Below, one piece after another: positions 1-64,000 of a stretch of 64,000 bases of DNA. The notes under the pieces were generated by a model that was not told the DNA's origin, did not search any database, and worked only from the letters and a program-made list of their open reading frames with translations. Position 1 is the first letter of the stretch. Each line of letters opens with the position of its first letter. The position numbers and the translations under genes were made by a program. The stretch is from an uncultured Saprospiraceae bacterium. GTDB taxonomy: Bacteria > Bacteroidota > Bacteroidia > Chitinophagales > Saprospiraceae. The stretch spans positions 1-64,000 of the forward strand of contig CAKZVK010000021.1 in assembly GCA_937921825.1 (NCBI GenBank). The letters run 5' to 3'.

Positions 1-1442
1 GGTAAAGTCTCAGATCCCAATATTTCCCTAGCAGGATCAACTGTAGGGTCAAGTCCTATTACCTCTGTCATAGACCCTGCATCTACAGACTGAGCGAATG
101 CCAATACATAATCAATAGAATTCTGAACTCCATTCATGGTAAGCTCTCTTGCATCTTCGCCTGTACCAGCTTCTAATGCTAGTTCTGCTCTGTAAAAATC
201 TACAAAGAAATGAGGAATCAATGGTAGTATACCTACGCCTAGACCTCCATCTACTCCAGAATTCTGAGTTGACATAAAAGTACTGTTGTCATATTTTCCA
301 CCTGCTGGATATACACCGTACTGTGCTCTTACAGCACCATCTGGTGGAATACCACTTCCATTACCATGGTCTCTTCCATAGTATCCATCAGATACTGAGG
401 CTACACAATATGGCATATCCGATTGGATAGCTGTATAGTGTGCCGGAGACTGAGTCGGATCTGGAGCTTCTGAATGTATACAATCAAAAATATTTAAATT
501 GTCTAGAGGAACTTCACCTACTTGTCTATAGAAATAAGATCTGATTCTTGGATCTTGAACTCCTTTTTCTTCATTAAGCATCCACATGAAATAGTTAGAC
601 ATGTAGTCACCGTCATTATTTTCATAATGCTCTGCGTAGAAAGGATGTCTTGAATCAGGATTTTGTCTACTGTTACCAAAATTGAAAATAAAAGACTCGC
701 CTGCAGTGGTGATAAAATCTCCACCTTCAATTATCGCCATAGCCTTACTACCAGCAGCTGAATCAACTAGTCTAGTAGTTACATAGGCCTTTAGCTTGAT
801 AGTGTTAGCTGCTTTGATCCAATTACCTGCATTACTTCCATAGAAATAATCATACTGTGGAGCAGCACCTGTATTATTAGTCAATGTCTCGATACCTTCA
901 TCTAGTAAAGCTATAGCTGCAGCATACACATCCTGACCAGAGTCTCTACCCGGAGCAAAGAACTCTGAACCTTGACCTGCATTACCTGCTTCACTTACAG
1001 GAACATCACCAAAGACATCTACTAATGACATCATAACATAAGCCTTTAAGATTTTTGCTGGTCCAGAATGTAATCCTAGTCCAATAGCATCTGCTTGAGT
1101 AATTAAAGCATCAGCATCTGGCATAAAATCTTCGTATGCTTCTCTCCATATTCTATCGAAACTGGTAGGTGTATATGAAGATTGATAGTTACTACCCGCT
1201 GTAAATGCTCTTTGTCTAGAAAGAGTCATCGTAAAATCCATAAGGTTAGTATGTGTTGGATCTCCACCATTAATAAACTGGGCAAAGTTTACCATTACAC
1301 TATTCCATAGTGCATCTATGTTAGATGCATCAGCTGCTGGGAAGTTAGGATCATCTCTAAGGTCTATGTCAAACGTATCTGAACATGACCAAAGAAGCAT
1401 TCCTCCCAAAGCTATAATTGATATATATTTTAAAATTTTCAT
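1..1442 (-). CDS. SusD/RagB-family outer-membrane lipoprotein (3' end outside window)
   Basis: The reading frame is open from the ATG at 1442 to the left edge, so about 480 residues are present and the C-terminus is missing. The N-terminus is a lipoprotein signal (MKILKYISIIALGGMLLWSC) with the acceptor cysteine at residue 20. The body has SusD-like features: an early helical region (DALWNSVMVNFAQF), and the segments RIWREAYEDFMPDADALI and AKILKAYVMMSLVDVFGDVPVSEA typical of the TPR-like scaffold. The stop of susC lies upstream with a 27-base gap, so the pair is co-transcribed. SusD proteins form the surface lid of a SusC transporter and bind the glycan or peptide cargo. No glycosidase is visible on this side, so the substrate cannot be named. 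Confidence 0.93.
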   Translation of the reverse strand, partial: MKILKYISIIALGGMLLWSCSDTFDIDLRDDPNFPAADASNIDALWNSVMVNFAQFINGGDPTHTNLMDFTMTLSRQRAFTAGSNYQSSYTPTSFDRIWREAYEDFMPDADALITQADAIGLGLHSGPAKILKAYVMMSLVDVFGDVPVSEAGNAGQGSEFFAPGRDSGQDVYAAAIALLDEGIETLTNNTGAAPQYDYFYGSNAGNWIKAANTIKLKAYVTTRLVDSAAGSKAMAIIEGGDFITTAGESFIFNFGNSRQNPDSRHPFYAEHYENNDGDYMSNYFMWMLNEEKGVQDPRIRSYFYRQVGEVPLDNLNIFDCIHSEAPDPTQSPAHYTAIQSDMPYCVASVSDGYYGRDHGNGSGIPPDGAVRAQYGVYPAGGKYDNSTFMSTQNSGVDGGLGVGILPLIPHFFVDFYRAELALEAGTGEDARELTMNGVQNSIDYVLAFAQSVDAGSMTEVIGLDPTVDPAREILGSETL

Positions 1443-1469
1443 ATTTATCTATTTTGCTATTAAATAGGA

Positions 1470-4400
1470 CTAGAACGTAGCTGATAAGCTAACCCCATAC
1501 CTCTTAGAAGTCGGTCCTGTTATGAAATCCATTCCTCTACCATTACCTACACCTACACTTAATACCTCAGGGTCAAAATTTACACCTTCAGGGAAGTTGA
1601 ATGCATTGAACCATAAGTTCTCACCAATTACACTTAGGCTTAGGCTACCAAATGGCGTCTTGTCAGCAATAGATTTTGGTATTCCGTAGCTCAATGAAAC
1701 CTCTCTAAGTCTAAGAGTAGTACCATCAAATATTGCTCCCTCATCCGGTCCGAAGAATCCTTCGAAGAATGCATCACCTGCATAGATCTGCACATCATTC
1801 TTATTACCTTCCTCATCTACACCGTTAAGTACAAATGGAAGGAATCTATCAAACTCTGTATCGATTGTATTACCTCTCGCTAATAAAGTAGAAGCTGTAC
1901 CTGAATAGATATCTCCCCCTTTAGTATACCCTACATTTACAAATAGGCTAAGTCCTTTATAACTTAATGTATTTAAGTAAGAAATCGTATAATCAGGATT
2001 AGGATCTCCGATAATATCAATATCGTCTGTTGCTTCGTAGAAACCTTGAGGTGTTGTTTTAAGTTCACCATTTACTCTTTCGAACTGTGTACCTTGGATA
2101 ACACCATAGGCCTCACCAGGGATAACAAAGTTTCCAAGATTCGTGAATCCTGCAATTACAAACTCATCTACGCCATCAGCAATTGTATTTACAATATTTC
2201 TGTTTGCGGTAAAATTGACGCCAAGTCTCCATCTAAGGTCCTTTTGGATAGGCTCTATCCATGCTCCTAGCTCGATACCTTTGTTCTCGATCTCAGCGGC
2301 GTTTGTTCTAGTTACTTCATGACCAGAAGCTGGATCCAATCTTAAATCTACAATTAGGTCAGATGATAACTTGTTATAAAGTGACAAGTCTAATCCTAGT
2401 TTGTTTTCCCAGAAACGACCTTCTACACCAAACTCAATTTCTCTATGCTTTTCTGCTCGCAGATCAGGGTTACCTAATCTTGAAGCTATAGAGTTTTCGT
2501 TTGCTATTGCGCCTGTTCTATCTTGCCATAGTCTCGTCTGAGAGAATAAGGCACTTCTTGTACCATAAGGTGCAGGGTATCCTGCAGACTGTCCAATACT
2601 AGCTCTTAACTTCAAGTAATTAATATTCTTGTTGTTTACTAGACCAGATATAGCCTCTGTAGGTATGAATGAAACGTTGGCACTTGGATAGAATACTGAT
2701 CTGTTAGCATCTTCTAATGTTGAAGTCCAATCATTTCTAGCTTGTAGACCTAAATATAAGAAGTTCTTATACCCAATAGTGGCTGTTCCGAATAACCCAA
2801 GGTTGTTCTCCTCTCTAATTCTAGATTCTGCAACTGTACTCTGGAAGTTATCATGAGTAGCCAATCCATATACGAACTGGTTTTCTGATGAAGTTTGTTC
2901 TCTCGTAAAATCTTCTCTACGACCATTAGCTCCAAATAAACCTGATAAGTTCAAGTCATCATTCAGTTGGTAGTCATAGTTTAATGTCAATAAATTATCA
3001 ACGATTGAACTTAGGTAGGTATTGGTTGTCAATGAACCGTCAAAAAACTGTCCACCACCTTTATTCAATAGTCTGTTGTTTTGCTGAGAGTACTTGTCTA
3101 TACTGATTCTATAGTTCATTGAAATATTATCAGTAAGGTCGTAGCCAACATTTACATTACCAAAGTATCTGTCAAGATCCTCTGTATCTTTTGCATTGTT
3201 CAACGTCCACAGGGGATGCGTGATTTGAGATGATCCTTGTCTGTAGTAAGTCTGAGTATTATCTATCTCTGACTGGTAAGGAAGACCAAATAAATCTATA
3301 CTCCTTGGTGTATATAATACATCTGCAAATAAAGAAGGATCACTATCAAAGGTAGGTCCAGAACCATCTGAAGTACCAATTGGTGGTGTCAATCTATCAG
3401 CGAATACGAAGTTGAATGCACCATTGATTCTGATACCATTGTCTAGTTGTGTACCCATACCTAAAGAGAAATTATTTCTCTTATAGTTATTAGAACTAGA
3501 GCCATCAGCTAACTTAGGTGTAAAACCGTTATCATTAAGTATACTGTAAGATGCGCTTACTCTTGTATTGTCTCCTACACTTTTACTTACACTTAGTGAA
3601 GTGTTAGTACCTACACCAGTCTGGAAGAAATCCTCTACACTTGTATACGGTGTATAGGCATAATCTCCAAATTCAGTACCTGGATAATCCGCGGCGTTCC
3701 CATTAGTAGAGTATGGATGTGGTACATTACCATTTTCATCTATACCATTAGATCCTCTTGTATCAAATGAAGGACCCCAGTTAGAGAAGAACCATCCAAA
3801 GTTTCCAGAGAAACCATTTCCATAAGTATTCTGATACTCAGGTAGGTTAGCTACTTGATTCCAAGTAATCTTCTGATTGAAAGACACTTCCATTCCTTGG
3901 TCTTTGTTGACATCTACATCTCCAGTCTTAGTTGTAATAAGTACAACACCATTACGTCCAGCTTCACCATAAAGTACGGTTGCTGATAGACCTTTTAGTA
4001 TGTTTATTTCTTTGATGTTATTTGGATCAAGATCCAAGAATCTACTAGAAGCAGCTGCACCACCTCTTACGAATCCTTCTTCAGTGTTAGTATCAGTATT
4101 GAAAGGCACACCGTCTACAACGAATAGAGGTTGGTTACTACCAGTAATAGAAGAATATCCTCTAATAATGATGTTAGTACCGGAACCTGCAAGACCTGAA
4201 GTAGATGTAATGTCTACACCGGTAGTCTTACCCCGTAATAGTCTTGCGACGTCCGACTCCGAACGATCTTCGAGTTCAGCTACGTCTATGGTACTTACAC
4301 CATATCCAAGAGCTTTCTTTTCTTTTTTGATACCCAGACCTGTTACAACGATTTCATCTAGTACCTGACCTTCTGATAAGGTAATGGTAACGTTGCTTTG

Positions 4401-4655
4401 GTTAGCAATATCAACAGTTTGAGTTGTGTAACCAGTGTAACTGACTACTAACTCAGTTGCGCCATTTGGCACGTCAAGAGTGAAGTTACCGTCTATATCG
4501 GTAATCGTTCCTACATCGGAACCATTAACCAAGACGTTTGCTCCAATCATAGGTAATCCTGTGTCATCGGCAATCTGACCAGAGATAGTTCTCTGTGCAG
4601 AAAGCGAAACTGTAAAAGCTACAGCAAAAAACAGTAGACCTAATACTTTTTTCAT
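1470..4655 (-). CDS. SusC/RagA-family TonB-linked outer-membrane transporter
   Basis: The protein has 1061 residues, a normal length for SusC. Order of parts: signal peptide (MKKVLGLLFFAVAFTVSLSAQ); a carboxypeptidase-regulatory-like beta-sandwich at about 22-100 (GQIADDTGLPMIGANVLV); the SusC-type linker EGQVLDEIVVTGLGIKKEKK; a plug domain at about 115-245 (IIIRGYSSITGSNQPLFVVDG, then ILKGLSATVLYGEAGRNGVV); and a beta-barrel of about 750 residues ending in SLSATF with a terminal aromatic residue. It imports a bound substrate using TonB energy together with the SusD partner encoded immediately downstream. No adjacent anti-sigma/sigma pair or hybrid regulator is visible, so control is unclear. 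Confidence 0.96.
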   Translation of the reverse strand: MKKVLGLLFFAVAFTVSLSAQRTISGQIADDTGLPMIGANVLVNGSDVGTITDIDGNFTLDVPNGATELVVSYTGYTTQTVDIANQSNVTITLSEGQVLDEIVVTGLGIKKEKKALGYGVSTIDVAELEDRSESDVARLLRGKTTGVDITSTSGLAGSGTNIIIRGYSSITGSNQPLFVVDGVPFNTDTNTEEGFVRGGAAASSRFLDLDPNNIKEINILKGLSATVLYGEAGRNGVVLITTKTGDVDVNKDQGMEVSFNQKITWNQVANLPEYQNTYGNGFSGNFGWFFSNWGPSFDTRGSNGIDENGNVPHPYSTNGNAADYPGTEFGDYAYTPYTSVEDFFQTGVGTNTSLSVSKSVGDNTRVSASYSILNDNGFTPKLADGSSSNNYKRNNFSLGMGTQLDNGIRINGAFNFVFADRLTPPIGTSDGSGPTFDSDPSLFADVLYTPRSIDLFGLPYQSEIDNTQTYYRQGSSQITHPLWTLNNAKDTEDLDRYFGNVNVGYDLTDNISMNYRISIDKYSQQNNRLLNKGGGQFFDGSLTTNTYLSSIVDNLLTLNYDYQLNDDLNLSGLFGANGRREDFTREQTSSENQFVYGLATHDNFQSTVAESRIREENNLGLFGTATIGYKNFLYLGLQARNDWTSTLEDANRSVFYPSANVSFIPTEAISGLVNNKNINYLKLRASIGQSAGYPAPYGTRSALFSQTRLWQDRTGAIANENSIASRLGNPDLRAEKHREIEFGVEGRFWENKLGLDLSLYNKLSSDLIVDLRLDPASGHEVTRTNAAEIENKGIELGAWIEPIQKDLRWRLGVNFTANRNIVNTIADGVDEFVIAGFTNLGNFVIPGEAYGVIQGTQFERVNGELKTTPQGFYEATDDIDIIGDPNPDYTISYLNTLSYKGLSLFVNVGYTKGGDIYSGTASTLLARGNTIDTEFDRFLPFVLNGVDEEGNKNDVQIYAGDAFFEGFFGPDEGAIFDGTTLRLREVSLSYGIPKSIADKTPFGSLSLSVIGENLWFNAFNFPEGVNFDPEVLSVGVGNGRGMDFITGPTSKRYGVSLSATF

Positions 4656-4998
4656 ACTTGTCTGATTTGATTTGAAAAAATAAATATTAAACTCTAATGA
4701 ACTGAAGAGGACTCTTCAATGTAAGTAGTAATAAATGCAAAGAGTTTCTTGCATTGATTTCGTCCCTTTTAGCTCAAAAAGAGCATCACTAATCCTCTAA
4801 AGTAGAGAATTATAGTTAAGCTCTTATAAAAATTAGGAAGATTTTTAACGTGTAGTTAACATCTCCTACACTTCAAGACCGATAATAAGAGGGAAAGGTT
4901 GGGTCGATTGCTGAGCACTTTTAACATATGAAATATATTAGTCATATATAACATATTATATTCCAATTACCTATATAATAGAAATTGATAATTTGTAT
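4656..4998. other. Leader/intergenic region upstream of susC
   Basis: No gene is visible in these 343 bases. The region is AT-rich. It contains a perfect hyphenated palindrome at 4703-4718 (TGAAGAG-GA-CTCTTCA) about 50 bases before the susC start. I did not find an exact TAnnTTTG box on the minus strand, so the susC promoter is not assigned. Confidence 0.5.
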
Positions 4999-5718
4999 TT
5001 AGCGCAATTGGTGGTTATACATGGAGATAGTGTTCTTAATCCCAAAATACAAGCTATCTGAAATCAAGGCATGTCCAATCGAAACTTCAAGTAACTCAGG
5101 GACTTGTGTCACATAATAATTAAGATTATCAAGATCTAAATCATGTCCAGCATTGATGCCGAGGCCCGCCTTAGTTGCCGCCTTAGCCGCAACAATATGC
5201 TGACTTACAGCAGCTTCTCTATCGGTATAGTAATTTTTGGCATAACTGCCCGTGTAGAACTCAATTCTATCCGTATTTGTGGCAGCCGCAGAATCTATAA
5301 GTTTTTCATCTGCGTTAAGAAATATTGAAACTCGTATCCCATGGTCATGAAACTTTGAAATTACCTCGAGCAGTAAATCCTTGTGTTTGATAGTATCCCA
5401 GCCTTCATTTGAGGTCAATACGCCTGGAGGATCTGGCACTAAAGTCACCTGATGGGGCTGCACCTTACAGACCGCCTTGATAAATCGCTCACTAGGATAT
5501 CCTTCTATATTGAATTCTGTTTTGACGACATCCTTGAGGGGCTGAAGGTCATTGTAAGTGATATGTCGCTCATCTGGTCGAGGGTGAACTGTAATCCCTT
5601 CCGCACCATATTCCTCACAATCTTGAGCAAACTGGATTAGATTCGGTCTATTCTCACCTCTAGAATTTCTTATTAATGCGACCTTATTAATATTGACACT
5701 GAGTCTAGTTCTATTCAT
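4999..5718 (-). CDS. pdxJ: Pyridoxine 5'-phosphate synthase PdxJ
   Basis: The protein has 239 residues, the usual PdxJ length. It condenses 1-deoxyxylulose 5-phosphate with 3-amino-2-oxopropyl phosphate to pyridoxine 5'-phosphate in the DXP-dependent vitamin B6 route, in the cytosol. Family segments along a TIM barrel are visible: LSVNINKVALIRNSRG near the N-terminus, GAEGITVHPRPDERHI (about 35-50) with the phosphate and substrate-binding His/Arg residues, VTLVPDPPGVLTSNEGWD (about 95-112), IEFYTGSYA and GLGINAGHDLDLDNL. The ATG at 5718 is the only sensible start. It is transcribed away from cdsA. Several PLP enzymes in this window (serine palmitoyltransferase, the CBS-like enzyme, the DegT aminotransferase) use the cofactor made by this pathway. 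Confidence 0.96.
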   Translation of the reverse strand: MNRTRLSVNINKVALIRNSRGENRPNLIQFAQDCEEYGAEGITVHPRPDERHITYNDLQPLKDVVKTEFNIEGYPSERFIKAVCKVQPHQVTLVPDPPGVLTSNEGWDTIKHKDLLLEVISKFHDHGIRVSIFLNADEKLIDSAAATNTDRIEFYTGSYAKNYYTDREAAVSQHIVAAKAATKAGLGINAGHDLDLDNLNYYVTQVPELLEVSIGHALISDSLYFGIKNTISMYNHQLR

Positions 5719-5745
5719 TATTGTTTGGCTTATAGTTATCGTAAG

Positions 5746-5758
5746 TTTACGGCGTAAA
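5746..5758. repeat. Palindrome TTTACG-G-CGTAAA between pdxJ and cdsA
   Basis: A perfect 6-base inverted repeat around one central base in the short gap between the divergent genes pdxJ and cdsA. On the minus strand it overlaps a TAAATTTA stretch that resembles the -7 box TAnnTTTG with one mismatch. It could be an operator for pdxJ, but there is no direct evidence. Confidence 0.35.
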
Positions 5759-5795
5759 TTTATCTATATAATTTCTCAATTACCTATTATCTATT

Positions 5796-6599
5796 TTGAC
5801 TGAAGGTCTTACGCAGAGAATCAAAACAGCCTTTATAATAGGTCTACCCATATTGTTTCTAGTTTTCTACAGCGATGCAACAAGAGTGCTCTTCTTGAGT
5901 CTACTTATTTTACTGACAGCCTGGGAATTTCTGACCTTACATTATAAGTCAGTATCTAATAAAGCACTCTATTTCGTTATTTCACTTAGTCTAACAATAG
6001 GAATATCGTCTGCAGCAATCTTTGATCTTCTTCCGCAGAGCTTAATCTTTCTAGCCCTAGTGCCTACTACTCTACTTTCTTTAGACCTGTTCAAGAACTT
6101 TATATCCCGAACACATTCCAATGCTTGGCTATACTCCTTAGTATATGCGACGATACCTCTTGTCAGCCTTCTTGTAATGCATGACAAACCGTATTTCAAA
6201 GCATTGCTCATTGGTTGTTTGCTATTAATTTGGGTAAGTGATATTGCGGCTTACTTTGTCGGGAAGAGCATAGGCAAACATAAATTGATGCCTTCAGTAT
6301 CTCCTGGCAAAACAAGAGAAGGCTTCTTTGGTGCAGGGATGATTACCATACTTTGTTCCTACTTAGCCTATAACTTTCTGGGGCATTTCTCGCTACAGCA
6401 GTGGGTCATTATTGCCTTACTTGTTTGGTTATTTGGATCTATAGGAGATCTAATTGAGTCTAAGATGAAAAGACAACTCAAGATCAAGGACTCTGGAAAT
6501 ATTCTACCTGGACATGGTGGCTTCTTAGATAGATTTGATGGATTCATTTTTTGTTTGCCCCCAGTATGTACCTTTGTTTATCTTATAACTAGCATATGA
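5796..6599 (+). CDS. cdsA: Phosphatidate cytidylyltransferase CdsA
   Basis: The protein has 267 residues with about seven to eight membrane segments. It converts phosphatidic acid and CTP to CDP-diacylglycerol, the precursor of phosphatidylethanolamine and of the inositol lipids made by the locus at 47874-56672. The C-terminal family signature is complete at about 222-246: SKMKRQLKIKDSG followed by NILPGHGGFLDR. The segment SPGKTREGFFGAG (169-181) is also diagnostic. The start is a TTG; there is no in-frame ATG before the first conserved helix. The last bases overlap the psd start (ATGA), so the two lipid genes are translationally coupled. Confidence 0.96.
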   Translation: MTEGLTQRIKTAFIIGLPILFLVFYSDATRVLFLSLLILLTAWEFLTLHYKSVSNKALYFVISLSLTIGISSAAIFDLLPQSLIFLALVPTTLLSLDLFKNFISRTHSNAWLYSLVYATIPLVSLLVMHDKPYFKALLIGCLLLIWVSDIAAYFVGKSIGKHKLMPSVSPGKTREGFFGAGMITILCSYLAYNFLGHFSLQQWVIIALLVWLFGSIGDLIESKMKRQLKIKDSGNILPGHGGFLDRFDGFIFCLPPVCTFVYLITSI

Positions 6600-7246
6600 A
6601 ATTTCATAAAGAAGGATATCCTACCCTACTCGCTGTCTTAATTTTTTCGGCTTTGGTTCTCGTATCAAGCAATAATTTTCTTCCCAATATATTTCTTTGG
6701 ATCTTGGGAGCAGTCTGCTTATTCTTGCTGATAGTAGTGTTACAGTTTTTCAGAAGCCCAAACCGAAAAGCAAATCCAGTTAATGAAAATCTAGTCTATA
6801 CACCAGCAGACGGAAAGGTCGTAGTTATAGAGAAAACATTCGAGCCAGAATTTCTTAAGACAGAGTGCTGGCAAGTTTCTGTATTTATGTCACCACTTAA
6901 TGTACACATAAACCGTAATCCAGTATCTGGAACAGTAGAATATCTAAAATATCATAGTGGAAAATATCTTGTAGCTTGGCATCCAAAGTCTTCGACTGAG
7001 AATGAAAGATTCACGACTTCTTACAAGGCTAGAAACGGAAGAGTTCTTATCAGACAGATTGCTGGCGCCTTGGCAAGAAGAATAGTAAATAATCTGAAGG
7101 AAGGACAAGAGGTCGTCCAAAGTCAAGAAATGGGATTCATTAAATTTGGATCTAGAGTGGATATTTTCCTTCCCCTTTCTGCCAAGATACTAGTAGAGAT
7201 GGACCAAATGGTCAAATCACCTCTAGATGTTATAGCAAAACTATAG
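6596..7246 (+). CDS. psd: Phosphatidylserine decarboxylase, short pyruvoyl type
   Basis: The protein has 216 residues, the short form of the family. It decarboxylates phosphatidylserine to phosphatidylethanolamine at the inner membrane. Two N-terminal membrane segments lie at about 10-52. The segment MSPLNVHINRNPVSG is typical, and the self-cleavage site is in KFGSRVDIFLP, predicted between Gly185 and Ser186, which becomes the pyruvoyl group. The start overlaps the cdsA stop by four bases, linking CDP-diacylglycerol supply with its use. A phosphatidylserine synthase is not seen in this window. The 3' end overlaps the convergent hemH by six bases. Confidence 0.95.
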   Translation: MKFHKEGYPTLLAVLIFSALVLVSSNNFLPNIFLWILGAVCLFLLIVVLQFFRSPNRKANPVNENLVYTPADGKVVVIEKTFEPEFLKTECWQVSVFMSPLNVHINRNPVSGTVEYLKYHSGKYLVAWHPKSSTENERFTTSYKARNGRVLIRQIAGALARRIVNNLKEGQEVVQSQEMGFIKFGSRVDIFLPLSAKILVEMDQMVKSPLDVIAKL

Positions 7247-8257
7247 GTAGGGCTTAATTATATCCTCTATCGCCTCTACCCATAAAGGATTCTCATTTAG
7301 GCTTTCTACAAGGTGCAATTTTTCACCACCCATTTCTTCCCATTCTTCGTGGTATTCATCCCCTATCTCAATAGTTGTCTCGAGACAGTCGGATACAAAT
7401 GAAGGTGAAAAGACCAAGAGATTTTTTATCCCTTTAGCATTAAGATCTTTTAGTACATCTGGTGTAAATGGTTCCGTCCATGGGTCCTTCCCTAATCTGG
7501 ATTGGAACCCTATGGAGTATTGATCCCTACTTAGCCCCATGTTATCAGCAATCTTATAGGCTGTATCATAGCACTGCGCTGAATAGCACATTTTGTTGGA
7601 ATCACAGAGGCTCATACAACAATCCTTGCTCTTAAGACAATAATTATTGGTATCAGATTTTCTCAATTGTCGCTGAGGGATACCATGAAATGAGAATAGA
7701 AAATGCTCATAGTGAGAGAGGTCATACTTTCTAGCGTTATCTGCAAAGACCTGAATCAACTTCGGGTTATCATGATAAGAACTGATACTTGCTATCTCTG
7801 GAATAGTCAGCCAATTAGAAATCACTCTCATCGCTTCCTCTATCGCTGAGCCAGTACTTGCAGACGCATAGTGCGGAAACATAGGAAAGATTACAATCTT
7901 GTCTACATTCTTTGCTCTCAAGTTTTCAGCAGCTGACTCAATAGAGGGGTTTTGATAACGCATCCCTAGCTCTACATGATAATCTTGTCCAAGTCTATGC
8001 TGGAGCATATCTTTTACCTTGTAGCCAAAATGCTTCAATGGAGAGCCATCTTCAGTCCACAATTCCTTGTAGAGCTTACTAGAAGATCTTGCTCTGAATG
8101 GTGCAATTATACCCCTTACCAATACATTACGAAGCGCGGCGTTGATGTCAATGACCCTTTTATCCAATAAGAACTGACGCAAGTATCTTCTGACAGACCC
8201 TAAAGAAGGATCATCTGGTGTGCCCAAATTGATTAGTAATACTCCAGTCTTAGCCAT
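7241..8257 (-). CDS. hemH: Ferrochelatase HemH
   Basis: The protein has 338 residues. It inserts ferrous iron into protoporphyrin IX (or coproporphyrin III) at the end of haem synthesis. Seen motifs: VLLINLGTPDDP at the N-terminus, ELGMRYQNPSI, FPMFPHYASASTGS, the catalytic histidine in SFHGIP (His191) and the glutamate in SDCLETT (Glu293). Between them is a Cys-rich stretch with Cys207, 213, 214, 218, 224 and 229. Some bacterial ferrochelatases carry a [2Fe-2S] cluster, so cluster or disulfide formation is possible here but is inference. The gene is divergent from surE. Confidence 0.96.
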   Translation of the reverse strand: MAKTGVLLINLGTPDDPSLGSVRRYLRQFLLDKRVIDINAALRNVLVRGIIAPFRARSSSKLYKELWTEDGSPLKHFGYKVKDMLQHRLGQDYHVELGMRYQNPSIESAAENLRAKNVDKIVIFPMFPHYASASTGSAIEEAMRVISNWLTIPEIASISSYHDNPKLIQVFADNARKYDLSHYEHFLFSFHGIPQRQLRKSDTNNYCLKSKDCCMSLCDSNKMCYSAQCYDTAYKIADNMGLSRDQYSIGFQSRLGKDPWTEPFTPDVLKDLNAKGIKNLLVFSPSFVSDCLETTIEIGDEYHEEWEEMGGEKLHLVESLNENPLWVEAIEDIIKPYL

Positions 8258-8287
8258 ACAATCGCGAATATGATTTAGTAAAGATTA

Positions 8288-8375
8288 TAGAACGCAAAGA
8301 ACAACAAATGGTTGAAGTTTTAGAAACTTTATCTGCACAATTCGGTACACTTTGATTGTGTATCTTCGCGTTCTA
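8288..8375. promoter_or_regulatory. Divergent hemH-surE promoter region with mirrored boxes
   Basis: The minus strand carries TCTTTGCGTTCTA (8300 to 8288) and the plus strand carries TCTTCGCGTTCTA (8363-8375), a 12-of-13 match in opposite orientation. Each resembles the Bacteroidota -7 region (TATCTTTGC-like; the plus copy reads TATCTTCG at 8361-8368) and faces its own gene. No TTG at the usual spacing was found for either, so these are likely but unproven promoters. Confidence 0.45.
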
Positions 8376-8391
8376 CACCTAGAATCTTTCT

Positions 8392-9162
8392 ATGAGCAAA
8401 CCACTGATACTTATTACTAATGATGACGGCATTACCTCTCCAGGGATTAGAAACCTTGTAGAAGCAGCCAGAGAGCTTGGTACTCCTTTCGTAGTGGCTC
8501 CAGATTCACCACAATCTGGTCAGGGCCATGCTATTACTATTACGAAACCCATCAGACTGAAAGAGGTAGACATCTTTGAGGAGGTGACTGCTTATGAATG
8601 TTCTGGTACTCCGGCGGATTGTGTGAAATTGGCTAAGAATGTACTGCTAGCAGATCAGACAATTGATCTTTGTATCTCTGGAGTTAATCATGGTTCTAAT
8701 GCTTCTTTGAATATAATCTACTCTGGAACAATGTCCGCCGCTCGTGAGGCGAACATAGAAGGTATAAATTCTATAGGATTTTCTCTGGATAGCTTTTCTT
8801 ACAAAGCAGACATGGCACCAAGCAAGCATTATGCACTGCAGATCATGAAAGCGATACTCGCGGAGGATAAAGAAAAAAACATCTTGCTTAATGTCAACAT
8901 CCCTGACTTACCTTTGGCTGAAATAAAAGGCATCAAGGTCTGTAAGCAAGGAAAAGGCCGATGGAGAGAAAAATTTTTAGAAAACACAGACCCTAGAAAA
9001 CAAACTTACTATTGGTTAGATGGGGAATTCAAATCAGATTCAGAAGATCAAAATTCTGATCTCTCAGCACTGAGGGATGGTTACGTTTCAGTCGTCCCTT
9101 GCCAAAATGACCTTACCCACTATCCGATGATAAAAGGACTGAATTACTTAGAAAAGATTTGA
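8392..9162 (+). CDS. surE: 5'/3'-nucleotidase SurE
   Basis: The protein has 256 residues. SurE removes phosphate from nucleoside 5'- and 3'-monophosphates and from short polyphosphate, using a divalent metal. Visible motifs: ITNDDGITSPGI with metal ligands Asp11 and Asp12, the serine in SPQSGQGHAIT, SGTPADCVK, SGVNHGSN and YSGTMSAAREA, which together form the active site. The ATG start at 8392 follows a likely promoter. It is followed after two bases by a small membrane protein gene and then lpxB, suggesting one transcript. Confidence 0.96.
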   Translation: MSKPLILITNDDGITSPGIRNLVEAARELGTPFVVAPDSPQSGQGHAITITKPIRLKEVDIFEEVTAYECSGTPADCVKLAKNVLLADQTIDLCISGVNHGSNASLNIIYSGTMSAAREANIEGINSIGFSLDSFSYKADMAPSKHYALQIMKAILAEDKEKNILLNVNIPDLPLAEIKGIKVCKQGKGRWREKFLENTDPRKQTYYWLDGEFKSDSEDQNSDLSALRDGYVSVVPCQNDLTHYPMIKGLNYLEKI

Positions 9163-9164
9163 TC

Positions 9165-9476
9165 ATGAGACCAAAGAGTAATGATACTTTTTTGATTGGC
9201 CTAATGATAGGCGCTACTGTTCCTGTGATTGGATACTGGGGCATAGAAATAATTTTTGACACCTTAACTTCTGCTGGGCTTATGGACGAGGTCACCTTGA
9301 GTACCTCTGGGAGAAGAGCCAAAACTTTAGCCCTGCTTGCTATCTGCTGTAATCTCCTACCCGCCCAACTGGCAAATAATAAGAGATATATCAATATACT
9401 GCGTGGTGTCGTATTTGCCACTTTAATTTATACCGCGTTCTGGTTTGTATATTTTTATCTCGGTATCAGTTTCTAA
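9165..9476 (+). CDS. Small membrane protein of unknown function between surE and lpxB
   Basis: The protein has 103 residues when started at the ATG at 9165; an in-frame TTG six bases earlier overlaps the surE stop and is less likely. It has a hydrophobic segment near residues 9-30, another at about 52-66 (TLALLAICCNLLPA), and a C-terminal one at about 78-100 (GVVFATLIYTAFWFVYFYLG), so it is an inner-membrane protein. I recognise no catalytic motif. Its position inside a surE-lpxB transcript suggests an envelope role, but function is unknown. Confidence 0.8.
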   Translation: MRPKSNDTFLIGLMIGATVPVIGYWGIEIIFDTLTSAGLMDEVTLSTSGRRAKTLALLAICCNLLPAQLANNKRYINILRGVVFATLIYTAFWFVYFYLGISF

Positions 9477-9482
9477 GTAACC

Positions 9483-10580
9483 TTGAAATATTACCTCATA
9501 GCAGGAGAAGCTTCCGGTGATCTATATGGAAGCATGCTCATCAAAGAACTGAAAGCTCGAGACCCTGAGGCCTCCTTTAGATTTTGGGGTGGTCCCGAAA
9601 TGAAAAAAGAAAGTTCTGGACAGTTAAAGTCTATCAATGAAACCTCCTTCATGGGGTTCTGGGAAGTCGCCAAGAATGCCAGAGCCATCAAGAACTTTTT
9701 TGCTTTCGCTAAATTTAGTATTGATCAATTTTCACCAGATCTTATCATATTTATAGATTACCCTGGTTTTAATCTGAGGATGGCCAAATGGGCCAAGGAT
9801 AGAGGATACAAAACGGCCTACTATATCTCTCCTCAGCTATGGGCTTGGAAAGAAAATAGGCATAAGATCCTTAGAGATAAGATTGATCTATTTTTTGTCA
9901 TCCTTCCTTTTGAGAGAGATTTCTATAGAAATCTAGATACTGCCTGTACTTATGTGGGTCATCCACTATTAGAAGTAATTGGAAGTCATGATAGACCGAT
10001 TCCTGAGACTGTAAAAACAATAGGACTGTTTCCAGGAAGCAGAAAACAAGAGATACAAAACCACCTGTCAGTAATGCTAGACTTTGCTGTGGAGCATCCT
10101 GAATACAAGTTTATCATAGCGGGGATGAGTCATATCAAAAGGGAATATTACCTAGATCAGATCGATCAGTATGCTAGCCATGTAGATATCGAATATGATA
10201 ATAACTATGGGGTGATGCAGAAAATTGATTTTGCCATTACTAGTAGTGGGACAGCAACCTTAGAACTGGCTCTGCACTTGGTGCCTCAGATAGTCATCTA
10301 TAAAACCAGTCAGCTTTCATTCATGATAGGCAAGAGATTGGTGAAAACCGATTACATATCTCTTGTAAACTTGATCGCTAGTAAGGAGGTAGTACCAGAA
10401 CTGCTCCAGCATGCCTTCAACAAACTGGCTCTTAGTGAGTATCTTAAAAAAATGAGTCCAATAGCAGAACGTCGCTTAATGATAGCCTCTTATAAAAAGA
10501 TAAAAGAGGAACTTGGTGATGGTTCTAGTTCATCACAGGTAGCTCAGGCTATAATTGAATTTCTGAGCCCTACTTCTTAG
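9483..10580 (+). CDS. lpxB: Lipid-A-disaccharide synthase LpxB
   Basis: The protein has 365 residues. It joins UDP-2,3-diacylglucosamine and lipid X to the lipid A disaccharide in the cytosol (GT19, GT-B fold). The N-terminal family signature YYLIAGEASGDLYGS begins at residue 3. YISPQLWAWKENR, YVGHPLLE, GLFPGSRKQEI and the late motif ITSSGTATLELAL are also present. The start is a TTG; because the signature starts at once, no later ATG can be right. The 3' end overlaps the convergent topA by 11 bases. Confidence 0.96.
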   Translation: MKYYLIAGEASGDLYGSMLIKELKARDPEASFRFWGGPEMKKESSGQLKSINETSFMGFWEVAKNARAIKNFFAFAKFSIDQFSPDLIIFIDYPGFNLRMAKWAKDRGYKTAYYISPQLWAWKENRHKILRDKIDLFFVILPFERDFYRNLDTACTYVGHPLLEVIGSHDRPIPETVKTIGLFPGSRKQEIQNHLSVMLDFAVEHPEYKFIIAGMSHIKREYYLDQIDQYASHVDIEYDNNYGVMQKIDFAITSSGTATLELALHLVPQIVIYKTSQLSFMIGKRLVKTDYISLVNLIASKEVVPELLQHAFNKLALSEYLKKMSPIAERRLMIASYKKIKEELGDGSSSSQVAQAIIEFLSPTS

Positions 10581-13146
10581 CGGTGGGCTTTTTCTTTGCT
10601 GCAGGCTTTTTCTTTGCCGCTTTCTTCTTAGGAAGTTTATAACCCTCCTCCACTAAGATTTCCTTTATCTTCTCTAAGGTAAAGATCTCTTTAGCTTCCT
10701 CTGCGGTATACCTTTCTCCATCTTCTTTCTTACCGATCTTGACCGATTTTTTCTTGAATCTGATGAATGGGCCCCACCTACCATTTTCTAGAGCGATATT
10801 GTCATCTGGCCACTGCATAATATATCTATTAGCCTCTTTCTCGATCTTAGCTTCGATGAGTTCGAATATATCTGCTTGAGAAAGATTAGCAGGATCATAT
10901 CTTCTAGGGATATTTATAAAGAAGTCTTTGTACTTCAAATAGGGTCCAAAACGTCCCTTACCTTTCGTGACTTCCTCTCCTTTATATGTGGCTATAGGTG
11001 CATCTAGGATCTTACGATCTTCTACTAGCTGTACAGCTCTATCGAAGGTGAGGCTCAAAGGATCTTCACCTTTAGGAATGGTTATATTCTTTTCGTTGTG
11101 ATTTATATAGGCGCCAAATCTTCCTGATTTTACAACGACATCATTACCCTCATAATCACCTAGATTGATTGGTAACTTAAAGAGTTCCATCGCTTCTTCA
11201 TAAGAGATCGTCTCTAGTGACTGCCCTACTTTCAGACTAGCAAATCTAGGCTTCCCTTCTTCACCGACTTCTTCCACAGTACCTATTTGTACTACTGGAC
11301 CAAACCTGCTCATCTGCGCTAGGACAGTATGACCACTCTTAGGATCTATACCCAAGTCTCTTCTTCCTTTTACTCTCGGAGCGGACTTGATTGTTTCTTG
11401 TACTAAATCATGGAAAGGACCGTAGAAATCAGTAATCATCGCTAACCAATCCTCCTTACCTCTCGCTATTTCATCGAGTTTATCTTCTATCTGCTTAGTG
11501 AAACTGTAAGTCATTACATCCTGAAAATGCTCAGATAAGAAATCACTAACCATCTTTCCCATATCCGTCGGATATAGTCTATTGCTGATTGCTCCAGTAA
11601 TTTCTGAGTGCACGACATTAGTAACCTCATCCGACTTTAGGGTCAAGATATTGTACTTTCTTTCTACGCCATCCTTCTTTTCCTTAGAGACATAACCTCT
11701 GGATTTCTCCATTATCTTGGAGATCGTAGGTGCATAGGTAGATGGTCTTCCGATTCCTAGTTCCTCTAGTTTCTTTACTAACGTTGCTTCTGTATATCTA
11801 GAAGGAGGTCTGGTAAATCTCTCTATGGCTTGGATATTATCCAATTCCAAAGTCTGGCCTAAGCTTAGCGGAGGTAATATTCCAGCAGCCTCAGAAGTAT
11901 CATCTTCTTCTTTAGCCTCCATGTATACCTTTAAGAATCCATCAAATTTTAGCACCTCTCCATTGGCTTGGAAGACGGCATCGGTCTGAGTTGCAATTTC
12001 TACTGTCGTCTTCTCTAGCTCGGCTTGTGCCATCTGACTAGCCATCGTTCTCTTCCAGATCAATGCATAAAGCTTGACCATATCGCCATCCACTTCCTTA
12101 CTTTCTGCTAGGCTGTGCTTTTCAAAATAAGTAGGCCTTATAGCTTCGTGAGCTTCCTGCGCACTATCGTTCTTAGACTTGAATCTTCTTGTCTCGGAAT
12201 ATTTATCCCCGAACTTATCTACGATCTCATTGGCGATGCCTTGAAGTGCTTGCTCGCTTAGCATCGTAGAATCAGTCCTCATGTAGGTAATGTTACCGCC
12301 TTCATACAGTCTCTGTGCGACTTGCATCGTACGGCTTACACTGAAGTATAACTTTCTACTTGCCTCCTGCTGAAGTGTAGAAGTTGTAAATGGCGCAGGG
12401 GGTTTCCTCTTAGCTGGTTTTACTTTGATGTCAGCAATCTTGTAATCAGAACCTTTGAGGTCTGAGAGAAACTTCTCAGCTTCTTCATAGGTCCCTAATC
12501 TACTTTTAAGTTCTGCTTTTAACTCTACACTTTTGCCATTCTTATCTTTTACAATGAAGATGGCAACCACCTTATAAAATGGAGTAGAGGTATGGGCCTC
12601 TATTTCTCTTTCTCTTTCTACAACTAATTTTAGGGTGACCGACTGGACTCTTCCCCCTGAAAGTTTTGGTTTTATCTTCCTCCATAGGGTCTCTGATAAT
12701 TCAAAACCAACGAGACGGTCTAGCACTCTCCTCGCCTGCTGCGCATTGACGATATCAAGGTCTACATTCCTAGGTTCTTTGATGGCATTCTGAATAGCCG
12801 ACTTCGTAATCTCTCTAAATACGATTCTCTTAGTCGTCTTTTCATCCAGACCAAGAACCTTACATAGGTGCCAAGAAATAGCTTCTCCCTCACGATCCTC
12901 ATCCGTCGCGAGCCACACTTCTTCTACCTTCTTAGCTGTTGATTTTAGATCATTGACAACTTTTTGCTTGCCCTCTGATACGACATAGGACAACTTGAAG
13001 TTGTTCTCTATATCTATACCTTTCTTCCCTTTATCTAGATCTCGAATATGTCCTACACTAGATTTTACTATAAAATCTTTGCCAAGATATTTGTTGATAG
13101 TCTTAGCCTTAGCAGGGGACTCGACGATAAGTAATTTTGTTGCCAT
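10570..13146 (-). CDS. topA: DNA topoisomerase I TopA
   Basis: The protein has 858 residues. It is a type IA topoisomerase that relaxes negative supercoils. A Toprim domain lies at the N-terminus (KLLIVESPAKAKTINKYLG, then LATDEDREGEAISWHL), followed by the central toroid with the active-site tyrosine in ITYMRTDST (about 288). The C-terminal third carries repeats of the form GRFGAYI, GRFGPYLKYKDF and GRWGPFIRFKKK instead of C4 zinc fingers, as in many Bacteroidota TopA proteins. The last 25 residues are a Lys/Ala-rich basic tail (KKKPAAKKKPTAKK), likely to bind DNA backbone. Confidence 0.97.
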   Translation of the reverse strand: MATKLLIVESPAKAKTINKYLGKDFIVKSSVGHIRDLDKGKKGIDIENNFKLSYVVSEGKQKVVNDLKSTAKKVEEVWLATDEDREGEAISWHLCKVLGLDEKTTKRIVFREITKSAIQNAIKEPRNVDLDIVNAQQARRVLDRLVGFELSETLWRKIKPKLSGGRVQSVTLKLVVEREREIEAHTSTPFYKVVAIFIVKDKNGKSVELKAELKSRLGTYEEAEKFLSDLKGSDYKIADIKVKPAKRKPPAPFTTSTLQQEASRKLYFSVSRTMQVAQRLYEGGNITYMRTDSTMLSEQALQGIANEIVDKFGDKYSETRRFKSKNDSAQEAHEAIRPTYFEKHSLAESKEVDGDMVKLYALIWKRTMASQMAQAELEKTTVEIATQTDAVFQANGEVLKFDGFLKVYMEAKEEDDTSEAAGILPPLSLGQTLELDNIQAIERFTRPPSRYTEATLVKKLEELGIGRPSTYAPTISKIMEKSRGYVSKEKKDGVERKYNILTLKSDEVTNVVHSEITGAISNRLYPTDMGKMVSDFLSEHFQDVMTYSFTKQIEDKLDEIARGKEDWLAMITDFYGPFHDLVQETIKSAPRVKGRRDLGIDPKSGHTVLAQMSRFGPVVQIGTVEEVGEEGKPRFASLKVGQSLETISYEEAMELFKLPINLGDYEGNDVVVKSGRFGAYINHNEKNITIPKGEDPLSLTFDRAVQLVEDRKILDAPIATYKGEEVTKGKGRFGPYLKYKDFFINIPRRYDPANLSQADIFELIEAKIEKEANRYIMQWPDDNIALENGRWGPFIRFKKKSVKIGKKEDGERYTAEEAKEIFTLEKIKEILVEEGYKLPKKKAAKKKPAAKKKPTAKK

Positions 13147-13361
13147 TCAGTATTGCTAGGATTCAATGCAGCTCAATTGCCCATTGTTATTATAAGTCAT
13201 TAAAAGCCCACAAATATTTAAATTATTTATGACCAATTCATAAAATAATCATATCACCTTAATTATAAGTGACTAAAGACGGCCTTAGAAGACATGAATT
13301 TCTGCCCAAGCGAATCAAAGAAAGAGCTTTAAGTCAGTATCTCATTCACATAGAATGAAAA

Positions 13362-13850
13362 TTACATTCCGATAGCTTCTCTTGCTAGTCTCTTTCTTTC
13401 TATTGCTAGTTCATTTATCAAGGCTTCCTCTTCTAGAGGGAGTTCATTGAGAAACCTATGGTAGCTTCTCAAAAGGAACTGTGCCATATCGTCAGGATGA
13501 AGCAGACCCTTAGTTTTTAGTAGATGAGAAATTCTAGATCCACCATAGAAATTCCACTTTTCTATCATCCAGCGACCTAGTCCAAAATGCAATTTCTTAC
13601 AAACTTCTTTCTCAGGAGCATTCTGAAACTTTGCTCTTGATTCTGCCGGAGATAACTTGTTTATTCTTTTGAAAGCCTCTTCTAGACTGCCAGGAATATA
13701 GACGCCATTAATTTTGGTAAGGGTAATATTCTTATTGTACTCTTTTTGATACTCAAGATCTGCTGCAGAGCCTTCTATGGCTATGGTCTGGGCCAATAGA
13801 TGGCATGAACTAAACAAGATCAATAGGAGAAGAGTTATAGACTTACTCAT
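13362..13850 (-). CDS. Secreted DUF6794-like protein
   Basis: The chosen start is the ATG at 13850, which gives a clean signal peptide (MSKSITLLLLILFSSCHLLAQ); ATG and in-frame starts further upstream only add a hydrophilic stretch. The mature part has about 140 residues with YIPGSLEEAFKRINKLSP, HFGLGRWMIEKWNFYGGSRI and LHPDDMAQFLLRSYHRFLN, a pattern I associate with DUF6794. That family has no established function. Export is predicted by the signal peptide; a lipoprotein reading (FSSC) is possible but less likely. Neighbours give no clue. Confidence 0.72.
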   Translation of the reverse strand: MSKSITLLLLILFSSCHLLAQTIAIEGSAADLEYQKEYNKNITLTKINGVYIPGSLEEAFKRINKLSPAESRAKFQNAPEKEVCKKLHFGLGRWMIEKWNFYGGSRISHLLKTKGLLHPDDMAQFLLRSYHRFLNELPLEEEALINELAIERKRLAREAIGM

Positions 13851-13958
13851 GTTTGTGGCTTTCATTATGCATTTATGACGAAGGTTATCCAACATTAATT
13901 CTTATCAATCTGAATTTTAACAAAGTTTTTACCAACTTGCTCATTCTAAGAAAAAATT

Positions 13959-15140
13959 ATGAAAAAAGTATTTGTCGTTTCTGCTGTGAGAACACCGCTT
14001 GGAAGTTTTGGAGGACAATTATCTGGCATCAGCGCCACTAAGCTCGGTGCACATGCTATCAAAGGAGCCCTAGATAGAGCTAAGGTCCCTACTGAAGCTG
14101 TAGAAGAAGTATTCATGGGTAATGTCGTCTCGGCTAATCTTGGTCAGGCACCAGCTCGACAAGCTTCCATCTTTGCTGGTATTCCTAATACAGTCCCTTG
14201 TACAACAGTGAATAAGGTATGCTCTTCAGGGGCAAAGACTATAATGTTAGGGGCACAGAGTATAATGCTGGGTCATAAAGATGTCGTCGTCGTAGGAGGT
14301 ATGGAGAATATGTCTCAAATTCCATTTTATCTGCCCAATGCAAGATATGGCTATAAGTATGGTAATGGTGCTCTGGTAGATGGCCTACAGAAAGATGGCC
14401 TAACTGATGTATACAATGAATGCATCATGGGCTTATGTGCGGATAAGACTGCAGACAAGTATGAAATAACGAGAGAACAACAAGATGCTTTTGCAATTGC
14501 TTCTTATAAAAAGTCAGCAGAGAGTACTGCTAATGGCATATTCAAAAATGAGATTGTCCCTGTAGAAATACCACAGAGAAAGAGTGACCCGATAGTAATG
14601 GATGAAGATGAGGAATTCAAAAAAGTAAAATTTGAAAAAATCCCCAACCTCAGACCTGCCTTCTCTAAAGAGGGTACTGTCACCGCTGCCAATGCAAGCA
14701 CTATAAACGATGGCGCTGCAGCACTAGTGCTCGCCAGTGAAGAAGCCGTGAAAAAACATCAGCTCACTCCGATAGCTGAAGTCTTACACTTTACCGATGC
14801 GGCTCATGAACCAGAATGGTTTACTACAGCTCCTACAAAAGCGACAGAAATACTTATGTCAGAGGCAGAACTTAGCCTAGATGATATAGATTACTTCGAA
14901 GTCAATGAAGCATTCAGCGTGGTGACCTTGGCTTATCAGAAATTGCTTAAAGTACCAGCAGAAAAGGTCAATGTATTGGGTGGTTCTGTTTCCCTTGGGC
15001 ATCCATTAGGAGCATCTGGTGCAAGGATAGTCGTCACCTTACTGAATGTGCTGAAAGAGAAAGATGGAAAACTAGGAGTGGCTGCGATATGCAACGGAGG
15101 TGGCGGTGCTTCCGCATTATTATTTAAAAGAGTCGGATAG
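13959..15140 (+). CDS. Acetyl-CoA C-acetyltransferase (thiolase)
   Basis: The protein has 393 residues, the normal length of a biosynthetic-type thiolase. It condenses or cleaves acetoacetyl-CoA. The nucleophile is Cys88 in [11 protein letters not shown]. The C-terminal active-site motifs are [17 protein letters not shown] with His348 and [12 protein letters not shown] with Cys378. Size and sequence fit an AtoB/PhaA-like enzyme rather than the long fatty-oxidation FadA forms, but no partner dehydrogenase is adjacent, so the in vivo pathway is open. It is a single-gene plus-strand unit. Confidence 0.93.
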
Positions 15141-15150
15141 TTGTATGCAT

Positions 15151-15176
15151 AAAAAAAGGCCCAGAAATTCTGGACC
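15151..15176 (-). terminator. Rho-independent terminator for the TPR/PD40/SPOR gene
   Basis: On the minus strand an 8-pair stem (GGTCCAGA with TCTGGGCC, one G-T pair) with a short loop is followed by seven T residues, about 25 bases after the stop at 15200. The plus-strand version lacks a good T run, so it mainly serves the minus-strand gene. Confidence 0.75.
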
Positions 15177-15199
15177 TTCTATAATAAACTGAATTGTTT

Positions 15200-17320
15200 T
15201 TACATCTTTTCTAGGATACCGTTTCTGTCTATGACAATCTCAGCATCGGCAAAACCTCTATTCATCGCTGCCACTCTTGCGAGCTCCGCTTCTTGAAGAT
15301 TCTTGTAACCGCTTAAAACAAAAATTGTCCATTCACCTTTGCTCCACTGCTCTATAACTCCGACATCATTTATCTTATTTGTATCGAACCAGATAGGGTC
15401 CTCGTATGAAGCTAATCTGATCTTATAATTAGTACCGGTAGTAGCTGTTGTATAACCAGAATATGCTGCATTATTCACATTATTGTCAGATACAGTAACA
15501 AGTTCAAGCTTGGCAGCATTCAATACTTCGTAAGTAATGAAAGCATCATTATGACCACTAGCTTTTACCTGGCGTAACACTTCTTTAGCTTGATACTCAT
15601 CAAAGAAATATCCCAACTTCACTTTAGTTGCATTTGATTGTTTCACTTTGTATAAGCTACCATATTCTGATAAGCTCATGAAGTTATCCATGTTTGCTTC
15701 TGTAGAAAATAAAGCCGCCAACTGAATGAAGTAAACATTAGAACTAGATCGGATCACTTCACCGAAAGCAACTCTTTTAGCACCTTTAAGTGAGATCGCT
15801 TTAGAGTTCATTCTATTGAGATCTACAGCTTTAGGAGGTAATAAATCACTAAAGTTTATTGCTTCTTTTTCTGTATTTTCTGTGGTTTCATTCACATTAT
15901 CTTGGGTAGAAGCGGCAACTGGTGTCTCCAATCTAGTTTCTAAATTTACTTTTCTAGCCGTAGCTTCTTGAGTTGTCGCTGCGATACTCTCTTCTATATC
16001 TATAGCTTCAGGAATAGTTTCATCCACAGCCATGTAGAGCTCCACATGCTCCGGTACTAATTTGTGTACAAGGTAGATATCATGATTTCCTCTCCCTCCT
16101 AACCTATTAGAAGTCAAGTAGTAACTTTCTGCCTTAGGATCCTTTGTAAAGTAATAATCATCCTCTGGAGAATTGACGCCATTACCCATATTGATAGGTG
16201 TAATCCATCTTCCACTTGTTACAGAAGTCTTGAATACATCGAAGCCCCCCAGGCCAGTCATATAATCTGAGGAATAGTATAAAGTATGACCATCAAAGAA
16301 TGGTGTTATTTCGTTTCCAGCAGTATTGACTTTATCTCCTAAGTTTTCTGGATAGGTCCATTTTCCATTTTTGAAGTAGCTGACATAGATATCAAAACCT
16401 CCTACACCACCAGCTCTATTAGACGAAAAATAAAGGATGTTACCACTTGGGTTCAATGTACCAAATCCTGTAGCTGATCCTACCTCGTTATATTCAAATG
16501 GAATGGCTTCTTTGAATGAACCATCGAAGTTTACCTCTGCTAAATATAGACTCAATTCTAAATCATTAGTGAAGATTTGCTTTTCTCCATCTCTAAAATT
16601 ATGCTTGGTTACCGCACAAATAGGCGCATTAGCTGCATAATGCATTGGACCCATATTATAGGTTTCTATATCATCCCTAAGTAAGAAATCAAGGTCATCT
16701 CTATTCTTTTTATAGTTGTTATCTGCAATAAAGAACTGACACTTATCATTCTGGATAGGACTCGTAGACTTAACTTGCACATCTCTATCTATATCTGATC
16801 TGAAAGAGGAAAAGACAATTTTATCCTTGAATATAGTAGGACCGAAATCAGTGTTCTTAGAACTAACCCCAAACAGGTTCAATTCAAAATTCTTCTCAGC
16901 AGAAAGAGCTGCTTTGGCAAAATCACAACTTGCAGCAAAGTACTGTCCTGCTTCATCATCAATGATTCTGTATTCTTCAAAGTACTTCTTAGCCTTATCA
17001 TACTGGCCCATTCTTTTAAGTAAGAGTCCATAATTGAAGGCATAGTCGCTTGGAAGATTCTGGAACCTTTCCATTTTTCTGTACCATATTGCTGCATCTA
17101 CGTTGTTATTCATCATTCTGAATGACTCTGCTATCAAACGATGGCACTCTATACAAGTAGGGTCTTTTTCGATCGCTTTTTTAGCATTCTCAATAGCTAA
17201 ATCAAAGGCCTTAAGCTCAAACTGTCGTTCTGCCTTGATGAATTGCTTCTGAGCACTGAGGGTTACTAGAGAAAAGAATACACAAAGAGTAGAAACTATG
17301 TGTCTCGAAGTAAGTTGCAT
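15200..17320 (-). CDS. Periplasmic TPR / PD40 beta-propeller / SPOR-like protein
   Basis: The protein has 706 residues. A signal peptide ends near LVTLSAQ. TPR-like helices cover about 25-140 (AERQFELKAFDLAIENAKKA, then GLLLKRMGQYDKAKKYFEEY). WD40-like PD40 repeats follow at about 150-410 (DKIVFSSFRSD, GNILYFSSNRAGGVGGFDIY, HTLYYSSDYMTGLGGFDVF, ESYYLTSNRLGGRGNHDIYL). After a Thr/Glu-rich linker there are two SPOR-like modules at about 530-605 and 630-706. The TPR-PD40 order recalls PorE of the type IX secretion apparatus, which ends in an OmpA-type domain; here SPOR-like modules would provide peptidoglycan contact instead. The gene stands alone with its own promoter and terminator. Confidence 0.85.
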   Translation of the reverse strand: MQLTSRHIVSTLCVFFSLVTLSAQKQFIKAERQFELKAFDLAIENAKKAIEKDPTCIECHRLIAESFRMMNNNVDAAIWYRKMERFQNLPSDYAFNYGLLLKRMGQYDKAKKYFEEYRIIDDEAGQYFAASCDFAKAALSAEKNFELNLFGVSSKNTDFGPTIFKDKIVFSSFRSDIDRDVQVKSTSPIQNDKCQFFIADNNYKKNRDDLDFLLRDDIETYNMGPMHYAANAPICAVTKHNFRDGEKQIFTNDLELSLYLAEVNFDGSFKEAIPFEYNEVGSATGFGTLNPSGNILYFSSNRAGGVGGFDIYVSYFKNGKWTYPENLGDKVNTAGNEITPFFDGHTLYYSSDYMTGLGGFDVFKTSVTSGRWITPINMGNGVNSPEDDYYFTKDPKAESYYLTSNRLGGRGNHDIYLVHKLVPEHVELYMAVDETIPEAIDIEESIAATTQEATARKVNLETRLETPVAASTQDNVNETTENTEKEAINFSDLLPPKAVDLNRMNSKAISLKGAKRVAFGEVIRSSSNVYFIQLAALFSTEANMDNFMSLSEYGSLYKVKQSNATKVKLGYFFDEYQAKEVLRQVKASGHNDAFITYEVLNAAKLELVTVSDNNVNNAAYSGYTTATTGTNYKIRLASYEDPIWFDTNKINDVGVIEQWSKGEWTIFVLSGYKNLQEAELARVAAMNRGFADAEIVIDRNGILEKM

Positions 17321-17355
17321 GTTATGCGTTTTGGTTAATTACATATTACAATTAA

Positions 17356-17390
17356 CAAATATATGAATCTCCTTGTAAATGTGGGAACAA
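17356..17390 (-). promoter_or_regulatory. Promoter of the TPR/PD40/SPOR gene
   Basis: The minus strand shows TTG (17390 to 17388), 24 bases of spacer, then TATATTTG (17363 to 17356), an exact TAnnTTTG -7 box about 36 bases before the start codon. The spacer is one base longer than the usual 17-23. Confidence 0.55.
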
Positions 17391-17469
17391 TACATAGATA
17401 TATTACTACATATTATAATATGTTAGTGTTTATGCCCTTTTATTGCCATATTCATAGGACAGCTTAGGA

Positions 17470-18465
17470 CTAGGTATCAGACTTGTTCATAAGACCTGTC
17501 CTGTACAGTAGGTAGATGAGGATAAGGCCGAGCACAAAAGCGACAATTACTGCTAGTGCTCTAGGTTCGTAGAAGTAATCTGCTGGAAGAACATTCTGCT
17601 CTTTGATGATTTTCAGAGTATCTAAAGTGAGGTCATAATTAGAAATACTGGCAGAATCGGTAGCAATAAAATCACCAGATTTCTTATCTAACAGCAGCGT
17701 TGGATTTCTCCAAGGCCATATTTTATTGAGTGAACCTAGCATGAATCCAGACAAGATGGCTATCGTCGCTTCTTTATACTTGTTAAAAGCCGCTGAAATA
17801 AGTCTCGAAAAGGTCATCAATCCAGTCAAACAACCCAAGCCAAAAACAGCAAGCAAAGTAAATTCAGAAAGCTCAGGTGAGCTGAGAAAGGACTTTAAGG
17901 TAGGCACTACTGTCGTATATAGACCCATAATAACTAGCATGAAACTCCCCGAAATACCCGGAAGCACTAAAGCACTAATAGCAATAGCTCCCGCCATAAA
18001 TAGGTAGAGGTAACTAGAATTCCCTTGTGTAGGACTAAGGCTCGTTATCCCAACTGCTATTATTACTCCAAGCACAAAAACTATTATCCGCAACAGGTTC
18101 CAACTTTTCACCTGAGTCAGCATAAGCGGCACCGAAGCTAGAACTAACCCGAAAAATAAAGCCCATAAGACCTCTGGAAAATTCTCAAGCAGATAACTTA
18201 CACCAAAGACACCAAGTAGTATTCCCCCTCCCATGCCTGCAAACAACCAAAACAGAAAAGCCCCATTCATCTTAGACCATACATCAGAAAACCTGAATCT
18301 GAGAAGATCTCCAATGAGTTTATGGTCTATCGCTTTGATAGATTCTAGCAGGGTCTGATAGATCCCAGTAATAAAAGCAATAGTCCCGCCCGATACTCCT
18401 GGGATCACTTCAGCAATTCCCATGACCATTCCTCTGAGTACCAATCCTACTTTACTAAAATTCAT
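17470..18465 (-). CDS. popT: DUF368-family membrane protein, probable undecaprenyl-phosphate translocase
   Basis: The protein has 331 residues and about eight to ten membrane segments. It contains the two inverted DUF368 motifs: AEVIPGVSGGTIAFITGIY at about 18-36 and ALVLPGISGSFMLVIMGLY in the middle. DUF368 proteins were shown in other bacteria to return undecaprenyl phosphate to the inner leaflet for reuse in peptidoglycan and O-antigen synthesis (PopT). The symbol is carried over by family membership. It is followed upstream, after 10 bases, by the phospholipase/nuclease-like gene, so the genes 17470-20645 form a three-gene minus-strand operon. Confidence 0.85.
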   Translation of the reverse strand: MNFSKVGLVLRGMVMGIAEVIPGVSGGTIAFITGIYQTLLESIKAIDHKLIGDLLRFRFSDVWSKMNGAFLFWLFAGMGGGILLGVFGVSYLLENFPEVLWALFFGLVLASVPLMLTQVKSWNLLRIIVFVLGVIIAVGITSLSPTQGNSSYLYLFMAGAIAISALVLPGISGSFMLVIMGLYTTVVPTLKSFLSSPELSEFTLLAVFGLGCLTGLMTFSRLISAAFNKYKEATIAILSGFMLGSLNKIWPWRNPTLLLDKKSGDFIATDSASISNYDLTLDTLKIIKEQNVLPADYFYEPRALAVIVAFVLGLILIYLLYRTGLMNKSDT

Positions 18466-18475
18466 TGCTTAGCTA

Positions 18476-19660
18476 TTAATGTTCTCTTCCAAAGATTTTA
18501 TTCTGATTTCTTGCTTTATCTAAGGCTTCCTGCTCTGCAGAAATCTTAGTCTTATCTAAGGACTGCTCCAACTTATCTAAGTCAGGCTGTCCTGCATCTA
18601 TCCATGCAGAATACCATAAGTTGCCGATAGCTAAAATAGCATCTTGCATTCTCTTTTCTACCATACCATCGAGTAAGTTATGATAGGCCGCGGCATACTC
18701 TTTGCACTGGATACGTACTGTTCTCTCTAATCTTTCGTCAAAACAAAACTGCCTATCTGTGGGGAAGTTCTTCTTGATATAGACTTCGTCTTCGAGAACT
18801 TCTGCGAGGAGTCGATGGCTATCGGTAATGATATCCCAGAAATAAGTTCTTTTATCTTCTATGTATTCGGCCTTTCCTACGACCATGTCATATCTATCTT
18901 CGGCAAACAATTCGGGAAGTCTACTCTCCCAGAAAGCATGAATCCCTAATTGATTAGTCAGCTGACCGTTATAATTGACCGTTGTATGTAGAGGAACATG
19001 GGCATCGGAAATGTAATGACCTATATCCGCACTTACTCTGAGTATCCCCTGAAGATTACCGCCGCTAAACTGTCGGACCAAACTATGATAATAATCCTCC
19101 AAAAAATAAGGCAGCACCCCATAACCCACAAATGGATTGAGGAATAGATACTCCTCGTAAACTGGGTCATGGGATAGATACACAGAAACGTTTTCAGAGT
19201 CCAACTCTATTACTTTGCTGTATCTATCCATAGACAAGAGATCATAGTAAAGAGAATCAATGTTGACCACTTGACTGCTTAAGTCCGCAGAATCTTTTTC
19301 AGTGGTGATGCCTACAAGAGTCCCATGCGTAAGGATCGCTGTCTTGATATCTCTAGGTACATTTGGAAACGGAATCGTATCCCAGTGATCTATATCTATA
19401 TAATGTCTATAGGCTTCATTCTTGAGGGCATAGCGCCTCTTATCAGGATCTACGGCATGCTCGCTTATATAATAAATATGTCTTTTATAGAGTCCGAGCA
19501 TCTCTGGTGGCAGGGTGAAGACAGCCATTTTATTAATCAGCCTATGCCCATAAAACCCCCAACTCACACTAAATGAAAGACCAACTATAGACCCAAATAA
19601 AAGCAAAGAAAAGGTCAGCCATCTCATTCTAGGATTCAATTGACTATTCCGTTTTTTCAT
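18476..19660 (-). CDS. Zinc-dependent phospholipase C / S1-P1 nuclease-like exported protein
   Basis: The protein has 394 residues with an N-terminal hydrophobic signal or anchor at about 14-33. The mature start WGFYGHRLINKMAVFTLP and the later segment DIGHYISDAHVPLHTTVNYN with GIHAFWESRLPELF match the Trp/His/Asp zinc-ligand pattern of the PLC/P1-nuclease superfamily. Three zinc ions would be held by the N-terminal Trp and these His/Asp residues. The substrate is not predictable: nucleic acid or phospholipid are both possible. It lies between DUF368 and DUF4340 genes and its 5' end overlaps the DUF4340 gene by 17 bases. Confidence 0.78.
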   Translation of the reverse strand: MKKRNSQLNPRMRWLTFSLLLFGSIVGLSFSVSWGFYGHRLINKMAVFTLPPEMLGLYKRHIYYISEHAVDPDKRRYALKNEAYRHYIDIDHWDTIPFPNVPRDIKTAILTHGTLVGITTEKDSADLSSQVVNIDSLYYDLLSMDRYSKVIELDSENVSVYLSHDPVYEEYLFLNPFVGYGVLPYFLEDYYHSLVRQFSGGNLQGILRVSADIGHYISDAHVPLHTTVNYNGQLTNQLGIHAFWESRLPELFAEDRYDMVVGKAEYIEDKRTYFWDIITDSHRLLAEVLEDEVYIKKNFPTDRQFCFDERLERTVRIQCKEYAAAYHNLLDGMVEKRMQDAILAIGNLWYSAWIDAGQPDLDKLEQSLDKTKISAEQEALDKARNQNKIFGREH

Positions 19661-20645
19661 AGAAATAGCTCGGTCGCTTCATATACCTTTTTATAAATTG
19701 ACCCTGTACCATGTAGAAATCTTCTTGACTTGTGTAGACAAAAAACTTTTCGTGAAGCTTAGTGATGTCTCTGGGAGAACGTGTATTCACATTGCTATTT
19801 TCCATATCTAGGAGCGGGTACACTTTCATAGACAGCTCTGGCTTGTTTTGAGCTTCGATAGTCAAGACCATGAAAGGGATAAAACTTAGAATAGTATCCT
19901 TAAGAAAGTGGTCATTTCTAACAAAGACAGAGTTCATCTTCTTGAAGTCAGAAAAATAAGCGTCTGTTAGATTTTGGTGGCATTCCTTGACGGTGCCATT
20001 CTCTGAAAACTTGTACTCTACCCCGTCCCTCCATACCGTGTAGGAACTTGTAATATCCTTGGGATACTCTACGGTAATTCTTCTTAGGTCATTGGTTTCG
20101 TAGGTGAATACATTCATACTTCTCATCTCCTCCTGCGTCTGAGTAAAGTAATTTCTGATGCCCCCTTCTGTAACACTAAGAGACATAACATAGGCTTGCT
20201 TGGCACCCCTCTTCATACAGTAGGTTCCATATTCAGTATTAGTATTTGTGCCTAGGATAAAATCTGTGATGATCTTCCCACTACTGTCATAAGTCTTGAT
20301 GTCAATCCCATGCTTAGCCATTCGCTTTTGTGCTTCTTCGTTCTCTAGGATGGTCGGAATATACTTTATGGACATATTCTTCATTGTAGATAGCATATTT
20401 AGTACTATCCTTTGATTGGCCTTATGACGATCATTTATGAGCCAGACTCCCTTCGCCTTGCTGAGATGGATAGCTGGTCGCCCTTTTTGTTCTATTGTAA
20501 TTACTGAGACGTCATCGGGATTCTTCAGAATAAACTCTCTATCCTCCACCCTTATAGAGCTTTTCTCCTCTCCTTGGCTATTCATGTAAAAGTAGATACC
20601 CCCAAGTAAAAGAAATACCAGTAATAATATAATCGTTCGTCTCAT
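19644..20645 (-). CDS. DUF4340-domain membrane-anchored protein
   Basis: The ATG at 20645 starts a protein of 333 residues beginning with MRRTIILLLVFLLLGGIYFY, a single N-terminal membrane anchor; a TTG 15 bases upstream is a weaker alternative. The soluble part has the DUF4340 layout (SVITIEQKGRPAIHLSKAKG, WLINDRHKANQRIVLNMLST, FILGTNTNTEYGTYCMKRG). In Bacteroidota such proteins often accompany gliding-type ABC transporter genes, which are absent here. No enzymatic residues are recognised; function is unknown. Confidence 0.8.
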   Translation of the reverse strand: MRRTIILLLVFLLLGGIYFYMNSQGEEKSSIRVEDREFILKNPDDVSVITIEQKGRPAIHLSKAKGVWLINDRHKANQRIVLNMLSTMKNMSIKYIPTILENEEAQKRMAKHGIDIKTYDSSGKIITDFILGTNTNTEYGTYCMKRGAKQAYVMSLSVTEGGIRNYFTQTQEEMRSMNVFTYETNDLRRITVEYPKDITSSYTVWRDGVEYKFSENGTVKECHQNLTDAYFSDFKKMNSVFVRNDHFLKDTILSFIPFMVLTIEAQNKPELSMKVYPLLDMENSNVNTRSPRDITKLHEKFFVYTSQEDFYMVQGQFIKRYMKRPSYFYEKTE

Positions 20646-20712
20646 AGAAAATATATCCAATTAGTATTTCAAAGGTAATTTATTTCTATTCTTACAAAAG
20701 ATATAGATAACT

Positions 20713-21384
20713 GTGACGAAGACAAATACGAAAGAACTCGCATCCAAGAATTATGAACTCATCATTTTTGACTGTGATGGCACGCTAGTGGATACTGAGC
20801 CTATCACCAATAAGCTGATAGGTGAGATGATCAGAGAAATGGGTATATCTATGACTGATCAAGAAGCTTTCGACCTTTTCGTGGGGACTTCCTTTGCTAA
20901 GATTACGTCTTACTTGATCGATCGCCTAGGCAGACCAATTGATTATGATCTAGAAGCAGAATTCAGAATAAGGTGTAAAACTAGATTTGAAAAAGAACTA
21001 AAGGAGATTCCCGGTGCTACAGAGTTTGTAGAAAGTGTAGATATCCCCATCTGTATCGCCTCTAATGGCCCCTCAGAAAAAATGAAAGTAACCTTAGGCA
21101 TTACTGGTCTACTACCCTACTTTGACAAAGGCAATATGTTCTCTGCCTATGATATTCAGGTCTGGAAGCCTGAGCCCGACCTATTCCTATATGCTGCTAA
21201 GACGATGGATACTGCTCCAGAAAAATGTCTCATAGTAGAAGACACTTTGGTAGGTGTCCAGGCCGCCATAAATGCCAAGATGGACGTCATCGCTTTAGGA
21301 GATCACTTCAGTTCCGAAAACCTTGCCGTTAATAATAACGTCTACAGATACAGCAGATATTCGGATCTACAAAATGACTTCTAA
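20713..21384 (+). CDS. HAD-superfamily phosphatase/phosphoglucomutase-like hydrolase
   Basis: The protein has 223 residues. The HAD motifs are in order: motif I FDCDGTLVDTEP with nucleophile Asp and acid Asp, motif II CIASNGPS, motif III Lys in WKPEPDLFLYA, and motif IV IVEDTLVGVQAA. The cap domain between motifs I and II is helical (subclass IA), as in beta-phosphoglucomutase and 2-deoxyglucose-6-phosphatase relatives. The start is a GTG; no ATG precedes motif I. The exact phosphorylated substrate cannot be read from sequence. It precedes gapA but that gene has its own -7 box. Confidence 0.88.
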   Translation: MTKTNTKELASKNYELIIFDCDGTLVDTEPITNKLIGEMIREMGISMTDQEAFDLFVGTSFAKITSYLIDRLGRPIDYDLEAEFRIRCKTRFEKELKEIPGATEFVESVDIPICIASNGPSEKMKVTLGITGLLPYFDKGNMFSAYDIQVWKPEPDLFLYAAKTMDTAPEKCLIVEDTLVGVQAAINAKMDVIALGDHFSSENLAVNNNVYRYSRYSDLQNDF

Positions 21385-21416
21385 GAGTTAATCAAACATC
21401 TTTGGTTAGCCTTTAT

Positions 21417-21424
21417 TATTTTTG
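21417..21424 (+). promoter_or_regulatory. -7 promoter box of gapA
   Basis: TATTTTTG is an exact TAnnTTTG match 33 bases before the gapA start. The nearest TTG (21402-21404) is only 12 bases upstream, shorter than the usual 17-23, so only the -7 box is claimed. Confidence 0.5.
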
Positions 21425-21456
21425 CGGCTTAATTTAAATCAACAAAACAAATTCAC

Positions 21457-22449
21457 ATGGCTAAAACCAGAATTGCAATTAATGGCTTCGGAAGAATAGG
21501 CCGATTAACTCTTCGGGAATTACTAAAGGATAGAAGAGTAGAAGTTGTAGCGATAAATGATCTTACTGACAACCATACTCTTGCACATCTATTCAAGTAT
21601 GATACTGCGCAAGGTGCATTCGATGGTAAAGTAAGTGCAACTGATGATCATATAATCGTGGGAAGAAAGAAATTTCTGGCTACAGCTATAAAAGATCCTT
21701 CTAAGTTACCTTGGAAAAAGAATAAAATAGATATCGTCCTAGAATGTACCGGGGTATTCAGAGATAAAGACAAAGCAGGCTTACATCTCAAAGCGGGTGC
21801 TAAGAAAGTTATCATTTCTGCTCCGGGTAAAGGAGACATAAAGACTATAGTTCTTGGTGTCAATCATGATCAGTTGAAAAAATCTGACAAGATCATAAGT
21901 AATGCCTCATGCACAACTAACTGCCTTGCGCCACTAGTTAAAGTTATAAAGGAAAACTGGGGTATTGACCAAGGATCTATGACGACTATACATGGCTATA
22001 CTGGTGATCAAAGAATACAAGATGCACCGCACTCTGACCTCAGAAGAGCAAGAGCAGCAGCAGAAAATATCATACCTACTTCTACAGGAGCTGCTGTGGC
22101 AGTAACTAAAGTAATAGATGGAATAGAAGGTAAATTATTTGCAATGGCTGTAAGAGTGCCAGTTATTACTGGCTCTCTAGTAGAGCTAAATGTATTAGTG
22201 AATAAAGACATTACAGTAGAAAAGGTAAATAAGACATTCAAGAAATATGCTAACAAAAACTTGAAAGGCATACTAGAATATATGGATGACCCGATCGTAT
22301 CTTCTGATATCATTGGCAACCAACATTCATCTATCTTTGATGCCGGTCTGACGAAAGTATCTGGCAGGCTTCTTAAAGTCGTTTCATGGTACGATAATGA
22401 AGCTGGCTTCTCTAGCCGACTAGCAGAACTTGCAACAAAATTTAAATAA
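21457..22449 (+). CDS. gapA: Glyceraldehyde-3-phosphate dehydrogenase, type I
   Basis: The protein has 330 residues. It oxidises glyceraldehyde 3-phosphate to 1,3-bisphosphoglycerate in glycolysis. The Rossmann motif is INGFGRIGRLTLR; Asp35 in the following strand (NDLTD) is typical of NAD preference. The catalytic cysteine is Cys152 in SNASCTTNCLAPL, with the histidine in TIHGYTGDQ. The C-terminal WYDNEAGFSSRL closes the family signature. A strong hairpin follows the stop before pgk, so the gapA message level may be set separately from pgk. Confidence 0.97.
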   Translation: MAKTRIAINGFGRIGRLTLRELLKDRRVEVVAINDLTDNHTLAHLFKYDTAQGAFDGKVSATDDHIIVGRKKFLATAIKDPSKLPWKKNKIDIVLECTGVFRDKDKAGLHLKAGAKKVIISAPGKGDIKTIVLGVNHDQLKKSDKIISNASCTTNCLAPLVKVIKENWGIDQGSMTTIHGYTGDQRIQDAPHSDLRRARAAAENIIPTSTGAAVAVTKVIDGIEGKLFAMAVRVPVITGSLVELNVLVNKDITVEKVNKTFKKYANKNLKGILEYMDDPIVSSDIIGNQHSSIFDAGLTKVSGRLLKVVSWYDNEAGFSSRLAELATKFK

Positions 22450-22454
22450 ATAAT

Positions 22455-22484
22455 AAAAGCCGATCTTTTTAGATCGGCTTTTCC
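22455..22484 (+). terminator. Strong hairpin terminator between gapA and pgk
   Basis: A perfect 12-base stem (AAAAGCCGATCT with AGATCGGCTTTT) with a TTTT loop lies six bases after the gapA stop, and the descending arm ends in T residues. Pgk starts 15 bases later, so read-through may still feed pgk. Confidence 0.8.
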
Positions 22485-22498
22485 ATAATTATCACCTT

Positions 22499-23698
22499 AT
22501 GCTTAATAATTTAGCTGGCAAGAAAGTCCTTATCAGAGTAGACTTCAATGTTCCATTAGACAAGGATCAAAATATTACTGACGATACACGTATCCAAAAA
22601 GCCCTACCTACAATCAAGGAGGTGCTTAGGCAAGGAGCCTCTGTAATCTTAATGTCACACCTTGGAAGACCGTTAAAAAAGCTAAATGATGATGGAAGCA
22701 TCAATGTGAAGAAATTTAGTCTCAGGGCACTAGTCCCACATCTGTCTGCACTATTGGATAATAAAGTGATTTTTGCTGCAGATACTGTAGGCCAGGAAGC
22801 CTTTGACCATGCACATCAATTACAGCCTGGACAAATATTATTACTAGAGAATACAAGATTCGAAAAAGGTGAAAAAAAGGGAGACATAGAACTTGCTGCT
22901 AAAATGGCAAAGCTTGCTGATGTCTATATTAATGATGCCTTTGGGGCGGCCCACAGAGCACATGCGTCTACCGCCACTGTAGCTAGTCAATTTGAGCCAG
23001 AAAGCAAGTCCTTGGGATTCCTCATGGAAACTGAGATCGCCAATGCTAATAAATTAGTTAATAGCCCAGCACGTCCTTTCACTGCTATCTTAGGAGGGGC
23101 CAAGGTATCTGATAAGATCCAGCTAATAGAAAGATTATTAGATGTCTGCGATTACATTCTGATCGGAGGTGGTATGACTTATACCTTCATCAAAGCAAAA
23201 TTCGGAACTACTGGTAACTCATTGGTAGAGGAAGATTATGTAGGTCTAGCCAAAGACTTACTAGCTAAAGCAGAGGAACAAAATGTAAAAATCCTATTAC
23301 CAGAAGATACGATCATAGCAGATAGTTTCTCCAATGATGCCGCTAAAAAAACTTGTCCAAGTATGTCCATACCTGAAGGATGGATGGGCTTGGATATCGG
23401 TCCAGAGGCTATGGATACGTACAAAAAAGTCATTCTTGGTTCTAAGACTGTGTTATGGAATGGTCCTCTAGGTGTATTTGAATTTGAGAATTTCTCAAAA
23501 GGAACTTTTGGGGTTGCACAAAGTGTCGCTGATGCTACTGCTAAAGGTGCTTTTACGCTGATAGGAGGTGGTGATTCTGTCTCTGCTATTAACAAATCTG
23601 GCCTCGCCGACCAGGTTAGTTTTATCTCCACAGGTGGTGGAGCAATGTTAGAATACTTAGAAGGCAAAAAACTTCCAGGGATAGCAGCAGTAATCTAA
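22499..23698 (+). CDS. pgk: Phosphoglycerate kinase
   Basis: The protein has 399 residues. It transfers the acyl phosphate of 1,3-bisphosphoglycerate to ADP. Visible family segments are KKVLIRVDFNVPLD near the N-terminus, SHLGRP, LLLENTRFEKGEKKGD, INDAFGAAHRAHAS, AILGGAKVSDKI, LIGGGMTYTFIKA, WNGPLGVFE and the nucleotide loop GGGDSVSAI. The ATG at 22499 starts two residues before the first conserved segment. It directly follows gapA and ends 10 bases from the convergent SLBB gene. Confidence 0.97.
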   Translation: MLNNLAGKKVLIRVDFNVPLDKDQNITDDTRIQKALPTIKEVLRQGASVILMSHLGRPLKKLNDDGSINVKKFSLRALVPHLSALLDNKVIFAADTVGQEAFDHAHQLQPGQILLLENTRFEKGEKKGDIELAAKMAKLADVYINDAFGAAHRAHASTATVASQFEPESKSLGFLMETEIANANKLVNSPARPFTAILGGAKVSDKIQLIERLLDVCDYILIGGGMTYTFIKAKFGTTGNSLVEEDYVGLAKDLLAKAEEQNVKILLPEDTIIADSFSNDAAKKTCPSMSIPEGWMGLDIGPEAMDTYKKVILGSKTVLWNGPLGVFEFENFSKGTFGVAQSVADATAKGAFTLIGGGDSVSAINKSGLADQVSFISTGGGAMLEYLEGKKLPGIAAVI

Positions 23699-23708
23699 AA
23701 GTAGCGTT

Positions 23709-26426
23709 TTAGTCCAGTCTAGAAATCAAGAGAATCAAGGTCAAGATGCTCATAGCCTGAGCTACTGAATCTCCTAAGACTTTAGTCCAGTCCACTTCTT
23801 CTTTTTTATCGTCCTCTTTGGCTTCAAAAGATTTAAAACCTACTGATATTTGAGATCCTTGATAGACCTTGGGGTACTTCTTAGATAAGAAGCCAATTGT
23901 AGGTCTTTTGATTTCACCATTGGCATGCTCCACGAAGATCTTTTGTTTGTCTGCTGATTCATGTAGACCCCCTGCATACTCATTGATATAGAACATGGCA
24001 TCCTTATTCTTGTGGTAGGGCACATGGATTTCATTCCCTTCATTAATCTTCTCCTCTCCTACTGCTTCGTATGCCCTGGTAGCACCTCTTATAGTCACGA
24101 ATTCTTTGATTTTCGGGACAGTAATTTTATCGCCATTCTTCACTAAGAAATTAAACTCAGACTGCGGATTCCTCAGAATCTCTTCTAGCTTAATGACTAC
24201 AAAACCATACTCATTCTCATTTCTTTCTAAGGTAGCCCCAGCTGGGAATGCCTCATCTGTCAGGCCACCTGCTCTGTCTATAATAGATAGGATTCTTTCA
24301 TTCTCTTTAGAGATAGCATAAGGACCTGGATAGGCGACTTCTCCATCTAAGAATACACGACGTTGTAACTTGAATTCCTTGATATATCTGACTGCAATAT
24401 TATCGTAAGGCTCTAGGAAGTAATCACCATCTGCATTAAGCACATTGAAGTCTCTATCCATTTCCACATTGGCCACTACAGTTCTAGTGGGCTCATTGTT
24501 CTTTATGATCACTCTCGATATCTCTATATTATTAGTAGAGGCGGCCATTTTGAATCCACCAGCCAGAGTCATAAGGTCTTTTATACTCATGCCTATACCA
24601 TACTGGTACTCCCCTGGAAGGTTAACGGCACCTTCTATCCTCACAAAGCTTTCTTCAAGAAAAGTATTCTTGGACTTGACTACTAGGCTGTCAAATGGTG
24701 ATAAAACGAGATTCGATTCATCAGAACTATCCTCGAATAACTTATCCAAGTTATTGATAGTCTTGTAGTACTTTATTTTGGGGTTAAGTGGGTCATTCCT
24801 GTGGATGATTGCATAGTTAGAAGCATCTCTTCTGAGTCCTCCTGCCAGAAGGATAGCATCTTTTACTTTTATGGATTGACTGACATCATAAGGAAATTTA
24901 CCTGGAAACCTAACCGCACCATCTATGGCTATATCTATCTCATCTGTGAATCTATCCTTAGGCCATATTTCTAATTTATCCTTATCCTGTAAGGCAAAAT
25001 TCATAGGACTCCTAGGATTTTTGATGACTTCTTCTATGCTTATCTTTTCGTAGGTATAGGTACCGTTATTGTTATCTCTGGTGAGAAATGCGGTTCCTAA
25101 ATTAGAGAGCTCTGTGATACCCGCTTTTCTGATTAGGTCAGAAATCTTCATATTATCACTGCGCTCAAAGACTCCTGGTTGTAACACCTCTCCGATTATT
25201 TCCACAAAGTTTGAAAATTCATTTTCGATTTCTGCAATGACGACAAGGTCCCCATGAAGTAATTCAAAATTCTTCTTTCTTCCTTCATACTCTCTCCAGT
25301 CAATATCTATAATCTTCATAGCATCATCTACATACCGCTGAACTTGTATCTTTTTTTGGAAAGCATTTTCGGCGAATCCTCCTGAGAAATCTAAGAGTTC
25401 CTTTATCCCTTCTTTATTTGTCAGTTCATATTTATGTGGACGACGAACAGCACCTTCCACCGTAATTATTTTATCCGCTACTGGCACCAAGATGATATCA
25501 TTCTCATCTAAGTAATAATCAGAAGCTATAGAAGGATTCTTCATGAAAGCATAGATGTCCAGCGTCTTGTTTTCGCCATTGGCCTTTTTTAATTGGATAT
25601 TTCTTAAGGTTCCTATGTCATTAGGTCCATTCACTATCGAAAGTGCATTGAATGCTGAATTGAAAGCCGGTATAGCAAAGCTTCCTGGGTTCTTGGCGAC
25701 CTCGCCATAGATGCTAACCTTTACTGTTCTTGAAAAATTTAGCGAAACATCGAATTCACCTTTTCTAAAAGTATAGTACTCATTAAACACCTTGAACAAC
25801 TTCTCCCTAGCAGTTCCAAGCGATACTCCTTTTAGGAAGACCCTCCTTTTACCATCAAGAATCTTGATATAGCCATCCTCACCTACTTTATACTCATTAT
25901 CAAACTGAGAACGACCCCAGGCAGCTACCACTAAGTCATCTCCAGGTCCTAGGATATAAGAGTCAGGGGCTTTTATCTCCTCCGACTTAGATTGCAGTTC
26001 TAATACAGCTCCTTGGAATAATGACTGACCATAAATGTTCTCTATGAATTCTTCTTCCTCTAGTTCTGCCTCTTCTTCCAAACTTACTTCAGTGCTATCG
26101 ATTTCGTCACCATCCTCATCCAGCATCTCCTCATCTTCATCATCTGCATCCTCAGAGTCGGCATCCTTGACTATTTTCTCCGCTTCCATTTCTCTGATGA
26201 CATCACGGATTATCTGAATCTCCTGAGGGCTGATACTGGACTGATCGAGAAAGTTAAGATCTACACCTTTCTCATTGAGTCTTCTTTCTACTTCAAGATA
26301 TTCTAGACCTCTATCATCTAATTCTTGAAGGACTTTCTCTTTGGTAACGAAAATGTTCTGAGCAGCTAGTTGGCTGTTCTGAAAAAGAAAAAACAAGGCG
26401 AGTAAGAATAAAACCGAGTGGCGCAT
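23709..26426 (-). CDS. Polysaccharide export protein with multiple SLBB domains
   Basis: Started at the ATG at 26426 the protein has 905 residues; the GTG 12 bases earlier is less likely because the signal peptide begins at MRHSVLFLLALFFLF. After the signal peptide and a short helical part there is a strongly acidic stretch at about 87-128. A Wza-type poly-export domain follows (SYILGPGDDLVVAAWGRSQ, about 150-235). Then come several SLBB beta-grasp repeats, recognisable by VEGAVRRPHKYEL, IIGEVLQPGVFER, IDGAVRFPGKFPYD, IEGAVNLPGEYQYG and LDGEVAYPGPYAI. A C-terminal hydrophobic helix (ILTLILLISRLD) ends the chain. Such proteins form outer-membrane exit channels for capsule or exopolysaccharide. 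No Wzc partner is adjacent. Confidence 0.88.
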   Translation of the reverse strand: MRHSVLFLLALFFLFQNSQLAAQNIFVTKEKVLQELDDRGLEYLEVERRLNEKGVDLNFLDQSSISPQEIQIIRDVIREMEAEKIVKDADSEDADDEDEEMLDEDGDEIDSTEVSLEEEAELEEEEFIENIYGQSLFQGAVLELQSKSEEIKAPDSYILGPGDDLVVAAWGRSQFDNEYKVGEDGYIKILDGKRRVFLKGVSLGTAREKLFKVFNEYYTFRKGEFDVSLNFSRTVKVSIYGEVAKNPGSFAIPAFNSAFNALSIVNGPNDIGTLRNIQLKKANGENKTLDIYAFMKNPSIASDYYLDENDIILVPVADKIITVEGAVRRPHKYELTNKEGIKELLDFSGGFAENAFQKKIQVQRYVDDAMKIIDIDWREYEGRKKNFELLHGDLVVIAEIENEFSNFVEIIGEVLQPGVFERSDNMKISDLIRKAGITELSNLGTAFLTRDNNNGTYTYEKISIEEVIKNPRSPMNFALQDKDKLEIWPKDRFTDEIDIAIDGAVRFPGKFPYDVSQSIKVKDAILLAGGLRRDASNYAIIHRNDPLNPKIKYYKTINNLDKLFEDSSDESNLVLSPFDSLVVKSKNTFLEESFVRIEGAVNLPGEYQYGIGMSIKDLMTLAGGFKMAASTNNIEISRVIIKNNEPTRTVVANVEMDRDFNVLNADGDYFLEPYDNIAVRYIKEFKLQRRVFLDGEVAYPGPYAISKENERILSIIDRAGGLTDEAFPAGATLERNENEYGFVVIKLEEILRNPQSEFNFLVKNGDKITVPKIKEFVTIRGATRAYEAVGEEKINEGNEIHVPYHKNKDAMFYINEYAGGLHESADKQKIFVEHANGEIKRPTIGFLSKKYPKVYQGSQISVGFKSFEAKEDDKKEEVDWTKVLGDSVAQAMSILTLILLISRLD

Positions 26427-26540
26427 AAATCCTATCACATTAAAAAAATATTAATATGTAAAACTAATGCTATGAAGCTGATGAAACAAATATTAGCACA
26501 ACTCTTTACTCTACAGGTGTAGCGCCTTAACTTTTAACAT

Positions 26541-27665
26541 TTAGTTCCTGAGAGCAGAAATGAGCTTTTCGACTATAAATTCTTGCATTTCTTGGGTGAG
26601 CTCTGTGTGCATAGGTAGAGATAATACTTGCTGACAAAGCTGGTCTGTCACAGGAAAAACCTCCTCTTCGGTTACATATTCCTGATAAATGCCCTGCTTG
26701 TAGAGTGGTTCTGGGTAGTAGACTGCCGTGGGAATACCTTGTGCTTTCAGCGCAGCTTGCACTTCATCCCTATCCTTATTTTGGATTCGTAAAGTGTACT
26801 GATGAAAAACATGAGATCTATCAGTCCTTCTTGCAGGTCTTATTACATCTGGCGCTTGCTCCAGTAGACTATCATACACCTGGGCTGCATGATTTCTTGA
26901 ATCCACATACTCATCTAGATACTTAAGCTTGGTATTAAGTATAGCTGCTTGAAGGCCGTCCAGTCTACTATTGATGCCTATGGTTTCGTAGTAGTATTTC
27001 TTAAGGGAGCCATGGTTAGCATAGAGGTTGATTTTATGAGCCAGAGCATCATCATTCGTCATTACAGCCCCTCCATCTCCATAGCAACCTAGATTCTTAG
27101 AGGGAAAAAATGATAAAGTACCGATATTACCTATCGTCCCGCAGAACACATCTTTGCCCCTATAATTATACTTAGCAGAGATTGCTTGTGCCGTATCCTC
27201 AATGACGTCTATAGAATGCTTATCTGCAATGCGCATCACACTGGTCATATCACAGGCCTGCCCAAAGAGGTGTACTGGCAGAATACATTTGGTCTTCTCA
27301 GAGATGGCAGCTTCTAACTTTGTGACATCTATATTGAAAGTTTCGGGATCGACATCGACAAATTTAGGTTTGAGACCTAATAAGCAGATTACCTCCACGG
27401 TGGCGACAAAAGTAAATGGAGTGGTAATTACTTCTGACCCTCTTTCATAGTCCATCGCCATCAAGGCCAACTGAAGTGCATCTGTACCATTTCCACAAGG
27501 AATGATATGCTTTACACCAAGATAATCTTCTAGGTTTTCTTTGAATTCCTGAACATACTTTCCCTTTATAAAGGCTGTATCCGCTATTACCTTGGCCATC
27601 GCTAGATCTAGCTCCTCCTTTATACTCTTGTATTGACCTTTGAGATCAACCATTTTAATATTCAT
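26541..27665 (-). CDS. DegT/DnrJ/EryC1/StrS-family sugar aminotransferase
   Basis: The protein has 374 residues. It is a PLP enzyme that aminates a nucleotide-linked keto-sugar for surface polysaccharide synthesis. The PLP lysine is Lys190 in SFFPSKNLGCYGDGGA; GNGTDALQLAL, TTPFTFVATVEVI, VHLFGQACDM and EDTAQAISAKY are family segments. The N-terminus MVDLKGQYKSIKEEL resembles WbpE/WlbC-type enzymes that make UDP-3-amino-3-deoxy sugars, but the specific substrate is inference. It lies upstream of, and in the same direction as, the SLBB exporter gene with a 114-base gap. Confidence 0.9.
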   Translation of the reverse strand: MNIKMVDLKGQYKSIKEELDLAMAKVIADTAFIKGKYVQEFKENLEDYLGVKHIIPCGNGTDALQLALMAMDYERGSEVITTPFTFVATVEVICLLGLKPKFVDVDPETFNIDVTKLEAAISEKTKCILPVHLFGQACDMTSVMRIADKHSIDVIEDTAQAISAKYNYRGKDVFCGTIGNIGTLSFFPSKNLGCYGDGGAVMTNDDALAHKINLYANHGSLKKYYYETIGINSRLDGLQAAILNTKLKYLDEYVDSRNHAAQVYDSLLEQAPDVIRPARRTDRSHVFHQYTLRIQNKDRDEVQAALKAQGIPTAVYYPEPLYKQGIYQEYVTEEEVFPVTDQLCQQVLSLPMHTELTQEMQEFIVEKLISALRN

Positions 27666-27877
27666 GATCTTCCGTTCGTTTATCTATTAAACCCGACAAA
27701 AATGGACTTATTGTATCAATTCTTTAAGGGTTATGAAGGATAAATACTGCAAACTCTTCTATAAAGTGTCTGCACTAATATCAATGGCCAATCTATAATC
27801 AGAAAAACTTTGAATAGAAAGGGCTACTAGAACAATCTATCTGAGTTAATTATAACTTCGTTCTTATAAGTACTATC

Positions 27878-28642
27878 ATGAGAAAGATCAAATTACAGCT
27901 CACCGCCATCGTTCTACTTTTATTTGTGTCCATTACTATAGGACATACGCAGAGGAATGAAGTGAGGGAAAAGCCCTTTCTGGCTGTAGGAATTAATTAT
28001 GGTTATGACTTCTCAGCAGCTGATCTTGCTGACAGATACGGAAATAACTTTCATGCAGGACTGTCACTCAGTCGGTATTCCATTCCTTTAAAAGGCTTCT
28101 GGGGAATAGAAGGTAACTTCCAATTTGGGAGTAAGGTTAAGGAAGATGTACTTGCACCTTTGAGGCTGGAGTCTGGTGCTATCTTAGGAAATAATGGACA
28201 AAAAGCAGAACTCTTCCTTAGAAGAAGGGGTGCATACATTGGAGTATTCGCTAATAAAACTTTGATCAGTGCTCAGAAAAATCCCAATAGTGGCCTGAAC
28301 ATCGGATTGGGATTTGGAATACTACAGCATAATATCAGAATCCTCAATGATTCCAATAATGCCTCTCAGGTCAACAATGATTATAGTAAGGGCTATGATA
28401 GAAATTCGAGAGGCTTAGCAGCAAAGCAAACCATTGGTTATCAGAATATTGGAATCAATAAAAGTGTCAATTATTCTATAGCCCTTTCTATCACGGAAGG
28501 GTTTACAGAAAGTGTAAGAGCGGTAAATTTTGATACGGGCTTATCAGCTAAAGGGCGAAGATTGGATATTCTTATAGCTCTAGAAGCAACTTGGTATCTC
28601 CCGATCTATGAGAAGACTAATCCTGATGAAATTTTCTACTAG
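27878..28642 (+). CDS. Exported protein, likely outer-membrane beta-barrel
   Basis: The protein has 254 residues. A signal peptide (MRKIKLQLTAIVLLLFVSIT, cleavage near HTQ) is followed by alternating aromatic/hydrophobic strands typical of a small barrel (PFLAVGINYGYDFSA, FHAGLSLSRYSIPLKG, FWGIEGNFQFGSK, GLNIGLGFGILQHNIRI, LDILIALEATWYLP). It is placed five bases before waaA, so it may belong to lipopolysaccharide surface biology. I do not recognise a named family, and a barrel rather than a lipoprotein is inferred from strand pattern only. Confidence 0.75.
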   Translation: MRKIKLQLTAIVLLLFVSITIGHTQRNEVREKPFLAVGINYGYDFSAADLADRYGNNFHAGLSLSRYSIPLKGFWGIEGNFQFGSKVKEDVLAPLRLESGAILGNNGQKAELFLRRRGAYIGVFANKTLISAQKNPNSGLNIGLGFGILQHNIRILNDSNNASQVNNDYSKGYDRNSRGLAAKQTIGYQNIGINKSVNYSIALSITEGFTESVRAVNFDTGLSAKGRRLDILIALEATWYLPIYEKTNPDEIFY

Positions 28643-28647
28643 GTTCA

Positions 28648-29856
28648 ATGTTTTTTATCTACTCCTGTCTTATTCTCTTATACGGTGGCTTCATAAGGCT
28701 TGCCACGCTATTTTCTCCTAAGGCACGTGATTGGGTCAAGGGCAGGAAAAACCAACTCACTAATCTTAAGCCCAGGATAAATTCTCTCAAGGGCCAGCGA
28801 CGTATATGGTTGCACGCCGCATCATATGGAGAATACGAGATGGCTAAGCCTATCGTAGAAGAATTATACAAAGATAAAAGGAATGCGTTCATCATTAGTT
28901 TCTTCTCCCCTTCTGGTTTCGAAAACACCACATTCAATGACGATAGAATCCTAAAAATCTATCTACCCTTAGACACCTTCTCCAATCAAAAGAAAATAGT
29001 CGACCTACTCAAGCCAGATAAAGTCGTCTTCATTAAGTATGACTTTTGGTTCAATCTTCTCCGAGTATTATACCTTAGAAACATCCCCTACTACTACACG
29101 AGCCTGCACCTTAACGCTAACTCCTACCTGTTCTCATTCATAATGAAACCCTTTATTGAGCTACTTCGAAAGAGTAAAAAAATATACTGCCACAATGAGG
29201 AATCACAGCAGATACTCATAGGCCAACAATTCCAGAATACTACAATCTTGGGAGACACTAGAATAGAGCAAGCCTTGCGTTCTAAAAAAGGTTCATCATC
29301 TGAGCTCTTCTGGTCTACAACTGCTGAGAAAGTCATCGGCTTTGGAAGCGTGATTCCGTCAGAATACGCTGCAGTTCAGCAAGTTATATCAGATTTTCCG
29401 GATTACAATTTTATGATTGCACCTCATGATGTAGATGCAAAAAGCATTATTATATTAAAAAAAGCACTTGCTCTTCCCTGTCATCAGTATTCTTCCGGAA
29501 CTACAAGTAAGGAAAGGGTTTGCATCATAGATACCTTGGGTGACCTAAAGTACTTGTATAGATATTGTGACATCGTCTATGTAGGAGCTGGTTTTGATAA
29601 AGGACCACATAATGTTCTAGAACCATTAGTTTATGAAATCCCAACTATCTGTGGTCCAAATATTGAAAAATTTCCAATGGCTAGACTCCTTCAGAAAGAA
29701 GGTTTCCTCACAGTAGTCTCACAGCTCAGTGAATTGTCTACCATGATTCGTGAAGGACTTTATGGAGATAAGCAGTACTTTTCCGAAAAAATAAAAAGCT
29801 TCTTCAGTCAGTCAAATTCTAAAATGGATGTACTGATCGAGGAACTTAATTCTTAA
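28648..29856 (+). CDS. waaA: 3-deoxy-D-manno-octulosonic acid (Kdo) transferase WaaA
   Basis: The protein has 402 residues with an N-terminal membrane anchor (MFFIYSCLILLYGGFIRLAT). It is a GT30, GT-B-fold enzyme that adds Kdo from CMP-Kdo to lipid A at the inner membrane. Diagnostic segments are IWLHAASYGEYEMAKPIV, ISFFSPSGFE, YLPLDTF, KVVFIKYDFWFNLL, ILGDTRIEQAL, IAPHDVDAKSI, CIIDTLGDLKYLYRYCDI, and the late VGAGFDKGPHNVLEPL donor loop. LpxB at 9483 acts earlier in the same pathway. The TAA stop is in the same frame as the following kinase gene. Confidence 0.94.
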   Translation: MFFIYSCLILLYGGFIRLATLFSPKARDWVKGRKNQLTNLKPRINSLKGQRRIWLHAASYGEYEMAKPIVEELYKDKRNAFIISFFSPSGFENTTFNDDRILKIYLPLDTFSNQKKIVDLLKPDKVVFIKYDFWFNLLRVLYLRNIPYYYTSLHLNANSYLFSFIMKPFIELLRKSKKIYCHNEESQQILIGQQFQNTTILGDTRIEQALRSKKGSSSELFWSTTAEKVIGFGSVIPSEYAAVQQVISDFPDYNFMIAPHDVDAKSIIILKKALALPCHQYSSGTTSKERVCIIDTLGDLKYLYRYCDIVYVGAGFDKGPHNVLEPLVYEIPTICGPNIEKFPMARLLQKEGFLTVVSQLSELSTMIREGLYGDKQYFSEKIKSFFSQSNSKMDVLIEELNS

Positions 29857-29898
29857 CACCTAAGTAGAGTAGCCATTCAAAAGTCATCTAAAAATGTT

Positions 29899-30813
29899 TT
29901 GATTGTTGGTGATGTGATGTTAGACGAATACATCATAGGTCAGCACCATAGAAATTCTCCCGAGGCTGTAGATGTGCCTGTAATCACAGCTAAAAATAGA
30001 GAGGCACGTCTAGGTGGCGCAGCCAATGTGGCCTTGAATATCAATACCTTGGGCCTTAAACCTATACTTATCAGCGTCGTAGGGAATGATAAGCACGGAC
30101 TAGAAGTAAAGTCCTTATTGACAGAAGCCGAGATCCACTCCCATTTAATCACAGACAATGACCGACCTACAACAGTCAAGCAAAGAATAGTGGATCAATC
30201 ATTCAGGCAATATCTTAGAATAGATACAGAAAGCACTGAGGATTTAGATTCCAGAATCTTGGTACAAATAGAAAATCAGATAAAAGAAACCTTGCTCCAC
30301 TCTGATATCGCAGCCCTTGTAATCCAAGATTATAACAAAGGAGTGATCACAGAAAATTTAATCAAACAAATTCAGCAACTATCCATAAAAAATAACATTC
30401 CGCTTTTTGTGGACCCTAAAGACAAAAACTTCAATCTTCTGTCAGAATCCTGCGCAGTCTTCAAACCCAACATAAAAGAACTATCTAAAGAAATAGGTTA
30501 TGAGGTCTCACCTGACTCTGCTAGCATTAGAGAGGCTTTAGCAAAATTAGATACTCTTGGAGCTGAAAAGATCTTCATTACCTTGGGAGACAAGGGGATT
30601 TTCTACTCAGACCGTTCTTTAACTAATCATGGTATTATTAAAGGAATAGCAGTGGAAAAAGCAGATGTTTCCGGAGCTGGTGATACAGTCCTGGCGACTC
30701 TAATTTGGTCATTTCTGCAAGGTGCTAATCTACCCACCATGGCTACACAAGCCAATCATGCCGCAGCTCAAGTATGTAAAGTTAAAGGTGTTAGTGCCAT
30801 GTTCAACATTTAA
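29899..30813 (+). CDS. PfkB-family kinase, heptose-7-phosphate kinase (HldA/RfaE domain I) type
   Basis: From the first standard start codon (TTG at 29899) the protein has 304 residues. The PfkB motifs are LGGAANVALNI at about 40 and the anion-hole motif DVSGAGDTV near the C-terminus with the catalytic Asp. GDVMLDEYI and FVDPKDKNF fit the RfaE/HldE kinase domain, which makes heptose 1,7-bisphosphate for the lipopolysaccharide core. The nucleotidyltransferase half of HldE is absent. The start is uncertain: the first beta strand seems to begin at KNVLIVGD, upstream of the TTG, and the open frame reaches back only to 29857. An ATT at 29875 is a possible non-standard start. Confidence 0.82.
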   Translation: MIVGDVMLDEYIIGQHHRNSPEAVDVPVITAKNREARLGGAANVALNINTLGLKPILISVVGNDKHGLEVKSLLTEAEIHSHLITDNDRPTTVKQRIVDQSFRQYLRIDTESTEDLDSRILVQIENQIKETLLHSDIAALVIQDYNKGVITENLIKQIQQLSIKNNIPLFVDPKDKNFNLLSESCAVFKPNIKELSKEIGYEVSPDSASIREALAKLDTLGAEKIFITLGDKGIFYSDRSLTNHGIIKGIAVEKADVSGAGDTVLATLIWSFLQGANLPTMATQANHAAAQVCKVKGVSAMFNI

Positions 30814-31196
30814 TAAGTCTTAGCTAGCCTAGTCTTAAACAGGTAGAAAATATATACATATTACTTGGATACGACATTCAGAATTTAATTTTTATTAGGC
30901 GTTCACCACGTTGCAAATCAATTAATTATTTTGAATTGCTAGTTATTTGGAGAATATTATTCTGAAATTATGGCTGAATTCGTAATTCTTAATCATGACA
31001 CCTGATTTAACCTATTCTAGTAGTGTCGTCTAGAACATATTTAGGAGACATTAGACTAAAATTATAGACAGATGAATCCTATCTTTAGCTTTAAGAGGAT
31101 ATTCTAAGCACAGCTCTCAGTGATATTTATTATCTATTCACAGCGATCAGCTTTACTTACAAGAACCTTCGATTAAAAACTAAAAAACTTAAACAC
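30814..31196. other. Long AT-rich intergenic region upstream of the T9SS cargo gene
   Basis: These 383 bases hold no convincing reading frame or RNA gene. TATCTTTA at 31080-31087 is one base from the TAnnTTTG consensus, but no TTG lies at the right distance. The region presumably contains the promoter and a long leader of the gene starting at 31197. Confidence 0.4.
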
Positions 31197-33794
31197 ATGA
31201 AATTAGATTTTACACGTTTAGGAATGTTTCTATGCCTTCTGATTGGATCAGCAAGTATGTATGCACAACAAGCGAATGCTGTTGTAATTACAGAACCTGC
31301 TTCAATAGCTGGGACATATAGAGCTATCCAACCTACTCCTATCTGGGGTACTTCTCTTGATTCATCTCTCTCTGGCACAGCGACTTTCGCTAATGATGGC
31401 GTAGCGCCTACAGCAGATGGCTGTCAAGCACCTATTGAAAATGTAACTGGAAAGATTGCATTTATAGATAGAGGAGAATGTGCTTTTACTCTTAAAGCTC
31501 TTAATGCTCAAAACGGAGGAGCAGTGGCAGTAATCATTTGTAACAATAATGCAAATGGTGGTATCCAAAATATGCCAGCTGGTAATGAGGCAGGGCAGAT
31601 ATCGATACCTGCTTTTGCAATGTCACTTTCAGATTGTGCCAAGATTAGAGTCGAAGCAGAAACTGGAGACGTAGATGTAACCTTAGCATACCAATGTGAG
31701 GTACAACCAGATCCAGACGTAATTTGGGGTAATGAGCCTGGTCAAGGTGATTTCTCTAATGGTCTTGGAGATTGGTACGTAGAAAAAGACGATGGTTCTG
31801 ATACTACTTGGTACTGGACTCTTGATAGAGTTGTTCCAGGTAGATACACGACTAACAGTCATGTGGTAGAAGGCACAGCATGTAATGGTTTCATGGTATT
31901 CCCTTCTGACTTCTATGACAACAATGGAGAATATCTAATACCAGGAGATCCCTCAAGTGGACCTAACTCAGGTGCTGGTCTATGTCCAAATGGTGGACTT
32001 CAAGGTGATTTCTGTTCAGGATCACTTTACAGTCCTGTAATAGATCTTAGTGGACAAGATCCAGGAGGTCTATTTTGTAGATTCTATCACGATTGGGGTT
32101 ATTACTACGCTGGTTCTACTTCACTTATCGTAAGTTATGATGGTGGAGAAACTTGGCCTGATACAACTTACATCACTTTAGGTGAGAGAGCTGGAACAGG
32201 ACTAAACCAAGAAGTAACTATCTCAGGCGAATGCCAAGTTACGACTGCTAGTGTAAATGATAGAGGAGAAAGCTTATACACAGTTCCTATTACTGGCTAT
32301 GATGGTCAAGGTTCTGTTCAGTTACAATTCAGACATTTAGGTGGTTACTATCACGCAACTATTGATGATGTAGTATTACTAGGTGGCGGATTTGCTGACA
32401 TTGAAGTACTAAGATCTTTCGTAGGTCGTGCACCTGCGGCAGCAATGCCTCTAAGTCAAGCGAATGCTATTCCATTACATGTAGATATATTCAACAGAGG
32501 TAATACCCCTGCGACAGACGTACAAGTTATGGCTGAAGCTACAGGACCAGATGGTAACGTAGAATGGTCTACTGTAAACGCAAATTACATGGATCAACCA
32601 GCATATTGCTTCCTAAATGAAAATTCATCTTTTGAAGATTTATTTGTTCCGACGCAGGAAGGAAGATATAACATGACTTATAGAAATATCACTGCTGGTG
32701 ACCCTAACATAGCAAACGATACAGTTTCTTTTGGCTTTGAAATGACTGAAGAAACATGGAGATCAGTTGCTAGACCAGAGCCAGACGAGGATGGTCAGTA
32801 TAACCAACTATGGTCAGGTCTTATCTCAGATGATCCTGCGGATGATGGCTTCTGTGGATTTGACTACGCAGTAGCATATACTTTCTACCTACCAAGTGGG
32901 AAAGGACACTATCTAAATGATGTAAGATTTGGAATCAATGAGCTCGCAGGTAACTCTGGTAGTGTAAGAATATATCTTTACTTATGGGATCCGAGCACTG
33001 AATCTTTAACTCCTGATGCAAATAGAAATTATGCTATTACAGCTGGAGAAAGAATCCTTCTTGGATGTATGGGTGAGAATAGTTTTGGAGAAATTCAAAA
33101 TAGACAACCTATGAACGCCATCTTAGGACCTCAGACAGATCTTACTCTAAAAATGGCTGTTGCAGATCCTGCGACAGGTTCTCCTAGATTAGATAACAAT
33201 GGGGAATTAATACCAATAGAACTTCAAGATGATCAGCATTATGCTCTTGTTTTTGTAGTAGATCCAGATCAAATGAATGAGTTAGAATTTATAGCAGGTG
33301 ACTCAGGAGATGGATCAGCTAATGATCTTCAAGCGACTAACTTTGCCCTAGGTAACATCGGTGCTACTCAGAGATATGGATCATCAATCGTATGTCCACT
33401 GAATAACAATGGAGATTTCGAAACTGAGCTATCTGTATTAGACTTTCAAGATTACTGGCCCTCTAACCAAGCATGGATAGAGATGACAATAAGTGATACG
33501 CCTTTCACTGTTGGAACAGAAGATATTACTCCAGAATCTCTAGCTAGTCTAGAAGTATTCCCTAACCCTGCGTCTAACGTATTAGTTATGGATATCAACC
33601 TAGATAATGTATCTCCTCAGGTTGCATTCGAATTAGTCAATGTAAATGGAGAGATCGTAAAAAGAACTCTAGAAAGTAATGTGAAGCAAGGAAGATTCAC
33701 TATGTCAGTTGCAGAATTGGCTTCAGGAATCTATACTTTGAACGCAAGAAGCGAAGCAGGATTCGTAGCTAAGAAAGTTGTAATTACTAAGTAA
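31197..33794 (+). CDS. Secreted PA-domain protein with type IX secretion C-terminal signal
   Basis: The protein has 865 residues. Signal peptide: MKLDFTRLGMFLCLLIGSAS ending near YAQ. A protease-associated (PA) domain lies at about 40-155 (GKIAFIDRGECAFTLKALNA, GGAVAVIICNNN). A jelly-roll region with many aromatic residues follows at about 175-400 (LYSPVIDLSG, RFYHDWGYYYAGSTSLIVSY, LQFRHLGGYYHATIDDV). Later there are repeats resembling cell-adhesion beta modules. The last 75 residues are a type A T9SS sorting domain (LEVFPNPASNVLVMDI then GIYTLNAR and KKVVITK). It should cross the outer membrane and be surface-anchored or released. No peptidase motif was found. A strong terminator follows. 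Confidence 0.9.
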   Translation: MKLDFTRLGMFLCLLIGSASMYAQQANAVVITEPASIAGTYRAIQPTPIWGTSLDSSLSGTATFANDGVAPTADGCQAPIENVTGKIAFIDRGECAFTLKALNAQNGGAVAVIICNNNANGGIQNMPAGNEAGQISIPAFAMSLSDCAKIRVEAETGDVDVTLAYQCEVQPDPDVIWGNEPGQGDFSNGLGDWYVEKDDGSDTTWYWTLDRVVPGRYTTNSHVVEGTACNGFMVFPSDFYDNNGEYLIPGDPSSGPNSGAGLCPNGGLQGDFCSGSLYSPVIDLSGQDPGGLFCRFYHDWGYYYAGSTSLIVSYDGGETWPDTTYITLGERAGTGLNQEVTISGECQVTTASVNDRGESLYTVPITGYDGQGSVQLQFRHLGGYYHATIDDVVLLGGGFADIEVLRSFVGRAPAAAMPLSQANAIPLHVDIFNRGNTPATDVQVMAEATGPDGNVEWSTVNANYMDQPAYCFLNENSSFEDLFVPTQEGRYNMTYRNITAGDPNIANDTVSFGFEMTEETWRSVARPEPDEDGQYNQLWSGLISDDPADDGFCGFDYAVAYTFYLPSGKGHYLNDVRFGINELAGNSGSVRIYLYLWDPSTESLTPDANRNYAITAGERILLGCMGENSFGEIQNRQPMNAILGPQTDLTLKMAVADPATGSPRLDNNGELIPIELQDDQHYALVFVVDPDQMNELEFIAGDSGDGSANDLQATNFALGNIGATQRYGSSIVCPLNNNGDFETELSVLDFQDYWPSNQAWIEMTISDTPFTVGTEDITPESLASLEVFPNPASNVLVMDINLDNVSPQVAFELVNVNGEIVKRTLESNVKQGRFTMSVAELASGIYTLNARSEAGFVAKKVVITK

Positions 33795-33821
33795 GAACAA
33801 CACTTAACAATATAGTTTTAG

Positions 33822-33852
33822 AAGGCTGACCTTTTTTGGTCAGCCTTTTTTT
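33822..33852 (+). terminator. Rho-independent terminator after the T9SS cargo gene
   Basis: A perfect 10-base stem (AAGGCTGACC with GGTCAGCCTT) encloses a TTTTTT loop and is followed by a run of T residues, 28 bases after the stop. Confidence 0.9.
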
Positions 33853-33936
33853 ATTACTATTACTTGATGGGGAAATTCTAGGATTGCTCTACATTACAGA
33901 TAGAGTAATTATCTGACAGAAAAGGTCAAGAAACAC

Positions 33937-36573
33937 CTACATGTTTTTTAATTTTTCAATCGACTGTATCAAGGCTTCCACTCTCGCCTGTCCATCTGCC
34001 AGCTTCTTCCTTTCATTTGCGACGACTTGTTCAGGAGCTCCTTTTACAAATCCAGCATTGCCTAATTTCTTTTCGATACTAGCGACAAAGCCTTTCTGAT
34101 ACTTAAGATCCTCTTCAGCCTTACTAAGCTCTGCTGCGACATCTATTTCTAAGTTGAGATGTGCATACACTTTAGTCTTGCTACAGATGAACGAGATTCC
34201 ATCCAGGCCTTCATCATTGGTAACCGTAGCTATATTATCTACAAAAGCCATCTTCTTGATTATTTCTGTAGCTCCGGTTCTAGCCAGACAGGCAGTGATC
34301 TCATCATTAATAATGAGCGAGATATCTATGCCTTCTTTAGGAGGGACTTGATTCTTATTCTTAGTATCTCTGATACTAGAAATTATATCTTGGATAATAG
34401 ATATATCCTTAAGTAAGGCGGCATCTACTGCTGATTCTGCCTTAGGATAAGTGGACACTGCACAATCTTCTCCTTCTTTTCTATCCTTCAGCTTATGCCA
34501 CACCTCTTCTGTAATGAAAGGCATAAAAGGATGTAAGAGCACACAGATCTTTTCGAATAAGTTTTTAGAACTTTCAAGCGTGAGTGGATCTATAGGTTGC
34601 CCATATTCAGGTTTGATAATTTCTAGATACCATGAGAACACATCATTCCAGACAAAGGTATAGATAGTCATCAGAGCTTCTGATAGCCTGTAATCAGCAA
34701 ATGACTTCTGTACCTTCTCTATCGTTCTATCTAGGTGCTGCTCTATCCATTCTATAGCCAGCTCGTTGGTTTCTGGCATACTCAGACTTTCATCTACTTC
34801 TTGAGCGAGTAGGTAACCGACAGCATTCCAGATCTTATTAGTGAATCTCTTTCCATTATCTACTAATGAATCATCAAAGAGTAGATCACCCCCAGCTGGA
34901 GAGCAAGACAGCATTCCATAACGGACACCATCAGCGCCATAATCTTCTATGAGCTTAAGAGCATCCGGAGAATTCCCCAATGACTTACTCATCTTCCGTC
35001 TCTTCTTATCACGGACCATACCGGTAAAGTAGACATCTTTATATGGAAACTTACCTTCCCATTCATAACCAGCCATTACCATTCTAGCTACCCATAAGAA
35101 GATGATATCCCATCCTGTCACCAATACTGAAGTTGGATAGTAGTAATCCAGTTCTTCTCTATTATGAAACCCATCAAAAACACTGATAGGCCATAACCAA
35201 GAAGAGAACCAAGTATCTAGTACATCTTCATCTTGCTTTAATTCTTCAGTTTTGAGATCAGGGAAATCTTTCTGTGCAAGCGCTAAGGCCTCCGCACCTG
35301 TCTCTGCTACGTAGACCTTATCTTCATAGTAATAAGCCGGAATACGCTGCCCCCACCAGAGCTGTCTCGAGATGCACCAGTCACGGATATTCTCCATCCA
35401 GTGCTTATAGGTATTCTTATATTTCTCCGGAAAAAATTGAATGGTGTCATTCATCACATTAACCAAGGCTGGCTCTGCTATCGACTTCATGTCCACATAC
35501 CACTGTAATGACAGGCGTGGTTCCACGACAGCATTAGTTCTTTCTGACCGTCCTACACTATGGACCAAGTCCTCTACCTCTACTAAATGTCCTTTCTCTT
35601 CGAGGTCTTTATTGATGAGTTTACGGGCTTTGAATCTATCCTCCCCTACATAGAGCTGGCCTGCCTCACTGACTGTCCCGTCCGCATTCAGCATATCTAT
35701 GACTTCAAGCTTGTGCTTCTTGCCGAGTTCATAATCATTCACGTCATGAGCAGGTGTTACTTTTAGAGCTCCTGTACCGAACTCAATGTCTACATAGTCA
35801 TCATATATAATTGGTATACTTCTCCCTAGTAAAGGGACTAGGGCTTTCTTGCCTTTATACTTGGCATATCGTGGATCATCAGGATGTACGGCTATAGCAG
35901 TATCTCCTAAGATGGTCTCCGGTCTTGTAGTTGCTATGGTGATATAATCTTCTTCTCCTTCTATCTGATATCTGACATGGTATAGCTTAGCTGATTCCTC
36001 TTTATGCAGAACTTCTTCATTAGAGAGTACAGTCTGAGCCTGAGGGTCCCAATTGACCATACGGTTGCCTCTATAGAGCTTACCTTTATTATAGAGATCT
36101 ACGAAGACCTTGATGACAGATTGGTAGCGGACCTCATCCATTGTAAATGCTGTCCTATCCCAGTCACATGAGGCACCTAACTTCTTCAATTGCTGAAGTA
36201 TTATACCTCCATATTCTTCTGTCCATTCCCAAGCATGGCCTAGAAATTCTTCTCTAGTGAGGTCTGATTTCTTAATGCCTTGCTCTCTTAGCTTTCGTAC
36301 TACCTTCGCTTCAGTAGCAATAGAAGCATGATCTGTTCCTGGCACCCAGCAAGCATTCTTACCTTCTAGTCTCGCTTTTCTGATAAGCGTATCTTGGATG
36401 GTCACATTGAGCATATGCCCCATGTGCAATACCCCAGTTACATTAGGAGGAGGGATAACTATCGTATACGGCTCTCTTTCATCAGGAACGGACTTAAAAT
36501 ATCCACTTTCTTCCCAGTGCTTATACCATTTTGCTTCTACCTCTTGAGGACTATACTTAGTACTTTTTTCCAT
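33937..36573 (-). CDS. valS: Valyl-tRNA synthetase
   Basis: The protein has 878 residues, a normal class I ValRS. It charges tRNA-Val and edits Thr. The nucleotide-binding HIGH motif is at 50-53 in PPPNVTGVLHMGHMLN, and the KMSKS loop is at about 527 in RRKMSKSLGNSPD. The editing domain contains TTRPETILGDTAIAVHP and DYELGKKH with the conserved Asp. WCISRQLWWGQRIPAYY and the C-terminal coiled-coil arm (SKAEEDLKYQKGFVASIEKK, about 805-875) are typical. A -7 promoter box lies only five bases from the start codon. Confidence 0.98.
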   Translation of the reverse strand: MEKSTKYSPQEVEAKWYKHWEESGYFKSVPDEREPYTIVIPPPNVTGVLHMGHMLNVTIQDTLIRKARLEGKNACWVPGTDHASIATEAKVVRKLREQGIKKSDLTREEFLGHAWEWTEEYGGIILQQLKKLGASCDWDRTAFTMDEVRYQSVIKVFVDLYNKGKLYRGNRMVNWDPQAQTVLSNEEVLHKEESAKLYHVRYQIEGEEDYITIATTRPETILGDTAIAVHPDDPRYAKYKGKKALVPLLGRSIPIIYDDYVDIEFGTGALKVTPAHDVNDYELGKKHKLEVIDMLNADGTVSEAGQLYVGEDRFKARKLINKDLEEKGHLVEVEDLVHSVGRSERTNAVVEPRLSLQWYVDMKSIAEPALVNVMNDTIQFFPEKYKNTYKHWMENIRDWCISRQLWWGQRIPAYYYEDKVYVAETGAEALALAQKDFPDLKTEELKQDEDVLDTWFSSWLWPISVFDGFHNREELDYYYPTSVLVTGWDIIFLWVARMVMAGYEWEGKFPYKDVYFTGMVRDKKRRKMSKSLGNSPDALKLIEDYGADGVRYGMLSCSPAGGDLLFDDSLVDNGKRFTNKIWNAVGYLLAQEVDESLSMPETNELAIEWIEQHLDRTIEKVQKSFADYRLSEALMTIYTFVWNDVFSWYLEIIKPEYGQPIDPLTLESSKNLFEKICVLLHPFMPFITEEVWHKLKDRKEGEDCAVSTYPKAESAVDAALLKDISIIQDIISSIRDTKNKNQVPPKEGIDISLIINDEITACLARTGATEIIKKMAFVDNIATVTNDEGLDGISFICSKTKVYAHLNLEIDVAAELSKAEEDLKYQKGFVASIEKKLGNAGFVKGAPEQVVANERKKLADGQARVEALIQSIEKLKNM

Positions 36574-36577
36574 GCCG

Positions 36578-36585
36578 CAAAGATA
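36578..36585 (-). promoter_or_regulatory. -7 promoter box immediately before valS
   Basis: On the minus strand TATCTTTG, an exact TAnnTTTG box, ends five bases before the valS ATG. Transcription would start at or near the A of the start codon, predicting a leaderless or nearly leaderless mRNA. No TTG at 17-23 bases upstream was found. Confidence 0.5.
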
Positions 36586-36701
36586 GTAATACAGATAATA
36601 AGAAGCCTTAATATGTTATCCGATAAGAAAATGGCTTTCCATTACACCAAAATCCACTTATCTTTCATCTACTAGATAACAACTAGCTAATACTTTCCAT
36701 C

Positions 36702-37259
36702 ATGCAATCAGATGCAAACATAATAGCCCGCTGCAAAAAGCAGGATAGGATTGCCCAGAAAGCACTCTATGAAAAGTATGCACCACTGTTCTATACCATC
36801 TGTCTGAGATATATTAAGAACACAACTGAAGCTGAAGACTTATTGGTAGAAAGTTTCTTCAAGATATTTTCTAAAATAGATCAATACAAAGGTGATGGCA
36901 GTTTCGAAGGATGGATGAAGAGAATCGTCATCAATGAATCTCTAATGAGAATCAGAAAGAATAACAATCTTAATCTTCATGTAGATATAGAAAAAGCATA
37001 CGAGCTGAAAGATGAGGCCAAAGCCCTTAGTAATATCCAATACGATGAGATTATCGCTCTTATAGATGAATTACCCACTGGCTACAGAACAGTGTTTAAT
37101 CTATATGTCATAGAAGGATATAAGCATAGAGAAATAGCAGAACAACTGAATATCAGTATCAATACGAGTAAATCTCAACTCATCCTAGCCAAGAAAAAAC
37201 TGGCTCTACTTTATAAAAAAAAACATAATCATCTTAATAACTTCGAAGACATTGGATAA
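36702..37259 (+). CDS. ECF-family RNA polymerase sigma factor
   Basis: The protein has 185 residues. Region 2 covers about 20-90 (ALYEKYAPLFYTICLRYIKN, TEAEDLLVESFFKIFSKIDQ, SFEGWMKRIVINESL). Region 4, a helix-turn-helix, covers about 125-175 (IIALIDELPTGYRTVFNLYV, EGYKHREIAEQLNISINTSK). There is no region 1 or 3, so it is an extracytoplasmic-function sigma factor. The following gene overlaps by eight bases and encodes a one-helix membrane protein, the likely regulator. Target promoters are not known. Confidence 0.93.
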   Translation: MQSDANIIARCKKQDRIAQKALYEKYAPLFYTICLRYIKNTTEAEDLLVESFFKIFSKIDQYKGDGSFEGWMKRIVINESLMRIRKNNNLNLHVDIEKAYELKDEAKALSNIQYDEIIALIDELPTGYRTVFNLYVIEGYKHREIAEQLNISINTSKSQLILAKKKLALLYKKKHNHLNNFEDIG

Positions 37260-37590
37260 TTACGAAAACATACGTGCCGCTGCCAATAAGGCGACCACTA
37301 CTCCACCTCGATCCGCCTGGGATAAACTAGAAGGAAAGCTGGATTATCAAGAGAAAGTCAAAGCTTCAAAACTGAGACGTACCCTCCTATACTTAGCAGG
37401 CCTTGCCGCTTGCTGTGCTTTTTTCTGGGTCAGCTCCTATGTCTATAATGAATCTAATAAGATCCCCACCAGTGCCAATGGACATATAGCACAATGGGAA
37501 GACTTAGACGCAGGAGATAGCGGCTATTATGATACTGCCAAAATACATTCTCTGAAACTTGCCTATCGAGTGGCAATAGAAGGATCTTAA
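37252..37590 (+). CDS. Single-pass membrane protein paired with ECF sigma factor (putative anti-sigma)
   Basis: The protein has 112 residues from a TTG start that overlaps the sigma gene; no ATG is available. Its cytosolic N-terminus has the segment PPRSAWDKLEGKLD that I associate with small Bacteroidota proteins encoded next to ECF sigma genes. One membrane helix lies at about 44-63 (TLLYLAGLAACCAFFWVSSY), and about 48 residues follow outside. Overlap and topology suggest it holds the sigma factor at the membrane; this is inference, and no zinc-binding anti-sigma motif (HxxxCxxC) is present. Confidence 0.75.
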   Translation: MDNYENIRAAANKATTTPPRSAWDKLEGKLDYQEKVKASKLRRTLLYLAGLAACCAFFWVSSYVYNESNKIPTSANGHIAQWEDLDAGDSGYYDTAKIHSLKLAYRVAIEGS

Positions 37591-37593
37591 ATC

Positions 37594-38802
37594 TTACTTG
37601 AAAGGTTTACGTTGTAACCAATCATTCTCTGGCACAAACTTAGAAAGGAAATAGGCCATACGTTTATTTATCCATGGCCTGTGATATTTTATGTGCACTT
37701 TCATTTCATAGGGTTCAGCACCTACACTGCTTTTGATCTCTAAGGCTGTCCTAGATAGATTTAGATATGTTGCCTTCTCTTCTATGGCCGTCTCTACGAG
37801 TTGCAATAAAATATTGAAGTAGATCTGATACTTCATATTCAGCTCCACATTATAGCCTAAAAAATGGGCATCGCCTAAGGTTCCGTTTTTTACATAGGTA
37901 TAAAATGCAACTAACTCTTCTTCTAGAAATACACCGGTCAGCACGAGCTTATCCCCTAGAGCTTCTTTCAGCTCACAAAAGTAGTTTTGATCCAAGGTGA
38001 ACATACTGAAAGTCGCTCTATCAGCAGTGTCCTTATACATCTTATACATAGCAGAATTATACTTTTGGGCTTGTTCCCCATTCAGTGTTCTATACACAAG
38101 ATTGGTCCCTTTCTTTTTTACTTTCTTGAACTTGACCCTGTATTTAGACTTCACTGCAGAGAGGTAGTCTGAGTAGCTATTCCAATCAGGATCGAGGGTA
38201 AGAATCATATCTGGCTGGACATTAAATGCCGTATACTCCTCTACTGAGAAATCTTGTTTCTTAAGTGGTCCTGTTTCATAAAAGTCCTTAAGTAGTATGG
38301 ATTGAATTGTTTTCTGCTTGTGGTTTTTTATATAAGCCTTGACCTCTGAGAGGACTTTGGGAATGAGTTTATTTAATTCTGGACTGGAGTTTTCAGCCAG
38401 TCTTATGCCATACTCTCCTGTCAAGATTACATTGCCACAGATCAGCATCTCATGCTTGATCATTCTGAATAGAAACTTTGTAACAGACACTTTCAGCTTG
38501 CTCCACAGATCATCAGAATGCGCATGTGCTCTGTAGTCTTCATCAAGATTTATGGTCTTATGCTGACAGTAGATGAGTCCCTTTACTTGCCCATTCTGCA
38601 TAAGAAGCACATAGTAGTAAGCATATCCTAAGGGACCACTCTGCTCTAGTAGTTTATTGAAAATAGAGCTTACATATACATTATCTCCACAGTTAGCATC
38701 CCACTGCTCAGAGATCGCATAAATTGAATCTGAAATTCTAATACTATAGTCTGGAAAATCACTAAGAACTATATCTTCTATACCGGCTCGCTTCGACACC
38801 AT
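37594..38802 (-). CDS. GNAT-fold protein, peptidoglycan-bridge/FemAB-like
   Basis: The protein has 402 residues without a signal peptide. The first half (YYYVLLMQNGQVKGLIYCQH, about 60-80) and second half (KLVLTGVFLEEELVAFYTYV, about 285-305; then DAHFLGYNVELNMKYQIYFN and YLNLSRTALEIKSSVGAE) each show GNAT-like beta-strand and acyl-CoA loop patterns, as in FemAB or COG3146 proteins. It would use an aminoacyl or acyl donor, but neither donor nor acceptor is predictable. It is transcribed together with the lipoprotein gene at 38817, 14 bases upstream. Confidence 0.7.
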   Translation of the reverse strand: MVSKRAGIEDIVLSDFPDYSIRISDSIYAISEQWDANCGDNVYVSSIFNKLLEQSGPLGYAYYYVLLMQNGQVKGLIYCQHKTINLDEDYRAHAHSDDLWSKLKVSVTKFLFRMIKHEMLICGNVILTGEYGIRLAENSSPELNKLIPKVLSEVKAYIKNHKQKTIQSILLKDFYETGPLKKQDFSVEEYTAFNVQPDMILTLDPDWNSYSDYLSAVKSKYRVKFKKVKKKGTNLVYRTLNGEQAQKYNSAMYKMYKDTADRATFSMFTLDQNYFCELKEALGDKLVLTGVFLEEELVAFYTYVKNGTLGDAHFLGYNVELNMKYQIYFNILLQLVETAIEEKATYLNLSRTALEIKSSVGAEPYEMKVHIKYHRPWINKRMAYFLSKFVPENDWLQRKPFK

Positions 38803-38816
38803 ATCCTAACAGAGGT

Positions 38817-39335
38817 TTAGTGAAGATTGTTGTCTATATGATGCTTTAGAAGTCCTTTGTGAGGAAACTTCCAATCTAACCCGCCGCAATGTCCTAGTCC
38901 ACACTGTAACTTGAACCAATTTTCGATCGCTAAAGTCAACTCATTATTATAACTCATGAAGGCCTGAAAATCCTGAGCGATAGGATTTTCACTAAGGTCA
39001 GTGGGCAGACAAACAAGATATTTTTGATCTATTGCATCCTTTTGAAATTCAAACATAGCTATTGGAATAACGTCTACTTTCTTATTCTTTTGGATGCGTT
39101 CGCCTAGAACTATAGTTTCTAGCTTAGAGTCTGAACCTATCTGCCCGACATTAAAAAAGGTCGGAATAGTGGAGCTTTTATAGCCCTCTAATTGTTCTCC
39201 TGCAGGAGTATGCACTGTAGCGGTGTAGTATTCTCCCTTTTGGGGGTTTGATTCTTGTACTGTGGAGGAATCAGCTTTACAGCCCCAAAGTAGGATAAAT
39301 AGAAAGAAAAACGAGGCTTTAGAGGGGTGATTCAT
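38817..39335 (-). CDS. Pyrophosphatase-like lipoprotein with degenerate active site
   Basis: The protein has 172 residues. It starts with a lipoprotein signal (MNHPSKASFFFLFILLWGC, acceptor Cys19). The mature part resembles class I inorganic pyrophosphatases of Bacteroidota: VDVIPIAMFEF and KYLVCLPTD correspond to the core strands, and AFMSYNNELTLAIENWFKLQ to the C-terminal helix before the GWK-like end (GLDWKFPHK). The catalytic loop, normally D-G-D-x-x-D, reads S-D-S-K-L-E, so all three metal-binding aspartates are lost or replaced. It is probably not an active pyrophosphatase. The assignment is from remembered family pattern. Confidence 0.65.
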   Translation of the reverse strand: MNHPSKASFFFLFILLWGCKADSSTVQESNPQKGEYYTATVHTPAGEQLEGYKSSTIPTFFNVGQIGSDSKLETIVLGERIQKNKKVDVIPIAMFEFQKDAIDQKYLVCLPTDLSENPIAQDFQAFMSYNNELTLAIENWFKLQCGLGHCGGLDWKFPHKGLLKHHIDNNLH

Positions 39336-39440
39336 TTTAGATATTTCTCACTTTCCAATATTACAAAGATTATTCTATAGTATGAATGTCCTCATAGAAA
39401 CAAAAGCCTTAGTAGGTGTATATAAAGTGAGGTATTAGCT

Positions 39441-39448
39441 TAATTTTG
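39441..39448 (+). promoter_or_regulatory. -7 promoter box of the peroxidase-like/radical-SAM operon
   Basis: TAATTTTG is an exact TAnnTTTG box ending 15 bases before the ATG at 39464. This placement also argues against the in-frame TTG at 39446 as start, because it lies inside the box. No TTG element at normal spacing was found. Confidence 0.5.
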
Positions 39449-39463
39449 AGTACAAAACACATT

Positions 39464-39799
39464 ATGAGCGAAGGTTATTTTAACCCAGAAGACTTGAAGA
39501 AATTTCCAAACATAACTGAATTTCAGAAAGAGTATGGAGACAAGTTTTTTGACTGGTATGGTGAGGTATTCAAAGAGGGTGCCCTTACTGTTAGAGAAAA
39601 ATCTCTTATAGCATTAGCTGTCGCTCATGCAGTACAATGTCCTTATTGTATTGATGCTTACTCTTCCACTTGTCTAAAGAAAGGTGCTGATGAAGAGCAA
39701 ATGATGGAAGCAGTACATGTCGCAGCAGCAATAAAAGGTGGAGCGACGTTAGTCAACGGGGTTCAAATGATGAATCATGTGAAGAAAAAATTAATGTAG
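39464..39799 (+). CDS. AhpD-like peroxidase-family protein of arsenosugar type
   Basis: The protein has 111 residues from the ATG at 39464. It is a carboxymuconolactone-decarboxylase-fold protein with the redox motif CPYC (Cys59 and Cys62) in AHAVQCPYCIDAYSSTC and a third Cys at 70. The N-terminal YFNPEDLKKFPNI and the strict pairing with the next radical-SAM gene match the family called arsenosugar biosynthesis-associated peroxidase-like protein, some members of which use selenocysteine. Here all positions are Cys. The stop codon TAG is directly followed by the ATG of the next gene. Confidence 0.85.
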   Translation: MSEGYFNPEDLKKFPNITEFQKEYGDKFFDWYGEVFKEGALTVREKSLIALAVAHAVQCPYCIDAYSSTCLKKGADEEQMMEAVHVAAAIKGGATLVNGVQMMNHVKKKLM

Positions 39800-40870
39800 A
39801 TGGGCATCAAGCAAAAAACAAAAAGTCTCAAATCCAGAGGAAGTAATCTTTCAGATTCGTTTTATCAGCTCCAAGTTCTCTCTGACAAACAACTAGTGGA
39901 TACAGAGATCCCAAAGTTTGCAAATAGAATAAAAGAAGCTGGCTGGGACAAAGGTATCGATCCTATCCCTGTAGAAATTTTTCAAATCAACATTGGAAAA
40001 TTATGCAATCAGACTTGTGCACATTGCCATGTCGATGCAGGTCCAGATAAGAAAGAAGAAAATATGGACAGGGCTACACTAGAAACCTGTCTAAGCATAA
40101 TCAAGGCACACAAAATTCCAAAGGTAGATATCACTGGTGGTGCGCCTGAGATGAATGCGCATTTCAGATGGTTTGTAGAAGAATGCTACAAGGCGGGAAG
40201 TACAGTCATGGTCAGATGCAACCTAACTATCATCAGAGCCAATAAGAAATACTATGACTTACCAGAGTTCTTTAAAAAGAATAAAGTACATGTCATTTCT
40301 TCACTCCCCTATTTTAGTCAATCTAGAACTGACTCACAGAGAGGGGATGGTGTATTTGAAGATTCTATCACTGCCCTCCAAGAGCTCAATAAAGTAGGCT
40401 ACGGAATAGAAGGGACAGGGCTACTCTTGGATCTGGTTCATAATCCATCAGGTGCTTATCTTCCAGGGCCACAAGAAGAATTAGAAGCTGAATTTAAACG
40501 ACAACTCAAGCGTAAATTTGATATTGATTTCAATAATCTATTTGCGATTACAAATATTCCTATCAGTAGATTTTTAGATTACTTGATAGAGACAGACAAC
40601 TATGCAAGCTATATGGATGAACTGTCTATGGCATTCAATCCATCTACGCTTGACGGTCTGATGTGTCGCAACACCTTGTCTATTAGTTGGGATGGCTACA
40701 TACATGATTGTGATTTCAATCAGATGCTAGAATTACGATCCGCTGTAAAAGGTCAACATATCAATGACCTAAACATGGAGGATTTAATGAGTAGAAAGAT
40801 AGTCACAAATCAACATTGCTATGGCTGTACTGCAGGAGCTGGAAGTAGTTGTGGTGGCACAGTGGCTTAG
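39800..40870 (+). CDS. arsS: Arsenosugar-type radical SAM protein ArsS
   Basis: The protein has 356 residues. The radical-SAM cluster motif CxxxCxxC is Cys69-Cys73-Cys76 in KLCNQTCAHCHVDAGP. The glycine-rich SAM site is VDITGGAPEMN. The C-terminal Cys-rich part (HCYGCTAGAGSSCGG, Cys340, 343 and 351) is the hallmark of the family once called radical SAM/Cys-rich, which includes selenocysteine members. Family knowledge links ArsS to adenosylation of methylated arsenic on the way to arsenosugars. The usual methyltransferase ArsM is not in this window, so substrate supply, or the function itself, is open. Confidence 0.88.
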   Translation: MGIKQKTKSLKSRGSNLSDSFYQLQVLSDKQLVDTEIPKFANRIKEAGWDKGIDPIPVEIFQINIGKLCNQTCAHCHVDAGPDKKEENMDRATLETCLSIIKAHKIPKVDITGGAPEMNAHFRWFVEECYKAGSTVMVRCNLTIIRANKKYYDLPEFFKKNKVHVISSLPYFSQSRTDSQRGDGVFEDSITALQELNKVGYGIEGTGLLLDLVHNPSGAYLPGPQEELEAEFKRQLKRKFDIDFNNLFAITNIPISRFLDYLIETDNYASYMDELSMAFNPSTLDGLMCRNTLSISWDGYIHDCDFNQMLELRSAVKGQHINDLNMEDLMSRKIVTNQHCYGCTAGAGSSCGGTVA

Positions 40871-40908
40871 CATAGAAATTCCTACATTTAGGTAAAACAT
40901 TGATAGAC

Positions 40909-41649
40909 ATGAAACCCTTGTTAAGCCTACTTTTACTGTTTTCCCTTTTTTCATGCAAAAGCTCCAAATCAACAGTAGAGGAATTTGATCCTGCTGTCTA
41001 TACTTTTAAAAGTGAAGAAGAGGTGATTTCTATGAAGAAGGGCGGATGTTACGGTACTTGCCCTATCTATGATGTGATCGTGTACAGTGATCGATCAGTA
41101 AAATATAGAGGTAAGAAATTTGTAGATAAAAATGGCATCTACGCAAAAGTCCTGTCCAAAGAAAATTACAAAAACTTAGTCTCCTCTTTTGATGAAGCTA
41201 ACTTTCATGAGTTCCAAGATTTCTACGAATCAAATATTGCGGACTTGCCAGAAATCACTCTATCCTACACCAAGAAGAAAGTCAAGAAAACCATAAAAGG
41301 CAAGAGAGAAAGACCTGAGGCCCTTCACAAACTAGAGTTCCTCTTAGAGCAGATAGTAGAGGGAGAGGGATGGACATTCATCTCTACAATAGATAAGGAT
41401 ACTCCCACTAAAATCAATAAAGCCCAGATAGTTGTGGATATCGCTAATGGCAGTCAACTGTCTAACTGGTTTCGCACAGTGAAGGACAAATTCGGGATTC
41501 AAATCTTACAGAGAATGGATGACGGTAGTGACTCTTGGCTCATAGGTTTCGACCCGCGATTGCATAAGCCAGAAGACGTACTCATGTATCTAAAGGCTGA
41601 TCCTTCAGTAAAAAGTGCTGAGTTCAAAGTAGAAAAGGTTCAGAATTAA
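40909..41649 (+). CDS. DUF6438-containing lipoprotein
   Basis: The ATG at 40909 gives 246 residues starting with a lipoprotein signal (MKPLLSLLLLFSLFSC, Cys16); a TTG nine bases upstream only adds three residues. The segment MKKGGCYGTCPIYDVIVYSD with VKYRGKKFVDKNGIYAKVLS (about 42-85) is the DUF6438 pattern with two conserved cysteines. The last 85 residues form a separate region (IVVDIANGSQLSNWFRTVKD, WLIGFDPRLHKPEDVLMYLK) of unknown fold. It lies 38 bases after arsS on the same strand; shared function is not shown. Confidence 0.8.
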   Translation: MKPLLSLLLLFSLFSCKSSKSTVEEFDPAVYTFKSEEEVISMKKGGCYGTCPIYDVIVYSDRSVKYRGKKFVDKNGIYAKVLSKENYKNLVSSFDEANFHEFQDFYESNIADLPEITLSYTKKKVKKTIKGKRERPEALHKLEFLLEQIVEGEGWTFISTIDKDTPTKINKAQIVVDIANGSQLSNWFRTVKDKFGIQILQRMDDGSDSWLIGFDPRLHKPEDVLMYLKADPSVKSAEFKVEKVQN

Positions 41650-41724
41650 GAGATATTTATGACCTCATCTGGGTGGATTATCGTCTATATAGGGAATACC
41701 TTTGCAGCTAATTAATATCCGTGC

Positions 41725-42693
41725 ATGAGACTTTGTATCCTTTTTTCATTTCTATTTCTATCTACCCTTCTTCCAGCCCAGACTAATGACTCAAAACTAA
41801 AAGGCCTCGAAGTCTTTGTCAATCAGCATAATCAGGCCTATTACAACCATAAGCTAAGACCTAATGAGACAGTCTATAGTTTGGCTAGGTTTTTTAATGT
41901 GCCGGTATCAGATCTATTACTTATAAACAAGATTCAGAAAGGCGACAACCTACAAGTCGGTACCCAAGTTGTTATTCCTATCAATACGGACGATATACGT
42001 TACAGCTCATCAAGAGAGAATAAAAAGTGGATTCCATTGATCTACACCGTCAAGCCTCAAGAAACCCTATATAGAATTTCTAAGATGTACTTCCCACAAG
42101 CAATGGAGGCACTTATAACTAGGAATAATATTTCTAGCTTCTCACTAAAGAGAGGAAGACAACTTATCATAGGCTACTGGGGAGAAGCATTAGAAACTGA
42201 AAGCAACGATCTAACCCTCAAGCTAAAAGAGAAAATAAAACAGAAGCTTGCAGAAAAAAGAAAACAACAAAAGACTGACAGTCCCCCTAGCAATGACCCT
42301 GCATACACTGTAGATGAGACTACAGATATAAAACTAGATAGTATTATCTCCGAGATCGTAGAAGAGGAATTGACATCAGACACCACCATTGTAGACATAC
42401 TAGAAGAAGAAATAGAAGAGCCTGAGATTAACTACCAACTAGGAATTGCCAGTTGGGATAAGGCCGGAAATGATAGAAAGAATTTATTTGTAATGCACAA
42501 TAGTGCTAAGCCTAACTCCTTCATTAGACTCCGCTACCAAGTCACTGGAAAAGAAGTCACTGCCAAAGTGCTATCTTCTATCCCTAACAATCTATTTGCA
42601 GAGGATATCGACATTGTTATATCTCCTGCAGTTGCTCTTGCACTAGGCGCTTTAGATAGTAGATTTCAGATACAAATGAACTATTACGAATAG
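41725..42693 (+). CDS. LysM-repeat cell-wall protein with C-terminal beta-barrel-like domain
   Basis: The protein has 322 residues with a signal peptide (MRLCILFSFLFLSTLLPAQ). Two LysM modules follow: about 40-90 (RPNETVYSLARFFNVPVSDL, LQVGTQVVIPI) and about 109-155 (TVKPQETLYRISKMYFP, LKRGRQLIIGYW). A Lys/Glu-rich helical linker runs to about 240. The C-terminal 80 residues (GIASWDKAGNDRKNLFVMHN, SFIRLRYQVTGKEVTAKVLS, DIVISPAVALALGA) resemble an RlpA-like double-psi barrel. It probably binds peptidoglycan in the periplasm; enzyme activity is uncertain. Confidence 0.82.
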   Translation: MRLCILFSFLFLSTLLPAQTNDSKLKGLEVFVNQHNQAYYNHKLRPNETVYSLARFFNVPVSDLLLINKIQKGDNLQVGTQVVIPINTDDIRYSSSRENKKWIPLIYTVKPQETLYRISKMYFPQAMEALITRNNISSFSLKRGRQLIIGYWGEALETESNDLTLKLKEKIKQKLAEKRKQQKTDSPPSNDPAYTVDETTDIKLDSIISEIVEEELTSDTTIVDILEEEIEEPEINYQLGIASWDKAGNDRKNLFVMHNSAKPNSFIRLRYQVTGKEVTAKVLSSIPNNLFAEDIDIVISPAVALALGALDSRFQIQMNYYE

Positions 42694-42727
42694 AAAATAC
42701 CTTTCTTTGCCATTCAAATGAAGCTGA

Positions 42728-43702
42728 ATGTATTATAACAATGTCTTGGAAACCATAGGAAATACCCCTCTGGTCAAGTTGAATAAAGTAGTAGAAGGTA
42801 TTCCAGGCACAATACTCGCCAAAGTAGAAACTTTCAACCCCGGTCACTCCATAAAAGATAGAATGGCTCTAAAGATGGTAGAAGATGCCGAAGCAGATGG
42901 TCATCTAAAACCTGGAGGAACCATAATAGAATGTACGTCAGGAAATACAGGAATGGGTATCGCTCTCGCTGCCTGTGTCAAAGGCTACAAATGTATCTTC
43001 ACCACTTCTGACAAGCAGTCACCTGAGAAGTTTGCAATCCTCAGGGCTGTAGGAGCAGAGGTAATCGTCTGTCCTACAAATGTAGCCCCTGATGACCCAC
43101 AATCCTATTACTCGGTAGCTGAGAAATTATCAAAAGAAATACCTAACTCTTTCTGGTGTAACCAATATGATAACCTTTCTAACAGAAAAGCTCACTACCT
43201 TTCTACTGGCCCAGAAATATGGGAACAGACTGAAGGTAAGATCACACATCTAGTAGCAGGTGTAGGAACAGGTGGCACCATCTCAGGTACTGGAAAATAT
43301 CTAAAAGAACAAAATCCAGATATCAAAGTATGGGGCATAGATACTTTTGGATCTACTCTAAAAGAATATCATGAGACTGGAGAGATGGACGAAAAAGCGA
43401 TTTACCCCTACATTACTGAGGGCATCGGAGAAGATATCATTCCTAAGAATATAGATTTTGATATCATTGACTTCATGGAAAAAGTGACGGATAAAGATGG
43501 AGCAGTAATGTGCAGACGACTCGCTAGAGAAGAGGGGTTAATGTTTGGTTATTCGGCAGGCTCAGCTGTAGCTGGTTTGCACCAGCTGAAAGACCAACTC
43601 AATGAAGACTCTTTAGTAGTAGTGATAATACATGATCATGGTACAAGGTACGTCGGTAAGATGTATAACGATCAATGGATGAAAGACAACAATTTTTTAT
43701 AA
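42728..43702 (+). CDS. PLP-dependent cystathionine beta-synthase/cysteine synthase-like enzyme
   Basis: The protein has 324 residues. The PLP lysine is Lys43 in NPGHSIKDRMALKM, the phosphate-binding loop is GVGTGGTISGTGKYL, and the substrate loop is ECTSGNTGMGIALA. YITEGIGEDIIPKNID and FGYSAGSAVAGLHQL are typical of CBS-like members rather than CysK. There is no C-terminal CBS pair. It likely combines serine with homocysteine, or forms cysteine; the choice cannot be settled here. PdxJ in this window supports its cofactor supply. Confidence 0.88.
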   Translation: MYYNNVLETIGNTPLVKLNKVVEGIPGTILAKVETFNPGHSIKDRMALKMVEDAEADGHLKPGGTIIECTSGNTGMGIALAACVKGYKCIFTTSDKQSPEKFAILRAVGAEVIVCPTNVAPDDPQSYYSVAEKLSKEIPNSFWCNQYDNLSNRKAHYLSTGPEIWEQTEGKITHLVAGVGTGGTISGTGKYLKEQNPDIKVWGIDTFGSTLKEYHETGEMDEKAIYPYITEGIGEDIIPKNIDFDIIDFMEKVTDKDGAVMCRRLAREEGLMFGYSAGSAVAGLHQLKDQLNEDSLVVVIIHDHGTRYVGKMYNDQWMKDNNFL

Positions 43703-43724
43703 TCTATAGAACAAAATAATAGCT

Positions 43725-44483
43725 ATGAGATTTTTAAAATACCTAATGATATTCACTCTAGGGGCTGCCCTATTGAGTAACTGTGGTGATGCCTGCGACG
43801 ATGTAGATTGCGGTGCAAATGGTACTTGCCTAGATGGCACTTGCGACTGTGACGAGGGCTACTCTGGCACTAATTGCCAGACTAATGTCTGTGATGCTCT
43901 AGACTGTGGACCTAATGGAACTTGCGACACCACCACAGGTGCATGTCTATGTGATGAGGGCTACTCAGGAGACAATTGCGAAATCAATGTCTGCGATACT
44001 GTAGACTGCGGACCTAATGGAACTTGCGACACCACTACAGGTGCTTGCCAATGTGATGAGGGCTACGAAGGAGATAATTGTGAAACTGAAACAAGATCAA
44101 ACTATTACGGTAGCTACCAAGGAGATATCGTCCCTTGTGTACCTGCGTTTCTGGCTGCATTAATTCCAGCTGACCAATTAGAAACTCTAATGACCACTGA
44201 TCTGGATGTGTTTGAATCTGCTACAGGTATTAGTTATGTGACAGTAGGATCAATGAATACTGTCCTTAATCTGAATATAGATGCAAACCTAAATGACCCA
44301 GAATTTACAATCGAGGAATTTACTCAGGAAGTGGATGTAGAAGGTACAATGGTAGTTATAACAGGATCAGGAACAGGAAGATTCTTAGATACTGAAAATC
44401 TAGAGTTGACCCTATTTCTGAATTTCAATCTTGATATCCTAACATTTGATTCTGATTGTGTGACGATCTTTACTAAGCAGTAA
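43725..44483 (+). CDS. Lipoprotein with three tandem EGF-like repeats
   Basis: The protein has 252 residues. The signal MRFLKYLMIFTLGAALLSNC ends at the lipid-acceptor Cys20. Three EGF-like units follow at about residues 24-123, each with six cysteines (DCGPNGTCDTTTGAC then CDEGYSGDNCE). A C-terminal domain of about 125 residues (YYGSYQGDIVPCVPAFLAAL to the end) has no recognised family. The EGF part suggests an extracellular binding role. Lipid anchoring in Bacteroidota often leads to surface exposure. A strong terminator follows. Confidence 0.82.
   Translation: MRFLKYLMIFTLGAALLSNCGDACDDVDCGANGTCLDGTCDCDEGYSGTNCQTNVCDALDCGPNGTCDTTTGACLCDEGYSGDNCEINVCDTVDCGPNGTCDTTTGACQCDEGYEGDNCETETRSNYYGSYQGDIVPCVPAFLAALIPADQLETLMTTDLDVFESATGISYVTVGSMNTVLNLNIDANLNDPEFTIEEFTQEVDVEGTMVVITGSGTGRFLDTENLELTLFLNFNLDILTFDSDCVTIFTKQ
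43890..44093 (+). repeat. Two 102-base tandem EGF coding units
   Basis: Units 43890-43991 and 43992-44093 agree at about 84 of 102 bases, with mostly third-position differences. A shorter, more diverged first unit lies at 43794-43889. This indicates tandem duplication within the gene. Confidence 0.8.
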
Positions 44484-44506
44484 GCTCACAAGAATAAAGA
44501 CTAATC

Positions 44507-44537
44507 AAAAAGCACCTATCTTACGGGTGCTTTTTTT
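44507..44537 (+). terminator. Rho-independent terminator after the EGF lipoprotein gene
   Basis: A 10-base stem (AAAAAGCACC with GGTGCTTTTT) with a 9-base loop, ending in a run of seven T residues, starts 23 bases after the stop. Confidence 0.88.
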
Positions 44538-44571
44538 ATTACAACAACCTAATAAGCTACCCAAAGGACTA

Positions 44572-45717
44572 ATGAAAATAATAATCAAAACCATGGAGGG
44601 TCTTGAAGAAGTCCTTAAAGAAGAATTAGAAGCATTACACCTTAGGGATATAAAAATCCTAAAGAGAGGTGTAGAATGCGAAGGCAGCTGGGCACAACTG
44701 TATAAGTGCAACTATCACCTCAGGACAGCTATTCGTGTCCTGCTACCACTCAAGACATTTCAGATAGAGACTCAGGAAGATTTCTATGATTCAGTCAGAA
44801 CCATAGATTGGTCTGCATATATTGCACCTGAACAGACTTTTGCGATTAGATCTACTGTATTTGGTGAGATATTTACTAACTCACTCTTCGTCACATACAG
44901 ATGTAAGGATGCGATAGTAGATCAGCTCAGCGAAGAAAAAGACTATAGACCAGATGTAGACCTAGATGATCCAGATGTAGTGATCAATGTCCACCTAAAG
45001 CTTAATGATCTATCCATTTCGTTAGACAGCTCTGGAAGGTCCTTACACTTGAGAAATTACAAAATGCGGTCTTACAAAGCACCACTTAATGAGGTCTTTG
45101 CCGCAGGTATCATAAAACTATCAGGCTGGGATAAAAAGCAAAATTTCCATGACCCCATGTGCGGCTCAGGAACTTTCACTACGGAAGCCCTTATGATGGC
45201 TGCCAATATTCCAGCTGGCAAGTTCATCGAAAAATTCAGCTTTGAATGCTGGCCAGAATTCCATCAAGAGATATGGGAAAAAATAAAAGAAACAGGAGAA
45301 GCTAACATACATCCCCCAGAAGGAGAAATTTTCTCAAGTGACCTCAACAGTTTTGCTGTTAGAGATCTCAGAAAAAATCTTCAGAAACTGCCTTTCAGAT
45401 CCAAGATTAATATTAAGGAAGAGGACTTTCTACGATCAGAAGGTGATAATAACGGGATTGTATTTCTAAATCCCCCCTATGACAAAAGGATAAAAGTCCA
45501 CAATGTCACTAAGTTCTACCGAGCCATATCTGACCAGCTGAAAAGAAACTGGCAGGGATCTCATGTCTGGGTACTCTCAGGTAATGCACAAGCGATGAAG
45601 ACCTTTGGTCTGAAGCATAGCGCAAAGATTACTTTGGATAATGGTGGGATACCTTCTAAATTATATAAATTTGAATTGTATGAAGGCTCTCGTAAATCTA
45701 AGTATCAAAATAGCTAG
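44572..45717 (+). CDS. THUMP-domain class I RNA methyltransferase (RlmL/TrmN-like)
   Basis: The ATG at 44572 gives 381 residues; an in-frame ATG at 44527 lies inside the terminator hairpin and is rejected. An N-terminal ferredoxin-like/THUMP region covers about 1-160 (MEGLEEVLKEELEAL, ALRNY-like LHLRNYKMRSYKAPLNE). The SAM motif is DPMCGSGTFTTEALMMA, and the catalytic motif is NPPYDKRI (N-P-P-Y, for N2-guanine methylation). It matches the N-terminal methyltransferase of RlmL, which forms m2G2445 in 23S rRNA in Escherichia coli; the RlmK half is absent. The target in this organism is inference. Confidence 0.88.
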   Translation: MKIIIKTMEGLEEVLKEELEALHLRDIKILKRGVECEGSWAQLYKCNYHLRTAIRVLLPLKTFQIETQEDFYDSVRTIDWSAYIAPEQTFAIRSTVFGEIFTNSLFVTYRCKDAIVDQLSEEKDYRPDVDLDDPDVVINVHLKLNDLSISLDSSGRSLHLRNYKMRSYKAPLNEVFAAGIIKLSGWDKKQNFHDPMCGSGTFTTEALMMAANIPAGKFIEKFSFECWPEFHQEIWEKIKETGEANIHPPEGEIFSSDLNSFAVRDLRKNLQKLPFRSKINIKEEDFLRSEGDNNGIVFLNPPYDKRIKVHNVTKFYRAISDQLKRNWQGSHVWVLSGNAQAMKTFGLKHSAKITLDNGGIPSKLYKFELYEGSRKSKYQNS

Positions 45718-45997
45718 TTGTATCATAGTGCTCTGCTCAGTACAGAGTTCTTGTCTCGGTCAGTCACTGACATTTGATAAATTTCAGCTACCCGCTCATA
45801 CTATTACTAAGTTATCATTGGATACGCTTCAGCGACAGACCTCTATGCTCTTTAAAGATTTTGACTATAACAAAGTCTATCATAATAGTCTAGGCATATT
45901 CTGTAAAGGTGAAAACCTGCTCTCAAAAAATGCGCCTGTCAATCTTAGATTCAGATTAGGCAGCTTAGACTATGTCAATAAATTAGAGGGTAAATAA
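45680..45997 (+). CDS. Small exported protein overlapping the RNA methyltransferase gene
   Basis: The protein has 105 residues from the ATG at 45680, which lies 38 bases inside the methyltransferase gene in another frame. A signal peptide covers about 1-28 (NLSIKIASCIIVLCSVQSSC, cleavage after LGQ). The mature part FDKFQLPAHTITKLSLDT to LRFRLGSLDYVNKLEGK is hydrophilic. I recall similar short Bacteroidota proteins ending in RLG-x-x-x-V-x-x-LEGK, so it is likely real, but function is unknown. Confidence 0.68.
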   Translation: MKALVNLSIKIASCIIVLCSVQSSCLGQSLTFDKFQLPAHTITKLSLDTLQRQTSMLFKDFDYNKVYHNSLGIFCKGENLLSKNAPVNLRFRLGSLDYVNKLEGK

Positions 45998-46006
45998 TTA
46001 GCTCTT

Positions 46007-46732
46007 CTAGAGTATTTTCATCAGGTCATCAGTACCTACATATTCCTCACATAAGAAACCTTCTCCATACTTGACACCTATCCGTCTGCCAAAAGCTGTA
46101 GCACGACCAGTCAAAGAATCCAGAAAAGACTGACTAGAAATAGGCGTCTGAGGTCCTTTCATTTTCTTATCAAAAAACTGAGAACCGTAACACATTACAA
46201 ACTCAATCTTTCTCTCCATATACTCTGATACGTCTACAACTACATCCGGCACTAAGTCATGATCTTGAATATATGAAAACACTTTACGGGGTCTCCACTT
46301 CTGCTGTTTCCTTGATCCTACTTTAGTTTCTATTTTTTGTAAGCCGGCAAGGAAACAAGCTTCTTTGATGAGTAAGGAAGCTCTGCCATGATCTGGATGA
46401 CGATCTTTAGGTGCATTAGCCAAGACGATATCTGGCTGGTATTTCCGTATGGCTTTTATAAGCTTGAGTTTATTAGCCTTGTTATTTTCAAAAAAACCAT
46501 CAGCCATCGCGAGATTATCTCTGTACGAAATACCTGCATATTTCATCGCTTTTCGGGCCTCTTTGAGACGGAGGGTTGCAGAACCCCTCGTTCCTAGTTC
46601 TCCCTTAGTCAGGTCTACTACTGCTACACCATAGCCTAAATCTATTTGCTTCAGGATGGTCGCACCTGCTCCTAATTCAATATCATCAGGATGAACTCCT
46701 ATCGCTAGAATATCTACTTTATACTTATTCAT
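46007..46732 (-). CDS. bshB1: Bacillithiol biosynthesis deacetylase BshB1
   Basis: The ATG at 46732 gives 241 residues; it overlaps the fabH stop as TAATG. It is a zinc-dependent LmbE/PIG-L-fold deacetylase. Zinc ligands are in IGVHPDDIELGAGAT (His14, Asp17) and in DRHPDHGRAS. LTKGELGTRGSATLRLKEAR is typical of BshB1 rather than MshB. It removes the acetyl group from GlcNAc-malate to give GlcN-malate, the second step to bacillithiol. The glycosyltransferase BshA and cysteine ligase BshC are not in this window. Confidence 0.92.
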   Translation of the reverse strand: MNKYKVDILAIGVHPDDIELGAGATILKQIDLGYGVAVVDLTKGELGTRGSATLRLKEARKAMKYAGISYRDNLAMADGFFENNKANKLKLIKAIRKYQPDIVLANAPKDRHPDHGRASLLIKEACFLAGLQKIETKVGSRKQQKWRPRKVFSYIQDHDLVPDVVVDVSEYMERKIEFVMCYGSQFFDKKMKGPQTPISSQSFLDSLTGRATAFGRRIGVKYGEGFLCEEYVGTDDLMKIL

Positions 46733-47784
46733 TACCATCTTATTAGAGTACTTCCCCAAGTAAAGCCACTACCAAAAGCAGCCAAACAAACGAGGTCTCC
46801 TTTCTTTATCTTTCCAGCGGCATGAGCCTCAGAAAGCGCTATGGGAATAGAAGCCGCAGTCGTATTACCGTACTTCTGTATATTATTGAAAACCTGGTCA
46901 TCAGAGAGCCCTAGAGACTTCTGGACAAACTGGGCTATTCTAAGATTAGCCTGATGAGGTATGAGCATATCTATATCTGACTGCTCTAGTCCTTCTGACT
47001 TCAATGCTTCATTTATCACCTCTACAAACTTTACTACTGCTTTCTTGAAGACTTTCTGGCCATTCATATAAGGATACATCATCCCTTCATTTACCATCTT
47101 CTCTGTAGCGAAAAGACCACCGGGTTTATCTTCATTATGGAAGCCATAATCAATGTCATCATGATAGCCACTGTGACTTCCAAAGTTAATGAGTGCCAGT
47201 TCCTCAGCATAGGTTCCATCAGAATGAAGTTTACTCGTAAGGATACCTTCACTCTCCTCTGTAGGTTGTAAGATCACTGCACCTGCACCGTCTCCAAAGA
47301 TGACAGAAACTGTACGTCCCTCGGTACTGAAGTCTAGGCCCATAGAATGAAATTCCGCACCTACCAGTAGGATATTCTTATACATCCCAGATCTGATAAA
47401 CTGATCTGCGACAGACAGCCCATAGACAAAACCCGAACATTGATTCCTTATATCGAGTGCTCCGATTTCTGTTTTCGTGATACCTAACTCTCTCTGTAGC
47501 AGCACTCCACAACCTGGAAAATAGTAATCTGGACTCAAGGTACAGAAGATGATAAAGTCGACGTCCTCCTTAGAAATTCCTGCCTTTTCTATAGCTGCAC
47601 GAGCAGCGTGAGCCCCCATAGTAGTTGTCGTTTCCTTATACTTGGTGGCATAGCGTCTCTCTTCTATTCCTGTTCTTTCTCTGATCCACTCATCCGAAGT
47701 ATCCATATACTTAGTGAGATCATCATTGGTAAAAACGTTCTCTGGAACATAGTGTCCTATTCCAGCTATTTTGGTTGAAGGCAT
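46732..47784 (-). CDS. fabH: 3-oxoacyl-ACP synthase III (FabH family)
   Basis: The protein has 350 residues. It condenses acetyl-CoA or a related primer with malonyl-ACP to start fatty acid synthesis. The triad is Cys116 in IRNQCSGFVYG, His277 in LIPHQANLRIAQ and Asn307 in KYGNTTAAS. An insert at about 215-245 (INFGSHSGYHDDIDYGFHNE) makes it longer than Escherichia coli FabH, as in many Bacteroidota homologues, some of which take branched primers. It overlaps bshB1 by one base and is divergent from the inositol-lipid operon. Confidence 0.92.
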   Translation of the reverse strand: MPSTKIAGIGHYVPENVFTNDDLTKYMDTSDEWIRERTGIEERRYATKYKETTTTMGAHAARAAIEKAGISKEDVDFIIFCTLSPDYYFPGCGVLLQRELGITKTEIGALDIRNQCSGFVYGLSVADQFIRSGMYKNILLVGAEFHSMGLDFSTEGRTVSVIFGDGAGAVILQPTEESEGILTSKLHSDGTYAEELALINFGSHSGYHDDIDYGFHNEDKPGGLFATEKMVNEGMMYPYMNGQKVFKKAVVKFVEVINEALKSEGLEQSDIDMLIPHQANLRIAQFVQKSLGLSDDQVFNNIQKYGNTTAASIPIALSEAHAAGKIKKGDLVCLAAFGSGFTWGSTLIRW

Positions 47785-47816
47785 TACTTTAAGTTTCTAA
47801 CAAATAAAGCAAATTT

Positions 47817-47844
47817 TTGCTTATCCATAGATTTACTAGATTTG
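47817..47844 (+). promoter_or_regulatory. Promoter of the inositol-sphingolipid operon
   Basis: TTG (47817-47819), exactly 17 bases of spacer, then TAGATTTG (47837-47844): a full match to the Bacteroidota pattern TTG-N17-23-TAnnTTTG, 29 bases before the TTG start of the first operon gene. A palindrome GCAAA-TT-TTTGC (47809-47820) overlaps the upstream element and could be an operator. Confidence 0.75.
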
Positions 47845-47873
47845 TTCTTTAGTATTCCTATTAAATTCCGCCA

Positions 47874-48572
47874 TTGAATCCTATCAAAAAAAGCCTCCAG
47901 CAACTCGTATACACTATTCTTAATCCTTTGATCCAACTACTGATCAAACTAGGGATTACGCCTAATATGGTGACCTTCTTCGGGTTTCTGCTGAATATCG
48001 TATGTACTGGAGTCCTGATCTATGGCGCTGAAGTAGGTGACAGGAGTGATCATAGATTCCTAGGCTATGCGGGATTAATCATTCTACTGGCAGGAGCCAT
48101 GGATATGATAGATGGGAGGCTAGCAAGGCTGAGTGGGACTGATCATCCCTATGGCGCACTGTATGATTCAGTCCTGGATCGATATAGTGAATTAGTCATG
48201 TTCTTTGGGTTTTGCTACTACACAGTAACCCAGGATTATCTATTGACTTCTATTTTCTCGTTTATAGCTATGATCGGCTCTATCATGGTATCCTATACCA
48301 GAGCAAGAGCGGAGGGTCTAGGTGTGACTGCCTCTGTAGGACTGATGCAGAGACCCGAAAGAATCGTACTGGTCGCTACTGCCAGTATCGTTACCTATTT
48401 TATGTCATTGTATCTAGGAGGTGATTTTGTATATAAAGTAGATGGAATCAAGCAACCCATTTTTGAAACTATATCATTCTTCAGCTGGCCCATATTTTTC
48501 TTAGCCATTTCTGCTAACATTACAGCTCTGAGAAGATTGTATTACTCTAGAGCAAAATTGATGTCGAAATAG
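47874..48572 (+). CDS. CDP-alcohol phosphatidyltransferase, probable phosphatidylinositol-phosphate synthase
   Basis: The protein has 232 residues and about six membrane helices. The catalytic signature D-x2-D-G-x2-A-R-x8-G-x3-D-x3-D is complete: Asp77, Asp80, Gly81, Ala84, Arg85, Gly94, Asp98 and Asp102 in DMIDGRLARL and GALYDSVLDR. The start is a TTG 29 bases after the -7 box; no ATG precedes the first helix. The family moves a phosphoalcohol onto diacylglycerol from CDP-diacylglycerol. Being first in a row that also has inositol-phosphate synthase and a PgpA-type phosphatase, the acceptor is most likely inositol phosphate (product phosphatidylinositol phosphate). PgsA or PssA roles are the alternatives. 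Confidence 0.86.
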   Translation: MNPIKKSLQQLVYTILNPLIQLLIKLGITPNMVTFFGFLLNIVCTGVLIYGAEVGDRSDHRFLGYAGLIILLAGAMDMIDGRLARLSGTDHPYGALYDSVLDRYSELVMFFGFCYYTVTQDYLLTSIFSFIAMIGSIMVSYTRARAEGLGVTASVGLMQRPERIVLVATASIVTYFMSLYLGGDFVYKVDGIKQPIFETISFFSWPIFFLAISANITALRRLYYSRAKLMSK

Positions 48573-48593
48573 TTTTAAATTGTGGGTATTGAC

Positions 48594-48601
48594 TAATTTT
48601 G
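48594..48601 (+). promoter_or_regulatory. Possible internal -7 box before the DUF4833 gene
   Basis: TAATTTTG is an exact TAnnTTTG match in the 60-base gap between the first and second genes of the inositol-lipid row, 31 bases before the ATG at 48633. The nearest TTG is only 11 bases upstream, so support is partial. Confidence 0.4.
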
Positions 48602-48632
48602 TCATTCAAAAGAACCAGAATATTAGGACCTC

Positions 48633-49154
48633 ATGCTTGATAATTTTAATAAACTCAAATTCAAGTTCAATTATACTGGGCAGGTAGGTCTACCAGAAAA
48701 CTATCCGACTCCTCAAGTAAGCAATCTCGTATTGTATCTGCAAAGGAATCTAAATTATAATACTGTAGTCTATACTCTCAATCTCAACCAAGATGGTACC
48801 CTATGTGATTCCATGCCACTTGAGGTCTTCTGGGTAAATTATGAAAATGGGGTCAGACACAAAAGTCTAAATAAAATACAAAGCCAGTTAGTCTATGGCT
48901 ATAATAGCTGGAAGATAAATAGTGATACACATAAATTTCAGATCGTCTCATATCCACAAAAAGACTTTTACTTAGCAAAGGACGATTCTGGTGACTTCCA
49001 GATTTTTACTAAGCTCAATGATCAAATGGCAGTAGTCAAAAATATCTTTGTTTATGCTGAAGAGTTCGGTGTATTTCCCCAAGTAAAATTCATCGAGTTA
49101 TATGGCTACTCTGTGGAAGATTCCTTTCCGATCTATCAAAAAATACTTCTTTAG
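48633..49154 (+). CDS. DUF4833-like protein in the inositol-lipid operon
   Basis: The protein has 173 residues, without signal peptide or membrane helix. The segments LVLYLQRNLNYNTVVYTLNL, PLEVFWVNYENGVRHKSLNK and SQLVYGYNSWKI fit the DUF4833 pattern, a family with no established function. It is all-beta in appearance. It lies between the phosphatidyltransferase and the PAP2 gene, eight bases before the latter. Position suggests a soluble or membrane-associated helper in inositol-lipid synthesis, or transport, but nothing in the sequence names a reaction. Confidence 0.72.
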   Translation: MLDNFNKLKFKFNYTGQVGLPENYPTPQVSNLVLYLQRNLNYNTVVYTLNLNQDGTLCDSMPLEVFWVNYENGVRHKSLNKIQSQLVYGYNSWKINSDTHKFQIVSYPQKDFYLAKDDSGDFQIFTKLNDQMAVVKNIFVYAEEFGVFPQVKFIELYGYSVEDSFPIYQKILL

Positions 49155-49162
49155 AAGAATAC

Positions 49163-50098
49163 ATGGTTCATTCTAGTTCTTACAACCGGTTTTCTCAAGC
49201 CTGGCTTATTTCCTTTGGGATCTTATCAGTACTCTACTGGGTATGGTTTGCAGGCTTTGTAGGAGTAGATACTCTGGCAGTGGGATTTTTCATATTGATG
49301 ATTGCCTTGTTTTTTGGCAATGAAACGAGTCGGAAATTTGGCTTGGCTTTTTCTCCTCTCTTCATCTACATGATCTGTTATAGTTCCTTGAAAATATTGC
49401 ATGATTACAATCCCTTTCCTATCCTAGTCAAAAAGCTCTACGATTTGGAAGTCCAATTCTTTGGTGTGGATGTCAATGGGACGAAAGTAACTCTGTGTGA
49501 GTATTTCAATGAGCATATCCATCCTTTCTTTGATATCGTAGCGGGCACCTTTTATATTACTTGGGCCCCCTTCCCTATTCTATTTGGAATCTATATCTTC
49601 TTTAAGAATAAAAGGAAGCTCGTGTTTGATTTCTGGTTATGCTTTCTATTGGCCAATATTTTTGGCTTCATAATATATATTCTGCTTCCCGCAGCACCAC
49701 CCTGGTACTATCTACAATATGGAGATAATCTAATGGTCAATGCACCTGGAGAACCTGCAGGCTTGGCTCGATTCGATGAGATGATTGGTTTTCCTCTCTA
49801 TCATGGAATGTACAGTCAGGGTACAAATACCTTTGGTGCTCTACCCTCCATGCATGCGGCGTTTCCGCTTGTTTTGAGCTTTTATAGCCTAAAATATGGG
49901 AACAAAGTCCTCAGTACCTTGTTCATCATTAGTCTTCTAAGTATCTGGTTCGGAGCAGTTTACTCCAATCATCACTATATAATAGATGTTTTGATGGGTA
50001 TTGGTTGCGGGATTATTGGTATTTTTCTAATTGAAAACACTGTAAATAGTAACTTAGTGCCGTCTTGGTATACTAAAACTATAGATTACATTAAGTAG
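49163..50098 (+). CDS. PAP2/Aur1-like membrane enzyme, probable inositol phosphorylceramide synthase
   Basis: The protein has 311 residues and about six to eight membrane helices. The PAP2 phosphatase/transferase motifs are GALPSMHAAFP with His231 and SNHHYIIDVLMG with His270, His271 and Asp275. The preceding YILLPAAPPWY (about 172-182) is the Pro-rich motif that sets Aur1-type inositol phosphorylceramide synthases apart from ordinary phosphatases. It would transfer phosphoinositol from phosphatidylinositol to the ceramide made by the next three genes. It stands 16 bases before serine palmitoyltransferase. A simple lipid phosphatase is the alternative. Confidence 0.83.
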   Translation: MVHSSSYNRFSQAWLISFGILSVLYWVWFAGFVGVDTLAVGFFILMIALFFGNETSRKFGLAFSPLFIYMICYSSLKILHDYNPFPILVKKLYDLEVQFFGVDVNGTKVTLCEYFNEHIHPFFDIVAGTFYITWAPFPILFGIYIFFKNKRKLVFDFWLCFLLANIFGFIIYILLPAAPPWYYLQYGDNLMVNAPGEPAGLARFDEMIGFPLYHGMYSQGTNTFGALPSMHAAFPLVLSFYSLKYGNKVLSTLFIISLLSIWFGAVYSNHHYIIDVLMGIGCGIIGIFLIENTVNSNLVPSWYTKTIDYIK

Positions 50099-50111
50099 AC
50101 CTCAAACTTAA

Positions 50112-52450
<2,339 letters not shown>

Positions 52451-52458
52451 ATAGCTGC

Positions 52459-53451
52459 ATGACCAAAAAGTTACTAATCACAGGTGCTAATGGATTCGTA
52501 GGAAGCTGGCTAGTAGAAGAAGCTATCAGTCAAGGTTATCACGTCTACGCTGGCATCAGAAAAACCAGTAATACCCAATATCTGACTGATCCCAGAATTC
52601 ATTACTTCTACTACAGTTTTGAAAAAGAAGATGAACTCAGGGACCAATTACTGCAGCACCAGTTTGACTACATCATTCTAAATGCTGGAGTGACAATTGC
52701 AAAAAACAAAGAGACTTACTTCAAGATCAATGCAGGCTACACAAGAAAATTCTGCAAGATTCTAATAGAAGAAAAACTGCTCCCTCGGAAACTGGTCTAC
52801 ATTAGTAGCCTGGCGTCCTATGGTCCTGCTGAGTATCAAGTGAAGCAAGTTCTGGATTCTGAGAGTTCACCACATCCAGTGACATGGTATGGAGAATCTA
52901 AGTTGCAAGCAGAGCAATTTGTCATGAATTCAAGACCCATAAACTATCTCATATTCCGACCTACCGCTGTATTTGGGCCCAGAGATACAGAGATGGTATC
53001 AGTATACAAATCAGTAAAGTCTGGACTCTCTGCCAAGGTGGGCTTTGGAGCTATGGATGCCAGCTTCATCTATGTAAAGGATCTAGCCAAGGTTGTGATA
53101 GATTCACTAGCAGCTTCAGTGATAAACAAGTCCTATTTTCTTAGTGATGGGAAGATATATCCTATAGAAGAGCTCAATTCTAATATCAGTGATATACTGG
53201 GAAAGAAGACCTTCAAGATCAGTATCCCATTTGCCATAATGAAAGTTATAGCAGCTATAAGTGAGCTATATGGTCATATACGAGGCCGAGCACCTATGCT
53301 AAATAGGAACAAAGTGAAGGAATATTTTGCGAGGTCCTTTGCAATAGATACTACAGACTTAGAAAAAGATTTTAACTTCGCACCTGCTTATGACCTTAGG
53401 TCTGGTCTAGAAGAGACAATAGCATGGTGCAAATCAAATAATTTACTTTAA
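52459..53451 (+). CDS. NAD(P)-dependent epimerase/SDR-type reductase, candidate ceramide reductase
   Basis: The protein has 330 residues. It is an extended SDR with the nucleotide loop LITGANGFVGSWL at the N-terminus, the catalytic Tyr/Lys in WYGESKLQAE and the Ser in YISSLASYG. FRPTAVFGPRD is typical of epimerase-like members. The gene is eight bases after the N-acyltransferase. In other bacteria an SDR of this type reduces the 3-keto group of the sphingoid base or oxidised ceramide (CerR). That is the likely job here; a sugar epimerase cannot be excluded. Confidence 0.76.
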   Translation: MTKKLLITGANGFVGSWLVEEAISQGYHVYAGIRKTSNTQYLTDPRIHYFYYSFEKEDELRDQLLQHQFDYIILNAGVTIAKNKETYFKINAGYTRKFCKILIEEKLLPRKLVYISSLASYGPAEYQVKQVLDSESSPHPVTWYGESKLQAEQFVMNSRPINYLIFRPTAVFGPRDTEMVSVYKSVKSGLSAKVGFGAMDASFIYVKDLAKVVIDSLAASVINKSYFLSDGKIYPIEELNSNISDILGKKTFKISIPFAIMKVIAAISELYGHIRGRAPMLNRNKVKEYFARSFAIDTTDLEKDFNFAPAYDLRSGLEETIAWCKSNNLL

Positions 53452-53464
53452 TCAACAATTTATA

Positions 53465-54817
53465 ATGGCAGCTAGAAAAGCAGCAACTAAGACTAACAGG
53501 TCGACCAAACCAAAAGGTATAGCTTCTAAGGCTACTGGCAAATTAGGTATCCTAACTCCTGGTATGGGAGCTGTAGCGACTACATTTATTGCTGGAGTAA
53601 TGGCAATAAATAAAGGCTATGCTTCCCCTATTGGATCATTAACTCAGATGGGTAGAATGAGAATAGGCAAAAGAACAAAGAAGAATATCCCTTACATGAG
53701 TGATGTTGTTCCTTTACAGGATCTTAAAAAAGTCGTCTTCGGTGGATGGGATATCTTCAAAGACAACATGTACGAGGCAGCAGTTCATGCTGACGTACTA
53801 GATAAAGAGCTATTAAGTAAACTGAAAGCTCCCCTATCTAAGATCAAGCCTATGAAAGCTGTCTTTGACAAAAAGTATGTCAAGAAGCTGCATGGTACAC
53901 ATGTCAAGAAAGCTAAGACCAAAATGGATCTGGCTAAGGCAGTCATGGCTGACATCAGAAGATTCAAGAAAACGAATAACTGTAGCAGACTTGTGATGGT
54001 ATGGTGTGGAAGTACAGAAATCTACATTGAAGAATCTGCTGTCCATAAGACTATAGAAGCTTTTGAAAAAGGTCTAGAGAAAAACTCTAAGCTTATAGCT
54101 CCTAGTATGATCTATGCCTATGCTGCAATCAAAATGGGTATCCCATATGCTAACGGTGCTCCTAATCTGTCTTGTGATATTCCTGCCCTAGTAGAGCTGT
54201 CTAAAAAGACTCAAGCACCTATAGCAGGTAAAGACTTCAAGACAGGTCAGACGCTGATGAAAACGATTCTTGCACCTGGATTCAAAGCAAGAGCCTTAGG
54301 GATAGATGGATGGTTCTCTACTAACATCTTAGGTAACAGAGATGGAGAGGTACTAGACGATCCGGATAACTTCAAGACTAAGGAGGTTTCTAAGCTCGGT
54401 GTACTAGAGCAAATCTTAGAGCCGAAACTCTACCCAGAACTCTATAAAGACTTCTACCATAAAGTAAGAATCAACTATTATCCCCCTAGAGGAGATAATA
54501 AAGAAGGATGGGATAATATTGACATCAAAGGATGGCTAGGTTATCCTATGCAGATAAAAGTAGATTTCTTATGTAGAGATTCTATTCTTGCTGCACCGAT
54601 CGTACTGGATCTAGCTATCTTCTTAGACCTTGCTAAAAGATCAGGAATGTCAGGTATTCAAGAATGGTTATCATTCTACCTTAAGTCTCCTCAGGCACCT
54701 GAAGGCAGATACCCTATACATGATATCTTCAAGCAGTTATCTAAACTAGAAAACACATTGAGATACATAGGTGGTCACAAATTGATAGACCACTTAGGTC
54801 TAGACTATGATGAATAA
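53465..54817 (+). CDS. ino1: Myo-inositol-1-phosphate synthase
   Basis: The protein has 450 residues. It converts glucose 6-phosphate to inositol 3-phosphate using NAD. Visible family parts: the glycine-rich loop KLGILTPGMGAVATTFIAGV, SLTQMGRMRIGKR, FGGWDIFKDNMYEAA, IAPSMIYAYAAIKMG, YANGAPNLSCDIPALVEL, GKDFKTGQTLMKT, and late NILGNRDGEVLDD and MQIKVDFLCRDSILAAPIVL. The first 25 residues are a Lys/Thr-rich extension. This is the committed inositol source for the row; its presence strongly sets the acceptor of the phosphatidyltransferase as inositol phosphate. It lies 13 bases after the SDR gene and three before the PgpA gene. Confidence 0.95.
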   Translation: MAARKAATKTNRSTKPKGIASKATGKLGILTPGMGAVATTFIAGVMAINKGYASPIGSLTQMGRMRIGKRTKKNIPYMSDVVPLQDLKKVVFGGWDIFKDNMYEAAVHADVLDKELLSKLKAPLSKIKPMKAVFDKKYVKKLHGTHVKKAKTKMDLAKAVMADIRRFKKTNNCSRLVMVWCGSTEIYIEESAVHKTIEAFEKGLEKNSKLIAPSMIYAYAAIKMGIPYANGAPNLSCDIPALVELSKKTQAPIAGKDFKTGQTLMKTILAPGFKARALGIDGWFSTNILGNRDGEVLDDPDNFKTKEVSKLGVLEQILEPKLYPELYKDFYHKVRINYYPPRGDNKEGWDNIDIKGWLGYPMQIKVDFLCRDSILAAPIVLDLAIFLDLAKRSGMSGIQEWLSFYLKSPQAPEGRYPIHDIFKQLSKLENTLRYIGGHKLIDHLGLDYDE

Positions 54818-54820
54818 AAC

Positions 54821-55294
54821 ATGATGAAACTTCATAAAGCCATAACAACTGTTATGGGCTTAGGATATGCGCCTATTGCTCCGGGAACCTTCGGTACAAT
54901 AGGCGCTGTCATTTTCTACTATCTCCTAAGCTTGTATTTTACCCAAGTACCTGCACCGCTCTTGGTCGTGCTATCTATAGTCCTTGCGATCATAGGAATA
55001 TGGAGTACAGACAAGGTCATACCACTATGGGGAGATGATCCTTCTAAGGTTGTCATGGACGAATTTGTAGGCTATCTAATCACCATGATCCTTATTCCTA
55101 CAGAACTGAGATACATGATTCTAGGCTTTGTCCTTTTCAGATTCTTTGACATCCTGAAGCCACTAGGAGTAAGATATCTCGATAAAAATCTGAAAGGGGG
55201 ACTAGGTGTCATGATGGACGATGTGCTCGCCGGGGTATATGCCTGTATCTCGCTACATCTGATAGTGTACTATCTTCCGGGTCTATTTCAGTAA
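54821..55294 (+). CDS. PgpA-family phosphatase, probable phosphatidylinositol-phosphate phosphatase
   Basis: The protein has 157 residues with about four membrane helices. Family motifs: GYAPIAPGTFGTIGA at about 15-29, WGDDPSKVVMDEFVGYLITM, and the late RFFDILKPLGVRYLDKNLKG, GLGVMMDDVLAGV. PgpA normally removes phosphate from phosphatidylglycerol phosphate. In Bacteroides thetaiotaomicron a PgpA-like gene sits in the inositol lipid cluster and acts on phosphatidylinositol phosphate. The tight packing after inositol-phosphate synthase favours that role here, while phosphatidylglycerol synthesis stays possible. Confidence 0.85.
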   Translation: MMKLHKAITTVMGLGYAPIAPGTFGTIGAVIFYYLLSLYFTQVPAPLLVVLSIVLAIIGIWSTDKVIPLWGDDPSKVVMDEFVGYLITMILIPTELRYMILGFVLFRFFDILKPLGVRYLDKNLKGGLGVMMDDVLAGVYACISLHLIVYYLPGLFQ

Positions 55295-55297
55295 CCT

Positions 55298-55693
55298 ATG
55301 TCGGAAGCGAAAGTTCCTTTTTTCCAATCCCTGATAAAATCCCAAATAGGGTCATTCACTGCTACCCTTTTTGATTTCTCTACTTTGTATGCCCTTACGG
55401 AATGGCTAGGAATCTATTATGTCATCTCCGCAGGTATCGCCAGCGGAGTTGGAGCTGTAGTAGGCTTCGTCGTCCAGAGAAACTGGGCCTTTAAGAGAAC
55501 AGATAAGCAATGGCAATACCAAGCCATAAAGTATGGGCTCGTCAGCCTTCTTATTCTACTGCTCAATATGGTAGGCATCTATCTATTTACCGAGCTGATG
55601 CACTTTCAGTATATGATATCGAAAGTCATTATCGCCTTTCTGATAGGCCTATTTATTTCCTTTCCTCTATTCAGGTACTATGTCTACAATTAG
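55298..55693 (+). CDS. GtrA-family membrane protein
   Basis: The protein has 131 residues and four membrane helices. The first helix and loop (SQIGSFTATLFDFSTLYALT, GAVVGFVVQRNWAFKR) give the GtrA pattern. GtrA proteins usually help move lipid-linked sugars across the membrane, next to a glycosyltransferase. It follows the PgpA gene after three bases, and the next glycosyltransferase gene overlaps it by 14 bases, so the two act together. Its substrate here may be a glycolipid derived from the inositol lipid, which is inference. Confidence 0.86.
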   Translation: MSEAKVPFFQSLIKSQIGSFTATLFDFSTLYALTEWLGIYYVISAGIASGVGAVVGFVVQRNWAFKRTDKQWQYQAIKYGLVSLLILLLNMVGIYLFTELMHFQYMISKVIIAFLIGLFISFPLFRYYVYN

Positions 55694-56672
55694 TATTGTC
55701 ATGCCAGTGAGGAATAGCGAACCTTTTCTTACTGATTGTCTAGATTCGATACTTGCGCAGACCTATGAGCAGTGGGAACTCCTAGTTGTCAATGATCATA
55801 GTAGCGATAAGAGTGCAGAAATACTTCAAGCATACAAACAAAAAGACCAACGTATAAGCGTATATGAAAATACTGGCAAAGGCATCACACCTGCCCTGAT
55901 GACCGGATATCAATATGCTCAAGGGTCATTGATTACAAGAATGGACTCTGATGACCTGATGCCAGAAGAAAAATTACAGCTGCTCAAAGATAAATGGGAG
56001 ACCACTGGAAAAGGCCACATCATCACTGGCTTAGTTAAGTACTTCGCTGACTTCCCTATCAAGGATGGATACAAAAACTATGAAGCATGGCTCAATGAGC
56101 TTACACTTTCTGAATCTAATCTAGAGGAGATCTATAAAGAATGCGCCGTCGCGTCACCCAACTGGCTGATCCATAAAGAAGATTTTGACGCCACTGCTGG
56201 GTTCAATACTGAAATGTATCCCGAAGATTATTGTCTTTTATTCAAATGGAAAGCGGCAGGCTATAAAATAGCAAGCGTCGATAAAATCACACATCTATGG
56301 CGAGACTCTATGGATCGTGCCTCTAGAACAGATGACAACTATTTAGATAATAGATTCACAAAACTTAAAGTGCATTACTTTAAGCAGATAGATTACAAGC
56401 CTGAGAAAACCCTTGTTCTATGGGGAGCGGGAAATAAAGGAAAGGCCATCGCAAAAGAACTCATAGCTAATGAATTACCTTTCAGATGGATCTGCAACAA
56501 TTACAATAAAGTAGGTCTAAAAATCTATGATGTAGAGATGGAAGAAATCCAATCTTTAGCAACACAACCTGATGCCCAAGTAATCATAGCTGTCAGTCAA
56601 AAGAACGCCTCTAATGAAATAGAAAACCTGCTAAAGGGATATCACTTAGAAGACTACTTTTTCTTCACTTAG
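55680..56672 (+). CDS. Family 2 glycosyltransferase with C-terminal nucleotide-binding domain
   Basis: The protein has 330 residues. The GT-A domain covers about 1-230: ISIVMPVRNSEPFLTDCLDS, LLVVNDHSSD, the metal-binding D-x-D in RMDSDDLMP, and the late HLWRDSMDRAS. The last 90 residues are a separate Rossmann-like module with VLWGAGNKGKAIAKELI and DAQVIIAVSQ, resembling nucleotide-binding or sugar-dehydrogenase tails. The gene overlaps GtrA by 14 bases and ends next to the convergent nucleoid-associated gene, so it closes the operon. Donor and acceptor are unknown; a role in decorating the inositol lipid is a hypothesis from position. Confidence 0.86.
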   Translation: MSTISIVMPVRNSEPFLTDCLDSILAQTYEQWELLVVNDHSSDKSAEILQAYKQKDQRISVYENTGKGITPALMTGYQYAQGSLITRMDSDDLMPEEKLQLLKDKWETTGKGHIITGLVKYFADFPIKDGYKNYEAWLNELTLSESNLEEIYKECAVASPNWLIHKEDFDATAGFNTEMYPEDYCLLFKWKAAGYKIASVDKITHLWRDSMDRASRTDDNYLDNRFTKLKVHYFKQIDYKPEKTLVLWGAGNKGKAIAKELIANELPFRWICNNYNKVGLKIYDVEMEEIQSLATQPDAQVIIAVSQKNASNEIENLLKGYHLEDYFFFT

Positions 56673-57713
56673 TTATTTCTCCTCCTCGTAGTAGAGCTTA
56701 TAGAACTTTCGGCCGAACTGATCTTCGCCTCTTTCTATCTTGGTTCTATCTCCATGGATATATAAAGAAAAGTTCTTATCGAGCTTTATGACAGATTTGA
56801 AAATTCCATTATTCTTCTTTACTGCCGCCTGGGAGATATCAAAATCAGGCTCCATAAAGAACCCTTTACTCGCTTGAGATTCCCGTTTGAATTCTCCAAA
56901 ATCACTCGCCACACCTGTTTCGAATATTTCCTCTAAGTATTCAGGTTCGTTAAAGCTTTCGTTGGACTTAAAGAACTTCTCAGAAGCATTCATCACAGCC
57001 AGCTCATCATCTTTAGTAAAGTTATCTGAGTGCTTTCTTTTCTCTTCTACATAGTCCTTAGTCAGTTGTATGTAGTGAGAAGTAAAGTGATATTCATCTC
57101 TTCGAGCTGTGACATTCAAGAAGTCTCTAGACCAGAATACAGCATCAGACTTATTTGACTTATCTAGGACACAAATTTTATATCCAGACGATTTTTCGGT
57201 ATTCAGAATCAGACAGCCTTTGTCTAAAGCCCCAAGAGCTAAGCCACTCTCGACATCTACATTATAAGCATGACTTTCTTCTATCAGTTTCAGAATATCA
57301 GTCTGAGTTTCAGATTTGAAAATGCCGATGGCATCCAACATTTCATCTTCGATAAGTAGATCTTCAAAGTAGCACATAATAAAATCACCGCTCTTGATAT
57401 TAGGGTGCTGTGAGTTATTATAGAGGTACTGTGCTATCTTCTGTGAATGTACATGCAGTACAGATCTATCCTCAAATATTTCTGCTGCATACTGAAACAG
57501 AGGGTTCTCAGTCTCATCTCCCGAAGAGAACGTAAAAGCATTATACTCAGGTTCTTTAAACCCTGTAAGCAAATACTTAAGCATCATCTCATGGATGTAC
57601 TCATTGTCAATATTAGAGACATTCTCTTTGAGGTCTACACCTTCGGATTCAGCATACTTTCCTACTCTATGTATGGAAAAAGGGCTGACTCTGGCACTGA
57701 TATAATTAATCAT
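56673..57713 (-). CDS. Nucleoid-associated protein (NdpA/YejK family)
   Basis: The protein has 346 residues and no signal peptide. The N-terminal VSPFSIHRVGKYAESEGVDL, the central DFIMCYFEDLLIEDEMLDAI with GIFKSE, and the C-terminal ARVSP-type and RTKIERGEDQFGRKFYKLYY segments fit the 37-kDa nucleoid-associated family. Escherichia coli YejK associates with the nucleoid, but its exact role is not settled. A hairpin-forming repeat and a DnaA-box palindrome lie just upstream. It ends directly beside the glycosyltransferase stop. Confidence 0.82.
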   Translation of the reverse strand: MINYISARVSPFSIHRVGKYAESEGVDLKENVSNIDNEYIHEMMLKYLLTGFKEPEYNAFTFSSGDETENPLFQYAAEIFEDRSVLHVHSQKIAQYLYNNSQHPNIKSGDFIMCYFEDLLIEDEMLDAIGIFKSETQTDILKLIEESHAYNVDVESGLALGALDKGCLILNTEKSSGYKICVLDKSNKSDAVFWSRDFLNVTARRDEYHFTSHYIQLTKDYVEEKRKHSDNFTKDDELAVMNASEKFFKSNESFNEPEYLEEIFETGVASDFGEFKRESQASKGFFMEPDFDISQAAVKKNNGIFKSVIKLDKNFSLYIHGDRTKIERGEDQFGRKFYKLYYEEEK

Positions 57714-57721
57714 CTAGATTG

Positions 57722-57753
57722 AGCTTAGTTCATAATTAATAAGACGCTAAGCT
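57722..57753. repeat. Inverted repeat AGCTTAG ... CTAAGCT before the nucleoid-associated gene
   Basis: Seven-base arms at 57722-57728 and 57747-57753, separated by 18 bases, begin nine bases before the start codon at 57713. It could be an operator or a leader hairpin of the nucleoid-associated gene. Confidence 0.4.
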
Positions 57754-57781
57754 AATAAGTATGTCCTCTCTTGTGGAATGA

Positions 57782-57806
57782 TTTTATCCACAGACTATGG
57801 ATAAAA
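57782..57806. repeat. Inverted repeat containing a consensus DnaA box
   Basis: Arms TTTTATCCA (57782-57790) and TGGATAAAA (57798-57806) are perfect over nine bases with a seven-base spacer. The left arm includes TTATCCACA (57784-57792), the exact DnaA box consensus. It lies between the TerB-like gene stop and the nucleoid-associated gene start. It has no GC-rich stem or good T run, so it is not a strong terminator. Confidence 0.6.
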
Positions 57807-57818
57807 GGCGTTGTAATT

Positions 57819-58301
57819 TTACTCTTCCTCCTCTCCCTCGAACTCAATGTGATTGAGCATGGGTAGGTCTATAAGTTTAGCCTCTGCATTGCTGACAGAC
57901 ATGAAACCTAAGAAGCCTCCAGAAGCCTTAGCAACATGCTTAGCAAAGGATTTATAGCTCTTCAGTAAATGATAGCCCATATTATTATCTAATAGCGGAA
58001 GAATCTCATTTAGTTGCTCTAGCTTTCTCGTGAGAATAGCTTGGCGCTGACTGACATCTTCAGGAGCATTTGCAATAAGTTTATCTAAGGTCTCTTTGTA
58101 GCTGGCACCTACGGACTCATAGAAGGCAGTGAGCTGACCTGGATTGTTATAAGCTCTTATTTTAGTCACTTTCTCTGCCCAGTCTTTTTCTTCCTGATCT
58201 ATCTTACCATCTGCCCCAGCAATCAGCACTGTGATCCATGCAAGGGCATCTTTTGTAGTTTGAAATTGAATCTCTGATAATTTTTCGAATCCAGGTATCA
58301 T
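57819..58301 (-). CDS. TerB-like acidic cytoplasmic protein
   Basis: The protein has 160 residues, helical, with no signal peptide. ALAWITVLIAGADGKIDQEE at about 19-38 is the TerB-like start, where an acidic D-G-x-I-D-x-E loop may bind metal. The C-terminus is very acidic (EFEGEEEE). TerB-like proteins are linked to envelope or metal stress in other bacteria; no other ter genes are here. The gene has a textbook promoter. Confidence 0.68.
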   Translation of the reverse strand: MIPGFEKLSEIQFQTTKDALAWITVLIAGADGKIDQEEKDWAEKVTKIRAYNNPGQLTAFYESVGASYKETLDKLIANAPEDVSQRQAILTRKLEQLNEILPLLDNNMGYHLLKSYKSFAKHVAKASGGFLGFMSVSNAEAKLIDLPMLNHIEFEGEEEE

Positions 58302-58324
58302 AAGTATCTCTATTTAAGCAGCGG

Positions 58325-58353
58325 CAAAAATATTAAATAGCTAAATATTTCAA
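58325..58353 (-). promoter_or_regulatory. Promoter of the TerB-like gene
   Basis: On the minus strand TTG (58353 to 58351), 18 bases of spacer, then TATTTTTG (58332 to 58325), a full match to TTG-N17-23-TAnnTTTG, 23 bases before the start codon. Confidence 0.72.
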
Positions 58354-58375
58354 AGTTTCAAGACAGATAAGATGC

Positions 58376-60682
58376 CTAAAAATTAAACCTAGCAGCCAAT
58401 GAAGGCATAATAGGCAGCTGATTTACCCTATCAAAACGGACTCTGTCAAAATAGAAGATATTGGCTCTGTTATAGGCATTGGTGACACTAGCAACTAATT
58501 CCACATTGAGCCTATCAGTAATATCTATATTCTTCTGTACCGAAACATCTAATCTATGGTAGTACGGTAATCTTCCTCCATTTCTTTCGTCAGAATAGAT
58601 GATACCCACATCATCCGGGTTATCTGTTTCGTAAGTAGTTCCAGATCCATCTAAGAAAGGATTATAATTATAAAACGCTTGTGTCTTGGTAAATGGAAAG
58701 CCAGAACCCAGATTCCAACGTACGCTAATCATTAAATCATTCTGTGCACCTGTCGTGTAAGTCGCCAAGAAGTTAGCATTATGTCGCCTATCGAAAAGAG
58801 TAGGATACTCTTGTTCTCCATCAAAACGATTGACAAATCCAAGAGAATAAGTCGCCCAAAAATACCATTTCGGGATCTCATACTTTGCAGAAAAATCGAC
58901 ACCATAGGCATCTCCTATTTCTGTAGTATAATTGGCTTGGCTAGATAGAGTCTTGTTTCTATTGATTACAACCAGTTGAGTATAATCTTTAAAGTACCCT
59001 TCTACATTAAGTTGGAGGTGCTTCCCTATATCTTGCTCTATACCAGCTAGGACATGTCTAGATTTCTGTAATCGAGTAGAAACAGGATCACCATTGAAGT
59101 CATCAAATTGTGCATCTGGACCAGATATAAATCCATTGAATAAATTGACGACGTCTCTCTCGTTAGAAGTAGAGATTATATTCTGACTGTATAATCCAGC
59201 TCCAAGTTTAAATCTAGTTTCATCCGTGAAGTTAACTTTCATACCTAATCTAGGTTCTATCGAAAACTCTCCCAATGAAGCATAATAAGGTAATCTCAAG
59301 CCTGGCTCGATGACTATCTTGTCCCATGCCTTTCTATACTTAACAAAACCAGAAATCTCTGTAGTCGTTTGCTTCTGTGTCAGCTGAAGATTAAATGGAT
59401 TAGTAAAATCAAATTCTGTCCTGATACTCTTAAGGTCTATTCCATACTTCACAGAAGACTCATTAGTCAGATAATTGAAATCTAATCCGATATTTAATTC
59501 CTTGATGAGACTTTCTCTAGGCGTCTCATCTGCTTCTTGGATTCCGATACTATAGTTAGACAGTCCGAATATCCCATTTAGTGTTAGGGCACTCGCATTA
59601 GGAAGGAGATTAAAGTATACTCCACCACCATTGTTATTCCAGTCTATCTGAGAGACCAGAGGGTTACTGAAGCTATCATCAAAGTTGAATCCAAAGAAAT
59701 TAAACTTACTACCATTACCTGTCACATATGAGAGCTTACCGTAGGTATCTGTAAATCCAAACGGTAGTCCTATGGTGTCATTTACTGTAGCATGACTATA
59801 AAGTGTCTGTGAAGTACTTTCGATGATAGACTTCTTACCAGTCAGTATGAAGGACAAAGTCCCGCCTTCCTCACTTTTAATGAGTGGCCCTTCGAATAAG
59901 GCCTTAGCCATAAAAGGGCTCACAGAGAGCTGACCTCCCAGCTTCTTAGAATTCCCTTCTCTAGTGTTTATATCTACCACAGCAGATATTCTTCCTCCAT
60001 GCTCCGCATTGAATCCACCTGTAAGAACATCTACTGTTCTGATTATCTCTGTCTCGAATGTAGAGTAAAATCCTATCGAGTGAAAGGGATTATATATCGT
60101 CAGACCATCCAATAAGATCTTGTTCTGTACGGGAGACCCTCCTCTGATATACAACTGACCACCTTGGTCACCTGTAGAAACGATACCTGGCAGCACCTGC
60201 AAGTATTGTAATATATCAGCATCCCCTCCTGTAGAAGGTAGCGCTTTGATCTGCTTTTTCGAAACTTGAATTTTTGAAATTCTGACCTCCGTTTTCGCTT
60301 GCTGTCTTTCTGCAGAGATATCTACTACTCCCAGCTGGACGCCACCAGAATCAAGATTCACTTTGTAATAGTTGATACTACTTTCTTTGACAACTATTGA
60401 CGTGATCTTATCTTCATACCCTAGGTAACTGACGACCATGTTTTGTTCTCCTACAGGAATTTCTGTAAGTGTAAAAAAACCATCTTCATCAGAATTAGTA
60501 CCTAGATTGGTTCCTTCTATGACGATATTGGCAAAGATGATTGCTTCACCAGTTTCAGCATCATAGACGTGCCCCCTAATAGATCCCTCTTGACCAATTG
60601 CAACTTGAGTCAGAAATAAAGTGGATAACAGAGTCAGTGCAGAATACCTCAGTACCTCTCTAATAGAATAGTATATGTTCAT
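58376..60682 (-). CDS. TonB-dependent receptor with CarboxypepD_reg-like N-terminal domain
   Basis: The ATG at 60682 gives 768 residues; a longer frame from 60742 would begin inside the -7 box and is rejected. A signal region covers about 1-30 (EVLRYSALTLLSTLFLTQVA). Then come a carboxypeptidase-regulatory-like domain at about 31-120 (GHVYDAETGEAIIFANIVIE), a plug at about 130-240 (IRGGSPVQNKILLDGLTIY, VLTGGFNAEHGGRISAVVDI) and a beta-barrel ending in LAARFNF. Unlike the SusC at 1470 it has no SusD partner, so it is more like a stand-alone receptor for a metal chelate or other small ligand. The ligand is unknown. Confidence 0.92.
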   Translation of the reverse strand: MNIYYSIREVLRYSALTLLSTLFLTQVAIGQEGSIRGHVYDAETGEAIIFANIVIEGTNLGTNSDEDGFFTLTEIPVGEQNMVVSYLGYEDKITSIVVKESSINYYKVNLDSGGVQLGVVDISAERQQAKTEVRISKIQVSKKQIKALPSTGGDADILQYLQVLPGIVSTGDQGGQLYIRGGSPVQNKILLDGLTIYNPFHSIGFYSTFETEIIRTVDVLTGGFNAEHGGRISAVVDINTREGNSKKLGGQLSVSPFMAKALFEGPLIKSEEGGTLSFILTGKKSIIESTSQTLYSHATVNDTIGLPFGFTDTYGKLSYVTGNGSKFNFFGFNFDDSFSNPLVSQIDWNNNGGGVYFNLLPNASALTLNGIFGLSNYSIGIQEADETPRESLIKELNIGLDFNYLTNESSVKYGIDLKSIRTEFDFTNPFNLQLTQKQTTTEISGFVKYRKAWDKIVIEPGLRLPYYASLGEFSIEPRLGMKVNFTDETRFKLGAGLYSQNIISTSNERDVVNLFNGFISGPDAQFDDFNGDPVSTRLQKSRHVLAGIEQDIGKHLQLNVEGYFKDYTQLVVINRNKTLSSQANYTTEIGDAYGVDFSAKYEIPKWYFWATYSLGFVNRFDGEQEYPTLFDRRHNANFLATYTTGAQNDLMISVRWNLGSGFPFTKTQAFYNYNPFLDGSGTTYETDNPDDVGIIYSDERNGGRLPYYHRLDVSVQKNIDITDRLNVELVASVTNAYNRANIFYFDRVRFDRVNQLPIMPSLAARFNF

Positions 60683-60739
60683 AAAGCCAGGGTTAGGAAG
60701 CAAGAATTGAGTTCTTGATTCCTGATTCAAATAAAAGCC

Positions 60740-60747
60740 CAAAAGTA
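60740..60747 (-). promoter_or_regulatory. -7 promoter box of the TonB-dependent receptor gene
   Basis: TACTTTTG on the minus strand (60747 to 60740) is an exact TAnnTTTG box, 57 bases before the ATG at 60682. No TTG was found at the usual spacing. Confidence 0.42.
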
Positions 60748-60838
60748 AGGAAATAAAAGCTAGACCCTTACTTTATCGACAGAACTCAGCGACATTTTTT
60801 GACTTTATTTACTAGCTTTAGCCTGAAACATTCTGAGC

Positions 60839-61285
60839 ATGAAGAAAAAAATATTTTTAGCCCTCTTGGTGGTCTTATTGGTCATTCAATTCTTCCCCAT
60901 AAAGCACGAAAACCCAGACTCTCCTGCTGAGAAGGACTTTATTGTGAGCCTTGGAAGTGAATATCCAGAAGCTCAAAAAATGATCAAAGATGCTTGCTAT
61001 GATTGTCATTCTAATAACACTGTGTATCCCTCCTACACCAGAGTGCAACCTTTAGGCTGGTTCATAAGAAGTCATATAAGAGGAGGCAGAATGAAAGTGA
61101 ATTTTTCTAATTGGTCAGACTATTCTCCAAAAGAAAAAATTCACCACCTTCAAGAATGTAAGGAAGTGCTAGAAGAGAATAGAATGCCTATGAAATCCTA
61201 TACTTGGATGCATCCTCCTAGCAAATTATCTAAGGAGCAAAAACAGCAATTGATAAGTTTCTTCGAAGCCGCGGGCTCTAAGTAA
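60839..61285 (+). CDS. Haem-binding CxxCH-domain membrane-anchored protein
   Basis: The protein has 148 residues. An N-terminal membrane segment (IFLALLVVLLVIQFFPI) is followed by a periplasmic domain with one covalent haem site, Cys53-Tyr-Asp-Cys56-His57 in DACYDCHSNNTVYPSY. The following QPLGWFIRSHIRGGR and late RMPMKSYTWMHPPSKLS contain candidate distal ligands (Met, His). It matches the family of single-haem domain proteins common in Bacteroidota; the redox partner is unknown. HemH in this window makes the haem. Confidence 0.85.
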   Translation: MKKKIFLALLVVLLVIQFFPIKHENPDSPAEKDFIVSLGSEYPEAQKMIKDACYDCHSNNTVYPSYTRVQPLGWFIRSHIRGGRMKVNFSNWSDYSPKEKIHHLQECKEVLEENRMPMKSYTWMHPPSKLSKEQKQQLISFFEAAGSK

Positions 61286-62048
61286 ATGTAAACTGATCAC
61301 GATCTATTAGAAATGGAAATTTAGCTCTGGTCTGAGTGATGTGTTCCCTTTCTATGGTATGTGTCACAACAGCTTCTTTTTGTAGAGGCGTATTTAGGGC
61401 TTGACCTAAGGCATCATAACAGGCAGAATGTCCCGAATATTCATTATCCCATACATCTTTTCCAAAGCAATTGACACCTACGACATAGGACATGTTTTCT
61501 ATAGACCTCGCTCTTAGTAAGGTATCCCAGGCTTGCAATCTAGGGTTAGGCCAGTTAGCTACATAGAATAATAGATCGTAGTCCATCGTATTTCTGGACC
61601 AGACTGGGAATCTCAGATCGTAACAGATATTCCCACAGATACGCCATCCTTTATATTCAAAGACTAATTGCTTATCCCCGGCTTTGTATATGCGATCTTC
61701 TCCAGCATAGGCAAAGAGATGTCTCTTATCATAAGTATGAATAACGGCCCCTTTATCGACCACATAAAGCCGATTATAATAGCTCTCCCCTTCTTTTACT
61801 ATTAATGATCCTGAGATCAATGCCTTCTTAGAGCGGGACCACTCTTTCATTAACTCTAGAGCCTCTGCTGATCGTTTTGCAAATTTATGCGCCTGCATGG
61901 TATAGCCACTAGACCACATTTCTGGGAGTAATATGAGGTCTGTCTCCTCTATAGAATTTATTAGTGCTTGAACTCTATCAAAATTCTGGTCAGGCTGGTG
62001 CCAAACCAGTTCTTGTTGCACTAAGGAGACTCTGAGGTTATCCGGCAT
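61278..62048 (-). CDS. Nitrilase-superfamily amidohydrolase (YafV/omega-amidase-like)
   Basis: The protein has 256 residues. The Glu-Lys-Cys triad is visible: Glu43 in LLPEMWSSGY, Lys108 in TYDKRHLFAYAGE and Cys142 in ICGNICYDLRFP. It is closest in pattern to YafV/Nit2, which hydrolyses alpha-ketoglutaramate and related omega-amides. The 3' end overlaps the convergent haem protein gene by eight bases. It lies eight bases after the GWxTD gene on the same strand, so may be its last cistron. Confidence 0.9.
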   Translation of the reverse strand: MPDNLRVSLVQQELVWHQPDQNFDRVQALINSIEETDLILLPEMWSSGYTMQAHKFAKRSAEALELMKEWSRSKKALISGSLIVKEGESYYNRLYVVDKGAVIHTYDKRHLFAYAGEDRIYKAGDKQLVFEYKGWRICGNICYDLRFPVWSRNTMDYDLLFYVANWPNPRLQAWDTLLRARSIENMSYVVGVNCFGKDVWDNEYSGHSACYDALGQALNTPLQKEAVVTHTIEREHITQTRAKFPFLIDRDQFTFT

Positions 62049-62056
62049 ATACAGAT

Positions 62057-63502
62057 CTAAAAATCATTGAAATATCTCCTCGCATTCCTGTTGAAGCCAT
62101 CTTCTACAGTCCGATTATTGATATTATTTGTGGTGTTATTGAGATTGTCATCTTTGTACAGTTCTAGCTCCCATTGCGGATTAGTCAATTCACCTCTACA
62201 GGTAGAATGCAGAAGGATAAAGTCATTGGCGACTATAGAGGGATTGTAAAAGAGAAACTTAACAGCCGTCTGATTAGTCTCTAATAGATGGTTGTAAATC
62301 CATATCTCATAGGGAGGAGCTGATGGCTCATCTTCGACCATAACGACATCATCAGGTCTTCCATACTTTAGGAAAAAATAGCCTCGATCAGACTCGAAGC
62401 CATGCCCTACATTAGATGCATACTCTAGATCTACTGCTCGAGCTACGGACATATATTTATCATAAATTTCCTTAGACCTATCCGGTGAAAAACCTGACCA
62501 GAAGCTATATAAGAAATACTTTTTAGGTTCCAATTCATCTCCCCAGATTATACTGTTGTAGAGATTGGTCATATTATTTGTTAGCCTTGGGAATATGGCT
62601 TTAAGAGAATAGTTGACTTCGCCTTCATCCAAGAGATGTACAAAAGAGGTTTCATACTTAGAATCTCCCATCATATTCGTTCTGTAATCTACCAGAGGGT
62701 GATAGACAGAGAAGGGTTCTATCATCTGATGGAGCACCTCTTTGCTTTTATTTATTACCTCGAAGTTAAGTTGGTAATTACCTGTCCCTAAGTCAGAAAT
62801 ATCAAACCTCTGAAGAATCTGTAGGTTCTCTTTTTCATTTATAGGTTTGTAAGCGGGCTTCATTACCACCTTTGCATCGTCAGTTCTTCTGACAGAATAC
62901 TTATAGAATAAGTCTGCTGATTCTGATAGATGATACAACTCAGTATAGAATATGAAGAGGCTATCTTTCTCTCCAAAAAGATTGTACGGCGCAGGCTCAT
63001 AAGAAAAACCTGATCGATAGAATGCCATCTCTCCTTGCTCAGAAGAAATGTTTTTCATGATCATTATATCAGAATTTGAAATATAGTGGTCTCCGTGATT
63101 GACCACAATCTTCTCCGTGTAAGTGGATGTCGCCGCTCGATTATTAAGATCTGTATAGACTATTTCTAGATCATAATCTCCATTCGCCAAGGGATATCTC
63201 CGCAGGTCCCAAAAGTCTACCACAGAAGTAGAGCCCGGGCTATTGATACTCAGCTTGTCCGCTACTATTGTCTCTTGATTCTGCTTAATGAGAATCAGCA
63301 TTTCTATCTGCGCATAATTAAGACTATCATTCTGATCACTTGCAGCGAACTGAACAGAGTGGCCTAGAATATGGCTATATATCTCTAAGTAGGGTTTTTC
63401 TTGGTAGAACCCTAGAGTCGTGACACTGACTTCAATTGCAGAGACGACTGTCGGTAGTATAAAGAATAGACTGAATACAATACATCTTAATAATTTTATC
63501 AT
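62057..63502 (-). CDS. GWxTD-domain exported protein
   Basis: The protein has 481 residues. A signal peptide (MIKLLRCIVFSLFFILPTVV) leads a secreted chain. The N-terminal two thirds are beta-rich (EVSVTTLGFYQEKPYLEIYS and DYDLEIVYTDLN). The GWxTD domain is at about 325-425: ELEPKKYFLYSFWSGFSPDR, GHGFESDRGYFFLKYGRPDD and APPYEIWIYNHL. The family is widespread in Bacteroidota and has no assigned reaction. It overlaps the upstream lipoprotein gene by four bases (ATGA), so the two are co-translated. Confidence 0.87.
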   Translation of the reverse strand: MIKLLRCIVFSLFFILPTVVSAIEVSVTTLGFYQEKPYLEIYSHILGHSVQFAASDQNDSLNYAQIEMLILIKQNQETIVADKLSINSPGSTSVVDFWDLRRYPLANGDYDLEIVYTDLNNRAATSTYTEKIVVNHGDHYISNSDIMIMKNISSEQGEMAFYRSGFSYEPAPYNLFGEKDSLFIFYTELYHLSESADLFYKYSVRRTDDAKVVMKPAYKPINEKENLQILQRFDISDLGTGNYQLNFEVINKSKEVLHQMIEPFSVYHPLVDYRTNMMGDSKYETSFVHLLDEGEVNYSLKAIFPRLTNNMTNLYNSIIWGDELEPKKYFLYSFWSGFSPDRSKEIYDKYMSVARAVDLEYASNVGHGFESDRGYFFLKYGRPDDVVMVEDEPSAPPYEIWIYNHLLETNQTAVKFLFYNPSIVANDFILLHSTCRGELTNPQWELELYKDDNLNNTTNNINNRTVEDGFNRNARRYFNDF

Positions 63503-63903
63503 TCTTCGTCTTTGGACTTTACAAGTATAAATCGAAAGTTGAAGTTTCTAATTTTAGTGGCTAAGGTCAAGGTATCTGATGTCTTAGCCAAGACTTTATA
63601 AAGACCGTTCCTACCACCATTAACTGTAAGATTATTCTGGCCTAGCACATATGGGTATGGAGTTTCATCTCCTAGTATGTTCGTAGCTATTGTTTCTCCT
63701 GCATTAAAATCAAAGAAGGCATTATCAAGTAATTTAGTTCTTTGTTCTTCTTTGTAAGCCTCATGCATCTTCCACCTTCCATCTAATTCATTAGTTTCCA
63801 GCTCCTTGAGAGGAGGATAACTTACTTTATTATCTGTCTTGCATGAAATGATCAAAAAGATTGAACAGAACAGTACTGCTATATGTCTTAATCTTACTGG
63901 CAT
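63499..63903 (-). CDS. Small lipoprotein, lipocalin-like length
   Basis: The protein has 134 residues. The signal MPVRLRHIAVLFCSIFLIIS precedes the lipid-acceptor Cys21. The mature part has ELDGRWKMHEAYKEEQRTKL and later strands (DTLTLATKIRNFNFRFILVK), suggesting a small lipocalin-like beta-barrel; this is a visual guess. It overlaps the GWxTD gene by four bases and the tail of the gene upstream by ten, so three genes appear to share a transcript. Confidence 0.75.
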   Translation of the reverse strand: MPVRLRHIAVLFCSIFLIISCKTDNKVSYPPLKELETNELDGRWKMHEAYKEEQRTKLLDNAFFDFNAGETIATNILGDETPYPYVLGQNNLTVNGGRNGLYKVLAKTSDTLTLATKIRNFNFRFILVKSKDEE

Positions 63904-64000
63904 TCTAACTTTGGATTAATTATTCTAAACCATAGAGGTGGTACCAAAGATAATAATATGGAAGCCGGATATCCAAAAGGAAGCTGCTTGGCATCCTCAT
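63894..64000 (-). CDS. alkB: C-terminal end of a probable alkane 1-monooxygenase (partial)
   Basis: Only the last 34 residues and the stop at 63894 are inside the window. They read EDAKQLPFGYPASILLSLV then PPLWFRIINPKLECQ. The L-P-x-G-Y...PPLWFR-x-x-[ND]-P pattern is the conserved C-terminus of AlkB-type membrane di-iron hydroxylases, which oxidise medium-chain alkanes or related alkyl groups. The His-rich iron motifs are outside the window, so the call rests on this tail alone. The stop overlaps the next gene's start by ten bases. Confidence 0.65.
   Translation of the reverse strand, partial: EDAKQLPFGYPASILLSLVPPLWFRIINPKLECQ

Follow-up and report, generated by a model that had tools for sequence, protein, structure and literature searches.

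Organization of the locus

Ten open reading frames of a Saprospiraceae genome lie in a single row on the plus strand at positions 47874-56672 of the window, the 64,000-nucleotide stretch of DNA analysed here. They are assigned, in this order, to a PIP synthase, a DUF4833 protein, an inositol phosphorylceramide (IPC) synthase, a serine palmitoyltransferase (SPT), a tandem-GNAT N-acyltransferase, an SDR, a myo-inositol-phosphate synthase (MIPS), a PgpA-type phosphatase, a GtrA-family membrane protein and a GT2 glycosyltransferase. An earlier note on this DNA had reported ten genes at these coordinates, and all ten are present there; the families that it named were borne out by Pfam and NCBIfam, and the DUF4833, GtrA and GT2 genes have to be added to its list. 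The first gene starts with a TTG codon at 47874, and an in-frame stop codon begins 12 bases upstream (read by eye). The successive intergenic distances are 60, 8, 16, -4, 8, 13, 3, 3 and -14 bases; eight of the nine junctions are thus shorter than 20 bases or overlapping, as the note had said of most of them.

A survey of gene order in related genomes, which the note had suggested, found that, of 13 further members of the genus, 11 carry the full nine-gene order from the PIP synthase to the GtrA gene. One genome from a different genus within the family also has it in full. In the remaining two members of the genus, the nine-gene row is collinear and interrupted by contig ends. This conservation across the genus indicates that the row is not a chance arrangement. 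Promoter-like matches at the row (22, against a mean of 25.6 in shuffled sequences) show no excess, and terminator-like matches (8, against 6.4) are at about the shuffle level, so that it is from spacing and conservation alone that the row would appear to be co-transcribed.

Predicted genes for inositol lipid synthesis and headgroup transfer

The PIP synthase (47874..48572, plus strand), a CDP-alcohol phosphatidyltransferase of the BT_1523 type (PF01066), aligns with the PI/PIP synthase structures 5d92 and 6h53 and contains the motif D-x2-DG-x2-AR ... G-x3-D-x3-D. The enzyme is predicted to convert CDP-DAG and inositol phosphate into PIP-DAG. MIPS (53465..54817, plus strand; PF07994/PF01658) matches the BT_1526 structure 7nwr with 559 bits (E 9e-167) and is the sole PF01658 match in the genome. 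It is followed on the same strand by the PgpA-type phosphatase (54821..55294; PF04608, E 1e-42), which may convert PIP-DAG into PI-DAG, a role read from that of BT_1525 in excerpts of PMC9246714.

The putative IPC synthase (49163..50098, plus strand) is a PAP2-superfamily protein of 311 amino acids and of the Aur1/BT_1522 type. The note had called it an Aur1/PAP2-like transferase, and a search against characterised enzymes agrees: homology to yeast AUR1 (9vj3 and 9ivc, E 8e-18 and 1e-17) extends over the PAP2 core, residues 39-281, where both enzymes share PAAPPWY, PS(M/L)H and HHY..D; the bacterial enzyme differs in its length and in having a DUF4833 gene as its neighbour. Across all 16 sequences of an alignment that includes the window, there is no variation in PAAPPWY or in the residues H231, H270, H271 and D275, which represent the catalytic His and Asp of the PAP2 motifs. 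This enzyme is predicted to move phosphoinositol from PI to (dihydro)ceramide. Its sole NCBIfam match at E 0.001 is NF052609 (PhinosDhcerSyn), with 265.3 bits against a cut-off of 480 that was reached in none of the 60 genomes scanned, and the best model for the PIP synthase, NF052561 (PIPSynBT1523), likewise scores 289.8 bits under a cut-off of 350. Both enzymes are therefore to be regarded as relatives, not certified equivalogs, of the curated families.

Probable genes for ceramide synthesis

The SPT assignment (50115..51317, plus strand) made in the earlier note is upheld by a score of 684.9 bits with NF047600, which exceeds the cut-off of 640, and of 527 bits with the Sphingobacterium SPT structures 8guh/3a2b. 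The regions [17 protein letters not shown] and DHA.IIDG, presumably the catalytic regions of SPT, align with 8guh. The enzyme would condense serine with acyl-CoA to 3-oxosphinganine, and Bacteroidetes-type SPT is described as using acyl-CoA in sections of PMC11324152. It is the sole SPT-type copy found in the genome, which has another alpha-oxoamine synthase (G000:C2) of ambiguous type.

Sulfonolipids of the capnine type occur in Bacteroidota, as stated in part of PMC9304779. They are made with a related cysteate acyltransferase (28eh), and the acyl-amino half of the row could in principle serve such a product instead of a sphingolipid, a role that G000:C2 could also fill. The row enzyme, however, passes the SPT equivalog cut-off and scores only 257 bits with 28eh, all other enzyme kinds among the matches listed reaching 327 bits at most. 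The sulfonolipid reading was rejected on this score and is most improbable.

The tandem-GNAT protein (51314..52450, plus strand) was compared with bCerS proteins, as the note had proposed. It shares 36% identity with P. veronii YghO over 378 aligned positions and 34% with a Rubrobacter GNAT adjoining SPT, and it is the only match in the genome when P. veronii YghO is the query (E 1e-68). Its predicted model has the tandem-GNAT fold. In a midpoint-rooted tree built without outside GNATs, the window protein falls on the 22-row side of a 100/100 split; a second Bacteroidota GNAT type lies farther than it does from the YghO proteins of E. coli and P. veronii. These results support the placement of the row GNAT in the bCerS/YghO/CC_1154-type ceramide synthase family, with a predicted N-acylation activity; yghO is the counterpart of CC_1154, which is needed for dihydroceramide (PMC9386255).

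The following gene codes for an extended SDR (52459..53451, plus strand) that keeps GANGFVG (GxxGxxG) and Y144-G-E-S-K (YxxxK). The SDR family named in the note is confirmed; the link to CerR is weaker. With P. veronii CerR as the query, the row SDR is the best genomic match (62 vs 23 bits, a one-way comparison), at 25% identity over 325 aligned positions, and its grouping with Proteobacterial CerR is supported at 82/19 in a tree with weak deep branches and long outgroups, which failed as phylogenetic proof. The one-way best match and the gene order nevertheless make it probable that this protein is the ceramide reductase CerR, a 3-oxosphinganine reductase being the other candidate.

A predicted pathway for inositol phosphorylceramide

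Gene content, gene order, conservation, homology and conserved residues, all established directly, make it very probable that the row as a whole serves IPC biosynthesis as one unit, the product, substrates and order of steps being predicted from them. MIPS would convert glucose 6-phosphate into inositol phosphate, from which the CDP-alcohol phosphatidyltransferase would form PIP with CDP-diacylglycerol, and the PgpA-type phosphatase would yield PI. On the other side, SPT would produce 3-oxosphinganine from serine and acyl-CoA; the tandem-GNAT would N-acylate it and the SDR would then reduce the product to dihydroceramide, or these two steps would be reversed. The Aur1-like PAP2 enzyme would finally transfer phosphoinositol from PI onto dihydroceramide with release of diacylglycerol, DUF4833 and GtrA would have accessory roles in the membrane or envelope, and an optional later decoration might come from GT2. 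The claim of the earlier note that IPC is made here from glucose 6-phosphate, serine and CDP-diacylglycerol thus agrees with the homologies as regards a predicted product, but it omits two acyl-CoA and NAD(P)H, which the pathway also needs. No ceramide flippase was identified, and this was counted against the IPC reading.

The reversed order, in which 3-oxosphinganine is first converted to sphinganine by the SDR and only then N-acylated, as in eukaryotes, would leave the pathway otherwise unchanged and is a reasonable possibility, if not the favoured one. By inspection, the N-terminus of the SDR, which has the GxxGxxG and YxxxK motifs, leads immediately to the Rossmann motif and carries no apparent signal peptide, and the protein could act in the cytoplasm beside SPT. 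Sections of PMC11324152 and PMC9278070 describe one group's proposal of a reduction-first order in Caulobacter, together with a separate 3-ketosphinganine reductase of B. thetaiotaomicron, BT_0972, that is active in vitro. In Caulobacter, however, CerR is periplasmic and its deletion leads to the accumulation of oxidised ceramide, according to passages of PMC11087976; the SPT-GNAT-SDR gene order suits acylation first, although it proves nothing.

The two halves of the row might also be separate pathways for PI and for ceramide, adjoining for shared regulation, with a PAP2 enzyme that uses another acceptor. Two of the 14 other IPC-synthase genomes of the phylum sample (G306 and G427), and two further genomes from the same taxonomic order (G037 and G047), carry the PAP2 relative without an SPT of at least 500 bits, which suggests that such PAP2 enzymes need not always use ceramide. 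Against this stand the alignment of the window enzyme with AUR1, its match to the BT_1522-type model and the position of its gene between PI genes and the SPT gene; two separate pathways are thus quite unlikely here.

Comparison with known systems and distribution of the fused layout

Yeast and plants are the best-known sources of inositol-headed sphingolipids. Within Bacteroidota, it is in gut Bacteroides that these lipids have been elucidated, and there the SPT and inositol genes lie apart. All five gene types of the B. thetaiotaomicron cluster BT_1522-1526 (MIPS, PIP synthase, PgpA-type, GtrA and Aur1-like), as described in parts of PMC9246714 and PMC8791184, are found by Pfam/NCBIfam in the window row, where MIPS, PgpA and GtrA follow the same relative order as BT_1526-1525-1524. 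Unlike that cluster, the row also holds SPT, GNAT, SDR and DUF4833 genes, whereas in B. thetaiotaomicron SPT is encoded by BT_0870, at another place in the genome. The alternative inositol lipid cluster of B. vulgatus and Prevotella, which is composed of an NTP transferase, a CDP-alcohol phosphatidyltransferase and an HAD protein in excerpts of PMC9246714, has the same proposed end product, but none of the ten window genes codes for an NTP transferase or an HAD protein, and the PIP/PgpA route would be used instead.

The ceramide genes can be compared with spt, cerR and bcerS of Caulobacter (CC_1162, CC_1164 and CC_1154) and with those of E. coli BL21 and P. veronii, in which yghO lies beside aasR-cerR-acpR-spt. 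SPT, a full-length GNAT relative and an extended SDR are common to the window, Caulobacter and BL21; the window row differs in lacking acpR and aasR, in its Bacteroidetes-type SPT and in the ~25% identity of its SDR to P. veronii CerR. A phage search with the P. veronii region gave no matches.

Environmental Bacteroidota widely share the fused layout, which is not special to the window organism. SPT lies 6-9 kb from the IPC synthase gene in 8 of the 14 other IPC-synthase genomes of the phylum sample, and three fused gene orders recur, the inositol and ceramide halves being joined in different orders in other families, including in strains of Pedobacter, Niastella and Rufibacter. In the cultured Pedobacter kyungheensis, Niastella yeongjuensis and Rufibacter hautae, a full set of five enzymes lies in the fused row; the Dyadobacter koreensis row showed no MIPS. 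A search of the window genome, which had no positive control, did not detect the fatty acid hydroxylase that type-C loci carry.

The enzymes of the row belong to known families; for the presence of both halves in one locus, no description was found in the searched literature. According to part of PMC11334938, Bacteroidota do not encode SPT, bCerS and CerR near one another, a statement that the fused loci qualify. The gene order also places candidates for the ceramide synthase and the reductase, which are less certain in Bacteroidota than SPT, and such a tight locus, apparently representing the whole pathway, could be moved into laboratory E. coli as one cassette.

Probable accessory genes

The GtrA-family protein (55298..55693, plus strand; PF04138, E 1e-16), of the BT_1524 type, is encoded next to PgpA in most loci having both. 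The GT2 glycosyltransferase with a C-terminal extension (55680..56672, plus strand; PF00535, E 7e-33) is accessory and not core: a homologue occupies the same place in 4 of the 13 other genus members, one of them truncated. This partly kept place and the overlap of GT2 with GtrA by 14 bases are consistent with a glycosylated IPC, made through GtrA and GT2, as the end product, a counterpart of fungal and plant glycosyl-IPC. This extension of the pathway is nonetheless unlikely, GT2 not being seen in the nine other members (two of these interrupted by contig ends) and the BT_1524 deletion studies being in disagreement, with no TLC lipid phenotype in sections of PMC9246714 and a lowered IPC in sections of PMC8791184. 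No PADLOC match pointed to an anti-phage role of DUF4833, GtrA or GT2.

The DUF4833 gene (48633..49154, plus strand; PF16117, E 1e-34) is the companion of the IPC synthase gene, and is hereby named as a component candidate of the inositol sphingolipid locus; no paper on this family was found in the searched literature. The N-termini look secreted in most relatives compared, and a signal-peptide-like start is absent in the Saprospiraceae group of the window. A Foldseek search with the AlphaFold2 model (pLDDT 89) gave nothing at E 0.001, and the best VIA Z against known folds was 3.1, which is not proof of a new fold. In yeast, Kei1 works with Aur1. On this model, DUF4833 might be a beta-rich partner subunit of the bacterial IPC synthase, secreted in most Bacteroidota and deprived of its export signal in this Saprospiraceae group, and, as part of the same doubtful joint reading, SPT, GNAT, SDR and IPC synthase might be physically coupled and pass intermediates at the inner membrane, the fused gene orders being the genomic trace of this coupling.

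A strict tie of DUF4833 to the IPC synthase was rejected, 19 of the 29 DUF4833 genomes in the phylum sample having no IPC synthase match. A regular expression for phosphatidyltransferases retrieved none in 14 DUF4833 loci and was discarded as too strict, since Pfam finds these enzymes in two loci (L172 and L175). One examined context (L174) is a hydrogenase locus, and in L175 the DUF4833 gene lies within a cluster of the NTP transferase, CDP-alcohol phosphatidyltransferase and HAD kinds.

A Ten-Gene Row Joining Inositol and Ceramide Genes

Positions 47874-56672, in a genome of 4.0 Mb and 172 contigs, are filled by ten open reading frames, all on the plus strand and joined, in order, by junctions of 60, 8, 16, -4, 8, 13, 3, 3, and -14 bases, which bears out the tightly spaced row described in the earlier note. 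Pfam and NCBIfam assign them, in row order, to CDP-alcohol phosphatidyltransferase, DUF4833, PAP2, serine palmitoyltransferase (SPT), GNAT, extended SDR, myo-inositol-phosphate synthase (MIPS), PgpA, GtrA, and GT2. Homology, gene order and conservation lead us to judge correct the further proposal that these genes form a complete inositol phosphorylceramide (IPC) pathway, and with high confidence the locus is best read as such a pathway in a single unit. What is new is the way the two halves are joined, the variants of that arrangement and DUF4833; the enzymology is not. Searches for the fused layout (inositol and SPT/ceramide genes in one row) or its parts found no description of that layout in the available text of the literature searched; the founding bCerS/CerR paper may mention it (10.1038/s41589-021-00948-7). 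The accessible part of another study states that, in Bacteroidota that produce sphingolipids, the three ceramide genes had been observed to lie apart (PMC11334938), a statement which, as it stands there, fails for many environmental lineages given the fused loci seen here.

Inositol Genes

All five kinds of inositol gene at BT_1522-1526 of B. thetaiotaomicron have counterparts in the row, the accessible text of two studies listing BT_1522 (IPC synthase), BT_1523, BT_1524 (GtrA), BT_1525 (PIP phosphatase), and BT_1526, with BT_0870 as the SPT (PMC9246714; PMC8791184). MIPS, the sole PF01658 match genome-wide, matches the crystal structure of BT_1526 (7nwr) at 559 bits. For the phosphatidyltransferase, the candidate PIP synthase (PIPS), NF052561 (PIPSynBT1523) is the top-scoring model and the PI/PIP synthase structures 5d92 and 6h53 align with it. 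The PAP2 protein, the candidate Aur1-like IPC synthase (IPCS), has a single NCBIfam match, NF052609 (phosphoinositol dihydroceramide synthase), and gives an alignment to yeast AUR1 with an E value of 8e-18; its PAAPPWY motif, H231, H270, H271, and D275 are unchanged in 16/16 aligned sequences. Neither PIPS nor IPCS reaches the curated equivalog cut-off, and both are therefore relatives rather than certified members of these families. The glycine-rich NAD loop of MIPS (53465-54817), GMG-AVATT, has one residue less than that of BT_1526 (GVGGAVATT), and this short loop is present in 13 of the 14 relatives looked at.

Ceramide Genes

The locus SPT exceeds the NF047600 cut-off, aligns in its catalytic region with a solved SPT, and matches a Sphingobacterium SPT at 527 bits, against at most 327 bits for the next enzyme kinds (8-amino-7-oxononanoate synthase/KBL-type entries) and 257 bits for cysteate acyltransferase. 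Two further alpha-oxoamine synthases were found in the genome: one is Kbl (TIGR01822, 700 bits), and the other (L042, on contig C2) falls under every NCBIfam cut-off listed and adjoins a gene resembling, by eye, a VOC-family dioxygenase.

Reference proteins for the GNAT, a candidate ceramide synthase, were chosen by gene order. In E. coli BL21, yghO adjoins genes for a fatty acyl-AMP ligase, an epimerase, an ACP, and spt, and the same run occurs in P. veronii; the available text of PMC9386255 gives BL21 aca, aasR, epi, acpR, and spt as counterparts of Caulobacter CC_1154, CC_1165, CC_1164, CC_1163, and CC_1162. P. veronii YghO shares 36% identity with the window GNAT over 378 positions and finds it as its only match in the genome, and a Rubrobacter GNAT encoded between SPT and an SDR shares 34%. 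In a midpoint-rooted tree of 30 rows, drawn without outside GNATs, the window GNAT lies on the 22-row side with the YghO proteins, split at 100/100 from a divergent type (8 rows) that comes from other fused loci. The AlphaFold2 model of the window GNAT is confident (pLDDT 91); in the PDB, tandem GNATs match it best and N-myristoyltransferases follow at lower ranks. In L053, L057, L051, L064, L070, L075, L078, and L111 the gene between SPT and SDR encodes the divergent type, with 27-31% identity to the window GNAT in the cases measured, as though one ceramide synthase had replaced another.

The SDR, a candidate CerR, carries GxxGxxG and YGESK and scores top in the genome against P. veronii CerR (62 bits vs. 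23 and 21 bits), its deep grouping in the tree being unsettled (support 82/19). Its N-terminus is not signal-like, whereas Caulobacter CerR is described as periplasmic in the accessible part of PMC11087976.

Conservation and Gene Orders

An IPCS model search matched 18 of 59 relatives at E 0.001 (own genome aside), namely 13/13 other members of the genus, 2/23 genomes from other genera of the family (G015 and G029), and 3/23 genomes at order level, one of them weakly (G046, 22 bits). The nine-gene order is whole in 11 of the 13 genus members, contig ends interrupting it in G010 and G007, and is also present in G015; G029 has the inositol genes at a locus without SPT-GNAT-SDR, its SPT being on a separate contig. 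SPT largely accompanies IPCS in this family, since among the 21 members without IPCS only G028 has an SPT above 500 bits, two others scoring 383-390 bits.

In a contig scan for IPCS loci (best 80 of 554 confirmed), which favours sequences near the window, 75 loci remain once five of the window's genus are left out; at least 40 have SPT (≥300 bits), at least 32 SPT, GNAT, and SDR together, and at least 22 these three plus MIPS and PIPS, all lower bounds because contig ends or the 10 kb flank cut many loci. A less biased check, a phylum sample of 392 Bacteroidota genomes, gave IPCS in 15, own included. SPT (≥500 bits) lies 6.4-9.0 kb from IPCS in 8 of the other 14, is on another contig or >800 kb off in four (G091, G287, G394, and G421), and was not found at that score in two (G306 and G427). 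IPCS relatives without such an SPT in the genome are L023 (G047), L024 (G037), L139 (G306), and L141 (G427).

Three fused gene orders come up repeatedly in the 109 loci that were read, a set in which some genomes appear twice. Order A, PIPS-DUF4833-IPCS-SPT-GNAT-SDR-MIPS-PgpA-GtrA, occurs at 17 loci (L043-L046 repeating genomes already counted); order B, PIPS-MIPS-PgpA-GtrA-DUF5686-SPT-GNAT-SDR-DUF4833-IPCS, at seven; and order C, SPT-GNAT-SDR-MIPS-PgpA-GtrA-DUF5686-PIPS-DUF4833-hydroxylase-IPCS, at six, with variants short of one or more members (e.g., Dyadobacter without MIPS). The SPT-less order MIPS-PgpA-GtrA-PIPS-IPCS accounts for another 7 of the 109. The type-C fatty acid hydroxylase (PF04116; e.g., L077:9274-9927 and relatives), lying between DUF4833 and IPCS, is a possible ceramide hydroxylase, and such a gene occurs in 17 of the best 80 of 554 loci. 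A CarboxypepD_reg + DUF5686 protein of ~860 aa (L077:5400-7985 and relatives), absent from the window's row, occurs in 44 of the same best 80 and is perhaps the BT_1527-like neighbour in the accessible text of PMC9246714.

DUF4833

DUF4833 occurs in 29/392 phylum-sample genomes: 10/15 with IPCS vs. 19/377 without (Fisher p 2e-9, counting the own genome and uncorrected for relatedness), the two draws, of the same size and settings, being treated as identical since handles agree where listed. All ten genomes having both carry a DUF4833 copy ≤0.8 kb from the IPCS gene. Outside IPC loci, neighbours were Pfam-classified at 3 of the 14 places fetched: DUF4833 adjoins a phosphatidyltransferase and GtrA at L172 and a hydrogenase at L174, and at L175 lies within an NTP transferase/phosphatidyltransferase/HAD cluster resembling the alternative B. 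vulgatus inositol cluster. By a hydropathy rule rather than a dedicated predictor, 24 of 38 DUF4833 N-termini are strongly hydrophobic and signal-peptide-like; the other 14 belong to the window and to Saprospiraceae relatives whose rows are of type A or too truncated to classify, while among the remaining Saprospiraceae loci L096 and L099, at least, have a signal-like start. The structure model is confident (pLDDT 89) and nearly all beta, with no convincing match in the PDB, and no paper in the literature searched names DUF4833.

Flanking Genes

Divergent from the row and upstream of it (46007-47784, minus strand) lie genes for a FabH-type KAS III and the bacillithiol deacetylase BshB1 (TIGR04001, 282 bits), the latter pointing to bacillithiol rather than GlcNAc-PI chemistry. 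The pair was not found in L038, where the contig begins at the PIPS gene, and is present in 12 of the 13 other genus loci, 11 directly beside PIPS and one ~7 kb off (L025). A small lipoprotein-like open reading frame at 43725-44483 shows, by eye, tandem EGF-like cysteine repeats.
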